The notes under the pieces: generated by a model | What the model was told of the DNA's origin: nothing | Seen by the model: only the letters and a program-made list of their open reading frames with translations | Database searches by the model: none | Part shown: piece by piece, positions 1-64,000 of the stretch | How positions within the stretch are numbered: the first letter of the stretch is position 1 | Layout: every line of letters starts with the position of its first letter | Translations under genes and position numbers: made by a program | NCBI GenBank assembly: GCA_927362715.1 | Contig: CAKMIX010000005.1 | Coordinates: 62,001 to 126,000, forward strand | Reading direction: 5' to 3' | Length of the DNA stretch: 64,000 nucleotides | Source: an uncultured Clostridia bacterium | Lineage (GTDB): Bacteria; Bacillota; Clostridia; Oscillospirales; Acutalibacteraceae

Positions 1-52
1 GATGCGGCTTACATGGAATTGTTGCGATTGTGTTGCATTTTTCGTCAGGAAG

Positions 53-81
53 TTGCAAAGAACGGGAGAATCTGATAAAAT
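53..81 (+). promoter_or_regulatory. Predicted sigma-A promoter for mltG
   Basis: A TTGCAA -35 box (53-58) and a TAAAAT -10 box (76-81) are separated by 17 bases and lie 46 bases upstream of the mltG start codon. This is a match to the consensus by eye only. Confidence 0.55.
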
Positions 82-127
82 AACGAGCAGACGATATCAT
101 CTCTAATCTTTCAAACCGGAGCATACC

Positions 128-1015
128 ATGAAGTATAAATATAAATCCTTATTATGCCTGTTTTTGGCGTGCATGCTGCTCGTGCTCACGGCGTGCGGTT
201 CGGAGGACGGCGACGCGGCCTCGGACGAAAGCCCCTACGGCACGACGAAATACAGCGGCGGCGTCTATGCCGACGGCACCGACGCACCCGAAACGTATGC
301 ACAGCAATCCAACCTCATTTCCGTCACCGTGCCCGAGGGGTATACCCTTGTGCGCATTTCCTGGCTTTTGGAGGAAAAGGGCATTTGCACAAGCGACGCT
401 TTTATCGAGGCAGCGCAGAATTACGACCTTTCTTCAAACCCGCTGCTTTCCGATGTACGCGCGGCAGAAAACGTCTGCTTCCCCTTGGAAGGGTATCTGT
501 TCCCCGCGACCTATGAATTTGAAAAGAATACAGAGCCCAAAGCTGTCATTGATGAAATGGTTGCCGCTTCCGCCGCGCGCATCACGGACAGCATGAAAGC
601 AAAGGCACAGTCCATGGGGTATTCCATCCATGAGATTTTGACGATGGCTTCTATCATTGAGAAAGAGGCATACACCGCCGAGCAGCGCACGCTGATCGCT
701 TCAACGCTTTATAACCGTTTGGATGACGGCATGAAGCTGCAATGCGATGTGACCGTAAAATACTGCACGGGCGTCATCGAGCTGCAATATCCCGATCAGA
801 TCGACCACTACAAATACTATTACAACACCTACCGCTGCGGCGGCCTGCCGGCAGGCCCCATCTGCAATCCGGGGCTTTCCTCCATCAACGCGGCGCTGAA
901 CCCCGATGATACGGATTATCTGTATTTCGTCATCGATACGGAACCGCCTTATGAATCGCGCTTTGCTGCGACATATGAGGAACACCAGAAAAACTGCGAG
1001 GAAATGGGCTATTAA
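128..1015 (+). CDS. mltG: Endolytic murein transglycosylase MltG (YceG-like), lipoprotein form
   Basis: MltG cleaves nascent peptidoglycan glycan strands at the outer face of the membrane and so helps set strand length. The 295-residue protein shows the family hallmarks: LEGYLFPATYEF (about 120-131), the catalytic region ASIIEKEA with the expected catalytic Glu178, and the C-terminal GLPAGPICNPG and DTDYLYFVID motifs. Most MltG proteins have an N-terminal transmembrane helix. This one instead has a lipoprotein signal with lipobox LTAC and lipidation at Cys23, followed by a short acidic, Gly/Ser-rich linker. The N-terminal LysM-like part is short. A GGAG ribosome binding site precedes the ATG. 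The gene is monocistronic; the next gene starts 124 bases downstream. Family assignment is secure; the lipoprotein anchor is an inference. Confidence 0.93.
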   Translation: MKYKYKSLLCLFLACMLLVLTACGSEDGDAASDESPYGTTKYSGGVYADGTDAPETYAQQSNLISVTVPEGYTLVRISWLLEEKGICTSDAFIEAAQNYDLSSNPLLSDVRAAENVCFPLEGYLFPATYEFEKNTEPKAVIDEMVAASAARITDSMKAKAQSMGYSIHEILTMASIIEKEAYTAEQRTLIASTLYNRLDDGMKLQCDVTVKYCTGVIELQYPDQIDHYKYYYNTYRCGGLPAGPICNPGLSSINAALNPDDTDYLYFVIDTEPPYESRFAATYEEHQKNCEEMGY

Positions 1016-1139
1016 AGCCGCAACCGCGCACAGCAACCGACGGTTGCAGAGAAATTTTCCGCTGCAAACCGAAATCGGTGGCAAACCTAAGTGGATTATA
1101 TTATAATTCTGCCAAACAACCGCTCGAAGGGAGAACACT

Positions 1140-1775
1140 ATGAATATTGAAATTGCGAACCGCTTAGTCGCGCTGCGCAAGGCGAACGGTCTTTCGCAGG
1201 AGGCGCTTGCCGAAAAGCTCGGCATCAGCCGTCAGGCGATCTCCAAATGGGAACGTGCGGAGGCCTCGCCCGATACCGACAACCTTATGGCGTTAGCGCA
1301 GCTGTACGGCATGACGCTTGACGCATTGCTGAACACCGAAAACGATGCGTATGTGCTTGACGGCGCCGACACAGCACAGCCCGAGGAGGAAGCCCCCAAA
1401 AAGCTTCCCAAAACGCCCTTACAGAAAAAAGCGGACAGCATGCTGAAATTCCCTTTCCCGCTGGTGGTTGTCATCGTTTATCTGATCTTCGGCTTCGCAG
1501 GTGATATTTGGCATCCGTCGTGGCTTGTTTTTCTGCTTATCCCGATCTATTACCATTTGGCAGGCGCACTGGAGATCCGCAGCAAAAAAGCGCGGCTGCT
1601 GGCTATGCCTGTACCCGAGGTCATTTTGCTTGTGTATTTGCTGCTCGGCTTCCTCGGCGGGCTCTGGAACCCAAGCTGGGTCATTTTTCTGCTTATTCCG
1701 CTGTATTATTGGATCGCCGCTTGCTTCTATAAGCCCGATCAGGGAAAAAATGACGCGCCCGACGTGCAAAAATAA
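1140..1775 (+). CDS. Membrane-tethered XRE-family transcriptional regulator with duplicated two-helix unit
   Basis: Residues 1-67 form a standard HTH_3 DNA-binding domain (RLVALRKANGLSQEALAEKL, then SRQAISKWERAEASPD). An acidic linker follows, then two related hydrophobic segments at about 106-145 and 155-195. Each has the pattern VYLxxGFxGxxW(H/N)PSW followed by FLLIPxYY, so the membrane part is an internal duplication. Such proteins probably sit in the membrane with the HTH in the cytoplasm and report on the envelope; no ligand can be named. GGGAG lies upstream of the ATG, and a strong terminator follows at 1797-1824. Confidence 0.85.
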   Translation: MNIEIANRLVALRKANGLSQEALAEKLGISRQAISKWERAEASPDTDNLMALAQLYGMTLDALLNTENDAYVLDGADTAQPEEEAPKKLPKTPLQKKADSMLKFPFPLVVVIVYLIFGFAGDIWHPSWLVFLLIPIYYHLAGALEIRSKKARLLAMPVPEVILLVYLLLGFLGGLWNPSWVIFLLIPLYYWIAACFYKPDQGKNDAPDVQK

Positions 1776-1796
1776 CGACTTTTTTATAAAAAAAAA

Positions 1797-1824
1797 CGGC
1801 AAAGCACAGCGCTTTGCCGTTTTT
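1797..1824 (+). terminator. Intrinsic terminator after XRE regulator
   Basis: A perfect 9-bp stem CGGCAAAGC/GCTTTGCCG with a 5-base loop is followed by five T residues. Confidence 0.85.
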
Positions 1825-1830
1825 CCGCGC

Positions 1831-1874
1831 CTATGGAATTTTCCATAGCTTTTCCTATCAAAATATGATACAAT
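1831..1874 (+). promoter_or_regulatory. Palindromic operator-like site and -10 box before the flavodiiron gene
   Basis: CTATGGAATTTTCCATAG (1831-1848) is a perfect 18-bp palindrome. A TACAAT -10 box follows at 1869-1874, so the palindrome would cover the -35 region of a promoter with no good -35 box. This suggests control by a dimeric regulator. The site does not match the PerR, Rex or CRP/FNR consensus that I know. Confidence 0.5.
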
Positions 1875-1922
1875 ATTGTTCGATTGGGGACTTCCCAAAA
1901 CGCAAACGGAGGAATCGCAGTT

Positions 1923-3116
1923 ATGTATTGCACACGCAAAATCACAGAGGATATTTCCTATATCGGCAGCAGCGACCGCAGGCTTTCGCTGTTTGAAAAC
2001 ATGTATCCCGTGCCGAACGGCGTCTCCTACAACGCCTATTTTCTGGATGACGAAAAAATTGCCATCCTCGACACGGTGGACAAGTCGATTATGGAACAGT
2101 ATTTGGAAAATATCGATTTTCTGTTGAACGGCAGGACGCCGGATTATATCATCGTCAACCACATGGAGCCGGATCACTGCGCTGCGCTCGGCACGCTTTG
2201 CGCGAAATATCCGTCGTTGCAGATCGTCTGCACCGCAAAAGCTGCGGCGCTTATCGGGCAGTTTTACAACGCCGAGCTTGCCGCGCGCTGCTTGCAGGTC
2301 AAAGAGGGCGACACCCTCTCTTTAGGGCGGCACACGCTGGCGTTTTACACCGCGCCTATGGTGCACTGGCCCGAGGTCATGGTCACCTACGATCAAACCG
2401 AGCACGTTTTGTTTTCCGCAGATGCGTTCGGGACGTTCGGTGCGCTCGGCGGCAGCATTTTTGCCGACGAAACCGGCTTTGATTTCGCAGAAGCACGGCG
2501 GTATTACGCAAACATCGTAGGCAAATACGGCCCGCAGGTGCTTGCGCTGCTCAAAAAAGCGGCGGGACTTGCCATAGACTGCATCTGCCCGCTGCACGGT
2601 CCCATCTGGCGCCGGGACTTTGACGTGTTCGTAGAAAAATATCAGAAGTGGGCTTCTTACACGCCGGAGGAGAAAGCGGTGCTGATTGCCTATGGCTCGA
2701 TTTACGGCGGCACGCAGAACGCGGCGGAGATCCTGGCGGCAAAGCTCGCCGAAAAGGGCGTTACAAACCTTGCGGTCTATGATGTTTCCTGCATACACCC
2801 GTCCTACCTCGTCAGCGAGGCGTTTCGGTGCAGCCACCTTGTATTTGCCTCTTCGACCTATAACAACGGTATTTTCACCAATATGGAAACACTGCTTTTG
2901 GACTTGAAAGCGCACGCACTGAAAAACCGAACGGTCGCAACGATGGAAAACGGCTCGTGGGCGCCGCAAAGCGGCAAGCTCATGCGCGAGCTGCTCACCT
3001 CCATGCCGGGGATCACGCTGCTGGAAGAGACAGTTTCTCTGCGTTCCACTGTAAAGCCGGACAACCTGACAGAAATAGACGCGCTGGCAAGCGCTCTCGC
3101 GGCGGATCTTCAGTAA
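1923..3116 (+). CDS. fprA: Flavodiiron protein (FprA family): oxygen/NO reductase
   Basis: Flavodiiron proteins reduce O2 to water, or NO to N2O, in the cytoplasm of anaerobes with electrons from rubredoxin. The 397-residue protein has an N-terminal metallo-beta-lactamase-like domain with all expected diiron ligands: the HMEPDH motif (His80, Glu82, Asp84, His85), His148 in MVHWPE, Asp167 in SADAFG, and His225 in LHGPIW. From about residue 255 a flavodoxin domain follows (YGSIYGGTQNAA for FMN phosphate binding, and later STYNNGIF). No C-terminal rubredoxin or flavin reductase fusion is present, so partners must be encoded elsewhere. An earlier in-frame ATG (1884) is possible, but ACGGAGGAATC sits just before ATG 1923, and the protein then begins at the usual family position. 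Confidence 0.93.
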   Translation: MYCTRKITEDISYIGSSDRRLSLFENMYPVPNGVSYNAYFLDDEKIAILDTVDKSIMEQYLENIDFLLNGRTPDYIIVNHMEPDHCAALGTLCAKYPSLQIVCTAKAAALIGQFYNAELAARCLQVKEGDTLSLGRHTLAFYTAPMVHWPEVMVTYDQTEHVLFSADAFGTFGALGGSIFADETGFDFAEARRYYANIVGKYGPQVLALLKKAAGLAIDCICPLHGPIWRRDFDVFVEKYQKWASYTPEEKAVLIAYGSIYGGTQNAAEILAAKLAEKGVTNLAVYDVSCIHPSYLVSEAFRCSHLVFASSTYNNGIFTNMETLLLDLKAHALKNRTVATMENGSWAPQSGKLMRELLTSMPGITLLEETVSLRSTVKPDNLTEIDALASALAADLQ

Positions 3117-3141
3117 TACGCCCTGAGATAAAGCGGAGAAA

Positions 3142-4215
3142 ATGGGGTTGCTTAATTTGAAACTGGAAAAAATCAAACGTTTTTGCAGGCAAAACCGAAA
3201 AGCGCTGGGGATTGCAGCGGGCGCACTTGCGCTTGTTCTGATTTGCACAGCAGTCACGGTTTTTGCCGTGCGGCGGCACCGGGCTGCTTTGGAAGCAGAA
3301 GCGGCAGCACGGGTTGAAACGGCGACGACGGCTGCGACGACGACCGAGACAACAACAATTCTTGAAACCACAACCGCAGTGCCGACGACGACCGAACCGC
3401 CCAAGCCCGTCGGCACGACAAAGCCGGTCGCGCCGGAGGAGACTAAGCCGCCGAAACGCGAGCCTCCGAAGCAAACGGCAACCGTCTGTTTGGATGTGCC
3501 GTACATCAACCAACGGGCGAAATATCCGACCGGCTGCGAGAGCGTTTCCGCAGTGATGGTGATGCGGTACTGGGGCATGAACATCTCGCCGGAATATTTC
3601 ATTAACAATCTGCTTGATAAAGGCAGCGTACCCGTCCGCGACAGCAACGGCACTTATTTCGGGGATGACCCGCGTAAGGTCTTTTTGGGCAACCCGTACA
3701 GCGAATTGGGCTGGGGCTGCTATGCGCCTGTCATTGTCAACGCGATCAACAAGTATATCGACCATGACAAATTCACCGTTGACGCGGTTTACGGGCTCTC
3801 GCCCGATACGCTCTGCGAGCGCTATATCGACAACGGCATCCCTGTCCTCTTTTGGGCGACGGCAGATATGGAAAAGGCTGAAAACGGCAAGACATGGTTT
3901 ATCAACGGCACTTCGGAGACCTTTACCTGGAAGCGTCCGATGCACTGTCTGGTGCTCGTCGGGTATAACGACAGCGGCTATTTCTTCAACGACCCGCTGC
4001 AGAGTAAAAACTTTTACTATTCGAAAAGTTCTGTAACGGCAGCCTACAACGCGCTTGGGCGGCAAGCCGTCATTTTGCAAAAGGCTGCGCCGAAGCCGAC
4101 CGAACCGTCCACCGCGCCGACCACTGCGCCGACCACTGCACCGGCTACTGCACCCGAAACGACGCTGCCCGAGACTACAGGCAGTACGACTTCGAATTCC
4201 ACTGCCGTTTCGTAA
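3142..4215 (+). CDS. Membrane-anchored C39-like cysteine peptidase domain protein
   Basis: The 357-residue protein has a positively charged N-terminus and one membrane helix (about 22-44). A Thr/Pro-rich linker (about 60-112) leads to a Peptidase_C39_2-type papain-fold domain (about 113-315), and a second Thr/Pro/Ala-rich tail ends the protein. The expected catalytic residues can be seen: Cys132 in YPTGCESVS, His268 in RPMHCLVLVGY and Asp284 in FFNDP. The domain would lie outside the cell. Its substrate is unknown; family members are predicted peptidases or amidases of wall or secreted peptides. The start is 26 bases after fprA with a GCGGAGAA ribosome binding site, so the two may be co-transcribed. 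Confidence 0.8.
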   Translation: MGLLNLKLEKIKRFCRQNRKALGIAAGALALVLICTAVTVFAVRRHRAALEAEAAARVETATTAATTTETTTILETTTAVPTTTEPPKPVGTTKPVAPEETKPPKREPPKQTATVCLDVPYINQRAKYPTGCESVSAVMVMRYWGMNISPEYFINNLLDKGSVPVRDSNGTYFGDDPRKVFLGNPYSELGWGCYAPVIVNAINKYIDHDKFTVDAVYGLSPDTLCERYIDNGIPVLFWATADMEKAENGKTWFINGTSETFTWKRPMHCLVLVGYNDSGYFFNDPLQSKNFYYSKSSVTAAYNALGRQAVILQKAAPKPTEPSTAPTTAPTTAPATAPETTLPETTGSTTSNSTAVS

Positions 4216-4218
4216 GAA

Positions 4219-4246
4219 AAAACGCTTCCCTTGTGGGAAGCGTTTT
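4219..4246. terminator. Bidirectional intrinsic terminator
   Basis: An 11-bp stem AAACGCTTCCC/GGGAAGCGTTT with a TTGT loop lies between convergent genes. It has T tracts in both directions. Confidence 0.8.
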
Positions 4247-4273
4247 GCTGCACGATACCGCATGCGCTGCTTT

Positions 4274-5185
4274 CTATTCCGAAAAGCCGAAATGCTCGGC
4301 GATTTTTCGATACTGCGGCGTGGGCACGCCGTACCGTTTTCCCAGCCGCACAGGTTCAAACAGCAGGCCGTCGATCTCCGAAGGCTTTCCCGCGCGCAGA
4401 TCCCGCTGCATGGAGGTCGAGGCGTTGGGGCTAAGCGCATCGAGGATGGCAAGGTTGGTCTTTACAATATCCACATCAAACGGGGTTCCCATCGCTTCGG
4501 CAAGCGCATCGATCTCCCGCATTAAGGAAACAAACCATGCGCGTTCCTCCCCCTCTTTTTGAAACCGCTCGGCATCCGCGTCAAAATACAGTCCTGCCGC
4601 CGCCATAGGTGAGGTATAGGCGTACTTTTTGAGCGTATCGCGGCGGATATTTGGAGACAGCACGGGCGTGACCCCCGCCTGTTTCAGATCTTCGGCGACC
4701 GCTTGCAAAGCGGGGCGCATCTGTGCGCGTTCGCGCACACCGTACACCACGCGGAATATGTCGCCCTGCATTTCCACCGTCCCCGGCCGCGGCGAAGAAG
4801 CAGCGATATAAATGCATCCGTCCGTCACCAAAGGCTTCGGCAGTTTTTCCTGAAGCACCGCGCCTGTGCCGTAAATGTTCAGAAGCGGAATGACTACGGT
4901 ATCTTCTGTGCATACGCGCGAAAGCACGGGGACAATACTTTCAAGGGAATACCCTTTGACTGCAACAAAGATCACATCGGGGCGCTCGTTATAGCGCTCG
5001 CTGTCGCAGACCCGCGCGCACGGCACGATTAGCGTTTCACCGTTTTTTTGTAAGCTTATCCCCTGATTTTTAAGGATTTCCATGGTTTTGCCGCGGGCGA
5101 TAATGTCGCACGTAAGCCCCGCACGCAGCAGAAATGCCGCGAGCGCCCCGCCGACCGCGCCCGCGCCGATCACACAATAGCGCAT
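4274..5185 (-). CDS. panE: 2-dehydropantoate 2-reductase family protein (PanE/ApbA)
   Basis: Ketopantoate reductases use NADPH to reduce 2-dehydropantoate to pantoate for CoA synthesis. The 303-residue protein has the N-terminal Rossmann motif GAGAVGG (7-13) and a catalytic-type Lys in the KKYAYTSPMAA stretch. It also has the C-terminal signature STSMQRDLRAGKPSEIDG. No panB or panC lies nearby, and the genome may hold several paralogues acting on other 2-oxo acids, so the exact substrate is not proven. The gene is transcribed alone, convergent with the C39-like gene. Confidence 0.85.
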   Translation of the reverse strand: MRYCVIGAGAVGGALAAFLLRAGLTCDIIARGKTMEILKNQGISLQKNGETLIVPCARVCDSERYNERPDVIFVAVKGYSLESIVPVLSRVCTEDTVVIPLLNIYGTGAVLQEKLPKPLVTDGCIYIAASSPRPGTVEMQGDIFRVVYGVRERAQMRPALQAVAEDLKQAGVTPVLSPNIRRDTLKKYAYTSPMAAAGLYFDADAERFQKEGEERAWFVSLMREIDALAEAMGTPFDVDIVKTNLAILDALSPNASTSMQRDLRAGKPSEIDGLLFEPVRLGKRYGVPTPQYRKIAEHFGFSE

Positions 5186-5293
5186 TATGAACCTTCTTTC
5201 CTTTTATTCTGATCTCTATTGTAACACAGATCATTCTTTTGCAACAGTCCCCTGCCTTTGCGGCAAGTTCTCAGAAAGGATCTGACTTATCCC

Positions 5294-5977
5294 ATGCAGC
5301 CGAAAGCCAAAGAAAACCTGCTGCTCATCCTTAAAATCGTCGCTGCGGCGGCGGTCTTTGTTACCATACTGTTGTATTACGATACGCTTGTAAGCCTGGA
5401 TGTTCGCGCGCTTGCAGCGGCCGCGCCCTCGGTTTTGGCGGCGGCAGGGCTCGTACTGTGCGTGTATGTGCTGAAAGGGCTTGTTTTCGTCATCCCCGCC
5501 GCGCTTTTGTATATCCCCGTAGGCATGGCGTTCTCCCCTGCCGTCGCACTCGCGATCAATTTGGCGGGTGTCGCATTGGAGGTCACGGTCTCCTACCTTT
5601 TCGGGCGTTTTTTGGGCGGTGAAAAGATCCGGGAAATGCTCTCGAAAAAGAAAGGCGGGCGCAAGATCCTCGAATGGCAGGCGGGAAAGGCAGGAAGCGC
5701 TTCCGTATTCGGCATGCGCCTGCTGCCCGTGTTCCCCATTGATTTTGTCAGCCTGTTTTTGGGCGCGAGCCGCTTCGGCTTTTGGCGGTATCTGCCGATT
5801 TCGGTCATCGGCATAGCCCCGCGCGTTATCCTGTTCACGCTTTTAGGGGATGCGGCATACGACTATATTCCGATGCGCTTGATCCTGATCCTCATTCTGA
5901 TCGCCGTGCCGGCTGCAGCGATAGGCATCGTTGCCAAGGCGCTGTATGACCGCCGCAGGGCACGGGAAGAACGGTAA
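5294..5977 (+). CDS. TVP38/TMEM64 (VTT/DedA-type) integral membrane protein
   Basis: The 227-residue protein has about six hydrophobic segments. It contains the VTT-domain features: a Gly-rich SYLFGRFLGG turn and the RLLPVFPIDFVSLFLGASR motif around 145-163. Family members are implicated in lipid scrambling and envelope homeostasis. ATG 5294 is preceded by AGAAAGGA; an upstream TTG in frame lacks a ribosome binding site. The gene is followed 13 bases later by ylmH, so they form a likely operon. Confidence 0.85.
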   Translation: MQPKAKENLLLILKIVAAAAVFVTILLYYDTLVSLDVRALAAAAPSVLAAAGLVLCVYVLKGLVFVIPAALLYIPVGMAFSPAVALAINLAGVALEVTVSYLFGRFLGGEKIREMLSKKKGGRKILEWQAGKAGSASVFGMRLLPVFPIDFVSLFLGASRFGFWRYLPISVIGIAPRVILFTLLGDAAYDYIPMRLILILILIAVPAAAIGIVAKALYDRRRAREER

Positions 5978-5990
5978 AGGAGGAACACGT

Positions 5991-6743
5991 ATGCAGCAAT
6001 CCGAAGACGCGCTTTTATGCAGGCGTTTTGCAGAGCTTGCCGAACGCGCACAAGTAAGCGGTAAAGTCATTTGCTCGGACTTTTTGAACCTGCACGAACA
6101 AAACCTGCTGCGCACTGTGTGCTGTGCCGTGCCTGTGGCACTGTACGGCGGCTTTGACGAGGCGGAGCGCAAGATCGCCTGCTTTGGAGCGGCGGATATG
6201 CGCGAGGCGGCAGATGCAGCGGATTTTCGCCTGCTGAAGATCGAACCCGCCAACCCGAAATTTGCCGATACCCTTTCACACCGTGATTTTCTGGGCAGCA
6301 TTTTAAGCCTTGGCCTGCGGCGCGAAAAGCTCGGCGATATTTTAATTACAGAGAACTGTGCGTATGTCGTGTGCGCGGCGCGCGCAGGAGAATTTTTGGC
6401 GGAGAATCTGGAACGTGTGCGCCATACGACCATGCGCTGCTCGTTTGTGGACACGCTGCCCGCAGGGGCTTTACCGATTTTAGAGTCGCGCGAGGCGGTG
6501 ATCGCTTCCGAACGGCTTGACGCGCTGGTGGCAGCCGTTTACCACCTGTCGCGCAGCGATGCGCAAAAGCTCATTGCCGCCGAGCGGGTGTTCGTGGACA
6601 ACGCTGCCGTGCTGCGTGCGGACGCGCTTCCGAAATCCGGACAGCTTGTTTCCGTGCGCGGATACGGACGATTCCGCTATAACGGCGTTTTGCGCGAGAC
6701 GAAAAAGGGCAAGCTGCGCGCTGCGGTCGGTATATATATTTGA
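5991..6743 (+). CDS. ylmH: S4-domain RNA-binding protein, YlmH family
   Basis: YlmH-type proteins bind RNA through a C-terminal S4 domain; recent work links the family to ribosome quality control, and its genes often lie in division clusters. The 250-residue protein has the diagnostic SHRDFLGSILSLGLRREKLGD block (about 97-118). The S4 domain covers about 165-235 (SERLDALVAAVYHLSRSDAQ, then VFVDN). The AGGAGG ribosome binding site fixes the start at ATG 5991. It is not next to sepF or divIVA here. Confidence 0.9.
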   Translation: MQQSEDALLCRRFAELAERAQVSGKVICSDFLNLHEQNLLRTVCCAVPVALYGGFDEAERKIACFGAADMREAADAADFRLLKIEPANPKFADTLSHRDFLGSILSLGLRREKLGDILITENCAYVVCAARAGEFLAENLERVRHTTMRCSFVDTLPAGALPILESREAVIASERLDALVAAVYHLSRSDAQKLIAAERVFVDNAAVLRADALPKSGQLVSVRGYGRFRYNGVLRETKKGKLRAAVGIYI

Positions 6744-6778
6744 TCGCAGCTTCTGTGAAGTTATATTCCTTTACATAA

Positions 6779-6827
6779 AACAGCAGTCGGCAGACCTGTT
6801 TTCGGTCTGCCGGCTGCTGTTTTTTCT
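6779..6827. terminator. Bidirectional intrinsic terminator
   Basis: A long stem (AACAGCAG.CGGCAGACC with GGTCTGCCGGCTGCTG) and a TTTTTT tract lie between the convergent ylmH and FAD oxidoreductase genes. Confidence 0.85.
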
Positions 6828-6842
6828 GCTGAAAAACGGAAC

Positions 6843-8444
6843 TCAGTGCTCGTCTCGCAGCACTGCTTCGGCACATTTGATGCCATCCACGGCGGCGGAG
6901 ACGATGCCGCCCGCGTAGCCTGCACCCTCGCCGCACGGGAACAGTCCGTTCGCCTTGCTTTGGAAGAACTCGTCGCGTACAATGCGCACGGGCGAAGAAG
7001 AGCGCGTTTCGGGCGCGGTCAGCACCGCTTCGGGGAACGCAAAGCCCTGCAGCATGGTATCCATTTTGACGATCGCTTCCCGCATGGTCTGTGTCACACG
7101 TTCGGGCAGAAGATCATACAGATTGGAAAGCCGGACGCCTGTTGGGCAGGTCGGCGTGACGGAACCGAGTGTTTGCGAGGACGGTGCGCCGCGCAGAAAA
7201 TCGCCCACGAGCATGGCGGGCGCAGTGTAGTCTCCCCCGCCGAGCAAGAACGCCTTTTGCTCGATCTGCCGCTGGAAATACATGCCGTCAAGCGGATGGT
7301 CACCCGGGAACTGTGCGGGCTCAATACCCACAAGCAATGCGGCGTTCGCATTTTCGCCGTCGCGTGCATACGGGCTCATGCCGTTGGTTACGACCGTCCC
7401 CGCTTCGCTTGCAGCACATACCACCGTGCCGCCGGGACACATACAGAAGGTATACGCACCCCTGCCGCCGTAGGGGTGGCAGGCGAGCTTATAATCCGCC
7501 GCGTGCAGCTTTGGGTTGCCTGCGAACGCACCGTATTGCGCGCGGTCGATCATTTCCTGCTTATGCTCGATGCGCGCGCCGATGGAAAACGCCTTTTGCT
7601 GCATCGGCACGCCGCGGCGATAGAGCATTTCGACCGTGTCGCGTGCGGAATGCCCGATGGCGAGCACCACCGCATCGGTCTCCATATCCGTTTCCCCGCC
7701 GTTTTTGTCCGTCATACGCACACCCTGCACCGCGCCGTTGTTGAGAAACAGATCGGTCAACTGTGTCTCAAAGCGGACTTCGCCGCCCAAATCGATGATC
7801 TCTTCACGAAATGCGCGCACCACCGCCGGGAGCTTGTCCGTGCCGATGTGGGGCTTGGCGCTATACAGGATCTCCGGCGGCGCACCGTGCTCGACGAATT
7901 GCCGCAGCACCTCGCGCTGGCGGACGTCCTTCGTTCCCGTATTGAGCTTGCCGTCGGAGAACGTCCCCGCGCCGCCTTCCCCGAACTGCACATTCGTGTT
8001 TGGATCAAGCACTCGCTTTTCCCAAAAGTCATGCACGCTTTTCTGCCGTTCCTCCACGCATTTGCCGCGTTCGAGCACAACGGGGCGCAGCCCCGCGCGC
8101 GCCAAAATCAGCGCGGCAAACATACCCGCCGGGCCAAAGCCGGCCACGACAGGACGCAAGTCCGTCCTGCGGCGGTTTTCGGGAATGGCATAGGTATAAA
8201 TTTGTGCTTTCTGCACACGGTTCGTATGCAAGCGCAAAAGCAAACGATCTTCATCGCCGTCTATTTCCACATCCACGGCATAAATGAATTTGATTTCCTC
8301 TTTTTTACGGCAGTCGAGCGATTTGCGGAAAATAGAAAGCCTGCGGATATTCCGCTCGTCGATGCGCAGCGCTTTCGCAGCAAGACGCGGTAAAATCTGC
8401 TCGTCTTCCGCAAGCGGGATCTTCAATTCCTGGATTCGCAGCAC
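6843..8444 (-). CDS. FAD-dependent oxidoreductase (COG2509-type)
   Basis: The 533-residue protein has an N-terminal alpha/beta region of about 95 residues, then a dinucleotide-binding motif AGFGPAGMFAAL (about 101-112). Further FAD-family motifs are QFGEGGAGTFSDGKL, VLAIGHSARDT and the C-terminal PCGEGAGYAGGIVSAAVDG. It belongs to the uncharacterised FAD dehydrogenase family common in Clostridia; the reaction is unknown. It starts with GTG, supported by AAGGAGGAAGATAC. It overlaps the end of the upstream flavoprotein gene by 22 bases, which indicates translational coupling of two flavoproteins. Confidence 0.88.
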   Translation of the reverse strand: MLRIQELKIPLAEDEQILPRLAAKALRIDERNIRRLSIFRKSLDCRKKEEIKFIYAVDVEIDGDEDRLLLRLHTNRVQKAQIYTYAIPENRRRTDLRPVVAGFGPAGMFAALILARAGLRPVVLERGKCVEERQKSVHDFWEKRVLDPNTNVQFGEGGAGTFSDGKLNTGTKDVRQREVLRQFVEHGAPPEILYSAKPHIGTDKLPAVVRAFREEIIDLGGEVRFETQLTDLFLNNGAVQGVRMTDKNGGETDMETDAVVLAIGHSARDTVEMLYRRGVPMQQKAFSIGARIEHKQEMIDRAQYGAFAGNPKLHAADYKLACHPYGGRGAYTFCMCPGGTVVCAASEAGTVVTNGMSPYARDGENANAALLVGIEPAQFPGDHPLDGMYFQRQIEQKAFLLGGGDYTAPAMLVGDFLRGAPSSQTLGSVTPTCPTGVRLSNLYDLLPERVTQTMREAIVKMDTMLQGFAFPEAVLTAPETRSSSPVRIVRDEFFQSKANGLFPCGEGAGYAGGIVSAAVDGIKCAEAVLRDEH

Positions 8445-9670
8445 GTATCTTCCTCCTTTTTCGCCTTTTGCCGGGCGGCGATCGCTTCACCTGCGGCACG
8501 GCCTGAACTCCATGCCCATTGCAGATTGAACCCGCCGCAGTCACCGTCCACGTTGAGCGCCTCGCCGCAGACATATAAGCTTTCATACCGCTTTGCGCGC
8601 ATGGTGTCGGCGCAAAACGCCGCGCAGTCCGCGCCGCCCGCCGTGACCTGCGCAAAATCGAAGCCGCGCGGATGATCCACCTCCGCGCAGAAATCCTGTA
8701 AGATGTCGGCAAAACGCTCAAGCCGCGCTTCGGTGAGCATGCCGACAGGCTCATCCTTGCGAATACCGCTTTGCAAAAGCAGAGCTTTCCCAAGTGCATG
8801 CGGTACTAAGCCTTCCGCCAAAAGCTCCGCACTTTTTTGCGGCGTTTTGCGCACAGCGGCGCGAAGAAAATCGAGCAGCGCTCCGCGCGAAACGGTCGGC
8901 ACACAATTCAAATGTACAAAAACCGGCTGTGCGCTTTCGGACACATAGCGTGACAGTGAAAAAATCGGGATGCCCGAAAGCCCGTATTCTGTGAACTGCA
9001 CCTCGCCCGAACACGCGGCGAGCGTTTCTTTTTGCGTACGCAGCGTGACCGCACAATCGCAGCGCACGCCCTTGAGGTTTTTCGGGAAGCGCTTGCAGAC
9101 AAGCGCCGTCAGTGCGGGTGCGGGTGGGATGATGCGAAGCCCCAGCTGCCCAAGCAGCCGAAACGCGCCGCCGTCCGTCCCGTGCTGCGGTGCGGCGCTG
9201 CCGCCCGCACAAAGCACCAGGACATCACAGGCATAGGTGTCGTTGAGCAGAAAGCCGCGCTTTTGCGCGCGCACTTTTGTAATCTCGCAGTCTGTGACGA
9301 TACGCACCGAAAGCCGGCGCGCTTCCTCCAGCAGCACGTCGCGCACGGATGCCGCCTGCCCCGACAGCGGGTACACGCGCCCCTCCTCCTCGGTTTTGGT
9401 ACAAAGCCCCATGGAGCGGAAAAAGGACAGCGTGCTTTGCACCGGGAAGCGTGCCAGCGTGTTTTCGGCAAAAGCCGCATCCCCGCGATAATGCGAAACA
9501 TCCGCATGCAGATTGGTCAGATTGCAGCGACCGTTGCCCGTGGCAAGCAGCTTTTTCAAGGGCTTTTGCAGCCGCTCATACACGGTGACGGAAAAGCCCC
9601 CGGCGCGCGCAACGGTGATCGCCGCCGCAAAGCCGGACGCCCCGCCGCCGACAACGGCAACTTTCTGCAT
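8423..9670 (-). CDS. NAD(P)/FAD-dependent oxidoreductase, HI0933/BaiN-like family
   Basis: The 415-residue protein begins with MQKVAVVGGGASGFAAAIT, a classical FAD-binding Rossmann motif. It continues with the family signature KKLLATGNGRCNLTN (about 43-57) and ends with CGEALNVDGDCGGFNLQWAWSSGRAAG. The family includes gut enzymes that act on bile acids (BaiN), but most members are uncharacterised. The start at 9670 is set by GGGAGGTGTCCGTAT; an upstream in-frame extension has no ribosome binding site. It is co-transcribed with the following FAD gene. Confidence 0.88.
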   Translation of the reverse strand: MQKVAVVGGGASGFAAAITVARAGGFSVTVYERLQKPLKKLLATGNGRCNLTNLHADVSHYRGDAAFAENTLARFPVQSTLSFFRSMGLCTKTEEEGRVYPLSGQAASVRDVLLEEARRLSVRIVTDCEITKVRAQKRGFLLNDTYACDVLVLCAGGSAAPQHGTDGGAFRLLGQLGLRIIPPAPALTALVCKRFPKNLKGVRCDCAVTLRTQKETLAACSGEVQFTEYGLSGIPIFSLSRYVSESAQPVFVHLNCVPTVSRGALLDFLRAAVRKTPQKSAELLAEGLVPHALGKALLLQSGIRKDEPVGMLTEARLERFADILQDFCAEVDHPRGFDFAQVTAGGADCAAFCADTMRAKRYESLYVCGEALNVDGDCGGFNLQWAWSSGRAAGEAIAARQKAKKEEDTCCESRN

Positions 9671-9768
9671 ATACGGACACCTCCCGATTTTATAATACCG
9701 CGCAAAGCTATGGACAATATAGGCTATTGTACCTTTTTCGCCCCGCCGTGTCAACCGTCGCGCAGGGC

Positions 9769-9808
9769 ATAAAAAAGCGGCCGGGAGCTTGTGCTTTCCC
9801 GACCGTTT
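9769..9808 (-). terminator. Intrinsic terminator after XRE gene
   Basis: On the minus strand the stem CGGTCGGGAAAGC/AGCTCCCGGCCG is followed by CTTTTTT. Confidence 0.75.
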
Positions 9809-9823
9809 TGTTTATTCGTCCGC

Positions 9824-10222
9824 TTATTGCTCTTTTTTGAAGGAATTGCAGGACGCGATGGTTTTGCGCACCTTGCGTTTGTCCTTTTCGCTTAAAATGC
9901 GGTATTCCCCGATGAGCTCGCGTTCCTCCTTGCTGAGCTTGGAAACCAGAGAGCAATCGTCGTTGTTCGCCTCATACGCCTCCACCTCGTCACAGAGCGT
10001 GTCGATATTCTGCGTATCAATGTGCAGAATAAAGTCGATATCCACGGAAAAGATCTTGGCGAACGCGTCGAGCAGCATGATGTCGGGCGTGTTCTTGGAA
10101 ATCTCATAAGACGTGTATGTTGTGCGGTCAATATTCAAAATATCTGCGATCTGTTGTTGGGTATAATGGTTCACGGTACGCAGCGCACGCATTTGCCGCG
10201 CGAGCTCGGGATTTTTCATCAT
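9824..10222 (-). CDS. XRE-family transcriptional regulator
   Basis: The 132-residue protein has an N-terminal HTH_3 domain (about 5-62; QMRALRTVNHYTQQQIADIL, then RTTYTSYEISKNTPDI). A charged C-terminal region (about 75-130) has no recognisable domain. It is a single-gene unit with its own terminator. Two mirrored copies of a 16-bp motif lie upstream, one at the start of the transcript and one about 135 bp away, so autoregulation is likely. A second ATG three bases downstream is equally possible as the start. Confidence 0.85.
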   Translation of the reverse strand: MMKNPELARQMRALRTVNHYTQQQIADILNIDRTTYTSYEISKNTPDIMLLDAFAKIFSVDIDFILHIDTQNIDTLCDEVEAYEANNDDCSLVSKLSKEERELIGEYRILSEKDKRKVRKTIASCNSFKKEQ

Positions 10223-10237
10223 AGTTCTTCACCCTCG

Positions 10238-10389
10238 AAATTTACTTAATGACATTATACCATAAGTGCGAGGCGGGAATAGTCGCCGAGCGCTATGATA
10301 CAATGTTCTCCGAAGCTCTTGGTAGCTTTGCTTCCTTTTACAGCTTCGTGAGGCTATTATAATAGATATTTTCGTCATTATGTAAATTT
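10238..10389 (-). promoter_or_regulatory. XRE gene control region with paired operator-like sites
   Basis: AAATTTACTTAATGAC (10238-10253) and its mirror GTCATTATGTAAATTT (10374-10389) match at 15 of 16 positions in inverted orientation. On the minus strand the first site adjoins a TGGTATAAT extended -10 (TATAAT at 10254-10259). The second overlaps the -35 area of another minus-strand promoter (TATTATAATAG). Between them is a 7-bp stem (CGAAGCT/AGCTTCG). Confidence 0.5.
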
Positions 10390-10481
10390 GTGTGAAATAA
10401 TCACAGAAATTTTTGATTTTTTCGTCAAGGTGCGCGCAAAAGCTGTACGGCAAATGCAAAAACACGGGTACTGCGTACCTG

Positions 10482-11726
10482 TTACTCCGAAAGCATATGG
10501 ATAAACAGCCCGCTTAACAGCTTCGGCTCGAACCAGGTGGATTTCGGCGGCATGATCTTGCCGGCGTCAGCGATTGCCAAAAGCTCCGAAAGCGAAGTCG
10601 GGAACATGGCGAAAGCCGCCGCTTCACCCGCGTCTACACGTTTTTCCAATTCAGAAAGCCCGCGGATGCCGCCGACAAAGTCGATGCGCTCGCTGCGGCG
10701 CGGGTCGTCTATCCCTAAAATCGGTGTAATGACATGCGCCTGCAGCAGGGAGACATCCAGGCTCGCGACCGGATCGTTCTCATCTGCTATCCCCGGCTTT
10801 ACGGAGAGCGCATACCATTGCCCGCCCAAATACAGCCCGAAGGTATGCCGTTTTTCGGGGCGGTAGGGCGAAACAGGCGCCGGCTCGACTGTAAAATCCG
10901 TCCGAAGCCTTTGCAGGAACTCGGATTCCGTCAGACCGTTCAGATCCTTGACCACACGGTTGTAATCGAGGATCTCCAACTCCTCTGCGGGGAACAGCAC
11001 GGACAAAAAGAAATTGAATTTTTCACTGCCGTCGTAATCGGGATGTGCCGCGCGTCGAAGCTCAGCCACTTTGACGGCGGAAGCCGCACGATGATGCCCG
11101 TCCGCGATATATAGTGCGGGGATCGCCGCAAAGCATGCGCAAAGTGTTTCAATAACTGCCGCATCGTCAATGACCCAGACCTGCTGGCGCACACCGTCCG
11201 CCGTAAAGTCATATACGGCTTCATGCGCCTGCTTCCAATCCTCCAGCATTTTCGAGATCTCTGCCTTACCGCGATAGGTCAGGAAGATCGGCCCCGTATT
11301 CGCGTCGAGCGTGTCCACATGGCGGATACGATCCTGTTCCTTATCCGCGCGCGTCAATTCATGCTTTTTGATGACATTTTGCAGATAATCGTCTACCGAC
11401 GCACAGCCGACCAGCCCCGTCTGCACCCGCCCGAGACGGGTCTGGGCATAGATATATAAACAGGGTGTTTCATCCTGCCGCAGCACATCCGCAGAAATGA
11501 GCTTGCGCAGATTTTGCGCCGCTGTCTCATAAACGCGGTCATCATAAATATTGACCGATTTCGGCAGGTCTATTTCCGCCTTGTCCACACGCAAAAAGGA
11601 ATACGGATTGCCGAATGCGGCGCGGCGCGCCTCATCCGAGTTCATCACATCATAAGGCAATGCAGCGACCTTGTCGGCATAGCCCGCCGCCGGGCGGTAT
11701 GCCCGGAATGCTTTGAGAACCGCCAT
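10482..11726 (-). CDS. DUF1015 family protein (ParB/SerK-like fold)
   Basis: The 414-residue protein starts with the family-typical FRAYRPAAGYADKVAALPYDVM and contains the invariant ALYIADGHHRAASA motif (about 205-218). DUF1015 proteins are related to the ParB/Srx fold, in which some members phosphorylate free serine, and they often lie beside serine genes. No serA or serC is seen here, so a kinase role is only a possibility. It is likely the last gene of a run from the SBP and VanZ genes, 9 bases after the latter. Confidence 0.8.
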   Translation of the reverse strand: MAVLKAFRAYRPAAGYADKVAALPYDVMNSDEARRAAFGNPYSFLRVDKAEIDLPKSVNIYDDRVYETAAQNLRKLISADVLRQDETPCLYIYAQTRLGRVQTGLVGCASVDDYLQNVIKKHELTRADKEQDRIRHVDTLDANTGPIFLTYRGKAEISKMLEDWKQAHEAVYDFTADGVRQQVWVIDDAAVIETLCACFAAIPALYIADGHHRAASAVKVAELRRAAHPDYDGSEKFNFFLSVLFPAEELEILDYNRVVKDLNGLTESEFLQRLRTDFTVEPAPVSPYRPEKRHTFGLYLGGQWYALSVKPGIADENDPVASLDVSLLQAHVITPILGIDDPRRSERIDFVGGIRGLSELEKRVDAGEAAAFAMFPTSLSELLAIADAGKIMPPKSTWFEPKLLSGLFIHMLSE

Positions 11727-11735
11727 GTTTTTTCC

Positions 11736-12224
11736 TCACTTCTTCAATGTTCTTTTTTGTATATACAGCCAAAGCCGATACAGCGCAGCTGCAAGCAGGA
11801 TGCCCGCAGCTGCGCCGGCAGCATCGATGAACACGTCGCGCAGCAGACAGGCACGTCCGGCCGAAAAATACTGATGGATCTCATCTGTCGCCGCATACAG
11901 CGCCGCCGAAAGCAGGGAAAGTACGGGCTGCGGGCTGCGAAACGATTGCAGGTAGGCGTTGTAAAGCAGCAGCGCAAAGCCGCAGTATTCCAACATATGC
12001 GCCGCCTTGCGGATGATATGCGACGTCAATGAGATTCCCAACTGTTCAAACAGGAATGCGAGCAGACCGTCGCTGCGTGCCGAGGACTGCGTTGCGTTGT
12101 CGGCGGACAGCAGAAAGATGACCGCCGCACACGCCGCGACTGCCGCCCATGAGCCGGTTAAGGTCCAGAACCGCCCGCTGCGCAGAAAAGCTCTATTTTT
12201 TGAGTGCATTGATAAAGTAGACAT
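11736..12224 (-). CDS. VanZ-like family membrane protein
   Basis: The 162-residue protein has four predicted membrane helices and the VanZ signatures RKAAHMLEYCGFALLLY (about 72-88) and DEIHQYFSAGRACLLRDVFID (about 114-134). VanZ proteins give low-level teicoplanin resistance in some hosts; most chromosomal members have unknown roles at the envelope. The start is uncertain. ATG 12224 has AGAGG only 3 bases away and ATG 12209 has no spaced ribosome binding site. Both lie inside the end of the upstream SBP gene, so translation is probably coupled. Confidence 0.82.
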   Translation of the reverse strand: MSTLSMHSKNRAFLRSGRFWTLTGSWAAVAACAAVIFLLSADNATQSSARSDGLLAFLFEQLGISLTSHIIRKAAHMLEYCGFALLLYNAYLQSFRSPQPVLSLLSAALYAATDEIHQYFSAGRACLLRDVFIDAAGAAAGILLAAALYRLWLYIQKRTLKK

Positions 12225-13827
12225 AATCCTCTGAAGAATAGAAATAGATGCCAGACGTGTCGGCGGAGGTAACAAAGCAGCTTTGGAGATAGCACACCGG
12301 CAGCAAGACCGCGTGCTGCAAAAGATAGTCCTCCGCTGCGGCACAGGCGGCTTGCAGGTTGGAAAAGCTTCCCGCATTTTCATGCACGGTACCAAGCAGC
12401 GCCGTATAAGCCGCATCTGTAAAGCCGAAGAAGTTGTCAGAGCCGAAGCTTTCCAAAAAGCCCGCTGTAGAGGCCGAATCGGCAGTGATCGGATACAGCA
12501 CAACGGTAAAGTTGCCGTCGGCGATGCTCGCCTCAAGCACCGAGTCGCTCACGGCGCGAACCGTCGCAACAAATTTCACCCCGAGCGCATGCTGCCACCC
12601 CTGCACGGTCTGACGCGCAAACTCGGCATAGGATTCCGCACACAAGATCTCGATCTCCACCGATGAGACGCCCAATTCCAGCAGCGCCTCCTCAAAATAC
12701 GCGCTTGCGGCGCTTTCATCATACGCCAAAGCAGAAGCGGCGCCGCGTGCGGCGCGGTAGGTATTTTCTCCGATCGTGCAATACGGCGGCACAAGCCCCT
12801 CGGCAGACACGGTTCCCTCCCCTAACGCCGAAACGCAATCCGGGGAGAACGCGGTGACGAGCGCGCGGCGCAGGTTTTCATTTGTAAGCGAACCGGAGCT
12901 TTGGTTGAACAGAAACGACAGCGTGATGTTGTCGATGCTTTGCGTCACAAGGTCGGAGGTGTCCTCCAGCGCATCCACCTGCGCCTGTGTCAAAAACGCG
13001 GCATCATAGGAACCGGACGCCATGCGTTCAGGGATCTCCTGTGCGTTTTCCACGTAAGACAGTGTAAGGGAGGCGGGCTTTACATCCCGAGCCCCCCGAT
13101 AGTCGTCATTGCGCGACAGGCGGATCGAGGTCTCCTCTGTCCAGCGGGACACATGCAGCGGCCCGTTGCACAAGGTAAGTCCCGGTTCCAGCCCGTATCT
13201 GCCGTTTGTCAGCACAAAAAATTCCTCATCGCACGGCATGGCGGCCGGTGCGGTCAGCGCATACAGAAAATTATCGTCCGTATAGTCCAGCGTGATACGC
13301 ACCGTAAACGAGTCGAGCGCCTCTACGCCGAGCGTGGCGACGGCGGCTCTGCCCGCCATGATGTCGCGCGCGCCGGAGATCGCAGAAAACAGGTAGGCGT
13401 CCGGCGAGCCGGTCTGCGGATCCACGGCACGGCGCAGTCCGAACACGAAATCCTCGGCATACACGGTACTGTCAAACGTCTCCGTATAATTTTCGCCGAG
13501 CAGATCCTTGTGCCCGGAAAACAGGGCCCAGTGCGCGTCCTGCCGCAGCGTAAAGGTATAGACAAGCCCGTCTTCGGAGACGGTGTAGCTTTCGGCGACG
13601 CCGGGCAGCAGCGCGCCGTTTTCATCCACAGCCATGAGCCCTTCGTAGCAATTCACCGCTGTAAGACGCTCCGCGTTGGAATCGGCGATCTGCGGATCAA
13701 GGCTGTCCGGCTCATCCGTAACGGGCATGGAAAACGTCTCGTCCTCCTGCATCCTGCCGAAGCACCCCGAAAGCGGCAATGTAACGCACAGCAGCACCAA
13801 AAACACGGCAAGTATCTTTTTGCGCAC
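12193..13827 (-). CDS. Peptide/nickel-type ABC transporter substrate-binding lipoprotein (SBP_bac_5)
   Basis: The 544-residue protein starts with a lipoprotein signal peptide with lipobox LSGC. It has family 5 solute-binding features: DEPDSLDPQIAD near the N-terminus, VYTFTLRQDAHWALF, and EDFVFGLRRAVDP. The protein would bind oligopeptides outside the membrane. No permease or ATPase genes are adjacent, so it is an orphan binding protein. The start is GTG at 13827, preceded by AAAGGAGGCGCTTCG; a longer upstream frame has no support. Confidence 0.88.
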   Translation of the reverse strand: MRKKILAVFLVLLCVTLPLSGCFGRMQEDETFSMPVTDEPDSLDPQIADSNAERLTAVNCYEGLMAVDENGALLPGVAESYTVSEDGLVYTFTLRQDAHWALFSGHKDLLGENYTETFDSTVYAEDFVFGLRRAVDPQTGSPDAYLFSAISGARDIMAGRAAVATLGVEALDSFTVRITLDYTDDNFLYALTAPAAMPCDEEFFVLTNGRYGLEPGLTLCNGPLHVSRWTEETSIRLSRNDDYRGARDVKPASLTLSYVENAQEIPERMASGSYDAAFLTQAQVDALEDTSDLVTQSIDNITLSFLFNQSSGSLTNENLRRALVTAFSPDCVSALGEGTVSAEGLVPPYCTIGENTYRAARGAASALAYDESAASAYFEEALLELGVSSVEIEILCAESYAEFARQTVQGWQHALGVKFVATVRAVSDSVLEASIADGNFTVVLYPITADSASTAGFLESFGSDNFFGFTDAAYTALLGTVHENAGSFSNLQAACAAAEDYLLQHAVLLPVCYLQSCFVTSADTSGIYFYSSEDYVYFINALKK

Positions 13828-13923
13828 CGAAGCGCCTCCTTTCCCAAAAATCCGGGATTTGTTATATTGTAGCATAGTTGTCTCGGAAAATCCACCGTAT
13901 TCTCCCCTTGTGCGCAAAAAAAC

Positions 13924-13960
13924 CGACAAAAGAGGACGCCCGCATAATGGGGCGTCCTGC
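13924..13960 (-). terminator. Intrinsic terminator after the LCP gene
   Basis: A 9-bp stem AGGACGCCC/GGGCGTCCT is followed on the minus strand by CTTTTG. Confidence 0.7.
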
Positions 13961-13978
13961 ATAGGCGTTATGGTTCGA

Positions 13979-15388
13979 TCAAGCCGCAGCCGGCGGCGAT
14001 GTGCTTTCCTCCGCCGGCGTGGTGGTGGTCGGCGGTTCGGTGGACTCGGGTTCCGTCTGGGGCGGGTCGGTGATCGCTTCGTCCGGATCCGTTGTCGGCG
14101 GCGTATCCGGCACTGTCGTCGGTGCTGCCGTCGTAGTCGGAGTTGTGTGTCTACGCGTGGTCGTTTCGTTGCGATCCGCATCCTCGTCGTCCGACGAGGA
14201 CGAATTGCCGCCGCTGCTGCCCGAGCCGCCGCTGTTATTCAAATCGACGGATGTCGCCGATTCGCTCACCTCGCCGTAAATGAACATATGCAGGCGCTCG
14301 GTCGCGGCAGCCAGATCGTACCGCCACACCCACGCGCCGTCATAGTTGCCGCCGATGGCGTTATCCTCGTCACCGGGGATAACGATCGACTGGATGTTCA
14401 AGTCCTGCGTGATCATCGGCGCATAGGACATGATCTCGGAGAAAGAAAGCGAGGTCTCACAAAGCGACATCATGGTGCGCAGCACCTCGGCATAGCGCGT
14501 GGGGCTGATCTGCCGCGCCTTGACAAGCAGTGCGTCAAGCACCTTGCGCTGGCGTTCGGAACGCGCCACATCCGAATCGATATGGCGGATGCGCGCATAC
14601 ACCACGGCCTGCTTGCCGTTGAGGTGCACCATACCCGCCTCTTCAATATACGGGAAATCGGGATCGTCATCGTCGCCGATATTGTTGACTTCAACGCGCT
14701 CCCGCTCGGTGATTTCAAGATCCACGCCGCCAAGGACATCGATCGCTTCGGCGACCTTTGCAAAATTCACCGTAACATAGTCGGTGATGTTCATCCCGAA
14801 ATTCTGGTTCAGCGTTTTGATGGCGAGTTCCGCACCGCCGTACATATAGGCGTGCGTAATCTTCTGATTTTTGTGGCCTTCGATCGCCACATAGCTGTCG
14901 CGCAGAATGGAGGACAGTTTCACGGTGTTGTTCGCCCGGTCAATACTTACAATAATGATCGTGTCGGATCTGCCGGAAAAGGAATCCTCGTCGCGCGTAT
15001 CCACACCGAACAGCGCCACGTTGAAGATCCCGGTGTCGCCGTATTTGTCCTCGATGTCGGTCGTGATGCCGAGGTTGTCCTCGTTGATATCGCTGCGGAA
15101 GCTGTTATAAATGCCGTATACCACGCCGAACAAAAGCAGCGCCAAAAGCAAGACCGCGAGCACAACATATACCACAATGCGCTTCCACTTTTTCATGCCG
15201 AACCATTTTTTGCCGAACTTGCTGTTGCGGAATTTGCTGTTTTTCCGCTTTTCGGCGCGGATGCGTTCCTTGCGCCGCTTTTTGCGGGCTTTCATCTGCT
15301 CCTGCTTATATTTTTTATCTACCTTTTCATCCAATTTGCGGCTCAGTTCCACTTTCCGCTCTTCGGAACGACGATTTTCGTTAGCCAT
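13979..15388 (-). CDS. LytR-CpsA-Psr (LCP) family cell-wall glycopolymer ligase
   Basis: LCP proteins transfer undecaprenyl-linked teichoic acids or polysaccharides to peptidoglycan. The 469-residue protein has a strongly basic cytoplasmic N-terminus (1-69), one membrane helix (about 70-92) and an LCP domain (about 120-310). Active-site-type residues appear in FGVDTR, SGRSDTIIIVSID, LRDSYV and VYARIRHIDSDVARSERQR. A long Ser/Asp then Thr/Pro-rich tail (about 375-469) probably spans the wall. The start at 15388 follows GAGGTGTGCT. A consensus promoter lies upstream, and the gene forms a single unit. Confidence 0.92.
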   Translation of the reverse strand: MANENRRSEERKVELSRKLDEKVDKKYKQEQMKARKKRRKERIRAEKRKNSKFRNSKFGKKWFGMKKWKRIVVYVVLAVLLLALLLFGVVYGIYNSFRSDINEDNLGITTDIEDKYGDTGIFNVALFGVDTRDEDSFSGRSDTIIIVSIDRANNTVKLSSILRDSYVAIEGHKNQKITHAYMYGGAELAIKTLNQNFGMNITDYVTVNFAKVAEAIDVLGGVDLEITERERVEVNNIGDDDDPDFPYIEEAGMVHLNGKQAVVYARIRHIDSDVARSERQRKVLDALLVKARQISPTRYAEVLRTMMSLCETSLSFSEIMSYAPMITQDLNIQSIVIPGDEDNAIGGNYDGAWVWRYDLAAATERLHMFIYGEVSESATSVDLNNSGGSGSSGGNSSSSDDEDADRNETTTRRHTTPTTTAAPTTVPDTPPTTDPDEAITDPPQTEPESTEPPTTTTPAEESTSPPAAA

Positions 15389-15485
15389 AGCACACCTCGA
15401 GGATAGTATTCCTGTGCGGATACAAACCATGTATTCTTGCAACGGGCGCCGCCCGTCTCTTCTTGTTGCATCAAATGATCGCCTT

Positions 15486-15514
15486 ATTATACTGTATTCG
15501 ACGAAATCTGTCAA
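15486..15514 (-). promoter_or_regulatory. Predicted sigma-A promoter for the LCP gene
   Basis: On the minus strand TTGACA (15509-15514) and TATAAT (15486-15491) are separated by 17 bases. This is a full consensus match. Confidence 0.8.
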
Positions 15515-15877
15515 ACCCTATCTATAAGCTGCCGAGAACCGAACCCGATATGCCGAAAACGCGCCGGCACGGCGGTCTTTCCCTTTTTTACCCTTGGCAG
15601 GCGGCAGCCTGCCTGCGTGCTCAAAACGAAAATCCCATCCCTGCCGCCATCGTTTTCGGTGCGCAGCAGTTTTCAGCGAGGGGCTTTTTGTGCGGGCAAG
15701 GCACAAAAGCGCCGGAATACTGACGTATTTCAAGCCCTTTCGCGCAGCCCGCGCGGGAAGCGTCCGCTGAAAACCATATTGTGTTCGACTCCCGGCAGCT
15801 TACTGCCGCTTCACCGAAATGGTCAAAAACTGTACGGTGAAACGGCGGAATCTCGGCGTTTTTGCGGCGAAAATATG
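15515..15877. other. Intergenic region without a supported gene
   Basis: Between the LCP promoter and the uxu promoter no frame has a ribosome binding site or recognisable protein. There is a GC-rich inverted repeat (GGCAGGC...GCCTGCC, about 15596-15613). Open frames here look like chance. Confidence 0.6.
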
Positions 15878-15906
15878 TTGATAAATATGCCTTTGGGTGA
15901 TAAAAT
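15878..15906 (+). promoter_or_regulatory. Predicted promoter of the hexuronate operon
   Basis: TTGATA (15878-15883) and TAAAAT (15901-15906) are separated by 17 bases, about 55 bases before uxuA. No clear operator palindrome was seen. Confidence 0.65.
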
Positions 15907-15961
15907 AAACAAAAATGGGAATATCTTCTTTCCCCGAAGAAAGGTGATGATCGTTTTGCAG

Positions 15962-17026
15962 ATGACGTTCCGCTGGTTCGGCAAGGAAAAGGACACCGTA
16001 ACGCTTGAGCAGATCCGCCAGATCCCCGGCGTAACGGGCGTTGTGCCGGCGCTGCACTATCTGCCCGCAGGGGAAGCGTGGCCGCTTGACGACATATTAA
16101 AAATGAAAGCGGAGATCGAAGCTGCGGGTCTTACGATGGAATGCATCGAAAGCGTCAATGTGCACGAGGATATCAAAATCGGTCTGCCCACGCGCGATCG
16201 GTATATTGAAAATTACAAGGAAAGCATCCGCAACCTTGCAAAAGCAGGCGTAAAGGTGATCTGCTACAACTTCATGCCTGTGTTCGACTGGACGCGCACG
16301 GACCTTTCGCTGCGCACTGCGGACTGTTCGACCTGCCTTGCCTATGACGGCACGCAGATCGAGGGCAAATCCCCCGAAGAGATGTTCCGTGAGATCGACG
16401 ACAACTCCAACGGCTACGCCATGCCCGGCTGGGAGACCGAGCGCATGCCCGAGATCAAAGAACTGTTCGAAAAATATAAGGGTGTGGACGAGGAAACGCT
16501 TTGGCGCAACCTCATTTACTTTTTAGAGCAGATCATGCCGGTCTGCGAAGAATGCGACGTCAAAATGGCGATCCACCCGGACGATCCGCCATGGGGCATT
16601 TTCGGGCTGCCGCGCATCATCACGAATATCGACGCGCTCAAAAGGCTGCTGACGGCGGTACCGAGCAAGTATAACGGGCTGACCTTCTGCACGGGGTCTT
16701 TGGGTGCAAGCCTTCAAAACGACCTGCCCGCGATGATCCGGGAGGTGGGCGACCGCATTTATTTCGCGCACCTGCGCAATGTCAAGGTCGAGGGCCGGCA
16801 TTTCAACGAGACCGCACATGAAAGCGGCGCGGGCTCGCTCGACATGTACGAGATCGTAAAAGCGCTGCAGGACGTCGGCTTTGACGGGTATATCCGCCCC
16901 GACCACGGCAGAATGATCTGGGGCGAGGTCGCGCGCCCCGGCTACGGTCTTTATGACCGCGCGCTTGGTGCGACCTATCTCAACGGGCTTTGGGAAGCCG
17001 TAGAAAAACAGAAAGCGGGGAAATGA
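15962..17026 (+). CDS. uxuA: D-mannonate dehydratase
   Basis: UxuA dehydrates D-mannonate to 2-keto-3-deoxygluconate in the cytoplasm. The 354-residue protein begins [20 protein letters not shown] and contains the family blocks [26 protein letters not shown] and [10 protein letters not shown]-like [14 protein letters not shown]. It also has FAHLRNVK and [10 protein letters not shown], which carry the metal-binding His, Cys and Asp residues. The exact start is uncertain: AAAGGTGAT at about 15941-15948 could serve TTG 15956 or ATG 15962, while ATG 15947 overlaps it. It is the first gene of the uronate operon. Confidence 0.94.
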
Positions 17027-17027
17027 C

Positions 17028-17876
17028 ATGATACACGAAAATTTAAAAGGCCGTGTCGCGGTTGTCACGGGCGGCGGCGGCGTACTGTGCGGTGATTTTG
17101 CAAAGGCGCTTGCACGCCAGGGCGTGAAGGTCGCCGTGCTCGACTTGAATGAAGCGGCGGCGCAGAAGGTCGCCGACGAGATCACCGCTGCGGGCGGCGA
17201 AGCGATCGCCGTCCCCTGCAATGTGCTCGAACCCGAGAGCATGGAAGCGGCACGCAAGATCGTCAACGAGCGTCTTGGCACCTGCGACATTCTCTTGAAC
17301 GGCGCGGGCGGCAACAATCCGAAGGGCACGACCACCAAGGAAACGCTGGAAGCCGTAGACCTTGTTGAGAAGGATGAAAACGTCAAGACCTTTTTCGACC
17401 TTGACCCGCAGGGCATTTCCTTTGTATTCAACTTAAACTTCCTCGGCACGCTCATCCCCACGCAGGTCTTTGCGCGCGACATGGCGGCAAAGGACAACAC
17501 CTGCATCGTGATGGTCACATCCATGAACGCATTCCGCCCGCTCACGAAGATCCCTGCGTATTCCGCAGCAAAGGCGGCGGTCAAGAATTTCACCGAATTC
17601 ATGGCGGTGCATTTCGCCGAGGTGGGCATCCGCGTCAACAGCATTGCACCGGGCTTTTTCTCGACCAACCAGAATAAGACGCTTTTATGGAACGAGGACG
17701 GCACGCCTACCGCACGCACGGGCAAGATCCTTGCCGCCACGCCGATGAAGCGCTTCGGCGAACCGGAAGAGCTCGAAGGTGCGCTGTTGTTTTTGTGTGA
17801 TGAAAGCTATTCGAGCTTCATCACGGGCACGACCATTGCGGTGGACGGCGGCTTCAACGCCTATTCGGGCGTATAA
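17028..17876 (+). CDS. uxuB: SDR-family D-mannonate oxidoreductase (fructuronate reductase)
   Basis: The 282-residue short-chain dehydrogenase has TGGGGVLCG (14-22) for NAD(P), NGAGG (91-95), catalytic Ser165 and the Tyr178-x3-Lys182 motif in YSAAK. It ends with the usual GTTIAVDGGFNAYSGV. Its position one base after uxuA supports the D-fructuronate to D-mannonate step. The SDR form replaces the classical polyol-dehydrogenase UxuB of Escherichia coli. Substrate assignment rests on operon context. Confidence 0.87.
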   Translation: MIHENLKGRVAVVTGGGGVLCGDFAKALARQGVKVAVLDLNEAAAQKVADEITAAGGEAIAVPCNVLEPESMEAARKIVNERLGTCDILLNGAGGNNPKGTTTKETLEAVDLVEKDENVKTFFDLDPQGISFVFNLNFLGTLIPTQVFARDMAAKDNTCIVMVTSMNAFRPLTKIPAYSAAKAAVKNFTEFMAVHFAEVGIRVNSIAPGFFSTNQNKTLLWNEDGTPTARTGKILAATPMKRFGEPEELEGALLFLCDESYSSFITGTTIAVDGGFNAYSGV

Positions 17877-17905
17877 CGGACACAAAACAAACGGAGTGGA
17901 TTTTT

Positions 17906-19003
17906 ATGGACTTACAGTTAAAAGCGCCGGGCACCTATACGTATGACATGATCTCCTTAGGTGAGATCATGCTGCGGCTTGACCCCGGTGAGGGGCGCAT
18001 CAAAAATGCACGCAGCTTTCGCGCGTGGGAAGGCGGCGGCGAATACAATGTCGCGCGCGGTCTGCGGCGCTGCTTCGGGTTGAAAACTGCGGCGGTCACG
18101 GCTTTGGCAGACAACGAAGTCGGGCGGCTTGTAGAAGATTTTATGCTTCAGGGCGGCGTAGACACCGCGCTGATCCGCTGGGTGCCGTATGACGGCATCG
18201 GCAGGACGGTGCGCAACGGGCTCAACTTCACCGAGCGCGGCTACGGCATCCGCGGGGCGGTAGGCGTTTCCGACCGCGGCAACACGGCGACGGCGCAGTT
18301 AAAGGCGGGCGACATCGACTGGGAATATATCTTCGGTACGCTCGGCGTGCGCTGGCTGCACACAGGCGGCATTTTTGCCGCACTGTCCGACACGACGGCG
18401 GATGTGGTGATCGAAGCGGTCAAGACCGCAAAAAAATACGGCACGATCGTTTCTTATGACTTAAACTACCGTCCCTCTTTGTGGAAGGACATCGGCGGCA
18501 AGGAAAAGGCACAGGAAGTCAACCGCGAGATCGCGCCCTACATTGACGTCATGATCGGCAACGAAGAGGACTTCACCGCCTGCCTCGGCTTTGAAGTTGA
18601 GGGCAACGACGAAAATCTCAAGTCCTTAAACATCGAGGGCTACTATAAAATGCTCGGCGAAGTGGTCAAGGTCTATCCGAACTTCAAGGTCATTGCCACG
18701 ACGCTGCGCACCGTTAAAACCGCGACGATCAATGACTGGAGCGCCATCTGCTATGCAGACGGTAAGGTCTACAACGGCCTGTCGCTGCCGAACCTCGAAA
18801 TTTTCGACCGCGTGGGCGGCGGCGATTCGTTCGCTTCGGGGCTCATTTACGGGCTCATGACCACGGGCAACCCGCAAAAGGCGGTCAACTACGGTGTGGC
18901 GCACGGGGCTTTGGCGATGACGACGCCCGGCGACACCTCCATGGCGTCTTTGAAAGAAGTCGAAAACATCGTGAACGGCGCGGGCGCAAGGGTGCAGCGA
19001 TAA
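17906..19003 (+). CDS. kdgK: PfkB-family sugar kinase, probable 2-keto-3-deoxygluconate kinase
   Basis: The 365-residue protein has the PfkB N-terminal region (GEIMLRLDPGEG, then GGGEYNVARGLRRCFG). The C-terminal signature DRVGGGDSFASGLIYGL (about 299-315) carries the catalytic Asp. KdgK phosphorylates 2-keto-3-deoxygluconate to KDPG. The gene lies between uxuB and the KDPG aldolase gene, which supports the substrate. ACGGAGTGG precedes the ATG. Confidence 0.9.
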   Translation: MDLQLKAPGTYTYDMISLGEIMLRLDPGEGRIKNARSFRAWEGGGEYNVARGLRRCFGLKTAAVTALADNEVGRLVEDFMLQGGVDTALIRWVPYDGIGRTVRNGLNFTERGYGIRGAVGVSDRGNTATAQLKAGDIDWEYIFGTLGVRWLHTGGIFAALSDTTADVVIEAVKTAKKYGTIVSYDLNYRPSLWKDIGGKEKAQEVNREIAPYIDVMIGNEEDFTACLGFEVEGNDENLKSLNIEGYYKMLGEVVKVYPNFKVIATTLRTVKTATINDWSAICYADGKVYNGLSLPNLEIFDRVGGGDSFASGLIYGLMTTGNPQKAVNYGVAHGALAMTTPGDTSMASLKEVENIVNGAGARVQR

Positions 19004-19040
19004 ACCCGCAACACCGACAAAGCAGGGGTGAAACATCCGT

Positions 19041-19490
19041 ATGGCAATTCAAAAATTATTTCCGCAGGACTTTGAAAAATGCTCCAACATTTGGAATCTG
19101 CGCAAAAACAAGCAAATGGCGGAAAAATTCTATCGAGAAGTTGTCAGCGGTGAAAGGATCACCTTTGTCTATACGGAAAACGGGCAGTTTATCGGCGAAG
19201 CAAGCATCGTTTTTGATAACCGGGATCGGGATTACACCATTCCGAACCAAAGGGTCTATTTTTCCCGACTGATCGTAAAGAAAGAATACCGCCGCCGGGG
19301 GATCGGCAGCGCCTTGTGTCAATACGTGATGCAATATGCAAAAGAACACAGTTACAGCGAGATCTCAATCGGTGTAGATCTTGAAAACTACGCTGCATTG
19401 AAGCTGTATTGGCGGCTCGGCTTTGATCGTCTGCTTTTTGTCGGTGAAGATTCCGACGGAAAATATGTCAAATTACTGAAATCTATATAA
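19041..19490 (+). CDS. GNAT-family N-acetyltransferase
   Basis: The 149-residue protein has the acetyl-CoA binding motif VKKEYRRRGIGSALCQYV (about 83-100) and the C-terminal NYAALKLYWRLGFDRL. It sits inside the uronate operon, 37 bases after kdgK and 16 before kdgA. The acceptor is unknown, and nothing in the pathway needs an acetylation, so it may be a passenger. Confidence 0.88.
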   Translation: MAIQKLFPQDFEKCSNIWNLRKNKQMAEKFYREVVSGERITFVYTENGQFIGEASIVFDNRDRDYTIPNQRVYFSRLIVKKEYRRRGIGSALCQYVMQYAKEHSYSEISIGVDLENYAALKLYWRLGFDRLLFVGEDSDGKYVKLLKSI

Positions 19491-19506
19491 ATTTGGAGAT
19501 GCAAGT

Positions 19507-20163
19507 ATGGATAAAGAACAGATTTTACAACGGATCCAGGACTGCGGCATTGTCGCTGTCGTCCGTGCGGAGTCGGTAGACGAGGCAATGCGCATCACCG
19601 ACGCATGCATCGAGGGCGGCGTAGCGGCCATTGAGCTGACCTTTACCGTGCCGCACGCCGACAAGGTCATTGAAGAGCTCACAAAGCGCTACACGCCCGA
19701 GGAGATCATTCTCGGCGCGGGGACGGTGCTGGACGCAACGACCGCACGCATTGCGATGCTTTCGGGCGCGGAGTATATCGTCAGCCCTGCGCTCGATCTC
19801 GACACCCTGCATCTGTGCAACCGCTACCGCGTGCCGATGATGCCCGGCATCATGAGCGTGCGCGAGGGGCTGCTTGCCATGGAAAACGGCGCGGACATCC
19901 TCAAGGTATTCCCCGCCGACCTGTTCGGGCCGAAGATCATCAAGGACATTCGCGGGCCGATCCCCTATGCTAAGATGATGCCGACGGGCGGCGTGACTGC
20001 GGACAACGTCGGTGAATGGATCAAGGCGGGTGCAGTCGCCGTGGGCGCGGGCTCATCTTTGACGGCGGGTGCGAAGACCGGCGACTACAAAAAGATCACC
20101 GAGACAGGCAAGCGCTTTGTGGAGAACATCCGCGCGGCGCGCGCAGAGCTTGCAGGCAAATAA
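19507..20163 (+). CDS. kdgA: KDPG aldolase (2-dehydro-3-deoxyphosphogluconate aldolase)
   Basis: The 218-residue class I aldolase splits 2-keto-3-deoxy-6-phosphogluconate into pyruvate and glyceraldehyde-3-phosphate. Glu43 in IELTFTVP and the Schiff-base Lys133 in DILKVFPADLFGP are the expected catalytic residues. GAGTVLDA and MPTGGV form the phosphate and substrate sites. With uxuA, uxuB and kdgK it completes uronate catabolism from fructuronate onward. No uronate isomerase (uxaC) or transporter lies in the window. Confidence 0.94.
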   Translation: MDKEQILQRIQDCGIVAVVRAESVDEAMRITDACIEGGVAAIELTFTVPHADKVIEELTKRYTPEEIILGAGTVLDATTARIAMLSGAEYIVSPALDLDTLHLCNRYRVPMMPGIMSVREGLLAMENGADILKVFPADLFGPKIIKDIRGPIPYAKMMPTGGVTADNVGEWIKAGAVAVGAGSSLTAGAKTGDYKKITETGKRFVENIRAARAELAGK

Positions 20164-20196
20164 AATCAACTATTTTCTAAGGGAGAAGATGTAAAA

Positions 20197-20772
20197 ATGG
20201 AAAAGACTGTTTTGGTAGAGACCTCCGCACGTCACGTGCATGTCACCAAGGAGACGCTGGAAACGCTGTTCGGCGCGGGATACACCTTGACCAAGAAAAA
20301 GGACCTTTCGCAGCCCGGGCAGTTTTCGTGCGAGGAACGTGTGCAGGTCATCGGCCCCAAGGGCAGCTTCCCGGCGGTTTCCATCTTAGGCCCCGAGCGT
20401 TCGGCGGATCAGGTGGAGCTTTCCGCCTCCGACGCGCGCAAGATCGGTATCTCCGCGCCTGTGCGCGAGTCCGGCGACGTAAAGGGCAGCGGCGCGTGCA
20501 AGCTCGTAGGCCCCAAGGGCGAAGTGGAGCTTTCCGAAGGCGTGATCATCGCCAAGCGTCACATCCACATGACGCCCGAGGACGCGGAAAAGTACGGGAT
20601 GCGCGACAAGCAGGTCGTTTCCGTGGAGATCAAATCCGCCGAGCGCTCTTTGATCTTCGGCGACACGGTCGTGCGCGTCAGCCCGAAGTATGCGCTCGCC
20701 ATGCACATTGATACTGACGAAGCCAACGCTGTTTTAGCGCCTGCAGGCGTGCTCGGCGTGATCTTAGACTGA
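20197..20772 (+). CDS. pduL: PduL-type phosphotransacylase
   Basis: PduL converts acyl-CoA and phosphate to acyl-phosphate. The 191-residue protein has two similar halves with the zinc-ligand histidines: ETSARHVHVT (8-17) and IAKRHIHMTPEDA (about 118-130). It also has ILGPERSADQVELS and the C-terminal RVSPKYALAMHIDTDEANA. It lacks an N-terminal microcompartment-targeting extension, and no shell genes are nearby. It is probably a housekeeping phosphotransacetylase used for acetate formation from the pyruvate made by the upstream genes. GGGAG precedes the ATG. Confidence 0.9.
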   Translation: MEKTVLVETSARHVHVTKETLETLFGAGYTLTKKKDLSQPGQFSCEERVQVIGPKGSFPAVSILGPERSADQVELSASDARKIGISAPVRESGDVKGSGACKLVGPKGEVELSEGVIIAKRHIHMTPEDAEKYGMRDKQVVSVEIKSAERSLIFGDTVVRVSPKYALAMHIDTDEANAVLAPAGVLGVILD

Positions 20773-20781
20773 GAGGTTTGC

Positions 20782-21390
20782 ATGCAGCAGCAAAAAGCCT
20801 CCAAATCGGTATACACGCTTTCGGGCGTGCGCGCGGTCGTGGTTGTGGGCGTGTTCGCCGCCGTTACCGCTGTGCTCTCACAGCTTTCCGTGCCCATAGG
20901 GCCCGTGCCGATCTCCTGTTCACTCCTTGCGGTATATGTAACGGGACTTTTGCTCCCCGTAAAGCCCGCGTTTTTAAGCCAGCTTGTGTATTTGCTGTTA
21001 GGCGTGGTAGGCGTACCCGTCTTCGCAGGCTTTCAGGCCGGTGCGGCGCGCCTTGCGGGACCGACGGGCGGGTATCTGCTCGTGTACCCCGTTATGGCGG
21101 CGCTGATCGCGGCACTGATGCGTGTCTTTGACAAGCGGCTTGCCGGCAAGTCCCTTGCGCTGCGCGCAGCGGGAATTTCGGGGATCTTGCTTTTGGCATT
21201 GCTTGTTTGCTACGCGGGCGGCACGGCATGGTTCACCATTTTTTCCGGCGGGCATTTTGAAGAAGCACTCACCCTCACCGTTCTCCCCTTCATCGTCTGG
21301 GACATTGCCAAAATCGCCTTATGCGTGGTGTTCACGCTTGCCGCACGTGAACGGCTCAAAAAGGTTCTGCGCGGCAAGGCGGCGCGGTGA
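20782..21390 (+). CDS. bioY: BioY biotin transporter S component
   Basis: BioY binds biotin in the membrane and works with an ECF energy-coupling module. The 202-residue protein has about six helices and the family segments VPIGPVPISCSLLAVYVTGLL and the GPTGGYLLVYP motif. It follows pduL by 9 bases with GAGAGG before the ATG, so it ends the uronate operon. No ECF ATPase or permease is adjacent. BirA is encoded 20 kb away. Confidence 0.92.
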   Translation: MQQQKASKSVYTLSGVRAVVVVGVFAAVTAVLSQLSVPIGPVPISCSLLAVYVTGLLLPVKPAFLSQLVYLLLGVVGVPVFAGFQAGAARLAGPTGGYLLVYPVMAALIAALMRVFDKRLAGKSLALRAAGISGILLLALLVCYAGGTAWFTIFSGGHFEEALTLTVLPFIVWDIAKIALCVVFTLAARERLKKVLRGKAAR

Positions 21391-21408
21391 TCCGCTTTTT
21401 TGGAACAT

Positions 21409-21451
21409 AAAAATCCCCCTTAGCTGTCATTTGCAGCTTTGGGGGATTTTG
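21409..21451. terminator. Intrinsic terminator after bioY
   Basis: AAAATCCCCC pairs with GGGGGATTTT, with an inner AGCTG/CAGCT stem and T residues on both strands. Confidence 0.85.
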
Positions 21452-21478
21452 CGTATCGAGCCGTATGGCGATTTCCTT

Positions 21479-21748
21479 TTACAGCGAATTGCCCGCATTT
21501 TGGAATTTGACCTTGGTCTCCTCTATTTGCAGCTGCCGGGCAGGTTCGGGGCTGTACCAGCCGCGCTTTTCCATTTCGGTAAATACGGCGGACTGCAGAT
21601 TGTGCTCCTCGCGCAGGATGTTCATCATATCGCTCTCAAGTGCGGCGTTTTTACATTCGCTCGCGAAAGTATTATAAAGCGTCCCTATGTGCTTTTGGGA
21701 CGCGAGCAGATCGTCTAAGATCTCACGGTCGGAAAGCGGCTGCGGCAT
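21479..21748 (-). CDS. CotF-like spore coat protein
   Basis: The 89-residue protein has the CotF-type pattern LSDREILDDLLASQKHIGTLYNTFASEC, then MNILREEHNLQSAVFTEMEKRGWY. Helical ferritin-like bundles of this type occur in spore coats of Clostridia. It is followed upstream on the same strand by a shorter relative, so the two were probably paired by duplication. Confidence 0.8.
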   Translation of the reverse strand: MPQPLSDREILDDLLASQKHIGTLYNTFASECKNAALESDMMNILREEHNLQSAVFTEMEKRGWYSPEPARQLQIEETKVKFQNAGNSL

Positions 21749-21822
21749 ATCTATCGTCTCCTTTTTGATCGGGCTGTGCGCTTGCCTCTGCGGTTCGGCG
21801 CGCCGTGTTTTTACATTCGGAT

Positions 21823-22008
21823 TTAAGAAAGGTTCCCTAAAAGTGTATCATAATGGTGCTTGTGCTGCGCGGCGAGCTGTTCGCACAAGCCCCGCACGGT
21901 CGGGTCGGCGGTCATTTGCGCGTAGTTGCGGTATTTCAAAATCAGCAGCTTTTCGGCGTTCAATCCGTCTTCGATGCCCTTGAGTTCTGCGGCGGTCAGG
22001 TTTGCCAT
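21823..22008 (-). CDS. Small CotF-related spore coat protein
   Basis: The 61-residue protein (MANLTAAELKGIEDGLNAEK...) ends with HKHHYDTLLGNLS and contains ILKYRNYAQMTADPTVRGLCEQ. This matches the short clostridial coat proteins usually next to CotF. The start is ATG 22008, with AAAGGAG seven bases away; an in-frame TTG two codons earlier is less likely. Confidence 0.75.
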   Translation of the reverse strand: MANLTAAELKGIEDGLNAEKLLILKYRNYAQMTADPTVRGLCEQLAAQHKHHYDTLLGNLS

Positions 22009-22083
22009 ATGCAAACTCCTTTCGTATCGTTTGTCTGTTTATAGGATGTGCCGCCGAAAGCGGATTATGCTTTTCCATTTCGG

Positions 22084-22120
22084 CAAAACAAGAGCACCGC
22101 CGCCGGGCAGTGCTCTTTTG
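22084..22120 (-). terminator. Intrinsic terminator after mazF
   Basis: On the minus strand CAAAAGAGCAC pairs with GTGCTCTTGTTTTG around a GC-rich loop. Confidence 0.65.
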
Positions 22121-22138
22121 CTTTGCTTTTCGGGGACA

Positions 22139-22489
22139 TCACTCTGCGCCGAGTCCGAAGCTGACGGAAAGCGCGTGGTCGACCCGCTCCATTTCCGCCT
22201 GCGGCAGATTGCCCATGCGCTCTTTCAGACGCTTTTTGTCGATCGTGCGCACCTGTTCGAGCAGAACGATCGAGTCCTTTTGCAGCCCGCAGTTTTCCGC
22301 ATGCACGCGGATGTGTGTGGGCAGCTGCGTTTTGTACTTCTGGCTGGTGATCGCCGCGGCTATAACGGTTGGGCTGTATTTGTTGCCGACGTCATTCTGG
22401 ACGATCAGGACCGGGCGCGTCCCGCCCTGCTCCGAGCCGACGACGGGACTTAAGTCCGCATAATAGATGTCCCCGCGTTTGATCGTCAT
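22139..22489 (-). CDS. mazF: MazF/NdoA (PemK-type) mRNA interferase toxin
   Basis: MazF toxins cut mRNA at short sequences. The 116-residue protein is very close to the Bacillus NdoA pattern: [31 protein letters not shown], then [20 protein letters not shown]. The Arg in GGTRPV and the Thr in AAAITSQ are the usual catalytic residues. No recognisable EndoAI-type antitoxin gene precedes it. Its ATG overlaps the TGA of a short upstream frame in an ATGA arrangement. Confidence 0.92.
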
Positions 22490-22626
22490 CTTGCATCACG
22501 CTCCAAGGAAGATTTGATGTACAACCATAGTTTTGCCACCAATCTTTCCGCATAAACATATTTTTCCGAAAAACGTGGGGAGCAGTACAGTATATGCAAG
22601 TTTTCGGACAGGTGTTCTAAGCGCAC
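22486..22626 (-). CDS. Possible short coupled ORF upstream of mazF (doubtful)
   Basis: A 46-codon frame from GTG 22626 ends in a TGA that overlaps the mazF ATG. The C-terminus ([20 protein letters not shown]) could be an amphipathic helix, and antitoxins often precede toxins in this arrangement. There is no good ribosome binding site and no ribbon-helix-helix motif, so it may be chance. Confidence 0.2.
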
Positions 22627-22659
22627 GGGGCTTGTCTTTTCCGAAAAGCGTGATACAAT
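22562..22659 (+). promoter_or_regulatory. mazF-GNAT divergent region with repeated TTTTCCGAAAA sites
   Basis: TTTTCCGAAAA occurs at 22562-22572 and 22637-22647, each followed by (A/G)CGTG, and a related TTTTCGGA lies between them at 22601. The second copy is in the spacer of a likely promoter for the GNAT gene (TTGTCT 22632-22637, TACAAT 22654-22659). Confidence 0.45.
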
Positions 22660-22701
22660 AGCGTACGGAAACGCAAAAAATTTTTTTGAGGATATATCTA
22701 T

Positions 22702-23244
22702 ATGGAAATCATTATGGAGACCGAGCGGCTGCTTTTGCGGGAGATGACAGACGCGGACCTTCCCGCGCTTTGCCGCATGTTGCAGGATGAAGAGGTCATG
22801 TGCGCCTATGCGCACGCTTTTTCGGACGAAGAAGCGCACGATTGGCTTTCCCGCCAGCAAGCACGCTACCGGCAATACGGTTTTGGGCTTTGGGCGGTGA
22901 TCCTGAAGAAAAGCGGCGAAATGATCGGGCAGTGCGGCGTGACCGTACAGGACTGTAACGGCAGGGAGGTCTTAGAGGTCGGCTACCTGTTCTGCAAGGA
23001 CTTTTGGGGGCAGGGCTACGCCACCGAGGCGGCGCAGGCGTGCCGCGATTATGCCTTTACGCATTTACACGCCGACGAGGTATTTTCGATCATCCGCGAC
23101 AACAATTTCCCATCGCAGCGCGTGGCAGAGCGCAACGGGATGCGCCCGCACGGCAGCTTTACAAAACACTATTACGGCATCGACATGCCGCATATTGTCT
23201 ATTCCATACGGCGTGAAGTCTGGGAAAAGGAACAGAGAAAATAA
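22702..23244 (+). CDS. GNAT-family N-acetyltransferase (RimJ/RimL type)
   Basis: The 180-residue protein starts METERLLLREMTDADLPALCRML, typical of the Acetyltransf_3 group. It carries EVGYLFCKDFWGQGYATEAAQ (about 91-111) and the C-terminal SQRVAERNGMRP. The group acetylates ribosomal proteins or small amines; the substrate here is not known. It is a single gene divergent from mazF, with its own terminator. Confidence 0.88.
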   Translation: MEIIMETERLLLREMTDADLPALCRMLQDEEVMCAYAHAFSDEEAHDWLSRQQARYRQYGFGLWAVILKKSGEMIGQCGVTVQDCNGREVLEVGYLFCKDFWGQGYATEAAQACRDYAFTHLHADEVFSIIRDNNFPSQRVAERNGMRPHGSFTKHYYGIDMPHIVYSIRREVWEKEQRK

Positions 23245-23296
23245 CAATCGCCGTGTGCGTCCCGAGAAAGAACGCACACGGCGGTTGTTTTTTTAA
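23243..23296. terminator. Bidirectional intrinsic terminator
   Basis: A long stem AACAATCGCCGTGTGCGT paired with ACGCACACGGCGGTTGTT is followed by a T tract. It lies between convergent genes. Confidence 0.85.
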
Positions 23297-23299
23297 TAT

Positions 23300-24121
23300 T
23301 CAGTTTTCCGCGCTTTCCCCTGCTTGCTCGGAAAGCAGCATGCGGTCGTTGTCGAGCACCTTGCCCGCCTTTTCGCGGTACAGCTCCAAAAGCGCAGACA
23401 GGGTCATTTTCTCGCGTTCCTCGCCCTGCAGGTCGAGCACGATGCGGCCGTCGCTTAACATGATGGTGCGCGTGCCCGTGTGCAGCGCCTGCTCGATGTT
23501 GTGGGTGATCATCATCGTGGTGATTTGATTTTTCGAGACGATCTCTTTTGTGATGTCCATGACCTTCTGCGCCGTAACGGGGTCGAGCGCAGCGGTATGC
23601 TCGTCCAAAAGCAGCAATTTTGGCGTGACCATGGTGCTCATCAAAAGCGTGACCGCCTGGCGCTGCCCGCCCGAAAGCTGACCGACCTTTGTGCGCATAC
23701 GGTCTTCAAGCCCCATGTGCAGCCGTTCGAGCTGTTCGCGGAAATACGCCGTGTCTTTTTTGCGGTGCGCGGGGGCGAGGATGCGGCGCGTCGCCTTGGA
23801 ATATGCCAGTGCCAAATTCTCCTCTACCGTGAGATCCGGCGCGGTGCCCTTCATGGGGTCTTGGAAGATCCGCCCGATCAGACGCGCGCGCAGATGCTCC
23901 CTTTTATAGGTAATGTCTTTCCCATCAAGCACGATCTCGCCGCTGTCGCACAGGAAGCTGCCCGCCACGGCGTTGAACAGCGTCGATTTGCCCGCGCCGT
24001 TTGAGCCGATGACCGTGACGAATTCCCCGGGCGCCAGATGCAGTGAAAAATCTTGCAGCGCCGTATGCTCATTCGGCGTGCCTTTTAAAAAGGTCTTGGT
24101 GATATGTCGAACATCAAGCAC
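23300..24121 (-). CDS. ABC transporter ATP-binding protein (TrpZ-type, COG1101)
   Basis: The 273-residue ATPase has Walker A GSNGAGKST, signature VGQLSGGQRQAVTLLMS, Walker B LLLLDEHTAALDP and the switch His in ITHN. It matches the third component of TrpXYZ-type importers. GTG 24121, preceded by AAGGGGGCGAAGCGCC, is the best start; an upstream in-frame extension runs through the permease gene. It overlaps the permease end by 8 bases. Confidence 0.88.
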   Translation of the reverse strand: MLDVRHITKTFLKGTPNEHTALQDFSLHLAPGEFVTVIGSNGAGKSTLFNAVAGSFLCDSGEIVLDGKDITYKREHLRARLIGRIFQDPMKGTAPDLTVEENLALAYSKATRRILAPAHRKKDTAYFREQLERLHMGLEDRMRTKVGQLSGGQRQAVTLLMSTMVTPKLLLLDEHTAALDPVTAQKVMDITKEIVSKNQITTMMITHNIEQALHTGTRTIMLSDGRIVLDLQGEEREKMTLSALLELYREKAGKVLDNDRMLLSEQAGESAEN

Positions 24122-25022
24122 GGCGCTTCGCCCCCTTTCGTGCGCGGTACCGCGAGACGGCGGCACGCATGGCAGGGACGGCAAGCGTGATGCCGACGAT
24201 CACTGCGGAAATCAGTTTAAGCGCGTTTGCCGAAAACACATTGCTTTCAAGCGCGAGCGCAATGATCAAACGATATACGACCGAGCCGACCACGGCGGAA
24301 ATAAGCCCCAAGGTAAGCGTCCGCTTGCCGAATATGACTTCGCCGATGATCACGGAGGCAAGCCCCACGACGATCATGCCGCTGCCGCCGTTGACGTCCG
24401 CATAGCCGCCCGTCTGCGCGATCAGCGCGCCGGAAAGCCCGACGAGCGCGTTTGCCATGCAAAGCGCAGTGATTTTCGTCGCATTGGTATTGATGGAGGA
24501 CGCGCGCACCATATCCTCATTATTGCCCGTGGCGCGGATGCAAAGCCCGAACACTGTGCGAAAAAACAAAATCAGGAGCGCCGTTATTGCGAAGCACAGC
24601 ACCGCGACGGTGAGGATCTCGGGAACGTCCCTGCCCGCATTCGGCAAAAGGGCGTCCATGAAATCATAAAAACGGGGCTTGCCGATCAGCGAAACGTTCG
24701 GCGCGCCCATGATCGTGATATTGACGGTATACAGCCCGCTCATGGTCAAAATACCTGCCAAAATCGGATGAATGCCCGCTTTCGTCTGTAAAAATCCTGT
24801 GATGCCGCCCGCGAGCGCACCGCAGACCAGCGCCGCCAAAAGCCCCAGAAACGGATGCCCCGCGACGCTGAGCACCGCCGAGACCGCCGCGCCCAGTGTA
24901 AAGCTGCCGTCCACGGTCAGGTCGGGAATATTGAGCACCCGGAAGGTGATATAAACGCCGAGCGCCAGCATAGCGTATTGCAGCCCCAAAAGCAGGGCGC
25001 TCCATACAATATCCAAACGCAC
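24114..25022 (-). CDS. ABC transporter permease (TrpY-type, COG4120)
   Basis: The 302-residue membrane protein has about eight helices and the BPD_transp_2 features LNIPDLTVDGSFTLGAAV (about 29-46) and MANALVGLSGALIAQ. It is the membrane channel of the importer. The start is GTG 25022 or TTG 25016, both just after TAGGAG. Confidence 0.88.
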   Translation of the reverse strand: MRLDIVWSALLLGLQYAMLALGVYITFRVLNIPDLTVDGSFTLGAAVSAVLSVAGHPFLGLLAALVCGALAGGITGFLQTKAGIHPILAGILTMSGLYTVNITIMGAPNVSLIGKPRFYDFMDALLPNAGRDVPEILTVAVLCFAITALLILFFRTVFGLCIRATGNNEDMVRASSINTNATKITALCMANALVGLSGALIAQTGGYADVNGGSGMIVVGLASVIIGEVIFGKRTLTLGLISAVVGSVVYRLIIALALESNVFSANALKLISAVIVGITLAVPAMRAAVSRYRARKGAKRRA

Positions 25023-25094
25023 TCTCTCCTAACTTACACAATTGTTCGGGCAGCCGTGCGGCTGCCCGAACTGTATGTCTATGCGATCTGCAAA

Positions 25095-26087
25095 TCAACC
25101 GATGACCTGATAGTTATCGCCCTCGGGCACGGTGATATTAAGGGTCTCGGCAGCCGAGCGGCTGATGACATATTGGTATTCATCGAGTGCCTCGGCAGGT
25201 ACGGAAGAGACCGCCGCGCCGCGCAAAATTTCATCCGCCATTTCCGCGCTGCGTTCGCCGAGCTGGGTATTGCTGACGCTCACACACGCAAGCGCGCCGG
25301 ACTGCACCATGACGGGGTCGCTGCCGTACACGGGGATGCCTGCGGCATTCGCCGCCTCTACGACCTGCGCCATAGCGGTCTGCACGGTGGAATCGATCGG
25401 GATATAGATCGCGTCCACATCCGATGCAAGCGACTGCGCCGCCTGCTGCACTTCAGAGGAATTCGCTACGGTCACTTCGCGGTAAGTAAAGCCGTTTTCG
25501 GACAGATGCGTTTTTGCCTTTTCTGCGGTCTGAACAGCATTCTGTTCGCCGGAGCAATAGAGGATGCCGATATTCTGCACGGAGGGGGTCAGCTGCTTTG
25601 CCAGGGTAAAGATCTGGTCGACGGGGACGATATTCGACGTACCCGTTGCATTTTTATCGGGCGCTTCCATCGTGGTGAGGATGCCCGAAGCGACGGGATC
25701 CGTCACGGAGATGAACACAACGGGGCACTTCGGCTCGCCGTTGACGACGGAAATGGTCGCGGGCGTGACGATCGGCACGATCAAATCATAATCGCCGTTG
25801 CAGACCGTTTGGGTGATGCTCGCGAGCATGGACTGGTCGCCCTGCGCGTTTTGAATGTCGAAGCTCATCATCGCCTCGTCATAGCCGAGCGCGCGCATGC
25901 GGAAAATGAACGCCTCGCGCATTTCCTGAAACGCGGCATTGTCGGCGTACTGCACAATGGCAACCTTGTAGGTGTTGTCGGTGTCGCGCGGTGTGGTCTC
26001 GCCGGTCGTACCGGTCTCGCCGCCGCACGCGGTGCACACGCCTAAGACAAGCATGAGCGCCATAAGGATGGATACAAGCTTTTTCAT
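25095..26087 (-). CDS. ABC transporter substrate-binding lipoprotein (TrpX-type, COG2984)
   Basis: The 330-residue protein has a lipoprotein signal (Cys21 in VCTACGG) and the COG2984 fold motifs: KVAIVQYADNAAFQEMREAF, VPIVTPATISVVN, NIGILYCSGEQNAV and GIPVYGSDP. In this family the ligand is predicted to be tryptophan or tyrosine from T-box regulation. The start at 26087 follows GGAGGAACCCAAA. A T-box leader upstream ties the operon to an aminoacyl-tRNA. Confidence 0.88.
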   Translation of the reverse strand: MKKLVSILMALMLVLGVCTACGGETGTTGETTPRDTDNTYKVAIVQYADNAAFQEMREAFIFRMRALGYDEAMMSFDIQNAQGDQSMLASITQTVCNGDYDLIVPIVTPATISVVNGEPKCPVVFISVTDPVASGILTTMEAPDKNATGTSNIVPVDQIFTLAKQLTPSVQNIGILYCSGEQNAVQTAEKAKTHLSENGFTYREVTVANSSEVQQAAQSLASDVDAIYIPIDSTVQTAMAQVVEAANAAGIPVYGSDPVMVQSGALACVSVSNTQLGERSAEMADEILRGAAVSSVPAEALDEYQYVISRSAAETLNITVPEGDNYQVIG

Positions 26088-26131
26088 TTTGGGTTCCTCC
26101 CTGATTTTTTTCGTCCGACGGCGGCAGCAGG

Positions 26132-26385
26132 AAAACAAAAACGCCTGCCCTTGCATATACAAGGACAGGCGAAAAATATACCTGCGGTACCACCTTGCTT
26201 GACGGCTGAACGCCGCCCGCTCAAACAGGATACAAACATATCCCTCTCTCTGTAACGGGAAAGCCCCGTCGCATCTTTTCAATGCGCCCTCAACGGACCA
26301 TTTGTCTGCCGCGTTTGCTGCGGGGCTCTCAGCGCCGCCCGCTCTCTGTAAGCGCGTCGTGCAGTTTTACTTCCGTTTCATCGGT
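26132..26385 (-). promoter_or_regulatory. T-box riboswitch controlling the TrpXYZ-type transporter
   Basis: On the minus strand the leader has an ACAGAGAGC element (Stem I region, near 26343), then GACAAATGGTCCG as a likely specifier region. The T-box core AAGGTGGTACCGC (about 26182-26194) lies in the antiterminator. The terminator stem CGCCTGTCCTTG/CAAGGGCAGGCG (26142-26171) ends in TTTTTGTTTT. The specifier reads TGG (Trp), which fits the TrpXYZ family, though ATG (Met) overlaps it by one base. Low uncharged tRNA would allow termination; starvation would switch transport on. Confidence 0.88.
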
Positions 26386-26392
26386 TTAGCTT

Positions 26393-26421
26393 ATTTAAGC
26401 ACAAATCAACGCATTTGTCAA
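26393..26421 (-). promoter_or_regulatory. Promoter of the T-box transporter operon
   Basis: Minus-strand TTGACA (26416-26421) and TTAAAT (26393-26398) are separated by 17 bases, just upstream of the T-box leader. Confidence 0.7.
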
Positions 26422-26471
26422 CACTTTCTTTTTTGAAAAATTATGCTACAATAAAAAAGAGGTGAACAAAA

Positions 26472-26765
26472 ATGGTACGTCATATTTTGTTTTGGCGCTT
26501 TTCTCAGGCAGTAACACCCGAGAACCGCGCCGAGGTGTTTGACCTGCTGCACCGTTCCGTTAAGACGCTTGAAGCGATCGACGGCGTTGTGCGCTGTGAG
26601 ATCGGCGAAGCGCTCCCTATAAGCGACTGCGATTTTGTGTTTTACTCGGAATTCACGTCCGAAGAGGCGCTGCGCGCGTTTCAGTACCATCCCCTGCACA
26701 TCGCGCACAAGCAGCGCATGGCGCCGTATGTGCAAAACCGTCTTTGCGCGGATTACCTCTTTTGA
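26472..26765 (+). CDS. Dabb-family (stress-responsive A/B barrel) protein
   Basis: The 97-residue protein begins MVRHILFWRF and ends HPLHIAHKQRMAPYVQNRLCADY, the typical Dabb pattern of a dimeric ferredoxin-like barrel. The role is unknown in bacteria. AAGAGGTGAAC precedes the ATG; a TACAAT -10 box lies at 26447-26452. Confidence 0.85.
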   Translation: MVRHILFWRFSQAVTPENRAEVFDLLHRSVKTLEAIDGVVRCEIGEALPISDCDFVFYSEFTSEEALRAFQYHPLHIAHKQRMAPYVQNRLCADYLF

Positions 26766-26816
26766 AAAGCGCGGCTGCCGAAAAAAGCAGATTTTTGCCG
26801 AATCCCTAAAAACATA

Positions 26817-26845
26817 TTGAAATATTTGGAAAAATATTGTATAGT
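26817..26845 (+). promoter_or_regulatory. Promoter of the YhhN gene and its structured leader
   Basis: TTGAAA (26817-26822) and TATAGT (26840-26845) are separated by 17 bases. Transcription would begin near 26852, just before the structured leader. Confidence 0.75.
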
Positions 26846-26863
26846 ATTACTGAAATTCAAAAT

Positions 26864-26950
26864 GGTCGCGGTGGAGCTTACGCATAGGCAGGCAAGAATG
26901 TGAATCTGCCTGGCTAAGCGGTAAGGCCGCGTATCCGAACGGCTTGGAGT
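26864..26950 (+). ncRNA. Candidate structured cis-regulatory RNA in the YhhN leader
   Basis: Three nested helices can be drawn by eye. P1 pairs CGCGG (26867-26871) with CCGCG (26927-26931). P2 pairs GCTTA (26876-26880) with TAAGC (26915-26919). P3 pairs AGGCAG (26886-26891) with CTGCCT (26906-26911). Conserved-looking internal loops (CGCAT, GGTAAGG) separate them. A competing stem AAGGCCG/CGGCTT would break P1 and reach the GGAG ribosome binding site (26946-26949). It does not match any riboswitch class that I recognise. Confidence 0.5.
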
Positions 26951-26956
26951 GGTTTT

Positions 26957-27649
26957 GTGTACTGGGTGTTGTTGGGCGTCGGCATTGCCGCGACGGGAGT
27001 ATTTCTGTTTTTGCGCGTCAAATACGGCGGTATCGCCGCACTGTATGCAAAAGCTGTGGCAAGCCTTTGCTTTATCGGCACGGCGGTGGCGGCAACAAAC
27101 GCCAACCGCGGGTTTTACGAATTCGGCTCTTTGATGATCTTCGGGCTTGTGTGCGGGCTCTTGGGTGACGTTTGGCTCGACCTCAAATGGATCTATTTGC
27201 AGGATAAGGATTCATACCTTTATTCCGGCTTCATCTTCTTTTTGCTCGGGCATGTCTGCTTCGTTGCCGCTATCTTAGTCGCTTCGCCCTTTACGACGGC
27301 AAGTATTCTCATTTCCGCTGCGGCAGCGCTGGTCATTGCCGTGATCGCGCTTCTCCTCGAAAAGCCGCTTAAAATGCGGTACGGCAAATTCAAGTGGATC
27401 GTATTCCTCTATTCATTCATGCTCTCATGGACGATGACGAGCGCCATGGTGACGGCATATTTCACCGATTTCCAAAAAATGTGGGTCGTCATGTCCATCG
27501 GCGGGCTTTTGTTCCTGCTGTCCGACCTGGTGCTTTCCGGCATGTACTTCGGTGAGGGCAAAAACACCAAAGGCAATATCATTCTCAACCACATACTGTA
27601 TTATGCCGCACAGTTCACCATGGCGGCAACCATACTCTGCGCTACATAA
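26957..27649 (+). CDS. YhhN-family integral membrane protein (lysoplasmalogenase-like)
   Basis: The 230-residue protein has about eight helices. The YhhN motifs GLLGDVWLDLK (about 73-83) and a FLLGHVCFVAA segment (about 98-108) are present, with an LSDLVLS motif near the C-terminus. Eukaryotic homologues hydrolyse lysoplasmalogens, and anaerobic Clostridia make plasmalogens, so a lipid role is reasonable but unproven. GTG 26957 is the start, seven bases after GGAG. Confidence 0.82.
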   Translation: MYWVLLGVGIAATGVFLFLRVKYGGIAALYAKAVASLCFIGTAVAATNANRGFYEFGSLMIFGLVCGLLGDVWLDLKWIYLQDKDSYLYSGFIFFLLGHVCFVAAILVASPFTTASILISAAAALVIAVIALLLEKPLKMRYGKFKWIVFLYSFMLSWTMTSAMVTAYFTDFQKMWVVMSIGGLLFLLSDLVLSGMYFGEGKNTKGNIILNHILYYAAQFTMAATILCAT

Positions 27650-27664
27650 AGGATCTCTTGTATC

Positions 27665-28504
27665 ATGGATACCCTGCACGCGATTCTGAATTATTCCGTC
27701 GGCAACTTTACCGTGGGCAAAATTTTGTCCGCGGTTTTGGTGTTTGTCATCTGTTACGTCATCCAGCGGCTGCTTTGCCGGCTGCTCGACCGTTTGCTTT
27801 CCCGCATATCCATGGACGCGACATTGCGCAAGATCCTGCGGTTTGCGGTCAAGCTTGTGCTGTGGTTCATCACGGCGATGATCGTCATAGAGACGCTCGG
27901 CGTTTCGGTCACCTCCATGCTGGCGGCGTTTTCCGTCGTGGGGCTGGCTGCTTCGCTTGCCGTACAGGACAGTCTTGCCAATCTCGCGAGCGGTATTATG
28001 CTGCTGATCTCAAAGCCCTTTAAGATCGGCGACTATGTAGAGATCGACGATGTGAGCGGCACGGTCAGCATCATCAGCCTCATCCACACCAAGCTCAAAA
28101 CGGTAGACAACAAGATTATTTATGTGCCCAACAGCAAGGTCATCGATACAAAGATCATCAACTACACGGAGCAGGAAAAACGGCTGGGGGACTTAAACAT
28201 CGACGTTTCTTACGACGCGCCGATAGAGGAAGTGCGCCGTTCGTTGCTCGCTTCCGTCGAGGCAGTCGGCATGTTTACGGATGAACCCGACCCACCTTTT
28301 GCCGCGATACAGAAGTTTGACGAAAGCAGCATTTCCTATGTACTGCGCGCCTGGGTCAAAACAGCAGATTACTGGTCGGCACGTTACCGCCTTTTGGAAC
28401 AGATCAAAACCGATTTTGATGCGCGGGGGATCGAAATGACCTACCCGCACATGAATATACACATTTCTGAAGCGGCGACGCTTCAAGGAGGTACAAAAAA
28501 ATGA
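27665..28504 (+). CDS. Small-conductance mechanosensitive channel (MscS family)
   Basis: The 279-residue protein has three N-terminal helices, and the pore-lining TM3 has the Gly/Ala-rich pattern AAFSVVGLAASLAVQDSLANLASG (shown here in part). The beta domain (KIGDYVEIDDVSGTV) and the C-terminal alpha/beta region follow. It releases solutes under hypo-osmotic stress. It begins 15 bases after the YhhN gene. Confidence 0.92.
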   Translation: MDTLHAILNYSVGNFTVGKILSAVLVFVICYVIQRLLCRLLDRLLSRISMDATLRKILRFAVKLVLWFITAMIVIETLGVSVTSMLAAFSVVGLAASLAVQDSLANLASGIMLLISKPFKIGDYVEIDDVSGTVSIISLIHTKLKTVDNKIIYVPNSKVIDTKIINYTEQEKRLGDLNIDVSYDAPIEEVRRSLLASVEAVGMFTDEPDPPFAAIQKFDESSISYVLRAWVKTADYWSARYRLLEQIKTDFDARGIEMTYPHMNIHISEAATLQGGTKK

Positions 28505-28965
28505 TTTTGGACAGTGTTGAGAATTTCCTGAAATACGCCCATAAAAATCAAAACTCCATTCTGGCGTATGATTTTATTATGAACGACAGGAAAAACCCGA
28601 TGCCGCCCGGACGTTATGCGCTCGACGGAGACCGCTGCTTTGCAACGGTGCAGACCTACGATACGGGTTTTTCGTCGGAAAAGGATTATGAAGCGCACCG
28701 TGTTTATGCCGATGTCCAGTATATTGCCGAGGGCGAAGAGCAGATGTTCTGGGCGCCTTCGGAAACGCTGGAAAACACCGTCCCCTATTCTTCCGAAAAG
28801 GATGTTGCCTTTTTTACGGGCAACGATGAAAATTCCCGCAGCTTTGCGGTCCGTGCGGGAGAATTCGCTGTGTTTTATCCGCAGGATGCGCACAAGCCCG
28901 GCTGCTGTGTGGACGGCAAGCCCGCCGCTGTGCGCAAAATCGTGATCAAAATTATGTTGGATTAA
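28501..28965 (+). CDS. YhcH/YjgK/YiaL-family protein (DUF386)
   Basis: The 154-residue cupin-like protein has the family blocks YEAHRVYADVQYIAEGEE (about 64-81), VPYSSEKDVAFF and FAVFYPQDAHKPG. Relatives act as sugar anomerases or bind sialic acid derivatives (NanQ, EbgC). Its ATG overlaps the mscS stop as ATGA, and an AAGGAGG site lies within the mscS end. The pairing with a channel gives no clue to its sugar. Confidence 0.88.
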   Translation: MILDSVENFLKYAHKNQNSILAYDFIMNDRKNPMPPGRYALDGDRCFATVQTYDTGFSSEKDYEAHRVYADVQYIAEGEEQMFWAPSETLENTVPYSSEKDVAFFTGNDENSRSFAVRAGEFAVFYPQDAHKPGCCVDGKPAAVRKIVIKIMLD

Positions 28966-28987
28966 ACAAAATGCCTGCGCGCAAAAA

Positions 28988-29024
28988 TTTGCACGGCAGG
29001 GGGAACCCCCTGCCGTGCATTTTC
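28988..29024. terminator. Strong bidirectional terminator
   Basis: A perfect 14-bp stem TGCACGGCAGGGGG/CCCCCTGCCGTGCA with a 2-base loop is followed by TTTTCTTT, between convergent genes. Confidence 0.85.
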
Positions 29025-29054
29025 TTTCTATAAGCCTTTTCGTTTCAGGTCGCT

Positions 29055-30038
29055 TCACTTATAGTAAGCAATCTTATAGAAGTTCGGATACACATTGACG
29101 AACGAAGACAGCGTGGTACGCGAATTGGAGCCCGGATCGTTGACGGTGAAGTTCGCCGCCGAAAGCGTGCCGCCCGTAAAGCCGGTTACAACGACCCAGT
29201 GCTGGCTGCCGTTCGACTTTTTCATGCCGAGGATCACGGGCTTGCCCTGTGAAAGCAGGTTATAAAGCGTTTGCAGGTAGTTCGTGCCGTTGGTGCTTGT
29301 CACGTAGTTGGACGGCCAGTACAGCCAGCCTGCAGGCGCATAAGTGAGCTTTTTCGCCATATCCGCGGGTGTGAGCGTCGTGCCCGTGCGGAAAGATTCG
29401 GTCATGGCAAGCGCCGTAGTGGTGCAGCCGGACTGTGCAATGGTTTCGCCCGAAGAGCCGAGCAGCACGTTTGCCCAGCGGGAATCCGTCTGCTTAAAGC
29501 TCGGTACGGAAAGCCGCACCGCCGCGTAGCCGCCGGTCGTGCCGGACGACACCGCCGTCAGATACGACGCACTGACATACCCGGTGCTTCTGCCGTTGTA
29601 GACGATCTTCGCCCAGCCGCCGGACTGCGAAAGCACGACGATGACTTTGCCGTTCGGGAGTGACGCTTTTACGGAATAATTTGTACCCGCGCCCGAGCGG
29701 ACATTCAAATTGCCGCTTGTGGTCTTGACGCGGTATGCACGGCTGCCGGATACTTCGGCAATATAGCTTGCGGAAGCATAACCGCTTTTGCCGTCCGCGT
29801 ATTCCACGCGCCACCAGTTCCCTTCTTTGGAAAGCAGTGTAACGGTCGCATTCTTGGACAGCGACGCGATCACGCTCGACGAGGTCGAGGGCGCCGAACG
29901 AACATTCAAGCTGCCCGAGGTGATGCGCACCGTGCCCGCGCGGCTGTTGGCGTCCGCGGCGAACGACGGCACGGCTAATGCCAATATCGCCGCAAGAACG
30001 AGCAACACACTGCAGAGCTTCTTCATGGTATTTTTCAT
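29055..30038 (-). CDS. Secreted protein with two SH3b domains and a C39-like peptidase domain
   Basis: The 327-residue protein has a Sec signal peptide ending at about SFA (residues 25-27). Two bacterial SH3 domains follow (about 36-95 and 103-163), each with LNVRSxxxTxxSVxASL. A Peptidase_C39_2-like domain (about 175-325) has Cys205 in AQSGCTTTAL, His280 in SQHWVVVTG and Asp301 in VNDPG. SH3b domains usually bind the wall, so this is probably an exported wall-associated cysteine hydrolase. AAGGAGGTATACAAC fixes the start at 30038. Confidence 0.85.
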   Translation of the reverse strand: MKNTMKKLCSVLLVLAAILALAVPSFAADANSRAGTVRITSGSLNVRSAPSTSSSVIASLSKNATVTLLSKEGNWWRVEYADGKSGYASASYIAEVSGSRAYRVKTTSGNLNVRSGAGTNYSVKASLPNGKVIVVLSQSGGWAKIVYNGRSTGYVSASYLTAVSSGTTGGYAAVRLSVPSFKQTDSRWANVLLGSSGETIAQSGCTTTALAMTESFRTGTTLTPADMAKKLTYAPAGWLYWPSNYVTSTNGTNYLQTLYNLLSQGKPVILGMKKSNGSQHWVVVTGFTGGTLSAANFTVNDPGSNSRTTLSSFVNVYPNFYKIAYYK

Positions 30039-30258
30039 GTTGTATACCTCCTTCTCCGATGCGTCCTTCGCATCGTGTGGCCTCAGTATAGCGCAACTTT
30101 CCCGCATTTGCACGCTCCAAATACCGGCGGCAAAGGCAAGCTGCGACGCGGCAGGCAAATGCTGGCTGGAAAACAAACATTCTGCCTAAAAAGCACTTTG
30201 TATAAAGCGCTGCGTTTTGTAGATCACGACAAACCTCGTAAAAATTTTCATATTACCG

Positions 30259-30286
30259 TTGACAAATCCATGCCGCTTGCTATAAT
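30259..30286 (+). promoter_or_regulatory. Consensus promoter of glnA
   Basis: TTGACA (30259-30264) and TATAAT (30281-30286) are separated by 16 bases. The start point would be near 30293. Confidence 0.85.
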
Positions 30287-30301
30287 GGTAGCATAAACGC
30301 A

Positions 30302-30340
30302 GGGCAACGACGTCTTACGATAAGGCGTCGTTGCCCTCTT
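30302..30340 (+). terminator. Terminator-like hairpin in the glnA leader
   Basis: An 11-bp stem GGGCAACGACG/CGTCGTTGCCC with a 13-base loop is followed by TCTTTTAG. It begins about ten bases after the predicted start of transcription and 24 bases before the glnA start, so it would have to be read through or act as an attenuator. Confidence 0.7.
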
Positions 30341-30363
30341 TTAGTTGAAAGGAGAAAAGCAAA

Positions 30364-31686
30364 ATGGGTTACACAAAAGAAGATGTTTTGCGCATTGCAA
30401 AGGAACAGGATGTCAAATTCATCCGTTTGCAGTTCACTGATATTTTCGGTCAGCTGAAAAATGTCGCCATCACCGAAAGCCAGTTGGAAAAAGCGCTCGA
30501 CAACGAGTGTATGTTTGATGGTTCTTCGATCGAGGGCTTTGTGCGCATCGACGAATCCGATATGTACCTGCGCCCGGATTACGATTCCTTTGTACTGCTG
30601 CCGTGGAAAGACCGCGTCGCGCGTTTGATCTGCGATGTCTACTGCGCGGACGGCACGACGCCGTTCTTGGGCGATCCGAGAAACGTGCTCAAAAAAGTCA
30701 TCAAGGAAGCCGCCGAAATGGGCTACACCTTCAACGTCGGCCCCGAATGTGAATTTTTCCTGTTCCAGCTTGATGAAGACGGCAACCCCACCACCAAGAC
30801 CGGCGACGTAGCAGGTTATTTTGATATGGGTCCCTCCGATCAGGGTGAACAGTGCCGCCGTGAGATCTGTTTGGCGCTCGAGGATATGGGCTTTGAGATC
30901 GAAGCGTCGCACCATGAGGTCGCCGCAGGCCAGCACGAGATCGACTTCCGTTTTGACGAAGTTTTAAAGACCGCCGACAACGTGATGACCTTTAAGCATG
31001 TGGTCAAGACCTATGCCCGCCGTCACGGTCTGCATGCAACATTCATGCCCAAGCCCGTATTCGGCATAAACGGTTCGGGCATGCACACCAACATGTCGCT
31101 GATGAAAGACGGCAAAAATGCTTTCTACGATCCCGAGACGGAACTGGGGCTTAGCGACACCGCTATGTACTTCATCGCGGGCCTTCTCAAGCATGTCAAG
31201 GGCATTGCCGCGGTCTCCAACCCCCTGGTCAACTCCTATAAGCGCTTGGTGCCCGGCTATGAAGCACCCGTATACCTTTCCTGGTCGGCTTCCAACCGTT
31301 CGGCGCTCATTCGTGTGCCTGCCGCGCGCGGCATGGGTACGCGCGTAGAGCTGCGCTGCCCCGATCCGTCCTGCAACCCCTACCTTGAAATGGCGCTCTG
31401 CCTTGCTGCGGGGCTCGACGGCATCAAAAACAAACTCACCCCGCCCGCAGGCACAAACAAGAATATCTTTGCCATGTCTCCTGAGGAGCTTGCTGCGGAC
31501 GGCATCGACAGCCTGCCCGGGTCTCTGGAGGAAGCGCTGGTCGAATTCCAAAAGGACCCCTTCATCAAAGAGGCGCTCGGCGAGCATGTCTATACGAAGT
31601 ATCTCGAGGGCAAAGAACACGAGTGGGACAGATACCGCACCAGCGTCAGCGATTGGGAGATCGGCAACTATCTGACCAAATATTGA
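30364..31686 (+). CDS. glnA: Glutamine synthetase type I
   Basis: GlnA makes glutamine from glutamate, ammonia and ATP. The 440-residue protein has the GSI-alpha length and motifs: [21 protein letters not shown], the metal-binding GPECEFFLF and the Asp-rich EIDFRFDE. It also has the glutamate-binding [19 protein letters not shown] and the ATP-site [17 protein letters not shown]. The adenylation loop typical of GSI-beta is absent. GAAAGGAG precedes the ATG. The leader hairpin suggests transcriptional control. Confidence 0.96.
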
Positions 31687-31824
31687 TATACCGAGCGGAA
31701 AACGGCGCCATTTCGCACCGTTCTCTATAAATACCTCATTTTTTCTCCTGTGGCGCCGGCGCGGCTTCCCTTCCGCGTCGGCGCATCCCTTTTGTATGGA
31801 TGCAGTTCGCCGCAAAAGTGCACG

Positions 31825-31961
31825 AAAAAGCCGTCCGAGGGGGCTCGGGCGGCTTTTTCGCTTTTGTAAAAAAGAAAGGGGGAGAAATGAAAAAGTTCTG
31901 CCAAACAGAAGGGGGAATTCTGTTTGCGTCTCCTCAAGAGTGGGGTCTCTCTTGATTTGAT
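31825..31961 (-). ncRNA. Candidate small RNA, copy 1 (C-rich loops)
   Basis: A minus-strand promoter (TTGTAT 31990-31995, 16-base spacer, TATACT 31968-31973) would start a ~137-nt RNA. Hairpin 1 (31934-31955) is TCAAGAG/CTCTTGA with loop AGACCCCA. Hairpin 2 (31902-31926) is CAAACAGAA/TTCTGTTTG with loop TTCCCCC. An unpaired TCTCCCCCTTTC tract follows, then a terminator (31825-31858) with a CCCC loop and T tract. No protein is likely. Four C-rich unpaired tracts suggest pairing with Shine-Dalgarno sequences. Confidence 0.6.
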
Positions 31962-32231
31962 GGTTTGAGTATACAGGCAAATTATGGCGATACAATAAAA
32001 TAGAGTTGAACGTTTTGTAAACGTTCTCGTTTTGATACGGCAGTACGGCAGAAAGGAAAAACCGCCCGAGGGGGAGCCCGGGCGGTTTTCCTCTTTTTGT
32101 AAAAAAAGAAAGGGGGAGAAATGAAAAAGTTCTGCCAAACAGAAGGGGGAATTCTGTTTGCGTCTCCTCAAGAGTGGGGTCTCTCTTGATTCGATGGTTT
32201 GAGTATACAGGCAAATTATGGCGATACAATA
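31874..32231. repeat. Tandem direct repeat, two units of about 125-160 bp
   Basis: Positions 31874-31997 and 32108-32231 match at all but one base. Similarity (GTTGAACGTTTTGTAAAC) continues beyond on the promoter side. The period is 234 bp. Confidence 0.9.
32055..32195 (-). ncRNA. Candidate small RNA, copy 2 (C-rich loops)
   Basis: This is the tandem duplicate of the sRNA at 31825-31961, 234 bases away, with its own promoter (TTGTAT 32224-32229, TATACT 32202-32207) and its own terminator (32055-32092; stem AAAACCGCCCG/CGGGCGGTTTT, loop GGCTCCCCC on the minus strand). The body is identical to copy 1 over about 125 bases apart from one substitution. The terminators differ more. Confidence 0.6.
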
Positions 32232-32285
32232 GAGATTTGTTGAACGTTTTGTAAACACAAACCAAAGGTGTTTTTTATTTTTCGT

Positions 32286-33437
32286 TCATAAAATCTCGCT
32301 GTAGCTCCCCAAGTAGGAAAATTGTTCCGCAGAAGCTTCCAGCTCAGAGATCATGCGCAGGAAGTTTTCGGAATAAACCGACGCTTCAATATCGAAATAA
32401 AACAGGAATTCAAAGTCACTGTTGGGCTTCGGGCGGCTTTCGAGCTTTAAAAGATTGATGTCCAGCGCGTAAAACCGGGAAAGCACGTCGTACAGCGAAC
32501 CGGGGCGGTGCGGCAGGGTGAGCATCAGGCTCGTTTTATTCGCACCGGCGAAAATCTCCGGCTCTTTGCCAATACAGATAAAGCGCGTGTAATTGTTCGC
32601 GTTGTTCTGCACGCCCTCGGCGAGCATCGACAGCCCGTAAAGCGCCATGCAGTCCTTCGACGAGATCGCAGCAACATCCGAGCGTTCGCTTTCGGACACG
32701 CGCTTTGCGGCGGCGGCAGTATTTTCACAAACGGTAACTTTTACGTTCGGCAGCTTCGACAGAAAGTTACTGCACTGTTGGATCGCCTGCTCGTGTGAGA
32801 AGATCTCGCGCACCTCGGAAAGCGCCGTACCTGGCTTTGCAAGCAGTGCGTGGCTGACCTTTAAGCGCACGCTTTTGACGATGTAAAAGTTGTGGCGGTT
32901 CATCAGGTCATACACATGGTTCACCGAACCCGCCGTGCTGTTTTCGATCGGCAGGATGCCATAGCGGCAAAGCCCCTGCTGCACAGCAGAAAACACATCC
33001 TCCCAAGAGGCAAAAAACATAATATCGGGATTTTTGAACAGCCTTTCACACGCAAGCGACGAATAGGCGCCCTCCACGCCCTGACACGCGACAACGGCGC
33101 TTTCGGGGAGATCCTGCATGGCAAAACGTTGGGCGCTTTGGCGGATGCGCTCCATAAGTGCCGAGCTGCCTTGGTCGAGATACTTATGCTGGTATGAGCG
33201 CGAAAGCCCCATAATGGAGGAATACAAAAGCCGTGTATAAAGCTGTAAATCCTTGTCATCGGATTTTGCCGCGACACGGGCGAGCAGCTCGCGTTCCCGT
33301 GTACGGTCAAGAACAGGCATGCGGTTTTCCTGCTTGTATTTCGCGACCTCTAAGGACACACCCATGCGCTTTAAGAACAGTTCCACAAGCCTGTCGTCGA
33401 TCTCGTTGATCTCGCGGCGCAGTTCCTGAATTTCCAT
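32286..33437 (-). CDS. pheA: Bifunctional chorismate mutase/prephenate dehydratase
   Basis: PheA converts chorismate to prephenate and then phenylpyruvate. The 383-residue protein has an AroQ chorismate mutase domain (1-90; LRREINEIDDRLVELFLKRM). The prephenate dehydratase domain (about 110-285) has ACQGVEGAYSS, PIENSTAGSV and the catalytic NNYTRFICIG. A C-terminal ACT domain (about 300-375) has the LPHRPGSLYDVLSRF and LESRPK motifs for phenylalanine feedback. GGAGGTTGATAAT precedes ATG 33437. It is the last gene of the aromatic operon, 4 bases after aroC. Confidence 0.95.
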   Translation of the reverse strand: MEIQELRREINEIDDRLVELFLKRMGVSLEVAKYKQENRMPVLDRTRERELLARVAAKSDDKDLQLYTRLLYSSIMGLSRSYQHKYLDQGSSALMERIRQSAQRFAMQDLPESAVVACQGVEGAYSSLACERLFKNPDIMFFASWEDVFSAVQQGLCRYGILPIENSTAGSVNHVYDLMNRHNFYIVKSVRLKVSHALLAKPGTALSEVREIFSHEQAIQQCSNFLSKLPNVKVTVCENTAAAAKRVSESERSDVAAISSKDCMALYGLSMLAEGVQNNANNYTRFICIGKEPEIFAGANKTSLMLTLPHRPGSLYDVLSRFYALDINLLKLESRPKPNSDFEFLFYFDIEASVYSENFLRMISELEASAEQFSYLGSYSEIL

Positions 33438-33441
33438 ATTA

Positions 33442-34515
33442 TCAACCTCCGAGAATATCGAGCATCGTGATCGCCGTGACCGCCTCCACAACGGGAACGG
33501 CGCGCGGGACGATGCACGGGTCATGCCGTCCTTTTATCACAAGCGTGGTCTGTGTGTCCGTCGGCAGATGCACGCTTTGCTGCGGCTTTGCGATGGACGC
33601 GGTAGGCTTGATCGCGACACGGAATACAATGGGCATGCCGGAAGTGATCCCGCCCAAGATCCCGCCGTGGTTGTTTGTGGCAGTCGTGACATGCCCTGCC
33701 CCGTCGGTCAAAAAGGCATCGTTGTTTTCGCTGCCGCGCAAACGGCTTCCCGCAAAGCCGCTGCCGAATTCCAAGCCCTTGACGGCGGGGATACCGAACA
33801 GCGCCTTTGCCAAACGATTTTCAATACCGTCAAACATCGGCTCGCCCAAGCCCGCAGGCATGCCTGTCACGGCACATTCCACTACGCCGCCGACGGAGTC
33901 GCAGTCCATGCGCGCTTTTTCAATGGCGCCGCGCATTTTTTCGCCCTGCTTATCCGAAAGCACGGGGAAAGGCTTTGCCGCCACGTCGTCAGCCTGCACC
34001 TGCACGGGATCATACGGTGTGTCACAGACATCCGCGATGGAATAGATATGCGCGCGCACCCGGACGCCGCGCGCTTCAAGCATTTGCAGGCAGATGCCGC
34101 CCGCAAAGCAAAGCGGCGCAGTCAGGCGGCCGGAGAAGTGTCCGCCGCCCGCGACATCCTGAAAGCCGTGGAACTTTACATTCGCGGCAAAATCCGCGTG
34201 CGAGGGGCGCGGGGTGTCGCGCAGGTTGTCGTAGTCCCCGGAGCGGGTATTGGTATTTTCGATCAGCATGCCGAGCGGCGCACCGCAGGTCATGCCGTCG
34301 CAAAGGCCCGATAAAATCACGGGTTCGTCCGCCTCCTTGCGGGCGGTGGAAAAACTTGCATTGCCGGGCGCGCGTCTTTGTGTAAAGGTTTGCAGCTTGT
34401 CAAAGTCGATCTTAAAACCGGCGGGCAGACCGTCGATCACCGCGCCGATGGCTTTGGAATGGGACTGCCCAAACACCGAAACACGGATGTGATCACCTTG
34501 CAGGATCGAGGACAT
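33442..34515 (-). CDS. aroC: Chorismate synthase
   Basis: AroC makes chorismate from EPSP using reduced FMN. The 357-residue protein has the family signatures GQSHSKAIGAVIDGLPAG, RRAPG, SRPSHADF-like TPRPSHADFAANVKF and VAGGGHFSGRLTA. It also has the C-terminal GRHDPCIVPRAVPVVEA. The start at 34515 (GGGAGGTATGGTCG) lies 23 bases inside aroA, so translation is coupled. Confidence 0.96.
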   Translation of the reverse strand: MSSILQGDHIRVSVFGQSHSKAIGAVIDGLPAGFKIDFDKLQTFTQRRAPGNASFSTARKEADEPVILSGLCDGMTCGAPLGMLIENTNTRSGDYDNLRDTPRPSHADFAANVKFHGFQDVAGGGHFSGRLTAPLCFAGGICLQMLEARGVRVRAHIYSIADVCDTPYDPVQVQADDVAAKPFPVLSDKQGEKMRGAIEKARMDCDSVGGVVECAVTGMPAGLGEPMFDGIENRLAKALFGIPAVKGLEFGSGFAGSRLRGSENNDAFLTDGAGHVTTATNNHGGILGGITSGMPIVFRVAIKPTASIAKPQQSVHLPTDTQTTLVIKGRHDPCIVPRAVPVVEAVTAITMLDILGG

Positions 34516-35872
34516 CGACCATACCTCCCAAACGTTTGAAATCTTCAAAGAAATGCGGATAGGATTTTTCGACCGCCTCGGCGCCGTCGATCGTGACAGG
34601 GGCTTCGGCAAGAACGGAAGCGATCGCCGCCGCCATCACCATACGGTGATCGCCGAAGCCCGACGTTTCGCCGCCGGAAATCGACTGCCCGCCGGGGATC
34701 AGAAGCCCGTCCGCTGTTTCCGTGCAGGAAACGCCGAGGCTGCCAAGCATCCTGTGGATCGCCGCAAGGCGGTCGCTCTCTTTCAAGCGCAGGCGCGCCG
34801 CGTTTTGGATAGCGGTCTCCCCCGTTCGTGCCGCTGCCGCTGCGACAGAAAAGATCGGCGCGAGGTCGGGAATATCCGCCATGTCCTGTGCGATCCCGCA
34901 AAGCCGCCCCGGTGAAACCGTGGCTGTCCCCTCCGTTGGCTCTGACTTTTTTGCTTTTCTGCGCTGCAAAGCCTCTATGAGAGCCTCGTCGCTGTCATCC
35001 TGCAGTGTGCTCGCGATCCACCCCCCTGTTGTTTCAACATTCGCACCCATACGCCGCAGGATCTCTAAAATCGCCTTGTCTCCCTGCGGGGAATCCAAAT
35101 TCAGCCCCGTGACCGTAATCGGTGCGCCAAGCGCCCCCGCTGTTAGGAAGAACGCAGCATTGGACCAATCGCCCTCGACCGAAACGGTTCCGGGTGATTT
35201 GTAGGTTTGCCCGCCGGGGATCCAAAATTCCCCTCCGGTGAAAAAGATACGGATCCTAAAGCGCCTGAGCGTTGCCATGGTCATTTCGATATACGGTTTG
35301 GATTCCACAGGCGGCAAAAGCCGCAGCACACTGTTTTCAGGGAGCAGCGGCAGTGCAAATAAAAGCCCGGTCACATACTGGGAGCTTACGTCGCCGCGCA
35401 GCGTGTAGGTGCCTATACCCAGCTTTCCGATCGTGCTTATGGGGAATACCCCCTGCTCGGAAAAGCGGACGCCGTGGGCTTCCATGGCTTCCCGCAGCTC
35501 CGTTACGGGGCGTTCGGGCAGCCGCCCGCCGCCCGTGAATACGCCGTTTTTCCCTAAAGCGGAAACAACAGGCAGCAAAAAGCGCAAGGTCGAGCCGCTT
35601 TCACCGCAGTCCAATGTCACAGAAACTTCTTTAGCGGTATTTTCGCGCGGGATTGGGTGAACGAGCATCCGATCCGCCAAAAAATCCACCCGTGCGCCAA
35701 GCGCACACAGACAGCGCGCCGTAGCGCGGATGTCTTCGGACAGGACATTGCAGAGGATCTCCGTCTCGCGATCGCTGAGCGCGGCGGCGATCAGCAGCCG
35801 GTGTGCGTCGGATTTTGAGGAGATCGCGGGGATGCTGCCGCAAAGCTTCACAGGTGTCAGACGGACTTTCAT
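34493..35872 (-). CDS. aroA: EPSP synthase (3-phosphoshikimate 1-carboxyvinyltransferase)
   Basis: AroA joins shikimate-3-phosphate and PEP. The 459-residue protein is somewhat longer than the usual 425-430. It has SSKSDAHRLLIAAAL, DCGESGSTLRFLLPV, RLPERPVTELREAM, RLRLKESDRL and GFGDHRMVMAAAI. The extra length is partly an insertion around 295-325 (QRRKAKKSEPTEGTATVSPG), unusual for the family and probably a surface loop. Its ATG overlaps the aroB stop as ATGA. Confidence 0.95.
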   Translation of the reverse strand: MKVRLTPVKLCGSIPAISSKSDAHRLLIAAALSDRETEILCNVLSEDIRATARCLCALGARVDFLADRMLVHPIPRENTAKEVSVTLDCGESGSTLRFLLPVVSALGKNGVFTGGGRLPERPVTELREAMEAHGVRFSEQGVFPISTIGKLGIGTYTLRGDVSSQYVTGLLFALPLLPENSVLRLLPPVESKPYIEMTMATLRRFRIRIFFTGGEFWIPGGQTYKSPGTVSVEGDWSNAAFFLTAGALGAPITVTGLNLDSPQGDKAILEILRRMGANVETTGGWIASTLQDDSDEALIEALQRRKAKKSEPTEGTATVSPGRLCGIAQDMADIPDLAPIFSVAAAAARTGETAIQNAARLRLKESDRLAAIHRMLGSLGVSCTETADGLLIPGGQSISGGETSGFGDHRMVMAAAIASVLAEAPVTIDGAEAVEKSYPHFFEDFKRLGGMVDVLDPAR

Positions 35873-36927
35873 GCTTCCAGCCCCTTTTGGATGATCGGCA
35901 GGAGTGCTGCGGTCTCCACCGTGTGCAGTACACAGTGCCCCAGCGTTTCGGGAATGACCAGCGTGATATGGCTGCCGCTTCGTTTTTTATCGGAAAGCGC
36001 CTTTTCGCAAAGGTCTTGCGCCGAAAAATCGGTCGCAGTCGGAAGTCCATACTGCCGAAGCAGTGCGGCGATCTCTTCCGAGCAATCCGTTTTTGTCAGC
36101 CCGCACCGATATGCCGCACGGGACATGATCACCATGCCGATGCCGACCGCGCTGCCGTGCGAGACGGAAAACCCGCTGCACCCTTCGATGGCGTGACCTA
36201 AGGTGTGCCCGAAGTTGAGAAGCCCGCGCCTGCCGCGATCCGTCTCATCCTCGGCTACGATGTCGCGCTTGATCTCTACGCACCGCGCAATGACCGTTTC
36301 CAAATTTTCGCGCGCGTCGTGCGATTGCAGGAAATCAAAGAAATCCCGGTCGAACGCCGCACCGTATTTGATGACCTCTGCCATACCGTCCGCAAAGACT
36401 GCGTCGGGCAGGGTCGCGAGCGTTTCATAGTCGCAAAGCACCGCCTTGGGCTGATAAAACGCGCCTGCGAGGTTTTTGCCGGCAGTAAGGTCTACCGCCG
36501 TTTTGCCGCCGACGGAGGAATCCACGCACGCAAGCAGCGTCGTCGGCACTTGCACAAAATCAATGCCCCGCTGGTACACGGCGGCGGCAAAGCCCGCCAG
36601 ATCCCCGACCACGCCGCCGCCGAGCGCAACGATGCAGTCCGAGCGCGTTACATGATTTTCCGCCAAAAATTCCAGCAAATCCCTAAGCACGGTAAGGTTT
36701 TTGGACGCCTCCCCGTTCGGGAACACAAATCGGAGCGTGCGAAAGCCTTCAGCTTGCAGGCTTCCCATCACCCGATCGCCGTAAAGCGCGTTAACGATAT
36801 CGTCGGTCACGACCACCGCCGTTTCGGCCTTCGTGACCTCACGTACACATGCCCCTGCACGGCTGAGCGCCCCTGCGGCGATGCGGACGGTATAGCACCG
36901 GCTCGCCTGCACTTCAATATTCTGCAA
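35869..36927 (-). CDS. aroB: 3-dehydroquinate synthase
   Basis: AroB cyclises DAHP to 3-dehydroquinate with NAD and zinc. The 352-residue protein has the NAD motif GGGVVGDLAGFAAAVYQRG, VPTTLLACVDSSVGGKTAVD, GMAEVIKYG and the zinc-site NFGHTLGHAIE with SVSHGSAVGIGM. It starts with TTG 36927, preceded by AAGGAGGGCGAGGACC. It is followed by aroA with a 4-base overlap. Confidence 0.95.
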   Translation of the reverse strand: MQNIEVQASRCYTVRIAAGALSRAGACVREVTKAETAVVVTDDIVNALYGDRVMGSLQAEGFRTLRFVFPNGEASKNLTVLRDLLEFLAENHVTRSDCIVALGGGVVGDLAGFAAAVYQRGIDFVQVPTTLLACVDSSVGGKTAVDLTAGKNLAGAFYQPKAVLCDYETLATLPDAVFADGMAEVIKYGAAFDRDFFDFLQSHDARENLETVIARCVEIKRDIVAEDETDRGRRGLLNFGHTLGHAIEGCSGFSVSHGSAVGIGMVIMSRAAYRCGLTKTDCSEEIAALLRQYGLPTATDFSAQDLCEKALSDKKRSGSHITLVIPETLGHCVLHTVETAALLPIIQKGLEA

Positions 36928-36943
36928 GGTCCTCGCCCTCCTT

Positions 36944-37789
36944 TTAGTTGCGGTAAACGCCGTCGATCTGTTCTTTGCGGTCGCTGCCCGCCTTTAAGAG
37001 CGCATGGAGCGTCTGCGCGTCCTTGGCTTTGAGTGCGGCGGCGTACTGCTGCAAATTCGCGATCAGCACATCCAATTCCGCCGTAAGGTTATCCGCATTA
37101 TCTAAAAACAGCTCTGTCCACATATCGGCGTTGAGCTTTGCCACGCGCGTGAGATCCTTATAGCTGCCCGCCGAAAAGCCCTTGTGCACCTGCGCCTCGG
37201 GACTTTTGACATAGGCGTTGGAGACAACATGCGCGAGCTGCGAGGTATAGGCGATGATACGGTCGTGCTCGTCGGGATTCGAGATCTGGATGTTCGTAAA
37301 GCCGATGGACTTAAACAGCGCTTTTAGAGCGGCGAGCGTTTCGATGTCCGCATCGTCGGGCGGAATGAGGATCATGGATGCATTTTCAAACATCGTGACC
37401 TCGGAATACTGAAAGCCCGAGAAATGCAATCCCGCCATGGGGTGCGCGCCATAGAAGTGAAAGCCGTTTTCTTTTGCGCATGCCATCAGCGGCGCACAGA
37501 TCGCGCGCTTGACACCGCAGCAATCCATAACGATCGCGCCCTTTTTAAACTTCGCCGCATTTTGCTGCACAAAGTCGAGCGTATCCTGCGGATAGAGCGC
37601 GACGATCAGCAGATCACACTGCTCTAAGTCCTGCTCGTGCAGTTCCTCATCCACCGCGCCCAACAGCTTGGCTTTCAAAAGCACATCGCGGTCGATGTCC
37701 GTGCCGAGCACGGTGTGTTCCGTATTGTATTGGAGCGCCTTGGCGATTGAGCCGCCGATGAGCCCCAAACCGATAATTCCGATCTTCAT
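36944..37789 (-). CDS. tyrA: Prephenate dehydrogenase
   Basis: TyrA oxidatively decarboxylates prephenate for tyrosine synthesis. The 281-residue protein has the NAD motif GLGLIGGSIAKAL, GAHPMAGLHFSGF and HDRIIAYTSQLAHVVSNAY with the catalytic His. There is no fused ACT or chorismate mutase domain. The start is 3 bases after the aroF stop. Confidence 0.94.
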   Translation of the reverse strand: MKIGIIGLGLIGGSIAKALQYNTEHTVLGTDIDRDVLLKAKLLGAVDEELHEQDLEQCDLLIVALYPQDTLDFVQQNAAKFKKGAIVMDCCGVKRAICAPLMACAKENGFHFYGAHPMAGLHFSGFQYSEVTMFENASMILIPPDDADIETLAALKALFKSIGFTNIQISNPDEHDRIIAYTSQLAHVVSNAYVKSPEAQVHKGFSAGSYKDLTRVAKLNADMWTELFLDNADNLTAELDVLIANLQQYAAALKAKDAQTLHALLKAGSDRKEQIDGVYRN

Positions 37790-37792
37790 GGC

Positions 37793-38800
37793 TTACAGTT
37801 CCTTTACCGCTTGCAGAATTTTTCCCACGCCTTTCGTCACCTCGGCGAACTCCTCGGGACGAAGCGCCTGCGGGCCGTCGCACAGCGCGTGCGCAGGGTC
37901 GTTGTGGACTTCGATCATCAAACCGTCCGCGCCGCAGGCAGCCGCCGCGAACGCCATGGGCTTGACAAGCCGTGCGATACCCGACGCATGGCTCGGGTCC
38001 ACGACCACAGGCAGATGCGACATTTCCTTTAACATGGGCACGGCGGACAGATCCAGCGTGTTGCGCGTTGCCGTTTCAAAGGTACGGATGCCGCGCTCGC
38101 AAAGGATGACGTTTTCGTTGCCCTCCGCCATAATGTATTCGGCGCTCATCAAAAGCTCCTGCAAGGTGGCGGCAAGCCCGCGCTTTAAGAAGATCGGCTT
38201 ATCCGTTTTGCCAAGCTCTTTTAAAAGCTCGAAATTCTGCATATTGCGCGCGCCGACCTGGATGATGTCCACATCCTCGAACAGCGGCAGGTGCGAAGCG
38301 TCCATGATCTCGGTCACGATGGGCATGCCCGTTTCCTTTTTCGCTTCAAGCATCAGCTTTAAACCATCCTCGCGCATGCCCTGGAACGCGTAAGGCGAGG
38401 TGCGCGGCTTAAACGCGCCGCCGCGCAAAATTTTCGCGCCGGCTTTCTGCACGTCTTTGGCGATCGAAATGATCTGCTCGCGGCCTTCGATCGAGCAGGG
38501 CCCCGCAAAGAACTGGAAGTTCCCGCCGCCGATCTTCACGCCGTTGACGTCAATGACGGTGTCGTCCGGGTGAAATTTGCGGTTGGCGTTTTTGTAAGGC
38601 TCGGAAATACGCTTCACGTTCTCGACGATATCCAGCCCCTGGATCAGGTCGATATCGACCTTGCTCGTGTCGCCGATAAGGCCTAAGATGGTCTGAAATT
38701 GTCCGACGACCGAGTGGACGGCAAGGCCCTGATTTTCGAGCCAGTCCGTCAGATTTTTGACCTTCTTTTTGTCTGCGTTGTCCTTTAAGATAACAACCAT
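37793..38800 (-). CDS. aroF: 3-deoxy-7-phosphoheptulonate (DAHP) synthase
   Basis: This is the first enzyme of the shikimate pathway, which condenses PEP and erythrose-4-phosphate. The 335-residue protein belongs to the I-beta/KDO8PS-like group. It has an N-terminal ferredoxin-like regulatory domain (1-68; VVILKDNADKKKVKNL), then FFAGPCSIEGREQI, LRGGAFKPRTSPYAFQG, KRGLAATLQELLMSAEY and VDPSHASG. Such N-terminal domains bind Tyr or Phe for feedback. The gene heads the operon after an attenuator. Confidence 0.95.
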   Translation of the reverse strand: MVVILKDNADKKKVKNLTDWLENQGLAVHSVVGQFQTILGLIGDTSKVDIDLIQGLDIVENVKRISEPYKNANRKFHPDDTVIDVNGVKIGGGNFQFFAGPCSIEGREQIISIAKDVQKAGAKILRGGAFKPRTSPYAFQGMREDGLKLMLEAKKETGMPIVTEIMDASHLPLFEDVDIIQVGARNMQNFELLKELGKTDKPIFLKRGLAATLQELLMSAEYIMAEGNENVILCERGIRTFETATRNTLDLSAVPMLKEMSHLPVVVDPSHASGIARLVKPMAFAAAACGADGLMIEVHNDPAHALCDGPQALRPEEFAEVTKGVGKILQAVKEL

Positions 38801-38825
38801 TTTACATCGCTCCTAAAAAATTTCA

Positions 38826-38861
38826 TAAAAAAACTCCGCAGTGCCGTTCACTGCGGAGTAG
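38826..38861 (-). terminator. Attenuator terminator before aroF
   Basis: A perfect 11-bp stem ACTCCGCAGTG/CACTGCGGAGT with a 5-base loop is followed on the minus strand by seven T residues. It lies between the leader peptide stop and the aroF ribosome binding site. Confidence 0.85.
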
Positions 38862-38889
38862 CTTTACAGAACACACGAAAAAACGAAAA

Positions 38890-38988
38890 CTACACATTGC
38901 AAGCGAACGCCGAAGAAACCCTACCGTAAAAGCCGGTAAAGTAAAAGTAAAAATATGCGTACGCTTTTGTCAACGCAAGTTTCGACAT
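38890..38988 (-). CDS. Tyr/Phe-rich leader peptide of the aromatic operon
   Basis: A 32-codon frame starts at ATG 38988 with AAAGGAAAAGCGAA as its ribosome binding site. It encodes a peptide with the run AYAYFYFYFTGFYG (residues 9-22), so 5 Tyr and 5 Phe codons among 32. It lies between a consensus promoter and an intrinsic terminator, upstream of aroF-tyrA-aroB-aroA-aroC-pheA. This is the layout of PheL/TyrL-type attenuation: ribosome stalling at Tyr or Phe codons would prevent the terminator. A small TACCG/CGGTA stem overlaps the Phe/Tyr codons. The antiterminator pairing was not resolved by eye. Confidence 0.85.
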   Translation of the reverse strand: MSKLALTKAYAYFYFYFTGFYGRVSSAFACNV

Positions 38989-39037
38989 TTCGCTTTTCCT
39001 TTCGTTTTTCTCTGCGGCAACTTTGACCGCCGGAAGT

Positions 39038-39066
39038 ATATTAGCACCGCGTGCGCGGTTTGTCAA
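39038..39066 (-). promoter_or_regulatory. Promoter of the aromatic operon with a palindrome in the spacer
   Basis: Minus-strand TTGACA (39061-39066) and TAATAT (39038-39043) are separated by 17 bases. The spacer is almost filled by the perfect palindrome ACCGCG-TG-CGCGGT (39046-39059), a likely operator. Confidence 0.75.
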
Positions 39067-39089
39067 CCCTTTTTTTACCGTTTCCCGAT

Positions 39090-40340
39090 TCAGCGGCGGC
39101 GGGCGGCGCGGTCGCTTTGCACGGCGCGCACCAGCGTCATAAACTTCGGGGGCTTGCCGTACATCAGGACGCCCACGCGATAGATCGCGGCGGCAAGATA
39201 GCCTATTCCTATGGTGCTGCCCACAAGGAGCGCGACCGAAAGCACGACTTCCCACGGGGCAACGCTGCCCATGCAGATGCGCGTAAACATCGCCATGGGC
39301 GAGGTAAACGGCACAAAGGAGGCAACGCGCATCAGGACACTGTCCACATCGCCGAGCATGGAGAATATGGAGACAAGAAACGCGATCAGCATCAAGAACG
39401 TCACGGGCATGACCAAAGTGTTGATGTCCTCCAAGCGGCTTGCAAGCGAGGCGAGCGCCCCGTATAAAAATGCATACAGCAAAAAGCCCAGCACAAAAAA
39501 CAGGATCGTGTACAGCAGGATCGACAGCGGCATGTCGAAAATAGACGCCATCGTGGCGTTGTCCGCCCAAAATTCCGCATTGACACGATACAGCAGAAAT
39601 GCGCTGCCCAAAAGGAGTATCAGCTGTGTAAAGCCCGCAGCCCCCGCGCCGAGCACCTTGCCGAACATCAGGCTCGTCGGCTTGGCGCTGGTGATCAGCA
39701 ATTCCATAGCGCGCGAGCTTTTCTCCACGGCGACGCTTTGCGCGACAAGCTGCCCGTACATCATCACCGCCATATACAAAAGGAACATCAGGATATAGGT
39801 GTAAAAGAAGGTTTGCGACTGGTCGTTGCCTAAAGTGACGGGCACGGCGGTGACTGCGGCGGTCAAGACCCCCGTCACCTGCGCTTCGGAAAGCCCGTAA
39901 GCACTCAGCTGCATGCTGCGAAGCCGCGCGGAAAGCGCCTCGCTGACGGTGACGGAGGTCATATCCGTCATGGCGGCAGTCTCGGTGATATACTGGTACT
40001 GCGTCGGGCTTACAAGCCGGACAACTGCGTCGTATTCCCCGGAAAGCACGCGCTCATGCAATGCCGCTTCGTCCGCTGTGTCGGCTACGACGCGGTCATC
40101 GGGCAAAACGGTCTGCAAATACGCCGCGACCTCCTGTGACTCCGCTTCGGAAGCACCCGCCACCGCCACGGTGCGTCCCTCGCCCCCAACAAGTCCCGAA
40201 AGAAAGTCCCCGTTTGAAAAGCGCGGGAAGCACAGCACGACCGCCATAACAAGGATCAAAATCACCGTTGTCGCTACAAACGCCTTGTTCTTGGCATAAC
40301 TCAAGTATTCAAACGCAAAAATATGCCGGAACTGTTTCAT
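39090..40340 (-). CDS. ABC-2 type transporter permease (NatB-like)
   Basis: The 416-residue protein has one N-terminal helix (about 20-40), an extracytoplasmic domain (about 45-165) and five or six C-terminal helices with the ABC-2 features GQLVAQSVAVEKSSRAMELL (about 196-215) and FVPFTSPMAMFTRI. It matches the Na+ or drug efflux NatB group; the substrate is unknown. Its ATG overlaps the ATPase stop by 4 bases. Confidence 0.88.
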   Translation of the reverse strand: MKQFRHIFAFEYLSYAKNKAFVATTVILILVMAVVLCFPRFSNGDFLSGLVGGEGRTVAVAGASEAESQEVAAYLQTVLPDDRVVADTADEAALHERVLSGEYDAVVRLVSPTQYQYITETAAMTDMTSVTVSEALSARLRSMQLSAYGLSEAQVTGVLTAAVTAVPVTLGNDQSQTFFYTYILMFLLYMAVMMYGQLVAQSVAVEKSSRAMELLITSAKPTSLMFGKVLGAGAAGFTQLILLLGSAFLLYRVNAEFWADNATMASIFDMPLSILLYTILFFVLGFLLYAFLYGALASLASRLEDINTLVMPVTFLMLIAFLVSIFSMLGDVDSVLMRVASFVPFTSPMAMFTRICMGSVAPWEVVLSVALLVGSTIGIGYLAAAIYRVGVLMYGKPPKFMTLVRAVQSDRAARRR

Positions 40341-41251
40341 ACCGACGCCCCCTTCGTGTAATGCACAAAAATCTCGTTCAAGGACGGTTCGCGCACCGAA
40401 ACGGCGTCCAGCACATCGGCACAGGGCTCCAGCGCACGATAAAGCGCCGCCTTGTCGGCAGGATCTCGAAGCGTGACCGCAAGCGTATCGTCCTGTAGAT
40501 CCATATTTATGAGCCACGGCGGTGCGCTTTCGCGCAAGGCGGTCTGCACACGCACAAGATCTGTGCCGCAGATGTCCACTACGTTGCGCGGGAAACTGCG
40601 CTTGATGTCGCGCAGCGCACCGGAAAGGGCGATCTCCCCTTCGTGGAGAATGGCGATATCGTCACAGAATTCCTCGATATAGTTCATCTGGTGGCTGGAA
40701 AACAGCACAATCTTCCCCTGTGCGATCAGCTCGCGCACCACGTCTTTGAGAAGCTGTGCATTGACGGGATCAAGCCCCGAAAAAGGCTCGTCCAAGATCA
40801 CGATCTGGGGGTCGGCGATCAGGGTCGCGACCAGCTGGATCTTCTGCTGGTTGCCCTTGGAAAGCGTTTCAAGCCGCTTGTCGCGATACTGCGTGACCTC
40901 CAAGCGTTTCAGCAGCCGTTCGGCGTTCTGCACCGTCTGCTTTTTGGAGAGCCCCGCAAGCCTCCCGAAGTACACAAGCTGTTCAAAAATCGGCTTTTTG
41001 GGGTACAGGCCGCGCTCCTCCGGAAGATAGCCGATACGCACACGGTCCGTATGCAGACGCTCGCCGTCAAGCAGCACCTCGCCGCCGTCGGGCGGAAAAA
41101 CCTGCATCACGATCCGAATGCTTGTGGTCTTGCCCGCGCCGTTGCGCCCAAGCAGCCCGAGCGCGCGCCCGCTTTCCGCTGCAAACGAAACGCCGCGCAG
41201 CACGCATTTTTCGCCGAAGCTTTTTTCTAAGTTTTTGGCTTCCAGCCGCAT
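40337..41251 (-). CDS. ABC transporter ATP-binding protein (NatA-like)
   Basis: The 304-residue ATPase has Walker A GRNGAGKTT, a signature replaced by LSKGNQQKIQL (the NatA-type variant of LSGGQ), Walker B VILDEPFSGLDP and the switch His in SSHQM. A C-terminal domain of about 80 residues follows, as in DUF4162 exporters. The start is ATG 41251 after GGAGG; a GTG 12 bases upstream overlaps that site. Confidence 0.9.
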   Translation of the reverse strand: MRLEAKNLEKSFGEKCVLRGVSFAAESGRALGLLGRNGAGKTTSIRIVMQVFPPDGGEVLLDGERLHTDRVRIGYLPEERGLYPKKPIFEQLVYFGRLAGLSKKQTVQNAERLLKRLEVTQYRDKRLETLSKGNQQKIQLVATLIADPQIVILDEPFSGLDPVNAQLLKDVVRELIAQGKIVLFSSHQMNYIEEFCDDIAILHEGEIALSGALRDIKRSFPRNVVDICGTDLVRVQTALRESAPPWLINMDLQDDTLAVTLRDPADKAALYRALEPCADVLDAVSVREPSLNEIFVHYTKGASV

Positions 41252-41271
41252 AAAAGTTTGCACCTCCGCAC

Positions 41272-41300
41272 TTGATTGACAGTGCCAAATGATATATAAT
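41272..41300 (+). promoter_or_regulatory. Predicted promoter of birA
   Basis: TTGATT (41272-41277) and TATAAT (41295-41300) are separated by 17 bases, 74 bases upstream of birA. Confidence 0.6.
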
Positions 41301-41373
41301 TAGGATACAGCAAAAGTATACCACATTTTTCGGGGTATCTGCCCCGGACGAAATACAGAACTGCGAGGTCAAC

Positions 41374-42165
41374 ATGGTTCGAGAACTCGGTGAAAAAAAC
41401 CTGATCTATCAAATCCGCCAGTACCGCATGAAGCGGCGCGTGCATTATTTCCCGGAGGTAGGCTCTACCAACGCCGCTGCAAAGGAACTTTGTGAAAAAG
41501 GCAAGGGCGCGGGCGCACTTGTGGTCGCGAACTGCCAAACCGCAGGACGCGGCAGACTCGGCCGTGATTTTGCTTCGCCGCCCGATACCGGTGTCTATTT
41601 GAGCGCCGTATATACGCTTTCCGGCGCGGAAAAGAATTTGGACATCCTTTCGTCGCTTGCGGGCCTTGCCGTGCGGGACACGCTTTACAATATGTTTGAT
41701 CTTCAGGTACAGGTAAAATGGCCCAATGACATTTTGCATGAGGGGCGCAAGCTCTGCGGCATTTTGTGCGAAGTCGTCAACGAGCAGAACCGCCCGAAGT
41801 TTGTAATCGTCGGCGTGGGACTCAATGTGCAGCGCGGCGCATTCCCTGATGATGTGGACTGCATCGCGGGTGCGATCAGCGAATCCTACCAAGGCGAGAT
41901 CGACCGCAACGAGCTTTGCGTTGAGCTTGTGCACAACATGGACCGTTATATTCAAAGAAGCGGCGCGCTGCTCGAGGATAAAAAAGAGATCACAGACCGC
42001 CTGAAAGCGTGCTCGGCGACCATTGGGCAGACCGTGCGTGTGCAGACGCCGGACGGCGATTTTGATGCGCGCGCTGTGGACATCGCGCCGAACGGCGGGC
42101 TGGTGGTCAGCACCGCAGAGGGTGAAAAGATCATCACGGCGGGCGAAGTCGTGCACATACGGTAA
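41374..42165 (+). CDS. birA: Biotin-[acetyl-CoA carboxylase] ligase, without HTH domain
   Basis: BirA activates biotin as biotinyl-AMP and attaches it to carboxylase carrier proteins. The 263-residue protein has EVGSTNAAAKEL, the nucleotide loop TAGRGRLGRDF, KWPNDILHEGRKLCGIL and a C-terminal SH3-like domain (about 215-263). The N-terminal HTH of repressor-type BirA is missing, so it cannot regulate biotin genes itself. Confidence 0.93.
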   Translation: MVRELGEKNLIYQIRQYRMKRRVHYFPEVGSTNAAAKELCEKGKGAGALVVANCQTAGRGRLGRDFASPPDTGVYLSAVYTLSGAEKNLDILSSLAGLAVRDTLYNMFDLQVQVKWPNDILHEGRKLCGILCEVVNEQNRPKFVIVGVGLNVQRGAFPDDVDCIAGAISESYQGEIDRNELCVELVHNMDRYIQRSGALLEDKKEITDRLKACSATIGQTVRVQTPDGDFDARAVDIAPNGGLVVSTAEGEKIITAGEVVHIR

Positions 42166-42186
42166 GTCAAATTGCATTTGCATTTT

Positions 42187-42222
42187 CGTGGGAGGCGCAG
42201 GCTGTGCCTCCCCTTATTTTTA
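42187..42222 (+). terminator. Intrinsic terminator after birA
   Basis: GGGAGGCGCAG pairs with CTGTGCCTCCC and is followed by CTTATTTTT. Confidence 0.65.
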
Positions 42223-42289
42223 TCATATTGCAGCCCGATTGGCAACCCTGAATTTTCGGAGAGCTTGAGTCAGATGCACTGCGCCTTGT

Positions 42290-42363
42290 TTGACATTTAG
42301 TAGATGTCATTTCTTGCCGTATTCTAACATAAAATACTTCTGTTGACAAGTACTAAATGTCAA
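42290..42363. promoter_or_regulatory. Mirrored 13-bp repeats before the broken XRE gene
   Basis: TTGACATTTAGTA (42290-42302) and its exact mirror TACTAAATGTCAA (42351-42363) flank an AT-rich segment, just upstream of the ribosome binding site of the XRE remnant. They look like operator sites for that regulator. Confidence 0.5.
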
Positions 42364-42376
42364 TAAGGAGGATTTT

Positions 42377-42646
42377 ATGTTCAAGAACAAAAGCGCGGAC
42401 GGACGCAACAACCTTTGCGGCAAAAAAATCGCAGAACTGCGCCGTGCGCAGTCCCCTTATATGAGCCAAAGAATGCTCGCCGACCGTTTGCAGCTCATGG
42501 GGCTGGATGTGGATAAAAATGCCGTACAGCGCATGGAGTGCGGCTAGCGGTTCATCACGGATATTGAGCTTGCGGCGCTGTGCCGCACCTTCGGCGTCAC
42601 GCCGAACGTGCTTTTGGGCTTTGGTGACACGGCGGATGCCGAATGA
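42377..42646 (+). pseudogene. XRE-family regulator gene interrupted by an in-frame TAG
   Basis: From ATG 42377 (AAGGAGG upstream) an 89-residue HTH protein can be read: KKIAELRRAQSPYMSQRMLADRLQLMG, then NAVQRMECG, then a TAG at 42545-42547. In the same frame it continues RFITDIELAALCRTFGVTPNVLLGF to TGA 42644-42646. Relatives have Lys or Gln at the stop position, so a single CAG-to-TAG change would explain it. Only a 56-residue fragment would be made. Confidence 0.75.
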
Positions 42647-42719
42647 CGGTGCTTTGCTTTTCAAAAAGCCGTCCGCAAAGCCGGCATAAAAAGCCTGCGC
42701 CATATTTTGCAAAAACCGC

Positions 42720-42748
42720 TTGACAGAAAGCCGAACCTTTGCTATAAT
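42720..42748 (+). promoter_or_regulatory. Consensus promoter of tRNA-Leu
   Basis: TTGACA (42720-42725) and TATAAT (42743-42748) are separated by 17 bases, 33 bases upstream of the tRNA. Confidence 0.85.
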
Positions 42749-42781
42749 TATCACCGTTGCGAAAGCAGCAAAACAGAATAT

Positions 42782-42865
42782 GCGAGAGTGGCGGAATCGG
42801 CAGACGCGCACGTTTGAGGGGCGTGTGGTAATCCCGTACGGGTTCAAGTCCCGTCTCTCGCACCA
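42782..42865 (+). tRNA. tRNA-Leu (anticodon GAG)
   Basis: The acceptor stem GCGAGAG/CTCTCGC, the anticodon GAG at 42816-42818 within the loop TTGAGGG, a long class II variable arm, the T loop GGTTCAAGTCC and an encoded CCA end are all present. The length of 84 fits leucine tRNA. It reads CUC/CUU codons. Confidence 0.95.
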
Positions 42866-42871
42866 AAGAAG

Positions 42872-42908
42872 AAAGCCTTGCATTTTCAATGAATGCAAGG
42901 CTTTTGTC
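42872..42908. terminator. Terminator after tRNA-Leu
   Basis: AAAGCCTTGCATT pairs with AATGCAAGGCTTT and is followed by TGTCATTTT. Confidence 0.75.
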
Positions 42909-42950
42909 ATTTTGGCAATTGGGACTTAGGACACAGAACCGTTCTCAGTC

Positions 42951-43649
42951 TTACTTAAACAGAAGAAGGACAGAAACGACATGTGCGCCGATCCAGCAAC
43001 CAAGCTGCGATTCCCATATGAAAAACCAGCTCATTTTTTCGCCGAGCGCATGATTCGTACCGGTTTCTTCTTCCTCGGTCTTATTGCAACGCGCACAGAT
43101 ATCCGCCGTGAGTCTTGCCATACCCGCTTCATCCTTTGAAGAAAGAAGCAGCACTGTGTCATAACAGGTAAAGCGATACAGGTACTTTTTGCCGAAATTA
43201 AAGCTCGACAGCCGTTCCCAAAAGCCGAGATTTTCAACCGAAACAGGTTCGATTTTACAAATGTCACGCTTGGAGACGCGGGAAAACAATCGCGGCGCAA
43301 AGTAGATACGCGTGTCATCCTGATACACATACAGACGGTTTCCAAATAATCCAATCGTCGCGAACACGATCTCACCCAAAAGCTCCAACCGGGTCAGAAC
43401 GTACCCAATTACGATAATAACACCTGTTATAAACGGCATATTATCTATGGGTTGAGTTTCCGAAACCGCATAGACGGATTGTTTTTCGGGAAAGAACAAA
43501 TCGTTAAACCCTACCCGAATCAGAAGGCAAAAATTATATACAAAATGGAAACAAGCCAGAGCCAAAAACACGGCGCAAAGGAGGTAAAACAGCCGTGAGC
43601 GGTACAGGCGGATTTTATATCAGCTCTTCAGGCGATTCAATGCGTCCAT
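42951..43649 (-). pseudogene. Membrane protein gene with in-frame TGA; probable orphan immunity gene
   Basis: The longest open part (GTG 43571 to 42951, 206 residues) has two N-terminal membrane helices, a PH-like middle region and a C-terminal helix. It has no ribosome binding site. The same frame extends upstream to ATG 43649 (AAAAAGGAG directly before it; MDALNRLKS), interrupted only by a TGA at 43620-43622. The gene therefore seems to have lost its start region by a nonsense change. It follows a promoter repeat but no Rhs cassette, so it may be the immunity gene of a lost toxin cassette. The function is not recognised. Confidence 0.5.
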
Positions 43650-43787
43650 CTCCTTTTTTGCCGTTTTTGTTTCTCTCTCCGGGGCGGCTTGCCACCGTCC
43701 AACCGCCAGCGGCGGCGTCCTTGCTTCGCTGCATCTGCCGCGGGCGGCGGCACCCGTCAGAGAAAAAATAATCAGTTGTAATTTATC

Positions 43788-43958
43788 ACATAAAAGTGCG
43801 GCGCTGTGTCCGTCCCCCATTCTGATCGGATACAGCGCCGCCGTGTTTTTGCTATGGAATTGTCCCCGCTCTACCCTCTTAGCAGAAAAGTGAATACTTT
43901 TTCTAAGGATAGACTATCATTTTTGTGGAAATTTGTCAATGGCTTTTGGTGTTTTGGG
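43788..43958 (-). repeat. Promoter/hairpin repeat R1 of the Rhs cassette array
   Basis: This is one of three copies of a ~160-bp unit. It holds a minus-strand promoter (TTGACA 43934-43939, 17-base spacer, TAGTCT 43911-43916), then a GCGCTGT.TCCG/CGGATACAGCGC hairpin about 70-110 bases downstream. It is about 90% identical to R2 by eye. Confidence 0.8.
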
Positions 43959-44016
43959 GAATTTGAAGTTTAAGACACAAAACCGTCCCCTTTCCTGTAC
44001 AAAGTCATTGCTTATT

Positions 44017-44931
44017 CTATATACTTGGTTCTTCCTCCACCCATAAAACATATTTGGGCAATGTCATACACGAGTCCAATTGGTCGCCAAAAGCATATCT
44101 ATCTACCCAACCTGTTTTTAGGTCTACAATACCATACTGATACCAGTTCGGTTCATTTGTAGGAAACCAGCATGCCATTTTTTCTTCTCTTGGAAAAATA
44201 GCGGCAGACCCAAACCTTCTTAGTAGTGATATTTGCCTATCTCGGGATGTGTCCTTCTGTATAATGTATACCCGCTCGTGTTTTTTTTCGTCCTCTGCCA
44301 AAACCATAATACTATCATTGGAAACCCAACCAAACACACTATTGACTTCTCCCATGCAAACCTCTTTTCCAGCACACAAGCACCATAGTTGTAATCCTTG
44401 TACGCTATCGCGAAGAAACGCAAGGTCGCCGTTTTCGTTTAGAAAAAAGCCATCATTAAAAACATTATCTCTCCGATCAATGTGTACATTCTCTACAATA
44501 GGCTTACTCTGCGAAGTAGCTCTATCCACAACATATATCGTGCTTTCATGTGAAAAATAAATCGTGTCTTCTAACGCTGCAACTTGCACCGGTTTATAGG
44601 GAACTGACAAAGTTTGCTCACACTTCTCTTTTTGAAACAAACTAATGCTATATTCTAAAGTTTCATTAGATGTTGCACTTGAGCCTCCACAGCAAAATTC
44701 GCCTGCGTAGTATGGTCCAATACTAAAGATCTCAATATAATTAGAAACAGGATGGTTACTTTTTTCATTAGTTTGTATATCGTATATTACAATTTCAGGT
44801 GAAGCAGGTTCTGCATAGAGTAAGAACCCGGTTTTCAAGGAACTTAGTCGATGGCGATAGATTCCAATAGAGAATGTACCGCAAAGAATCAGACACATAA
44901 TGATAATACAAAATTTTAAGCTTTTTTTCAT
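44017..44931 (-). CDS. Membrane-anchored beta-propeller-like protein, candidate immunity protein of Rhs cassette B
   Basis: The 304-residue protein has an N-terminal membrane helix or signal anchor (about 5-26; KFCIIIMCLILCGTFSIGIY) and a long beta-rich region with repeated short blade-like segments (VAALEDTIYFSHESTIYVVDRA, shown in part; LAFLRDSVQGLQLWCL). It starts 17 bases after the Rhs cassette B stop, with AAGGA before ATG 44931. Position directly behind a variable Rhs tail suggests immunity, but no known immunity family was recognised. The AT-rich base composition differs from the flanking core genes. Confidence 0.55.
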   Translation of the reverse strand: MKKSLKFCIIIMCLILCGTFSIGIYRHRLSSLKTGFLLYAEPASPEIVIYDIQTNEKSNHPVSNYIEIFSIGPYYAGEFCCGGSSATSNETLEYSISLFQKEKCEQTLSVPYKPVQVAALEDTIYFSHESTIYVVDRATSQSKPIVENVHIDRRDNVFNDGFFLNENGDLAFLRDSVQGLQLWCLCAGKEVCMGEVNSVFGWVSNDSIMVLAEDEKKHERVYIIQKDTSRDRQISLLRRFGSAAIFPREEKMACWFPTNEPNWYQYGIVDLKTGWVDRYAFGDQLDSCMTLPKYVLWVEEEPSI

Positions 44932-44948
44932 ATGCATCATTCCTTCAA

Positions 44949-46301
44949 TTAACCAACATCTGCCAAAACATTAGCAAACCATTTAAGCTGCTGAGGATGA
45001 ATAACAGGAACACGATATATCATATAATATATGCTCATGGCTTTATAATATTTCACTGGCATTGCTAAACTTAAAGCATCTAATATAACGGTAACACAAT
45101 TCGTTGTTGCCAAGCGATAAGTTTTATATGGGCTAGTTGTTAACCTGCACAAAATCCAGTCCCCATCGTTCTTTTTGTCTTGCTTTGATGAATTAGCTAC
45201 AACAAACAAATAAAAAATATACAGCAACATGTACTCAGTTTGTGTTACATTTATGCTAATATCTGTTCTTTTGCGATTACCGTTAGTTTGCGCATCATAT
45301 TTATACCAAGCATAAGGATTTACAACAACTACCATTGTTGCAGGACAGCCTATGATTCTTTGTAAATTATTGTAACTCGCATATACACCATAGCTAAACA
45401 CGAATAGACCAAGCCTAATCTCTGCATGTCCAATTGGGCCATCATATACAGATATCTTTACGATTGGTCTTTGCGCTGGCTTTTTTCCCGTAGGATCAAA
45501 AAAAATCATCGGATTATTATGGCAATATGCAAACAGGTTTGCGCCGAGGTTTTCGCCCTGAGTGGCAAGGAGGATGTTGGTATCGTCGACGTTGAGGAAG
45601 CGACCCCATTCGGGGTTGTAGTAGCGCGACTGCAAATAGTACAGCCCTGTGGTATAGTCGTAGTTATACCCGCGATAGGCGAACGGGCAGAGGACTGCTA
45701 TGATTTGCCTTTCCTGCTCGGTCAGGTTTTCACCGTTATGTGTAATCGTCACCTTGCCCCACGGGTCATAGCTGTATTCGAGCAGGGCTGTACCCTCCTG
45801 ATTGACGACAGCTATGATATCCCCTTGCAGGTTGCGCACAAACGCCAGTGCCGCTTCACCGTTCACAAGGCAGCCGACAGGCGTGTTGCTTTCGTCATAG
45901 ACGAATTTCGCGGAAAACGGAATTTCCACCACACGCGTTTCATTTTTGCTCGTGATCCGCAGGTAGTAGATCATGTTCTGGTGGGTTAAGAGCCCATCCT
46001 GCCACACATAATCCACATCATATGCCAAGGTTCCGTCCGACGTAAATTGCCGTTTTTGCGTGCGGATGCCGTTTGCATCATAGGAGAACGCGGTATGTCG
46101 CGGCGGGAACAAACACCGTCCTACGGATTTGCCTTTGCTCCAGATTGTGATATTTTGACACTTTTGTGTTCCGTTGTCTCTCCATCCGAGGCGGGGCTTT
46201 CCACCTCCCACCTCTCCTCGGAAGACGGGAGGAACGGCAACTGTTCGCTTCTGTAAATGCAAACAGCCGAGGGAGGAGCAAAAAGTGCCGATTTCACACA
46301 T
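44949..46301 (-). CDS. Rhs-core C-terminal cassette B with variable tail (orphan polymorphic toxin fragment)
   Basis: The frame encodes the last part of an Rhs/YD-repeat protein. From about 46090 (FSYDANGIRTQKRQFTSDG) it reads YD repeats and the Rhs-associated core (DPWGKVTITHNGE, AYRGYNYDYTTGLYYLQSRYYNPEWGRFLNVDD, shown in parts) up to NNPMIFFDPTG. It then changes to a unique ~190-residue tail. The tail holds IGHAEIRLGLFVFSYG and TTNCVTVILDAL, a His...Cys order seen in permuted papain-like hydrolases. The first ~60 codons are translated repeat DNA without homology, so the true start is unclear and the cassette lacks most of an Rhs protein. Confidence 0.75.
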   Translation of the reverse strand: MCEIGTFCSSLGCLHLQKRTVAVPPVFRGEVGGGKPRLGWRDNGTQKCQNITIWSKGKSVGRCLFPPRHTAFSYDANGIRTQKRQFTSDGTLAYDVDYVWQDGLLTHQNMIYYLRITSKNETRVVEIPFSAKFVYDESNTPVGCLVNGEAALAFVRNLQGDIIAVVNQEGTALLEYSYDPWGKVTITHNGENLTEQERQIIAVLCPFAYRGYNYDYTTGLYYLQSRYYNPEWGRFLNVDDTNILLATQGENLGANLFAYCHNNPMIFFDPTGKKPAQRPIVKISVYDGPIGHAEIRLGLFVFSYGVYASYNNLQRIIGCPATMVVVVNPYAWYKYDAQTNGNRKRTDISINVTQTEYMLLYIFYLFVVANSSKQDKKNDGDWILCRLTTSPYKTYRLATTNCVTVILDALSLAMPVKYYKAMSIYYMIYRVPVIHPQQLKWFANVLADVG

Positions 46302-46462
46302 AAAGACAAGGCGCTGTATCCGTCCCCCATTCTGATCGGATACAGCGCCGCCGTGTGTTTGCTATGGAATTGTCCCCGCTCTACCCTCTTAGCAAAAAAG
46401 CAAATACTTTTTCTAAGGATAGACTATCATTTTTGTGAAGTTTTGTCAAGAGCTTTTGGTGT
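46295..46462 (-). repeat. Promoter/hairpin repeat R2 of the Rhs cassette array
   Basis: This is the second copy of the unit. TTGACA (46444-46449) and TAGTCT (46421-46426) are separated by 17 bases. The hairpin GGCGCTGTATCCG/CGGATACAGCGCC lies at 46314-46351. It precedes Rhs cassette B on the minus strand. Confidence 0.8.
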
Positions 46463-46514
46463 TCTTTTGAGTTTAGAGCTTAGGCACGGAACTATCCCCT
46501 GTCTTATTCTTATC

Positions 46515-47054
46515 TCATAGTTGAAATTGTTGTAATTTTCTTCCAATTTTTAAATATGGATAGCAGATAATTATTCGTCCTATTAACTCAACCATAATCA
46601 TAATAATTAAAACACCTATTTCGGCTCCAGAAAAAACTGTCAGTACGCCAAGTATAGAAATAACGAATAAACATCCTATAAGAACACACAACACAGGAAA
46701 AATAAGCTGATACTTTTTAAAAAACAATAATATAAGGAATGTAATAGCAATAAAAACTGTAAAACCATTTATGGGAGCTTCGACAGCAGATAAAGGTCGA
46801 GCGAAAAAATATGCAGTTTGCTCACCAATTTCATACAAGGCAAAAAGTATAAAAGCACGTAATACAAATTTTTTCTTTCCTGAAGCCCAGTGCAGCAGAG
46901 ATATATATGATAGAATTATTAGAAATGCATTTACAGCACAAAATACTTTTTGGATGTTTGTCGATGCTTGAACAATAGCAATTACATGAACGTAACAAAC
47001 TAAAACCATAATTATAGCTAAGGTTGGTTTTTTTACTATTGACTCTGTTTGCAC
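46515..47054 (-). CDS. Multi-pass membrane protein, candidate immunity protein of Rhs cassette A
   Basis: The 179-residue protein has five or six hydrophobic helices and no recognised domain. GTG 47054 with AGGGAGAT eight bases upstream is preferred to the longer frame from 47111, which would run into the Rhs gene. It begins 16 bases after the Rhs cassette A stop, the usual place of an immunity gene. Low GC content matches the cassette tails. Immunity is inferred from position only. Confidence 0.6.
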   Translation of the reverse strand: MQTESIVKKPTLAIIMVLVCYVHVIAIVQASTNIQKVFCAVNAFLIILSYISLLHWASGKKKFVLRAFILFALYEIGEQTAYFFARPLSAVEAPINGFTVFIAITFLILLFFKKYQLIFPVLCVLIGCLFVISILGVLTVFSGAEIGVLIIMIMVELIGRIIICYPYLKIGRKLQQFQL

Positions 47055-47070
47055 TTTTAGTATCTCCCTT

Positions 47071-48228
47071 TCAATATGGGTATAAGATTTTTCTATTTGC
47101 AGGTATCGCAAAACCTATATTTACGGTTTCGTACTGATATACATATATCAATATAGTTATTGATCCCTCTCTACCAAAGCGTTCAACTTCATCAATAATA
47201 TATTGTTCCAGTTTTGTATGATGTGAACTGGTTAACTCTTTCACAATGCTACCTACAGAGGCACCAAACATTATTGTATCCAAAATCTTCAACCCTGTAT
47301 AATTATCAACTCCCGGTGGAAACCAGTCGCTCCATATTAACAGTGTATCAAATGTTTGCCCAATGGGACTAAAATAATTCTCAGCTACTAAAGTATACCA
47401 CTCCCACGCTGTATGTGTTTGGAATTTGCATTGCTGATAAACTTTTTTCTCGCCATCAAGATAAGTTAACGATAAAGTTATGTATTCTCTGCCAGTAAAA
47501 TCTATCGACATATCAATTAGATTTTCATTATATAACATATCTTTTTGAACAACAACATAAGCAAAACAAGCTGCTAATATTATAGGCAGCTCTGTTACCC
47601 CCTCGCCTTCATATCCCGTATAGTCTGCATTATTCACCGGATCATTATTACAATACGCAAACAGGTTTGCGCCGAGGTTTTCACCTTGGGTGGAAAGGAG
47701 GATGTTGGTATCGTCCACATTGAGGAAGCGGCCCCACTCGGGGTTGTAGTAGCGGCTTTGGAGATAGTACAGCCCTGTGGTATAGTCGTAGTTATACCCG
47801 CGATAGGCAAAGGGACAATAGAGCGCCATGAGGGCTGTTTCCATGCCCTCAAATTCTTCACCGTCGCATGTAACCGTGACCTTGCCCCAAGGGTCGTAGC
47901 TGTATTCCGCCAGCACATCGCCCTCATGTGTCACAATAGCGATAACGTCCCCTTGCAGGTTGCGCACAAACGCCAGTGCCGCTTCACCGTTCACAAGGCA
48001 GCCGACAGGCGTGTTGCTTTCGTCATAGACGAATTTCGCGGAAAACGGAATTTCCACCACACGCGTTTCATTTTTGCTCGTGATCCGCAGGTAGTAGATC
48101 ATGTTCTGGTGGGTTAAGAGCCCATCCTGCCACACATAATCCACATCATATGCCAAGGTTCCGTCCGACGTAAATTGCCGCTTTTGTGTGCGGATTTGCC
48201 TTTGCGCTTGTTTGTGATGTTTTAGCAC
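47071..48228 (-). CDS. Rhs-core C-terminal cassette A with variable tail (orphan polymorphic toxin fragment)
   Basis: The frame (385 residues from GTG 48228) enters Rhs sequence at RTQKRQFTSDGTLAYDVDY and is nearly identical to cassette B through the core, ending NNDPVNNADYTGYEG. A different ~190-residue tail follows (TELPIILAACFAYVVVQKD to NRKILYPY), with no motif that I recognise. The shared core and unrelated tails are the mark of polymorphic toxins. The cassette lacks a signal, encapsulating shell repeats and a sound start, so it is probably a reservoir unit or remnant. Confidence 0.72.
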   Translation of the reverse strand: MLKHHKQAQRQIRTQKRQFTSDGTLAYDVDYVWQDGLLTHQNMIYYLRITSKNETRVVEIPFSAKFVYDESNTPVGCLVNGEAALAFVRNLQGDVIAIVTHEGDVLAEYSYDPWGKVTVTCDGEEFEGMETALMALYCPFAYRGYNYDYTTGLYYLQSRYYNPEWGRFLNVDDTNILLSTQGENLGANLFAYCNNDPVNNADYTGYEGEGVTELPIILAACFAYVVVQKDMLYNENLIDMSIDFTGREYITLSLTYLDGEKKVYQQCKFQTHTAWEWYTLVAENYFSPIGQTFDTLLIWSDWFPPGVDNYTGLKILDTIMFGASVGSIVKELTSSHHTKLEQYIIDEVERFGREGSITILIYVYQYETVNIGFAIPANRKILYPY

Positions 48229-48239
48229 TTTCTTGTTTT

Positions 48240-48300
48240 ATTGTCTCTCCCTCCGGCTTTTGCCTAAGGCAAAAGCCACCTCCCTCGTCAAAGGGAGGAA
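48240..48300. repeat. MITE-like inverted-repeat segment
   Basis: GGCTTTTGCC (48255-48264) and GGCAAAAGCC (48268-48277) form a perfect palindrome, followed by CCTCCCTCG...CAAAGGGAGG. A diverged version lies in front of cassette B (46180-46240). Such segments look like small non-autonomous repeats. Confidence 0.45.
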
Positions 48301-48360
48301 CGGGAGCCGTTCGTTTCGGCGAATGCAATCGGCAGAGGAAGAAAACGGAAGTGCCGATTC

Positions 48361-48516
48361 ATCACACAATAGCAAAGCGCTGTATCCGTCCCAAATTCTG
48401 ATCGGATACAGCGCCGCCGTGTGTTTGCTATGAAGTTCTCCCCGCTCTACCCTCTTTAGAAAAATTGTATATATTTTTCAATACAAATCTATCATTTTTA
48501 TTGATTTATGTCAATA
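48361..48516 (-). repeat. Promoter/hairpin repeat R3 of the Rhs cassette array
   Basis: This is the most diverged copy. The hairpin GCGCTGTATCCG/CGGATACAGCGC (48376-48413) and the -35 box TTGACA (48509-48514) are kept, and the -10 is TAGATT (48486-48491). It precedes Rhs cassette A. Confidence 0.75.
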
Positions 48517-48834
48517 AGGATCGAGCGTTAATTTTTGAAATTGTGATATTTGTAACATTGCACATGGTGATAAGAAGTCGTGCGAAATGTCCGGTGCAGC
48601 TTTCACAAAAAATTGCAGATATGCGTGCGGCAAGCGGAGCCGCTTTGTTTTCGATGCGCATCTATGCACGCTTACTTTTTCAAAATTCAAACGCTTTTGA
48701 GGTAAAGACTTGCGGGGGAGACCGTCGAATGATACAAGATTCCATGCTTTCATTGCTCTTAAAAGATCCGCTTTTGCCGCACTCAAGGGCTCATTCCTAT
48801 AAAATAGAAGGTTTAAAATTGAAAGGAGCGCAGG
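48517..48834. other. Intergenic region without a supported gene
   Basis: Open frames here have no ribosome binding site or family features. The region marks the right border of the cassette array. Confidence 0.5.
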
Positions 48835-49611
48835 ATGCCGAAAGCTTACGGAGAAATGTTTGACCGCGCGGTGCTGACGTATGAAGCCATGCGGCCGGGG
48901 TATCCGGCAGCGGTATACAACGATATTTTTCGGTATCGGCCGATCGACGGGACGAGCCGCGTTGTGGAAGTCGGCATCGGCACGGGGCAGGCGACCCTGC
49001 CGGTTTTGGAAACGGGGTGCACACTTACTGCAGTAGAACCCGGCGCGAATTTTGCCGGCATGTGCCGCGAGAAATTTCGCGCGTATCCGCGTTTTTCTGT
49101 CGTTGTCGACAAATTCGAGAATTTTTTGTGTGCGGACGACAATTTGGATCTGGTGTATTCCGCCACGGCGTTCCACTGGATCGACGAGGAAGTCGGGTAT
49201 TTGAAAGTTCGGCGGATGCTCAAACGCGGCGGGGCGTTCGCACGCTTTGCCAACCATCCGTTTCCCGCGAAGGATGAGCAGCTGTTTGAAGCTCTGCAAA
49301 ATATTTATAAAGCATACAGGCCCGACGCCTATACCCCGCCTGTCGAATATACGAGCGAGTGTGCGAAGCGCTGTGCCCTGCTCGCAGAGCAATACGGGTT
49401 TTGCGATGTGACCTATCAAATCTATTCGCGGACGCGGACGCGCACATCTGCGGATTATGTTGCGTTGTTAAGCACCTATTCGGACAATCTCGCGATGGAA
49501 GAGGACGTTCGCCGCTGTTTCTTTGCGGAAATCCAAGCGGCGATCGACGCGCACGGCGGCAGGATCACGATATTCGACACCATAGATTTACAGCTCGCAA
49601 GGAAGCCGTGA
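48835..49611 (+). CDS. Class I SAM-dependent methyltransferase
   Basis: The 258-residue protein has motif I VVEVGIGTGQATLPVL (about 43-58), motif II LTAVEPG, and the Methyltransf_11-like YSATAFHWID (about 108-117). The substrate is unknown; relatives are listed as ubiquinone/menaquinone-like or small-molecule methyltransferases. GAAAGGAGCGCAGG precedes the ATG. It is a single gene next to the Rhs array. Confidence 0.88.
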   Translation: MPKAYGEMFDRAVLTYEAMRPGYPAAVYNDIFRYRPIDGTSRVVEVGIGTGQATLPVLETGCTLTAVEPGANFAGMCREKFRAYPRFSVVVDKFENFLCADDNLDLVYSATAFHWIDEEVGYLKVRRMLKRGGAFARFANHPFPAKDEQLFEALQNIYKAYRPDAYTPPVEYTSECAKRCALLAEQYGFCDVTYQIYSRTRTRTSADYVALLSTYSDNLAMEEDVRRCFFAEIQAAIDAHGGRITIFDTIDLQLARKP

Positions 49612-49648
49612 GCATCTTATTTAAAAAACGGATAAACACCCACACAAC

Positions 49649-49682
49649 GAACGGCAGGCGCAAAATGCGTCTGCCGTTCATT
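49649..49682. terminator. Hairpin between convergent genes
   Basis: GAACGGCAG.CGCA pairs with TGCG.CTGCCGTTC around an AAA loop. The T tract is weak, so it is a possible terminator. Confidence 0.45.
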
Positions 49683-49739
49683 ATATCCTTTGTATGGGTT
49701 CGGCTTTTCCATTTGTCTAAGGCAAATAAAAAGCTTGCG

Positions 49740-51740
49740 TCACGCGGTCGGCAGGTACAAGGTCTGCCCCGGCCGGATCTGATCGCTTGTCAATCCGTTT
49801 AGGGACATAATCTCGCGGTAACGTGTACCGCTGCCGAGCTGCTTGCTTGCGATTTCCCAAAGGGAGTCCCCGCGCTGCACGGTATAGGGCTGCAATTCAT
49901 ACCAAATCTCAAGCTGCATGCCCGGATGAATGACGTCGCTTGTAAGGTTGTTGAACGCCATAAGCTCGCGGTAGCGCGTGCCGCTGCCGAGATACTGCTG
50001 CGCGATCTTCCAAAGCGAATCCCCGCGCTGTACGGTGTGCACCCGCAGTTCGATCGGAAGTCTTAACCGCATGCCCGGCTGAATAACGTCGCTCGTAAGA
50101 TCGTTGAGCGCCATGATCTCGCGGTAGCGTGTGCCGCTGCCGAGATACTGCTGTGCGATCTTCCAAAGCGAATCACCCGTGCGCACCTCGTGGACAACAA
50201 AGCTCGCGTCCGCAGACGGGGTGCTTTCCTCCGTGTCGGGCGGCGTTGTTTCGCCTGTGGGCGGGATGACGGGCGGCGTACTGTCCGTGGTCGGCGGTGT
50301 GACCGTCCCTCCCTCCCCTGCGGTCGGCGGAGCGGTGGGTTCTTCATCGTCTGTCTCCGGTGGGGTGGTGGGTTCCTCATCTCCCTCGGTGGTTGGCGGG
50401 GTGGTGGGGTTCTCCTCTGCGGCGGGGGGATTTGTCACATCCTCCACAGGCAAATCGGGATCGGACGGCGGTACAGGCGTGGTATCCTCCGCCGCATTTT
50501 CGCCGTTGATCCAATCCTCATAGCTTTCCCAGACCGAAGGATCCTCCTGCCCGAGCGCCCAGACGCCCGCACCTTTTAAGTCGTATTTTTCGATCAGGCT
50601 GAGTTTTTCCTGATAGGATTCGTCATTTTCATACCAAACGACATATCTGCCGGGCGACAGCACAAAGTCGCCGCCGACGACAAACTCGCCGCTTTCCTCT
50701 GTAACCGTGAATTCCGCGCGGACAGACTGCGTTTCTTCATCGTAGGTGATCGTAGATTCGCAGTTTTCCAAAATCCTTTGGATCGTCTTGCTGCTTGTGC
50801 CCTTGCCTACGATGCGGTCGTTGTCCAGGCTCCAAACCCGTCCGAAAAACGGGATGCCCACCACGATCTTGTCGGCGGGGACACGCTCGAGCGCATACAG
50901 AATGGAGTTTTCAACAAAGTCGATGCTTGCCACAGGTCCCGCTTCGCCGCCCTCAAAGTGCTCATCATACGCCATGATCAACAGGTGGTCGGCGTATTGC
51001 GCGAGCGCGGCGTAGTCATAAGACCCGTGCCAACCGGTCTGCCAGTCGTAGGGGTTCGCGGCGACCGCCACGGAGATCTCCTTATGGCTTGGGATCTTTT
51101 CGCGCAGCAGGCGCACAAGTTCCGTGTATTGGTCGCGCTGGAGGTGCGTGACGTTCTCGATGTCCACATTCACGCCGTCGAGGTCATATTCCTCCACATA
51201 CTCCGCGATCTGCGCGGAAAGCGACTCGACATCCTGCAAAGCGTTGACGCCTGCGGTACGGTTCCAGTGGTTGCTTAAAAACGGCACGACCTTGATTCCT
51301 TTTTCGTGCATGGTCTTGATAAAGAAAGAGCTTAAATAGTTGAGCTTGAGACTGCCGTCCTCGCGCAGGTCAAAATAGCTCGGCGAAACGACATCCAGCG
51401 CATCACCCGTCTGGTTGACGTATTCGATCTGCTGAAGATCCGTGCCCGTATACAGATAGCCCATAGAATACCGGTCGCCCGCCGCGAGCGCCGACAGGAA
51501 CGAGGAAAAGGCAAAGGTGGCGACCAGAACGCCGGAAACCAGGATCTTGACGCTTTTGATCTTGACATTTTTGGCATAGCCGCGCAAAGTCGCCGCCAAT
51601 TTTTTAGGGCTCGGAACGGCGCCGGGCTCTTTGGCAAATTCCGCACCGTCGCGGTAATCGAGTAAAAGGTCGTAAGACCCGTCGCGGTTTTGAACCATTC
51701 GGATATTCGGGAACATAGTTTGCACCGTCACTTTCTGCAT
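49740..51740 (-). CDS. Membrane-anchored GH18 glycosidase with three C-terminal LysM domains
   Basis: The 666-residue protein has a cytoplasmic N-terminus (1-60), one membrane helix (about 63-86) and a glycoside hydrolase 18 domain (about 92-410). The catalytic motif is DGVNVDIE (188-195), with Glu195 as acid. A Pro/Thr/Glu-rich linker (about 425-520) leads to three LysM repeats with HTVQRGDSLWKIAQQYLGSG-type sequence. Spore cortex-lytic YaaH-like enzymes have LysM first and GH18 last; here the order is reversed and the enzyme is membrane-anchored. It is likely to act on peptidoglycan or chitin-like glycans. The ribosome binding site is weak. Confidence 0.88.
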   Translation of the reverse strand: MQKVTVQTMFPNIRMVQNRDGSYDLLLDYRDGAEFAKEPGAVPSPKKLAATLRGYAKNVKIKSVKILVSGVLVATFAFSSFLSALAAGDRYSMGYLYTGTDLQQIEYVNQTGDALDVVSPSYFDLREDGSLKLNYLSSFFIKTMHEKGIKVVPFLSNHWNRTAGVNALQDVESLSAQIAEYVEEYDLDGVNVDIENVTHLQRDQYTELVRLLREKIPSHKEISVAVAANPYDWQTGWHGSYDYAALAQYADHLLIMAYDEHFEGGEAGPVASIDFVENSILYALERVPADKIVVGIPFFGRVWSLDNDRIVGKGTSSKTIQRILENCESTITYDEETQSVRAEFTVTEESGEFVVGGDFVLSPGRYVVWYENDESYQEKLSLIEKYDLKGAGVWALGQEDPSVWESYEDWINGENAAEDTTPVPPSDPDLPVEDVTNPPAAEENPTTPPTTEGDEEPTTPPETDDEEPTAPPTAGEGGTVTPPTTDSTPPVIPPTGETTPPDTEESTPSADASFVVHEVRTGDSLWKIAQQYLGSGTRYREIMALNDLTSDVIQPGMRLRLPIELRVHTVQRGDSLWKIAQQYLGSGTRYRELMAFNNLTSDVIHPGMQLEIWYELQPYTVQRGDSLWEIASKQLGSGTRYREIMSLNGLTSDQIRPGQTLYLPTA
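49750..50190 (-). repeat. Coding repeats of three LysM domains
   Basis: Three ~195-bp and ~140-bp spaced units encode near-identical GDSLWKIAQQYLGSGTRYRE peptides. The similarity at DNA level is high enough for recombination. Confidence 0.7.
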
Positions 51741-51937
51741 GTACTCGCTTTTTTACCATTGTTTCCGTTCTTATCCCGATTATTCCGCCGGGCGCAGCAA
51801 ACATAAAAAGCCGCTGAAATGTGCTAACATACCGATAAGACGGGGCGGGGAAGAAATAATCCGTCCTCTTTAATCGGATAGATTTCACCTTACTTTTGTC
51901 CGGTTTGTGCGATTTTTGCCGATTCGCCATCCCGGCG

Positions 51938-52013
51938 TTGACATCGCCCGGCTGATTTGATAAAATACATATGTCAGCAATGGCGCGGGCGGTTTGCTTC
52001 GCGCCGTTTTTTG
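51938..52013 (+). promoter_or_regulatory. Promoter and leader hairpin of the metallophosphoesterase gene
   Basis: TTGACA (51938-51943) and TAAAAT (51961-51966) are separated by 17 bases. A GGCGCG/CGCGCC hairpin (51982-52005) with a GTTTTTTG tract follows at about +10. A second stem GACCGC/GCGGTC (52025-52044) ends just before the ribosome binding site. Confidence 0.7.
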
Positions 52014-52059
52014 TAAACGGAAGCGACCGCCGTTTTACGCGGTCGGCTGGAGGAAAATT

Positions 52060-53181
52060 ATGCGTTTTCGTTCCGACGGTACGTTTAAGATCATGCAGAT
52101 CACCGACATGCAGGAGATCCCTGCCGTTTCGCCCGACACGCTCGCGCTTCTGGAAGCTGCCGTGGCAGCGGAACAGCCAGACCTTGTGGTTTACACAGGC
52201 GACCAGATCAAAGGCTACGGTGTGACTTATAAGGGAAAGGGCGCGGCGCTGGAAGCTGCGGTCTCTGAAACCATTGATAAGCTGTTAAAGCCTGTTACAA
52301 GCCGCGGCATCCCCTTTGCCGTCACCTTCGGCAACCACGACAGGCAGGTTGGTATTTCCAACCACGACCAGTTTTATCACATCTACAAAAAATACCCCTC
52401 CTGCGTCGGCGAACAGGCCGACGGCGTGGACGGCGGCGGGACATACAATATCCCGATCGAGCGTTCGGACGGGTCGGGAAAGCCTGTGTTCAATCTGTAT
52501 CTGTTCGACAGCGGCACGGATGCCAAGGGCGGCGGTTACGAGGCGTTTGATCCCAAGATCATCGCGTGGTACCGCAAAACGCGCGACGCCCTTAAAGCGC
52601 AAAGCGGCGATTATGTGCCCTCCATCGTGTTCCAGCATATCCCGCTGCCGGAATACTACAATGTGCTGCGGCGCGTCAAAAAAAGTGAAAAGGGCGCGAT
52701 CCAGGCGTTCCGCACGCACAAGCACGAGTTTTACAAACTCGGCGAGACCTGCGGCCAAAATGATGTGCTGCTGGAGCCGCCCTCGATCCCCGATAAAAAC
52801 AACGGTGAATTCGACGCGCTCGCAGAGTGCGGGGACGTACTCGCCGTATTCGTCGGGCACGACCACAAAAACAGCTTTGTCGGGCGGTATCAAAATATTG
52901 ACCTCGGCTTTACGCAGTCCTCTGGCTTTAACGCCTACGGCAACCGCACGAAACGCGGCGTGCGCTGTATCGTGCTGGACGAAAACGAGCCGCACAGCTA
53001 CAAGACCTATACGCGCACGTATGACGAACTGGTCGGCACCAAGGTCACGCGGCCGGTGTTTGACTATCTGACCAGCAAAGCCCCCGCCACAGTGGACGCC
53101 GCCATACCCATGATCTTAAAGGGCTTAGGCGCGGTCGCTGCAGTTGTGATCCTGATCCTTTTACTCGTTCATTTTCTTTGA
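52060..53181 (+). CDS. Calcineurin-like metallophosphoesterase with C-terminal membrane anchor
   Basis: The 373-residue protein has MPE motifs: ITDMQE (variant of DxH, with Gln in place of His), VVYTGDQIKG, FAVTFGNHDR, FQHIPLPEYY and FVGHDHKN. The C-terminus has one membrane helix (about 350-372). The first motif lacks the usual His, seen in some related purple acid phosphatase-like proteins. GGAGGAAAATT sets the start at 52060. It is followed 15 bases later by a GtrA gene. Confidence 0.88.
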   Translation: MRFRSDGTFKIMQITDMQEIPAVSPDTLALLEAAVAAEQPDLVVYTGDQIKGYGVTYKGKGAALEAAVSETIDKLLKPVTSRGIPFAVTFGNHDRQVGISNHDQFYHIYKKYPSCVGEQADGVDGGGTYNIPIERSDGSGKPVFNLYLFDSGTDAKGGGYEAFDPKIIAWYRKTRDALKAQSGDYVPSIVFQHIPLPEYYNVLRRVKKSEKGAIQAFRTHKHEFYKLGETCGQNDVLLEPPSIPDKNNGEFDALAECGDVLAVFVGHDHKNSFVGRYQNIDLGFTQSSGFNAYGNRTKRGVRCIVLDENEPHSYKTYTRTYDELVGTKVTRPVFDYLTSKAPATVDAAIPMILKGLGAVAAVVILILLLVHFL

Positions 53182-53196
53182 TCCCGGGAGGTACCT

Positions 53197-53736
53197 ATGG
53201 CACAGGAGAAAAAACAGGGTGCGTTCGCACGCTTTACCGAAAAGCACGCGGAAATTTGGAAATTTGTGAAATTTTCCATCGCAGGCGGCGGGTCGTCGGT
53301 CGTGGAGCTGATCGTGCATATGCTGCTGCTCAATTATGTATTCGCCTCGTTGACAGCCGAAGCGATCACCAACCCGACGCTGAATATGATCGGCATCACT
53401 TCGCAGGGATATTTGTACACCTATCTCATTTCCACCGCCGTGGGCTACGGCATTGCGTTTGTGCTCAACCGCAAGATCACCTTTAAAGCAGACGCCAACC
53501 CCACGGTAAGCATGATTTTGTATTTGATCATGGTGATCTTTACGATCTTTGCAAACGGCTGGATCGGTTCCGCCGTTACGACCTTTGCACAAGCGCATGC
53601 CCTGACCGGGAATTTGTGGGATATGGTCATCAAGGTCGTTTGCATGCTCATCCCGACGATCTGGACGTATCCGTGCAACCGCTTTATTATCCACCGCAAG
53701 AAAAAACCGGCGGAGAGCGACAGCACGCAGGCGTAA
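53197..53736 (+). CDS. GtrA-family membrane protein
   Basis: The 179-residue protein has four helices and the GtrA features FVKFSIAGGGSSVVELIVHMLL (in part) and GYGIAFVLNRKITFK (about 87-101). GtrA proteins are thought to help flip undecaprenyl-linked sugars for wall or polysaccharide decoration. It forms a pair with the phosphoesterase gene, so both may act on lipid-linked substrates. Confidence 0.88.
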   Translation: MAQEKKQGAFARFTEKHAEIWKFVKFSIAGGGSSVVELIVHMLLLNYVFASLTAEAITNPTLNMIGITSQGYLYTYLISTAVGYGIAFVLNRKITFKADANPTVSMILYLIMVIFTIFANGWIGSAVTTFAQAHALTGNLWDMVIKVVCMLIPTIWTYPCNRFIIHRKKKPAESDSTQA

Positions 53737-53761
53737 AGCTGATTTGCTTTGCGGTCATTGA

Positions 53762-53815
53762 ACTTTTCCCCGTGCAAAGGTGCATTTCGGAGCTTTGTAC
53801 GGGGAATTCTGTTTA
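53762..53815 (+). terminator. Intrinsic terminator after gtrA
   Basis: TTCCCCGTGCAAAG pairs with CTTTGTACGGGGAA, followed by TTCTGTTTAGTTTTC. Confidence 0.7.
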
Positions 53816-54068
53816 GTTTTCTTTGGTTTGTGCGGTTTTTTTGACGTGGGCGCGCCGGGTGCCGCCGTTCGGACTTTTTGAAGTTGAGCGGTTCGCGTGT
53901 AAGGCTTTTCGCCTTTACTTTTCGATTTGGTCGGCACTACATGGCTGTGTGTTGAATAATTTTAACTGTTCATGATTTATTCATATTTCATTAAGTATTT
54001 GTTCATTTTTTAGCTGTTTCAATATGCTAAAGTCTATATATCCTATTTTCTTCCAAGGGGGACTCGGT
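53816..54068. other. AT-rich intergenic region
   Basis: No supported gene. A TATGCTAAAGT element near 54021-54031 may be an extended -10 box for the M28 peptidase gene. Confidence 0.45.
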
Positions 54069-55310
54069 ATGGATCTGAAAAAAATCATCAACAAAAAAGA
54101 GGAAGCCGCGCAGTATATGGTAGATGAGATCACCTATATCTGCAAAACCTTTGAAAAACGTGCGCCCGGTTCCGTGGGGGAAAAGCAGGCGTGCGACTAT
54201 ATGGCAAAGGTACTTAAAGAGCAGTGCGGCTGCGATCGGGCGGATGTGGAATCCTTCAAAGAAAATCCCGGTTCGTTCTTCGGCTGGGTGTATTTCACGA
54301 TCACCTTTGTGCTTTTAGCCATTCCGCTGTTTTTTGTGCTGCCCATCCTTTCAATTCTGCTGATCCTTGCGGGGCTGTTTGTGGTATTCATGCAGTTCGG
54401 GCTTTATAAAAAGCTGATCGACCGCTGCTTCCCCGAAAAAACGGGGCACAACGTGACCGCCGTCAAAAAATGCACAGGCGAGGTCAAGCGCCGCATTTTC
54501 TTCAACGGGCACCCCGACGCGGCGTGGGAATGGCCGGTCAACTACAAGCTCGGCGGCGTCGGTTTTGAGGGACATGCGATCCTCTGCGGCGCGGGCGCGA
54601 TGTATTATATGGTGCTTTCGATCATTGCCATTGTGCAGAACGGTTTCGGCGTAAACGTGCTTTCCACCGATTCTTCGCTTTGCGTCGCCGGACTTTGGGG
54701 GCTCTTGTTCGTACCGTTTTTGATCGGCCTTTATTGGATCCGCAACGCGCACCGCATCGTGGACGGCGCGAACGACAACCTTTCGGGCTGCTATATGGGC
54801 ATTGCCATTCTCAAAGAGCTCGAAGAGGCCGGTATCGAATTTGAAAATACCGAGGTCGGCGTGATCCTCACGGGCTCCGAGGAAGCGGGGCTGCGCGGCG
54901 CAAAGGCGTGGTGCGAGCAGCATAAGGGCGAATTTGACGACGTACCGACCTTTATTATCTCCTATGATACCATTCACGATCCGAAATACCTGATGACCAA
55001 CTACCGCGACTTAAACGGTGCTGTCAAGGCGGACAAGGACGTTTCCGATCTGTTCATGGAAGCTGCCGCCGCGCTGGATATCCCCTGCAAGAAGGGCTGG
55101 GTGCCGCCGCTTGGCGGTGCAACGGACTCCGCCGCGTTCGCGCAGGCAGGGTTGCGTTCGACGGGCATCACGGGTCTTAACCACAAGTTAGAGGATTATT
55201 ACCACACGCGCCGCGATACATACGACAACATGAACCTGGAAGGGCTTGCAGGCTGCTTTGCCGCAAGCGTCAAGGCGCTGGAGATGTTTGACAACGGCGC
55301 AAAACAGTAA
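54069..55310 (+). CDS. M28-family metallopeptidase with internal membrane helices
   Basis: The 413-residue protein has an aminopeptidase domain split by membrane segments (about 75-112 and 178-228). The M28 zinc motifs can be followed: IFFNGHPDAAWEW, DGANDNLSGCYMGIAIL, TGSEEAGLRGAKAW (catalytic Glu-Glu) and LNHKLEDYYHTRRD. The helices inserted before and after the first zinc ligand are unusual. AAGGGGGACTCGGT precedes ATG 54069. It converges with the DUF5058 pair. Confidence 0.87.
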   Translation: MDLKKIINKKEEAAQYMVDEITYICKTFEKRAPGSVGEKQACDYMAKVLKEQCGCDRADVESFKENPGSFFGWVYFTITFVLLAIPLFFVLPILSILLILAGLFVVFMQFGLYKKLIDRCFPEKTGHNVTAVKKCTGEVKRRIFFNGHPDAAWEWPVNYKLGGVGFEGHAILCGAGAMYYMVLSIIAIVQNGFGVNVLSTDSSLCVAGLWGLLFVPFLIGLYWIRNAHRIVDGANDNLSGCYMGIAILKELEEAGIEFENTEVGVILTGSEEAGLRGAKAWCEQHKGEFDDVPTFIISYDTIHDPKYLMTNYRDLNGAVKADKDVSDLFMEAAAALDIPCKKGWVPPLGGATDSAAFAQAGLRSTGITGLNHKLEDYYHTRRDTYDNMNLEGLAGCFAASVKALEMFDNGAKQ

Positions 55311-55340
55311 TCCACAGCGTTTGTGATTCGAAAAAGCAGA

Positions 55341-55386
55341 AAACCGCGGGCTGTATAAGACAGCCCGCGGTTCCTTTTATTTTCGG
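55341..55386. terminator. Bidirectional terminator
   Basis: AACCGCGGGCTGT pairs with ACAGCCCGCGGTT, followed by CCTTTTATTTT, between convergent genes. Confidence 0.85.
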
Positions 55387-55391
55387 CTATT

Positions 55392-56057
55392 TTATTGCCC
55401 GACCCAGCCTTTTTTGTACATCAAATGCGCCGAGAGCATGGAGATCACGACGCCGACGGGGATGAGCACCCCGGTCGACAGCGTGCCGTTGAACAGCAGC
55501 AGGATCACGATCGCGGCGATCGGTACAAAGGCGAGCTTCCAATGCTTCATGAAGTAGCTGATGCCAAGCGCCCCGAACAACGCGGGCACGACCTGATCGA
55601 ACGCCGGCGCGAATACGGAGCTGTCATCCGTCAGATACGGCAGTACCGGGCTGAACGCGACGACGCCGACGGCGATAATGAGCGTAGTCACGATAGACGA
55701 GGTGGCGATGGCGATCGTTGAGATCACTTCACCCTCTTCGCTGTTGGCGCGCACCCCCGCGTTTTCCATGGCGTTTAAGCCGCAGGGCAGCTTGAGATTG
55801 GTGATATTGCCCGTGACGAAGCTCAGATAGGTACCGCCTGCGCCGAGCAGGGGCGTATAAGTGAACACCTCTATAACGGAGGTCGGATAAAACAGCAGCG
55901 CGACGGGCAGAAGCCCCTCAAACACATAGCGCGCTTCGGGCCAGACGCCGAGGTGCAGACAGATGGCGACAGGGAGCATTAAAAACAGCAGCAGCGCCGC
56001 GATGTCCCAAAGGATGCCGTAAAAATGCACGCCGCTTTCATAGGTTCTTTCTTTCAT
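55392..56057 (-). CDS. Integral membrane protein paired with DUF5058
   Basis: The 221-residue protein has about six helices and polar GNITNLKLPCGLNAMEN between helices. I do not recognise a named family. It begins 15 bases after the DUF5058 gene and so is one transcription unit with it; together they look like the two membrane parts of a transporter or channel. Confidence 0.75.
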   Translation of the reverse strand: MKERTYESGVHFYGILWDIAALLLFLMLPVAICLHLGVWPEARYVFEGLLPVALLFYPTSVIEVFTYTPLLGAGGTYLSFVTGNITNLKLPCGLNAMENAGVRANSEEGEVISTIAIATSSIVTTLIIAVGVVAFSPVLPYLTDDSSVFAPAFDQVVPALFGALGISYFMKHWKLAFVPIAAIVILLLFNGTLSTGVLIPVGVVISMLSAHLMYKKGWVGQ

Positions 56058-56072
56058 CGTCTCTCTCCTCCT

Positions 56073-56843
56073 TTACCCGCGCCACTCGAACAGCGCAATA
56101 TCCGGCGGCAGAACCTGCGACAGGATCATGACGACGCCCATGGCAAGCAGCATGGAAAACGGCATGGCAAACGGCTGCAGCCACTTGATGTTAAAGCGGT
56201 TGGCGATCGATTGGAGGATGAGCATAAAAATCATGGAGGAGACCAGCGCGCAAAGGGACATGACGCCCGCGCCGTCGCCGATGATGGATTCTTCACCCTT
56301 GCCTGCGATCGCCCTGCCGATGAATGCGGCGATCAGCCCGATAAATGCTGCGGCGGACATCACATCCGCCCATTTTCCGTTTTTGGCGACCGCCTTGCTC
56401 ATACCCTTTTGAATCTTTTTGAGCAGGAACGGTACCAAGATCAGCGGCATGATACTGCCGAGCGTCATGACCCACGCGACCGTCGAGAACATTTCGGGAT
56501 CCGTAACCTCCTGCGAAAGCCCCGCCGCACTGCCGAACGCATCAATGGCGGCTTCGGCGGCAGGCACCTCGTAGGTGATCGCGCCGATGACCGTCAGGCG
56601 GATCCAAGGCAGCACAAGCCCCAGCGCACCGGAAAGCGTGAGCACCGTCGCGAGGATCGCAAGCGCAGGCGCTACGGTAAACAAGGCGCTCGAAGAAACC
56701 GTCTTTTTGAGCGACGACGTATCGATCCCCAGCGCCTTCGCCCGTTTCCACGCGCGCACCAGGAAAAACACCGACTGCGCCACAACGAACGCCACGACCA
56801 GGAAGCCCAGCGCGTACATAAAGCCGTCTGATTTGAAATCCAT
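56073..56843 (-). CDS. DUF5058-family integral membrane protein
   Basis: The 256-residue protein has about seven helices with a KSDGFMYALGFLVV start and conserved EMFSTVAWVMTLGSIMPLILVP (in part). The family occurs in Clostridia next to a small membrane partner, often near peptidases; here an M28 peptidase gene lies on the other side. Function unknown. ATG 56843 follows AAAGGGGGAAATCC. Confidence 0.8.
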   Translation of the reverse strand: MDFKSDGFMYALGFLVVAFVVAQSVFFLVRAWKRAKALGIDTSSLKKTVSSSALFTVAPALAILATVLTLSGALGLVLPWIRLTVIGAITYEVPAAEAAIDAFGSAAGLSQEVTDPEMFSTVAWVMTLGSIMPLILVPFLLKKIQKGMSKAVAKNGKWADVMSAAAFIGLIAAFIGRAIAGKGEESIIGDGAGVMSLCALVSSMIFMLILQSIANRFNIKWLQPFAMPFSMLLAMGVVMILSQVLPPDIALFEWRG

Positions 56844-56879
56844 CGGATTTCCCCCTTTGATATTTAATTTTTCCTGCAA

Positions 56880-56955
56880 AAAGGGCACGGCGGCCCGTCG
56901 GCACCGTGCCCAACCTTACAAGGTTCAATATAGCATATTCCAAGACAAAATACAA
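56880..56955 (-). promoter_or_regulatory. Promoter and leader terminator-like hairpin of the DUF5058 operon
   Basis: Minus-strand TTGTAT (56950-56955) and TATATT (56927-56932) are separated by 17 bases. The transcript would start with AACCT/AGGTT and then a GGGCACGG/CCGTGCCC hairpin followed by TTTTTGC (about 56880-56912). Read-through is needed to reach the gene. Confidence 0.65.
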
Positions 56956-57065
56956 CCTTTTTTCGTTTGGCAAGCGTGAATTTTTATGCAGAAAAACGAA
57001 TTTCACCATCTTATCGCCTTTCGTCGAATTTTGCCGTTCACGCCCAAATTTTGCTCTGTGTCCTC

Positions 57066-57136
57066 TTGATTTTTCAAATGGCAAATAAAATTATAATAAT
57101 ATCACACTTTGAGAGCGTACCAGCGAAGTGTTTTTT
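57066..57136 (+). repeat. Diverged copy of the DUF1846 promoter-hairpin segment
   Basis: CTTGATTTTT, TATAAT (57092-57097) and the hairpin CACTTTG/CGAAGTG with TTTTTT (57105-57136) match the order and sequence of the segment at 59043-59116. The two copies flank the lipoprotein/protease module. Confidence 0.55.
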
Positions 57137-57237
57137 ATTCAAAAATATGGACCCGGGACTTGCTTTTCTTTCGCGACCACCAAAATCACCAACTTGATCT
57201 CTCCAAATTAAAAATGTAATAATTTATAACATTAGTA

Positions 57238-57265
57238 TTGACATTTATTTTACATATGCTATATT
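57238..57265 (+). promoter_or_regulatory. Promoter of the lipoprotein/protease operon
   Basis: TTGACA (57238-57243), a 16-base spacer and an extended -10 TGCTATATT (TATATT 57260-57265) lie 22 bases upstream of the start codon. Confidence 0.75.
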
Positions 57266-57286
57266 TAGGTCAGAGGGAGGGTGATT

Positions 57287-57769
57287 ATGATGTGGAAAAA
57301 GTTTGCGCTGATCCTATTGCTTTATATGCTGGTCAGCGCTTTATTTTTGGGCTGTGAGCCAAAAGAAAAAAATGCTTTTCCCCCAGACAGTCTATTTGCT
57401 TCCGAAGTTCGCGTGATTTCAAGTAAGCAAACAGCTGACGGAAACTATCAATTGCATTTGGAAGCGGTTTTATACAACCATGATATACAGCAGAGTTATA
57501 CGCTTTACGGGAACCCAAAATGTTGGAATATATTGTATATAAATGGGAAAAGCGAACCGCAGGATCTGCTGCTTGGCTCCTATACGGTTGAGCCGGGAGG
57601 TCGGATCATAGAAGAAAAGATAGTTCACTTGGACGCCGATACAGCCATAGGCAGCGAACTATATGTTATTTCCGATTTTTTCATTGTGAACGAGAGCGGT
57701 GCTCAACAGCGTTATGCCGTTCCCAGCAACCCTATTTATATTTCAGAGGAGGTTTTTAAGAATGTTTAA
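57287..57769 (+). CDS. Small lipoprotein of unknown function
   Basis: The 160-residue protein has a signal peptide with lipobox FLGC and a beta-rich domain of about 120 residues (VRVISSKQTADGNYQLHLEAVLY in part), reminiscent of an Ig-like fold. GGAGG lies six bases before ATG 57287. It overlaps the protease gene by 8 bases, so it may be a chaperone, inhibitor or anchor for the protease. No family recognised. Confidence 0.7.
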   Translation: MMWKKFALILLLYMLVSALFLGCEPKEKNAFPPDSLFASEVRVISSKQTADGNYQLHLEAVLYNHDIQQSYTLYGNPKCWNILYINGKSEPQDLLLGSYTVEPGGRIIEEKIVHLDADTAIGSELYVISDFFIVNESGAQQRYAVPSNPIYISEEVFKNV

Positions 57770-58940
57770 GAAAAAAGCAACCTGCATATTTTTAGTCGTT
57801 TTGCTCTTGGCAGGAATCTTGCTCACATTTCCGTCGTTTGCCCAACAGACCCCAGCAAGCCTCCAGCAGATGCAAAAATTGGCCGCAGAAGAAGAAAGCA
57901 TAACCGCATATCAAAATCTGTTAACATATGTAGAAACGGACAGCCGCAATGCAGCTTTGGAAACATCTACTGGACTCCGTGAAGTTTATGGCGGAGCTTA
58001 TATTGATGAAGCCGGCGCACTTGTGGTCAATGTCACCGACGATTCTGCTGTGATACAATCTGAACTTATACAAGCCTGCAAAAGCGACGCCATAAAATAC
58101 AAGATTGTTGCAAATCGGCTGATAGACCTAACTGCCGCTTATACGGAACTGATTTCTCACTTGGGTGACGCGCCATATTTTAAGGTCGTTTTATCAGAAA
58201 CAAAGAACACCATAGAGGTATATACAAATCAGGATATAGCCACCTGCGCGGACTATGTGACAGAATTGGTAGACGGCTCTTTGATTACGCTTTTTAGGGA
58301 GGCTGAAACTTTTACAGATTGTGCAATACTTCGTGCCGGAGACATAGCAACCTGTGATGAATCTAACAGTTGGGGAACCGTCGGTTTTCCCTGCTACTGG
58401 GAAAACAGCGACGGAACACGATATACTGGTTTTGTCACGGCTGCTCATGTCGTTGGAGCCCCCAGCATAAATACAGTTCCCAACTCTGTATCCGTTAATG
58501 GAACCGACTTTGGGACCGTGAACAGATCTCGCTATGGCAATACTGTTGATGCAGCATTTATCGTTAAAGATCGCTCCATTCTTCCCCCATGGTGGATTCT
58601 ATTGCCACGATTGACAAATGGCGAATCAATTGATGGATGGAGTGATAGTTCTATAACTCCTGAAGGAAGCACCATACGCAAATTCGGTGCCACAACAGGA
58701 ATCACCCAGGGAACCGTTATCTCTCACAGGGCTAGTATAACGATTGGAAACTATCCATTTTATTCGCTCACGCAAACGACACTCCGTGCAGAGCCGGGGG
58801 ACAGTGGAGGCCCTTGTATTCGGAGTATTGGAGATGAAAACATGCTTGTAGGGATCATGAAGGGAAAAGATACAAATTACTCATACTATTGCAGAATAGA
58901 CCAAATTATCAAAGAACTGAGTGTAACACCAATCGTATAA
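57762..58940 (+). CDS. Secreted trypsin-like serine protease with pro-region
   Basis: The 392-residue protein has a signal peptide (1-27; PSFA), a pro-region (about 40-195) and a chymotrypsin-fold domain (about 198-392). The triad is His229 in TAAHVVG, Asp263 in NTVDAAFI and Ser348 in PGDSGGP. The layout recalls streptogrisin or alpha-lytic-type proteases. AGAGGAGG precedes ATG 57762. Lower GC content than the flanks, with flanking promoter repeats, suggests acquisition. Confidence 0.85.
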   Translation: MFKKKATCIFLVVLLLAGILLTFPSFAQQTPASLQQMQKLAAEEESITAYQNLLTYVETDSRNAALETSTGLREVYGGAYIDEAGALVVNVTDDSAVIQSELIQACKSDAIKYKIVANRLIDLTAAYTELISHLGDAPYFKVVLSETKNTIEVYTNQDIATCADYVTELVDGSLITLFREAETFTDCAILRAGDIATCDESNSWGTVGFPCYWENSDGTRYTGFVTAAHVVGAPSINTVPNSVSVNGTDFGTVNRSRYGNTVDAAFIVKDRSILPPWWILLPRLTNGESIDGWSDSSITPEGSTIRKFGATTGITQGTVISHRASITIGNYPFYSLTQTTLRAEPGDSGGPCIRSIGDENMLVGIMKGKDTNYSYYCRIDQIIKELSVTPIV

Positions 58941-59042
58941 TTACACATAAATGTTTTAATTGTTATTGGGGGCGGTTATATAATCGTCCCCTAAATCGTA
59001 TTCCAAAAAAGCTTTATTCTTTACTTTTTGCTGCGCGACCCC

Positions 59043-59116
59043 TTGATTTTTTATCCGGCGTACTATATAATAAGCAGTGTCACACTTCGTAGGGTGTAAC
59101 CGCGAAGTGTGTTTTT
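59043..59116 (+). promoter_or_regulatory. Promoter and terminator-like leader hairpin of the DUF1846 gene
   Basis: TTGATT (59043-59048) and TATAAT (59066-59071) are separated by 17 bases. The stem CACACTTCG/CGAAGTGTG (59081-59111) with TTTTT follows at once. It could end transcription from upstream or attenuate this promoter. Confidence 0.7.
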
Positions 59117-59158
59117 CTGTTTTTATAGGGAATTTTTGAGCTGTGCAGGAGAAATGAC

Positions 59159-60640
59159 GTGAAAATCGGGTTTGACAACGACAAGTATCTGAAAATGCAG
59201 TCGGCGCACATCCGCGAGCGCATCGCATCGTTCGGCGGCAAGCTGTATCTCGAATTCGGCGGCAAGCTGTTCGACGATTACCACGCTTCGCGCGTGCTGC
59301 CGGGCTTTCTGCCGGACAGCAAGCTGAAAATGCTGTTGGAGCTGCGCGAGGATGTGGAGATCATCATCGCCATCAATGCAAATGACATTGAAAAAAGCAA
59401 GGTGCGCGGCGATATCGGCATCACTTACGAGCAGGACATTCTGCGGCTGATGGACGTGTACGCTTCGCTCGGGCTTTCGGTGTGCGGTGTGGTCATGACG
59501 CAATATGCCGCGCAAGCTGCTGCCGCCGCGTTTGAAAAGCGGCTTCAGAAGCTGGGCGTACAGGTGTTCCGCCACTATCCCATTGAGGGGTACCCCGCGA
59601 ACATCCCACTGATCGTCAGCGACGAGGGCTTCGGTAAAAACGACTACATAGAGACCACCCGCTCGTTGGTGGTTGTGACCGCGCCGGGGCCGGGCAGCGG
59701 CAAAATGGCGGTCTGCCTGTCACAGCTTTACCACGAGCACAAGCGCGGCGTGCAGGCGGGCTATGCAAAATTCGAGACCTTCCCGGTCTGGAATCTGCCG
59801 TTAAAGCATCCCGTCAACCTCGCCTATGAGGCGGCAACGACCGATCTCAACGACGTCAACATGATCGACCCGTTCCATTTGGAAGCATACGGCAAGACAA
59901 CCGTCAACTACAACCGCGACATTGAGATCTTCCCCGTGCTCAACACCATTTTTGAGCGTATTTTCGGCACATCGCCGTATAAGTCCCCCACCGATATGGG
60001 CGTCAACATGGCGGGCTTCTGCATCATGGACGACGATGCGGTATGCGAAGCCTCCAGGCAGGAGGTCATCCGCCGCTATTATAAGGCACTGGTCGCCGCG
60101 AAAAAGGGCGAAAACGTGGGGCAGGAGATCCTTTCCTTGGAGCTTCTGCTCAAGCAGCTTGGGATCACGCCGACTTACCGCCGCTGCGTGCAGCCCGCGC
60201 TGGATCTTGCCGAAAGGACAGGCGAACCTGCCGCCGCGCTGGAACTGCCTGACGGCAGGATCGTCACGGGTAAGACAAGCGCGCTTTTGGGAGCGGCGAG
60301 CGCCATGCTGTTAAACGCACTCAAGGCGCTGGCGGGCATCAACGCGGAAATCGATCTGATTTCGCCCGTTGTCATCGGCCCGATCCAAGATTTAAAAGTC
60401 AATCACCTCGGCAGCAAAAACCCGCGTCTGCACACCGATGAGGTGCTGCTTGCGCTCTCTATTTCGGCGGCGACGAACCCGACCGCCGAGCGTGCCATGC
60501 AGGCGCTGGAGGGGCTGCGGGGCTGCGATATGCACACCACGGTCATCTTGTCGGATGCAGACCAAAACACCTGCGCAAAGCTGGGGCTGCAGGTGACAAG
60601 CGAGCCGATGCGGCAGACCAAGGCGTTATACTACAAATAA
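59159..60640 (+). CDS. DUF1846-family protein
   Basis: The 493-residue cytosolic protein begins MKIGFDNDKYLKMQSAHIRER and has GGKLYLEFGGKLFDD and AINANDIEKSKVRGDIGITY (family blocks), plus VVTAPGPGSGKMAVCLSQLYHEH, a P-loop-like segment. Structures are known for the family but not its reaction. GTG 59159 follows AGGAG. It lies 39 bases before pyrG. Confidence 0.9.
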   Translation: MKIGFDNDKYLKMQSAHIRERIASFGGKLYLEFGGKLFDDYHASRVLPGFLPDSKLKMLLELREDVEIIIAINANDIEKSKVRGDIGITYEQDILRLMDVYASLGLSVCGVVMTQYAAQAAAAAFEKRLQKLGVQVFRHYPIEGYPANIPLIVSDEGFGKNDYIETTRSLVVVTAPGPGSGKMAVCLSQLYHEHKRGVQAGYAKFETFPVWNLPLKHPVNLAYEAATTDLNDVNMIDPFHLEAYGKTTVNYNRDIEIFPVLNTIFERIFGTSPYKSPTDMGVNMAGFCIMDDDAVCEASRQEVIRRYYKALVAAKKGENVGQEILSLELLLKQLGITPTYRRCVQPALDLAERTGEPAAALELPDGRIVTGKTSALLGAASAMLLNALKALAGINAEIDLISPVVIGPIQDLKVNHLGSKNPRLHTDEVLLALSISAATNPTAERAMQALEGLRGCDMHTTVILSDADQNTCAKLGLQVTSEPMRQTKALYYK

Positions 60641-60679
60641 AACGGTGCATTATGCCCGTTTCACAAAGGGGATCTGTTT

Positions 60680-62287
60680 ATGGCAGCAAAGTACATTTTC
60701 GTGACGGGCGGCGTCGTTTCCGGTCTTGGCAAGGGCATCACGGCGGCATCGTTGGGCAGGCTTTTAAAGGATCGCGGGCTTTCGGTCGCGGTCATGAAGC
60801 TTGACCCGTATCTGAATATCGATCCCGGCACGATGAACCCCAAGCAGCACGGTGAGGTGTTCGTGACCGATGACGGCGCGGAGACCGACCTGGACCTTGG
60901 GCACTACGAACGGTTCATTGACATCAACCTGACCAAAAACAGCTCCTGCACCTCGGGCAGCGTGTACTACAATGTGCTGTCCAACGAGCGCAAGGGCGTA
61001 TACGGCGGGCAGACCATCCAGATCATCCCGCACATCACCAATGAGATCAAGCGCCGCATTGCACTCAATGAGACGGAAAACACCGACATCGTGCTTGTGG
61101 AGATCGGCGGCACGGTCGGCGACATTGAAAGCCAGCCGTTTTTGGAGGCGATCCGTCAATTCGCGCAGGAACGCCCCGGCAACTGCATGTTTGTGCACGT
61201 GACGCTTGTCCCCTATCTCGGCGCTTCCATGGAGCTCAAAACCAAGCCGACGCAGCACTCGGTCAAGGAGCTGCTCGGCATCGGTATCCGTCCCGACATC
61301 ATCGTCCTGCGCACCGAGCACCCCATCGGGCAGGACATTAAAGACAAGATCGCGCTGTTCTGCAACGTTCCTTCCAAAAACGTCATTGAAAACCGCGATA
61401 TGCCCACGCTTTATGAGATCCCCATCGCGCTGGAAAAGGAAGGCATCGCGGACATCGTGGTCGAGCAGCTGCATTTGGACTGCCGGGAGCCCGATCACAC
61501 CGACTGGCTGCGTATGATGGAGAAAAACGCCTCGCTGTCGAAAGAGGTGAACATCGCACTCGTGGGCAAATATGTAGAACTGCACGACTCGTATTTGAGC
61601 GTCAACGAGGCGCTCAAGCACGGCGGGCTGGACCATGACGCGCATGTCAACATCGAATGGATCGATTCGGAAACGATCACCGACGAAAACGCCGCCGAGA
61701 TCCTCGGTGCGGCGGACGGCATTTTGGTGCCCGGGGGCTTCGGCACGCGCGGCATCCCCGGCAAGATCTGCGCGGCAAAATACGCGCGCGAGCATAGGGT
61801 ACCGTATCTTGGCATCTGCTTGGGGCTGCAAATTGCCGTCATTGAATTCGCCCGCAACGTTTTGGGACTTTCGGACGCGAACACGACGGAGATCGACCCC
61901 GATACGAAGAACCCCGTGATCTATCTGATGCCCGACCAGCACGATGTGACAAATCTCGGCGGGACGATGCGGCTGGGCCTTTACCCGTGCGTGCTTGACG
62001 AGGACTCGAAAGCGTACGCGGCATATCAAAAGCAGCTCATCCACGAACGGCATCGCCATCGTTATGAGGTCAACAACGACTACCGCGAGGCGCTGGAGCA
62101 CGCGGGGATGCACATCTGCGGCGTCTCCCCGGACAAGCACATCGTGGAAATGGTGGAGCTGCGCGACCACCCGTGGTTCGTCGCTTCGCAGGCGCACCCG
62201 GAATTCAAATCCCGCCCGACGCGTCCGCACCCGCTCTTTTCGGGGCTCATCGGCGCGGCGGTGGCACACCGTGAACAGAAAAAATAA
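60680..62287 (+). CDS. pyrG: CTP synthase
   Basis: PyrG aminates UTP to CTP with glutamine. The 535-residue protein has the synthetase domain ([40 protein letters not shown]) and a class I glutamine amidotransferase domain from about 290. The latter has the catalytic Cys in LGICLGLQ and His/Glu in SQAHPEFKS. There is no reiterative-G leader of the Bacillus type. It may share the DUF1846 promoter. Confidence 0.97.
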
Positions 62288-62304
62288 CATTCGGCACAGG
62301 AAAC

Positions 62305-62345
62305 AAAGCAGGGAGGACCCGAAAGGATCCTCCCTGCTTTTCATT
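62305..62345. terminator. Terminator after pyrG
   Basis: AAGCAGGGAGGA pairs with TCCTCCCTGCTT, followed by TTCATTTT. Confidence 0.85.
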
Positions 62346-62352
62346 TTGGTCG

Positions 62353-62583
62353 TTACGATTCCGAATCCCGGATCTCAAAATCCTCGTTCGAAAATTCCGG
62401 CAGCTTTTGGCGCAGCGGCGGCTGGCGCTTCAAAATATCGTATTTATATTTGCGGCAATAGCCGTCGGGCGAAGTCACCCCGCGCTTTTTGCACAGCACG
62501 CTTTTTTGATCCGCTGAGAGCGTGCCGTGTTTGCAATAGGCGCACTTCGGCGTAACTTCATATTCTTCCGGCTTTCGTTTCAT
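62353..62583 (-). CDS. Small four-cysteine protein, conserved in Clostridia
   Basis: The 76-residue protein has CAYCKHG, SVLCKKRG and GYCRKYKYDILKR, a CxxC...C...C pattern that suggests a zinc or iron-sulfur site. Function unknown. It is convergent with pyrG and follows ylbJ in orientation. Confidence 0.75.
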   Translation of the reverse strand: MKRKPEEYEVTPKCAYCKHGTLSADQKSVLCKKRGVTSPDGYCRKYKYDILKRQPPLRQKLPEFSNEDFEIRDSES

Positions 62584-62613
62584 ATGCGCGCCTCCCCTGC
62601 CGTTTTTCTTATT

Positions 62614-63684
62614 TTACCACACTTTGCGGTTGGGTTCAACCTCCAAAATCAGCAGGACGGTCATCAAAAGCAGGGCGACGAACGACGGGACGGAGACGGA
62701 GTACGCCGCAGGGATCAGCTCACCCTCTACGGCGGCGACACTTATTTCACACGGGAACACGCGCAAAAGCGCAGCGCAGAACAGCGCGCTAAGCGCTGCC
62801 CCTGCGCTGCGCGCAGCAAAAAAGGTGTGCAGCCGCACGCCGCAGGCTTGTAAGTACGGCAGGATCTGGCAGTGCACGGCAAGTCCGCCGAAGGCGATCA
62901 ATGCGGCGACGGCGGGCATGGGCAGTGTGCTCGCCGCAGTGCGCACGCCGCTTGTGATCTCTAAAAGACTGCCGAGAAGCACCTGCGCCTGTGCCGGCAT
63001 CGGCAGCGTTAAAACGCAGGCGTGCACGGTGCTGAACAAAATGACCCATGCGCAAATTTGCAGCATGGATTCCGCGCTCGAACGCACGGCATCCGCAAGC
63101 GCAGCCATGGGAGAGGCAAGCCGCACGACCGCATGCGTTTCGCGGGCAGGCGGGGCTTCCCCGGAGAAACATGCGAGCACCGCGCCCATGCAAAGTGAGG
63201 AAAGGCAGGCGGAAGCATATAGAATTGCCCCCGCACGCATACTGTGATAAATACCCGCCCCCACGGTAGACAGAACGAACGCGGGTCCCGGGTTCATGCA
63301 GAACAAGCACATCCGCCGCGCCTGCGGCTGTGTCAAACGGTCGTCCTTATAGAGCTGTGCGGTCATGCTCGCCCCGACAGGGAAGCCCCCGACAAGCGCC
63401 ATCAAAATTACGCCCGCGCTCTCCCCCGGAAGCCGAAACATGCGGCGCGGCACAGCGGATACCAGCTGCCCGAACAGCTGCAAAAGACCCGAACGCAGCA
63501 AAAATACCGAGACCGCCAAAAACGGGAACAGGGCGGGCAGCACCAGCGTGCCGCAGAGCGTCAACCCGTTTCGCACGCCTTCGGCGCAAACATCCGGATA
63601 CCGGAACAAAAACCAGCAGCACACCGTGAACAGCGCTGCGGACGGCAGCCACCGAAGCCGCGGTGCTGCCAAGTGTTTGCGCAT
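62614..63684 (-). CDS. ylbJ: YlbJ-type sporulation integral membrane protein
   Basis: The 356-residue protein has about eight helices and nucleoside-recognition-like GALVGGFPVGASMTAQLYKD (shown as read: ALVGGFPVGA) and CLFCMNPGPAFVLSTVG. YlbJ is made in the mother cell or forespore and is needed for spore cortex in Bacillus. GAAAGGGGGGCGGCTT fixes ATG 63684. It lies divergent from yqfC, so the 90 bases between hold sporulation promoters. Confidence 0.87.
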   Translation of the reverse strand: MRKHLAAPRLRWLPSAALFTVCCWFLFRYPDVCAEGVRNGLTLCGTLVLPALFPFLAVSVFLLRSGLLQLFGQLVSAVPRRMFRLPGESAGVILMALVGGFPVGASMTAQLYKDDRLTQPQARRMCLFCMNPGPAFVLSTVGAGIYHSMRAGAILYASACLSSLCMGAVLACFSGEAPPARETHAVVRLASPMAALADAVRSSAESMLQICAWVILFSTVHACVLTLPMPAQAQVLLGSLLEITSGVRTAASTLPMPAVAALIAFGGLAVHCQILPYLQACGVRLHTFFAARSAGAALSALFCAALLRVFPCEISVAAVEGELIPAAYSVSVPSFVALLLMTVLLILEVEPNRKVW

Positions 63685-63773
63685 AAGCCGCCCCCCTTTC
63701 TCTGTAATCAATCTATATGCGCGCGCATACATTTCTATGTAGCCGAACACCTCGGCGGCGGGGAGGAAAGACG

Positions 63774-64000
63774 ATGGCAAGAAGAAGCAGAGGGCAGGAA
63801 AAGCGCGCGCACCCAAGCGTGGAACAGGCGCTTGACCTGCCGGAGATCCTGCACAAGGATGTGCCGCATATCGAATTGCAGGGCGATGCCGAACTCGCAC
63901 TCGACGGCTGCAAAGGGATTTTGGAATACACCGAAGAAAGCATCCGTCTGCATGCGGGCGCACTGCTGCTGTATGTTAGCGGCAGCAACCTTTGTATCCG
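63774..64000 (+). CDS. yqfC: Sporulation protein YqfC (partial, runs off the window)
   Basis: The first 75 residues (ARRSRGQEKRAHPS, then HIELQGDAELALDGCKGILEY) match the YqfC family, a small protein usually followed by yqfD and phoH, needed for sporulation. GGGAGGAAAGACG precedes ATG 63774. No stop codon is reached before 64000. Confidence 0.85.
   Translation, partial: MARRSRGQEKRAHPSVEQALDLPEILHKDVPHIELQGDAELALDGCKGILEYTEESIRLHAGALLLYVSGSNLCI

Follow-up and report, generated by a model that had tools for sequence, protein, structure and literature searches.

The csRNAs of Streptococcus, which belong to the CiaRH regulon, carry an unpaired stretch complementary to the Shine-Dalgarno sequence and the start codon, with a CAU in 53 of 61 (PMC3091779), and their genes also occur in tandem copies (PMC4507080, PMC8186281). 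In Listeria, LhrC1-5 have UCCC sites in a loop, in a single strand and in the terminator loop and act on a cell-wall protein (PMC4132741). IsrR of Staphylococcus has three C-rich regions, and its pairing models include the Shine-Dalgarno sequence and the AUG (PMC9410917). C-rich regions are the common trait under which RoxS, FsrA and CsfG of Bacillus subtilis have been grouped (PMC8216469).

The locus described here shares with the csRNAs an unpaired stretch facing the Shine-Dalgarno sequence and start codon, tandem copies, hairpins and locations that vary, a regulator box in the form of a direct repeat and a proposed blocking of the translation initiation region (TIR). It differs from them in its box, which is TTYACA-N5-TTHA and lies 5′ of the -35; the CiaR box TTTAAG-N5-TTTAAG is reached at 11/12 by 0 of 30 units (best scores 7-10/12). 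The complement also spans two Lys codons, a possible further difference. Furthermore, the locus belongs to a different order, the Oscillospirales, and a sequence tie was sought via Rfam. At the sRNA coordinates no match attains the threshold of its Rfam family, RsaE and the ylbH leader being sub-threshold matches, and LhrC, for which Rfam presumably holds a model, is absent from the 27 matches listed at E up to 10. The likeness to LhrC lies in the multicopy arrangement and in C-rich sites in the loop, single strand and terminator loop of the window copies; a complement of start codon and Lys codons is not part of the LhrC description in the accessible parts of PMC4132741. IsrR is unlike the present sRNA in its iron control and Fe-S enzyme targets, according to PMC9410917, and no sequence link between the two came to light. 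In design the locus matches the streptococcal csRNAs and Listeria LhrC, so that its proposed way of working is a known one.

Two putative tandem sRNA genes between glnA and pheA

The window, i.e. the whole stretch of 64,000 nucleotides that was analysed, belongs to a genome of 2.17 Mb. Between glnA and pheA it holds a 234-bp repeat in two copies, with the sRNA parts on the minus strand of each unit (Table 1). The 155-nt copies at 31868-32022 and 32102-32256 are 95% identical at a spacing of 234 bp. An earlier note had proposed two 234-bp minus-strand units, each with a promoter, two hairpins, a C-rich single strand and a terminator, and sequence and fold confirm this arrangement. The units do lie at 31825-32231, where the note had put them, but their parts reach further, to the upstream box at 32241-32255 on one side and to a terminator from about 31821 on the other. 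Near-identity of the bodies also holds, at 1 difference in 104 positions from the -10 through CCCCCTTTCTTTT instead of about 1 in 125. Comparison of the copies agrees with the claimed divergence of the terminators; the lengths of the T-runs and the bases immediately 5′ of the -35 differ as well.

Table 1. Coordinates of the putative sRNA genes, their parts and the neighbouring genes in the window
Feature	Position	Strand	Basis and remarks
sRNA gene copy 1 (nearest pheA)	32050..32195	-	about 145 nt, with predicted ends; promoter and terminator read from the sequence
sRNA gene copy 2	31818..31961	-	about 143 nt, with predicted ends; promoter and terminator read from the sequence
-35 TTGTAT copy 1	32224..32229	-	sequence; weak consensus match, unlisted in scan
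-10 TATACT copy 1	32202..32207	-	sequence
-35 TTGTAT copy 2	31990..31995	-	sequence
-10 TATACT copy 2	31968..31973	-	sequence
Conserved upstream box TTTACA-N5-TTCA copy 1	32241..32255	-	fixed offset in relatives
Conserved upstream box copy 2	32007..32021	-	fixed offset in relatives
Hairpin 1, C-rich loop, copy 1	32168..32189	-	predicted fold; loop varies in relatives
Hairpin 1 copy 2	31934..31955	-	predicted fold
Hairpin 2, loop UUCCCCC, copy 1	32136..32160	-	predicted fold; type B units and other scaffolds without it
Hairpin 2 copy 2	31902..31926	-	predicted fold
Anti-TIR element AACUUUUUCAUUUCUCCCCCUUUC copy 1	32108..32131	-	conservation, unpairedness, pairing test; unpaired 0.59
Anti-TIR element copy 2	31874..31897	-	same basis as copy 1; unpaired 0.68
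Terminator hairpin and U-run copy 1	32052..32091	-	sequence, fold, covariation over relatives
Terminator hairpin copy 2	31821..31860	-	17-nt arms, 94% complementary; covariation over relatives
22-codon open frame MKKFCQTEGGILFASPQEWGLS	32121..32189; same at 31887-31955	+	not a gene by our reading
pheA (chorismate mutase/prephenate dehydratase)	32286..33524	-	upstream of sRNA genes, same strand; NF008865 220.1 bits (cut-off 219)
glnA	30364..31686	+	converging neighbour; TIGR00653 577.9 bits (cut-off 429.15)

The promoter TTGTAT-16-TATACT was found in both copies, as the note had it. Because its -35 is weak and the consensus promoter scan does not list it, the support for this promoter is its conservation. 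A TTYACA-N5-TTHA box precedes the -35; its distance from the -10 is the same 48 bp in 27 of the 30 units of the genus, and the window contains two matches compared with 0.16 expected. Direct repeats of 11 bp and of such form are typical of OmpR/PhoP-type regulators, and the PhoP consensus, a direct repeat of the TTHAYA type, was used for scoring the box. As a set, the units score higher for TTHAYA-N5-TTHAYA than shuffles do (0 of 200 reach the mean), the units being related and single ones often unremarkable. An OmpR-type regulator may bind this box; as a PhoP site it is a candidate and a lead only. Elsewhere in the same genome (L276, position 862), a perfect TTTACA-N5-TTTACA (12/12) is found about 110 bp 5′ of a gene for a pstS-like lipoprotein and is the sole box scoring at least 11 in 3372 bp. 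That gene (G000:C31:1588-2394) itself begins with MKK, and the PBP_like_2 profile matches it with its two halves in swapped order.

Minus-strand stretches of 148 nt fold better than all of 200 dinucleotide shuffles (z -6.66 for copy 2 and -4.82 for copy 1), compared with a z of -0.63 for the plus strand of one body (31868-31968), for which 49 of 200 shuffles were equal or better. The predicted folds of both copies contain the claimed hairpins with C-rich loops, AGACCCCA and UUCCCCC, and a C-rich terminator loop (CUCCCC in copy 1, CCCC in copy 2). Stems that fail to covary, with the plus-strand frame of 22 codons conserved instead, had been named as a finding that would speak against an sRNA. 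Among the genus relatives the terminator covaries, with changes on both sides in 10 of 15 pairs, while no covariation was found in hairpins 1 and 2. For the structure as a whole, none of 500 shuffles attains the observed covariation score, though this control takes no account of relatedness.

The main part of this objection, conservation of the plus-strand frame, does not hold: the 22-codon frame survives in 8 of 27 units, which come only from the five nearest genomes. In the 27 genus units the plus-strand frames range from 7 to 39 aa and have MKK only in common (the four type C units have another start and are outside this count), and in 14 tested loci of other genera the opposite frames have 2-44 aa, e.g. 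MKK followed by a stop. The promoter scan lists no plus-strand promoter between the terminator and the Shine-Dalgarno sequence. A plus-strand peptide or type I toxin(-antitoxin) was rejected on the grounds that the frame is not conserved beyond near relatives.

Conservation of the anti-TIR element across changing scaffolds

As the note had suggested, relatives were sought with a covariance model. This model, R1, was built from 14 units with the element included, and finds units across the genus and in other genera of the order. It matches 32 of 39 genus genomes and 25 of the 27 good ones; both window copies are training sequences and give 178.2 bits (E 6.9e-50, copy 1) and 181.2 bits (E 8.7e-51, copy 2). 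BLAST at E 0.01 gave matches in 15 of the 39, some by chance. After reading by eye, 31 units in 26 genomes were kept, and R1 matches in six genomes (G011, G012, G015, G020, G024, G027) were dropped as unconvincing. One stretch recurs almost unchanged on different contigs of G027 (L123, L124, L125, three copies) and may be a mobile element. A degenerate 25-mer matches 10 genome contigs, nine of them apparently sRNA-bearing contigs of the genus; the match in L039 is the start of a real gene. In viral contigs the 25-mer was not found.

The repeated C-rich loops had been highlighted. They are present in the window copies, but the loop of hairpin 1 is C-rich only in the nearest relatives of the window, hairpin 2 is missing from type B units, and several relatives lack the C tract of the terminator loop. 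The best-conserved part is instead an unpaired element, ACUUUUUCAUUUCUCCCCCUUUC, the exact complement of a translation initiation region with Shine-Dalgarno sequence, AUG and Lys-Lys. Its reverse complement, GAAAGGGGGAGAAATGAAAAAGT, reads as a textbook initiation region with a G-rich Shine-Dalgarno sequence, AUG and two Lys codons. In the 14 aligned A1 units CUUUUUCAUUU is invariant (14/14) and the following C tract nearly so; among the 31 curated units, CUUUUUCAUUU is present in 26 and CUUUUUCAU in 27, the remaining four (type C) carrying UUUUCAUUC. The C tract varies between CUCCCCC (17 units), AUCCC (8) and CUCC (6). An unpaired stretch against the Shine-Dalgarno sequence and start codon occurs in 31/31 units, an inflated count because the element is part of R1 and of the eye criterion by which units were kept. 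The mean predicted unpaired probability of the element over these units is 0.73, compared with 0.42 and 0.35 in the flanks, and exceeds 0.6 in 26 of 31; in the window copies the anti-Shine-Dalgarno part is partly paired. Two genomes (G002 and G038) have a second tandem copy with wholly different hairpins, yet 25 nt of the element are common to it and the first copy. From one relative to another, and from one tandem copy to the next, the hairpins change and the element persists.

Two Rfam families were considered as possible relatives. RF01820 (RsaE/RoxS) has its best match in the whole genome within the window (36.5 bits, E 2.1e-4), where a CAAACA/UGUUUG hairpin with a CCCCUU loop, a C-rich single strand and a terminator recall that sRNA. 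A divergent RsaE/RoxS orthologue is nevertheless very improbable: the two scores, 36.5 and 32.3 bits, compare with a gathering score of 79, and among 17 relatives' loci searched at E <= 0.5 only L013 matches (31.6 bits). The matching C-rich loop hairpin, hairpin 2, does not occur in type B units or on other scaffolds, including the second-scaffold units, and hence looks derived. Even less credit can be given to a sporulation sRNA of the CsfG type. The csfG gene is antisense to the ylbH leader (RF00516), and this model matches the opposite strand with 40.3 bits (E 3.6e-7), its complementary strand sharing a C-rich loop, a UUUCUCC stretch and a terminator with the sRNA; Spo0A_C is found in 37 of 39 genus genomes. 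The scores of 40.3 and 26.7 bits stay below the gathering score of 50 (relatives: 42.1 bits in L013, 25.9 in L088), and the -10, TATACT and similar (TATAnT-like), looks by eye more like the housekeeping than the sigma-F/sigma-G sporulation type.

The surroundings of the units raise a further alternative, namely that they form the 3′ end or terminator, a 3′ UTR element, of an aro-pheA operon and have no role in trans. In 20 of 27 searched loci a pheA or aroC match is present, with the unit directly 3′ of that gene within roughly 120 bp, and on the minus strand no terminator is listed by the scan from pheA to unit 1; glnA matches in six of the 27, the loci spanning only about 1.5 kb on each side. 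Against such an element, which we regard as improbable, stand a conserved promoter of its own with the box at constant distance and the presence of two full units; moreover, termination needs no anti-TIR. Five genus loci (L064, L091, L092, L094, L098) have no match to the searched proteins and L093 has a weak AroA match only (25% identity), so that the sRNA gene is not tied to one place.

At E 0.01, R1 matches occur in 129 of 398 genomes of the family and at E 1e-5 in 23 of 295 genomes of the order, own genus counted; the weak ones read outside the genus were mostly chance terminators or real gene starts, as in L055. Of the 65 non-genus family matches that we read (25 loci and 40 stretches, including L059), 12 look like sRNAs that carry the element on another scaffold (L050, L051, L056, L060, L061, L062, L065, L067, L147, L155, L178, L180). 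C- or CU-rich stretches without a CAU complement were seen in L053, L054, L058, L072, L152 and L154. In family f14, L271 is sRNA-like with the element, and L261 is perhaps similar, with GCUUUUCAUCACCUUCCC behind a TATAAT. Directly 5′ of the genus g51 anti-TIR sRNA, positions 1185-1388 of L051 match 6S RNA (59 bits, threshold 46.4).

Among 22 hand-chosen lineage representatives, the reverse complement contains a motif of the Shine-Dalgarno-AUG-Lys type in 17, compared with 1.09 expected from shuffles, a count inflated for the same reason as that in the curated units. A 5′-end pattern independent of the element proved too loose, matching 210 of 398 genomes. Of 50 such sites read, 20 of them picked by eye, five are sRNA-like: four combine a complement of the Shine-Dalgarno sequence with a CAU, three at very short spacing, and L190 has the anti-Shine-Dalgarno part only. 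In several sRNA-like loci of other genera (L180, L187, L188, L189, L190, L054), the TATACT promoter and the anti-Shine-Dalgarno or anti-TIR part enclose a stretch resembling GGAAUACCGG...GGCAGACC, possibly a domain that is conserved in a larger family. Family f13 contains C-rich sRNA-like genes with a TATACT promoter and ...UUUCUCUUUUACCCC... (L253, L254, L255, L257, L258, L273, L274), arranged as tandem pairs in two genomes. These are seven of ten loci read in f13, and they have CCCC(C) unpaired with no adjoining CAU; two have a CAU beside the C's in the terminator hairpin only.

Predicted targets of the element

A search of the own genome with the pattern CTTTTTCATN{1,9}CYCC returned 23 rows, compared with four for the reversed pattern. 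These collapse to the two sRNA genes and 16 other sites, all of which open a frame of at least 89 aa (16/16); 13 of the 16 frames are exported- or membrane-like by eye. Gene starts were then taken from a sample of 464 kb including the window, approximately 21% of the genome, with 416 crude gene calls and equally crude export calls. In this sample, ATGAAAAAR starts are exported-like in 13 of 17 cases and others in 60 of 399 (Fisher 7.6e-8); with the five pattern-chosen stretches removed, the figures are 5 of 8 and 51 of 323.

Duplexes of -18 kcal/mol or lower formed at 32 of the 416 gene starts, compared with none in coding and one in upstream controls; 60 shuffled elements gave a mean of 12.7 and a maximum of 25. 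Among the top 30 duplexes, 16 genes are exported-like, compared with 73 of 416 overall and with a mean of 8.15 and a maximum of 12 for the shuffles; the anti-Shine-Dalgarno part alone gave 11 and the anti-AUG part alone 12. The element thus pairs best with the starts of exported-like proteins in this sample. The mean energy over all gene starts, -10.20, is not beyond all shuffles (lowest -10.53). As at least one of the 60 has a lower mean, much of the pairing signal is generic anti-Shine-Dalgarno pairing. No near-perfect target was found in the own genome: besides the sRNA genes, one site has at most three mismatches to the 19-mer, a 48-codon frame beside phage-like genes.

These data can be read in another way, in which the C tracts alone matter, the sRNA is a generic anti-Shine-Dalgarno RNA with targets in nitrogen, aromatic amino acid and redox metabolism, and little is left for the CAU-AAAAAG complement to do. 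The readiness with which shuffled C/U-rich elements bind gene starts would fit this, as would the five of 22 lineage representatives without the start-codon part and the seven f13 relatives in which the unpaired stretch offers CCCC(C) only. We consider it unlikely, though clearly less so than the other alternatives, given that CUUUUUCAU is kept in most genus units although the C tract varies, and that the full element exceeds all 60 shuffles both in strong duplexes and in exported-like genes among the top 30.

Proposed role and novelty

The reading of the earlier note, a C-rich sRNA pair comparable to csRNAs, remains the best one and draws support from folding, loss of the frame, terminator covariation and csRNA likeness. 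In its present form, to which we give a probability of about 0.68, the locus would comprise a tandem gene pair whose product is a trans-acting sRNA, about 145 nt long and independent of Hfq, which blocks the starts of exported proteins via its anti-TIR element. Hfq was found in 0 of 39 genus genomes, while five of 14 control genomes had a match. Read from the sequences are the gene anatomy, the element kept as scaffolds change, the absence of the plus-strand frame from the majority of relatives, the covariation of the terminator and the predicted pairing preference.

According to this model, a housekeeping-type promoter, together with the upstream direct-repeat box as a possible site of an OmpR-type regulator, would drive synthesis of the sRNA, whose hairpins would keep the anti-TIR element unpaired. 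At the starts of many mRNAs, the element would pair with the Shine-Dalgarno sequence, the AUG and the first Lys codons, thereby blocking ribosome binding. Since exported proteins often start with MKK, proteins of this type should be the main targets, with lipoproteins, signal-peptide and membrane proteins as the main predictions. The C-rich loops may act as additional anti-Shine-Dalgarno sites, and the two copies may provide a higher dose.

A few literature searches on Fimenecus, on ncRNAs of Ruminococcaceae and on sRNAs with signal peptide and lysine codons, with subscription journals mostly outside their reach, found no such RNA among the titles listed. The units probably represent a csRNA-like family, so far undescribed, whose complement extends over Lys-Lys and whose function is proposed from sequence. 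Novelty seems to lie in the family and its lineage, in the extension over Lys-Lys, which predicts targets as a whole class, and in scaffolds that are exchanged while the element remains fixed. More speculative, and in our view doubtful, is the wider idea of a recurrent class of gut-bacterial sRNAs whose conserved core, instead of a seed for a single mRNA, is the complement of exported-gene starts (Shine-Dalgarno sequence, AUG, Lys-Lys), retained when hairpins are exchanged, and which, under a PhoP-like switch, would act as a brake on the whole secretome without Hfq.

If the csRNA-like reading is true, the csRNA principle would extend from the streptococci to an order of gut commensals. The question of what C-rich sRNAs target would become a testable prediction that can be read from sequence, namely MKK starts. 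The family would also offer a case of element and scaffold evolving separately, between species and between tandem copies.
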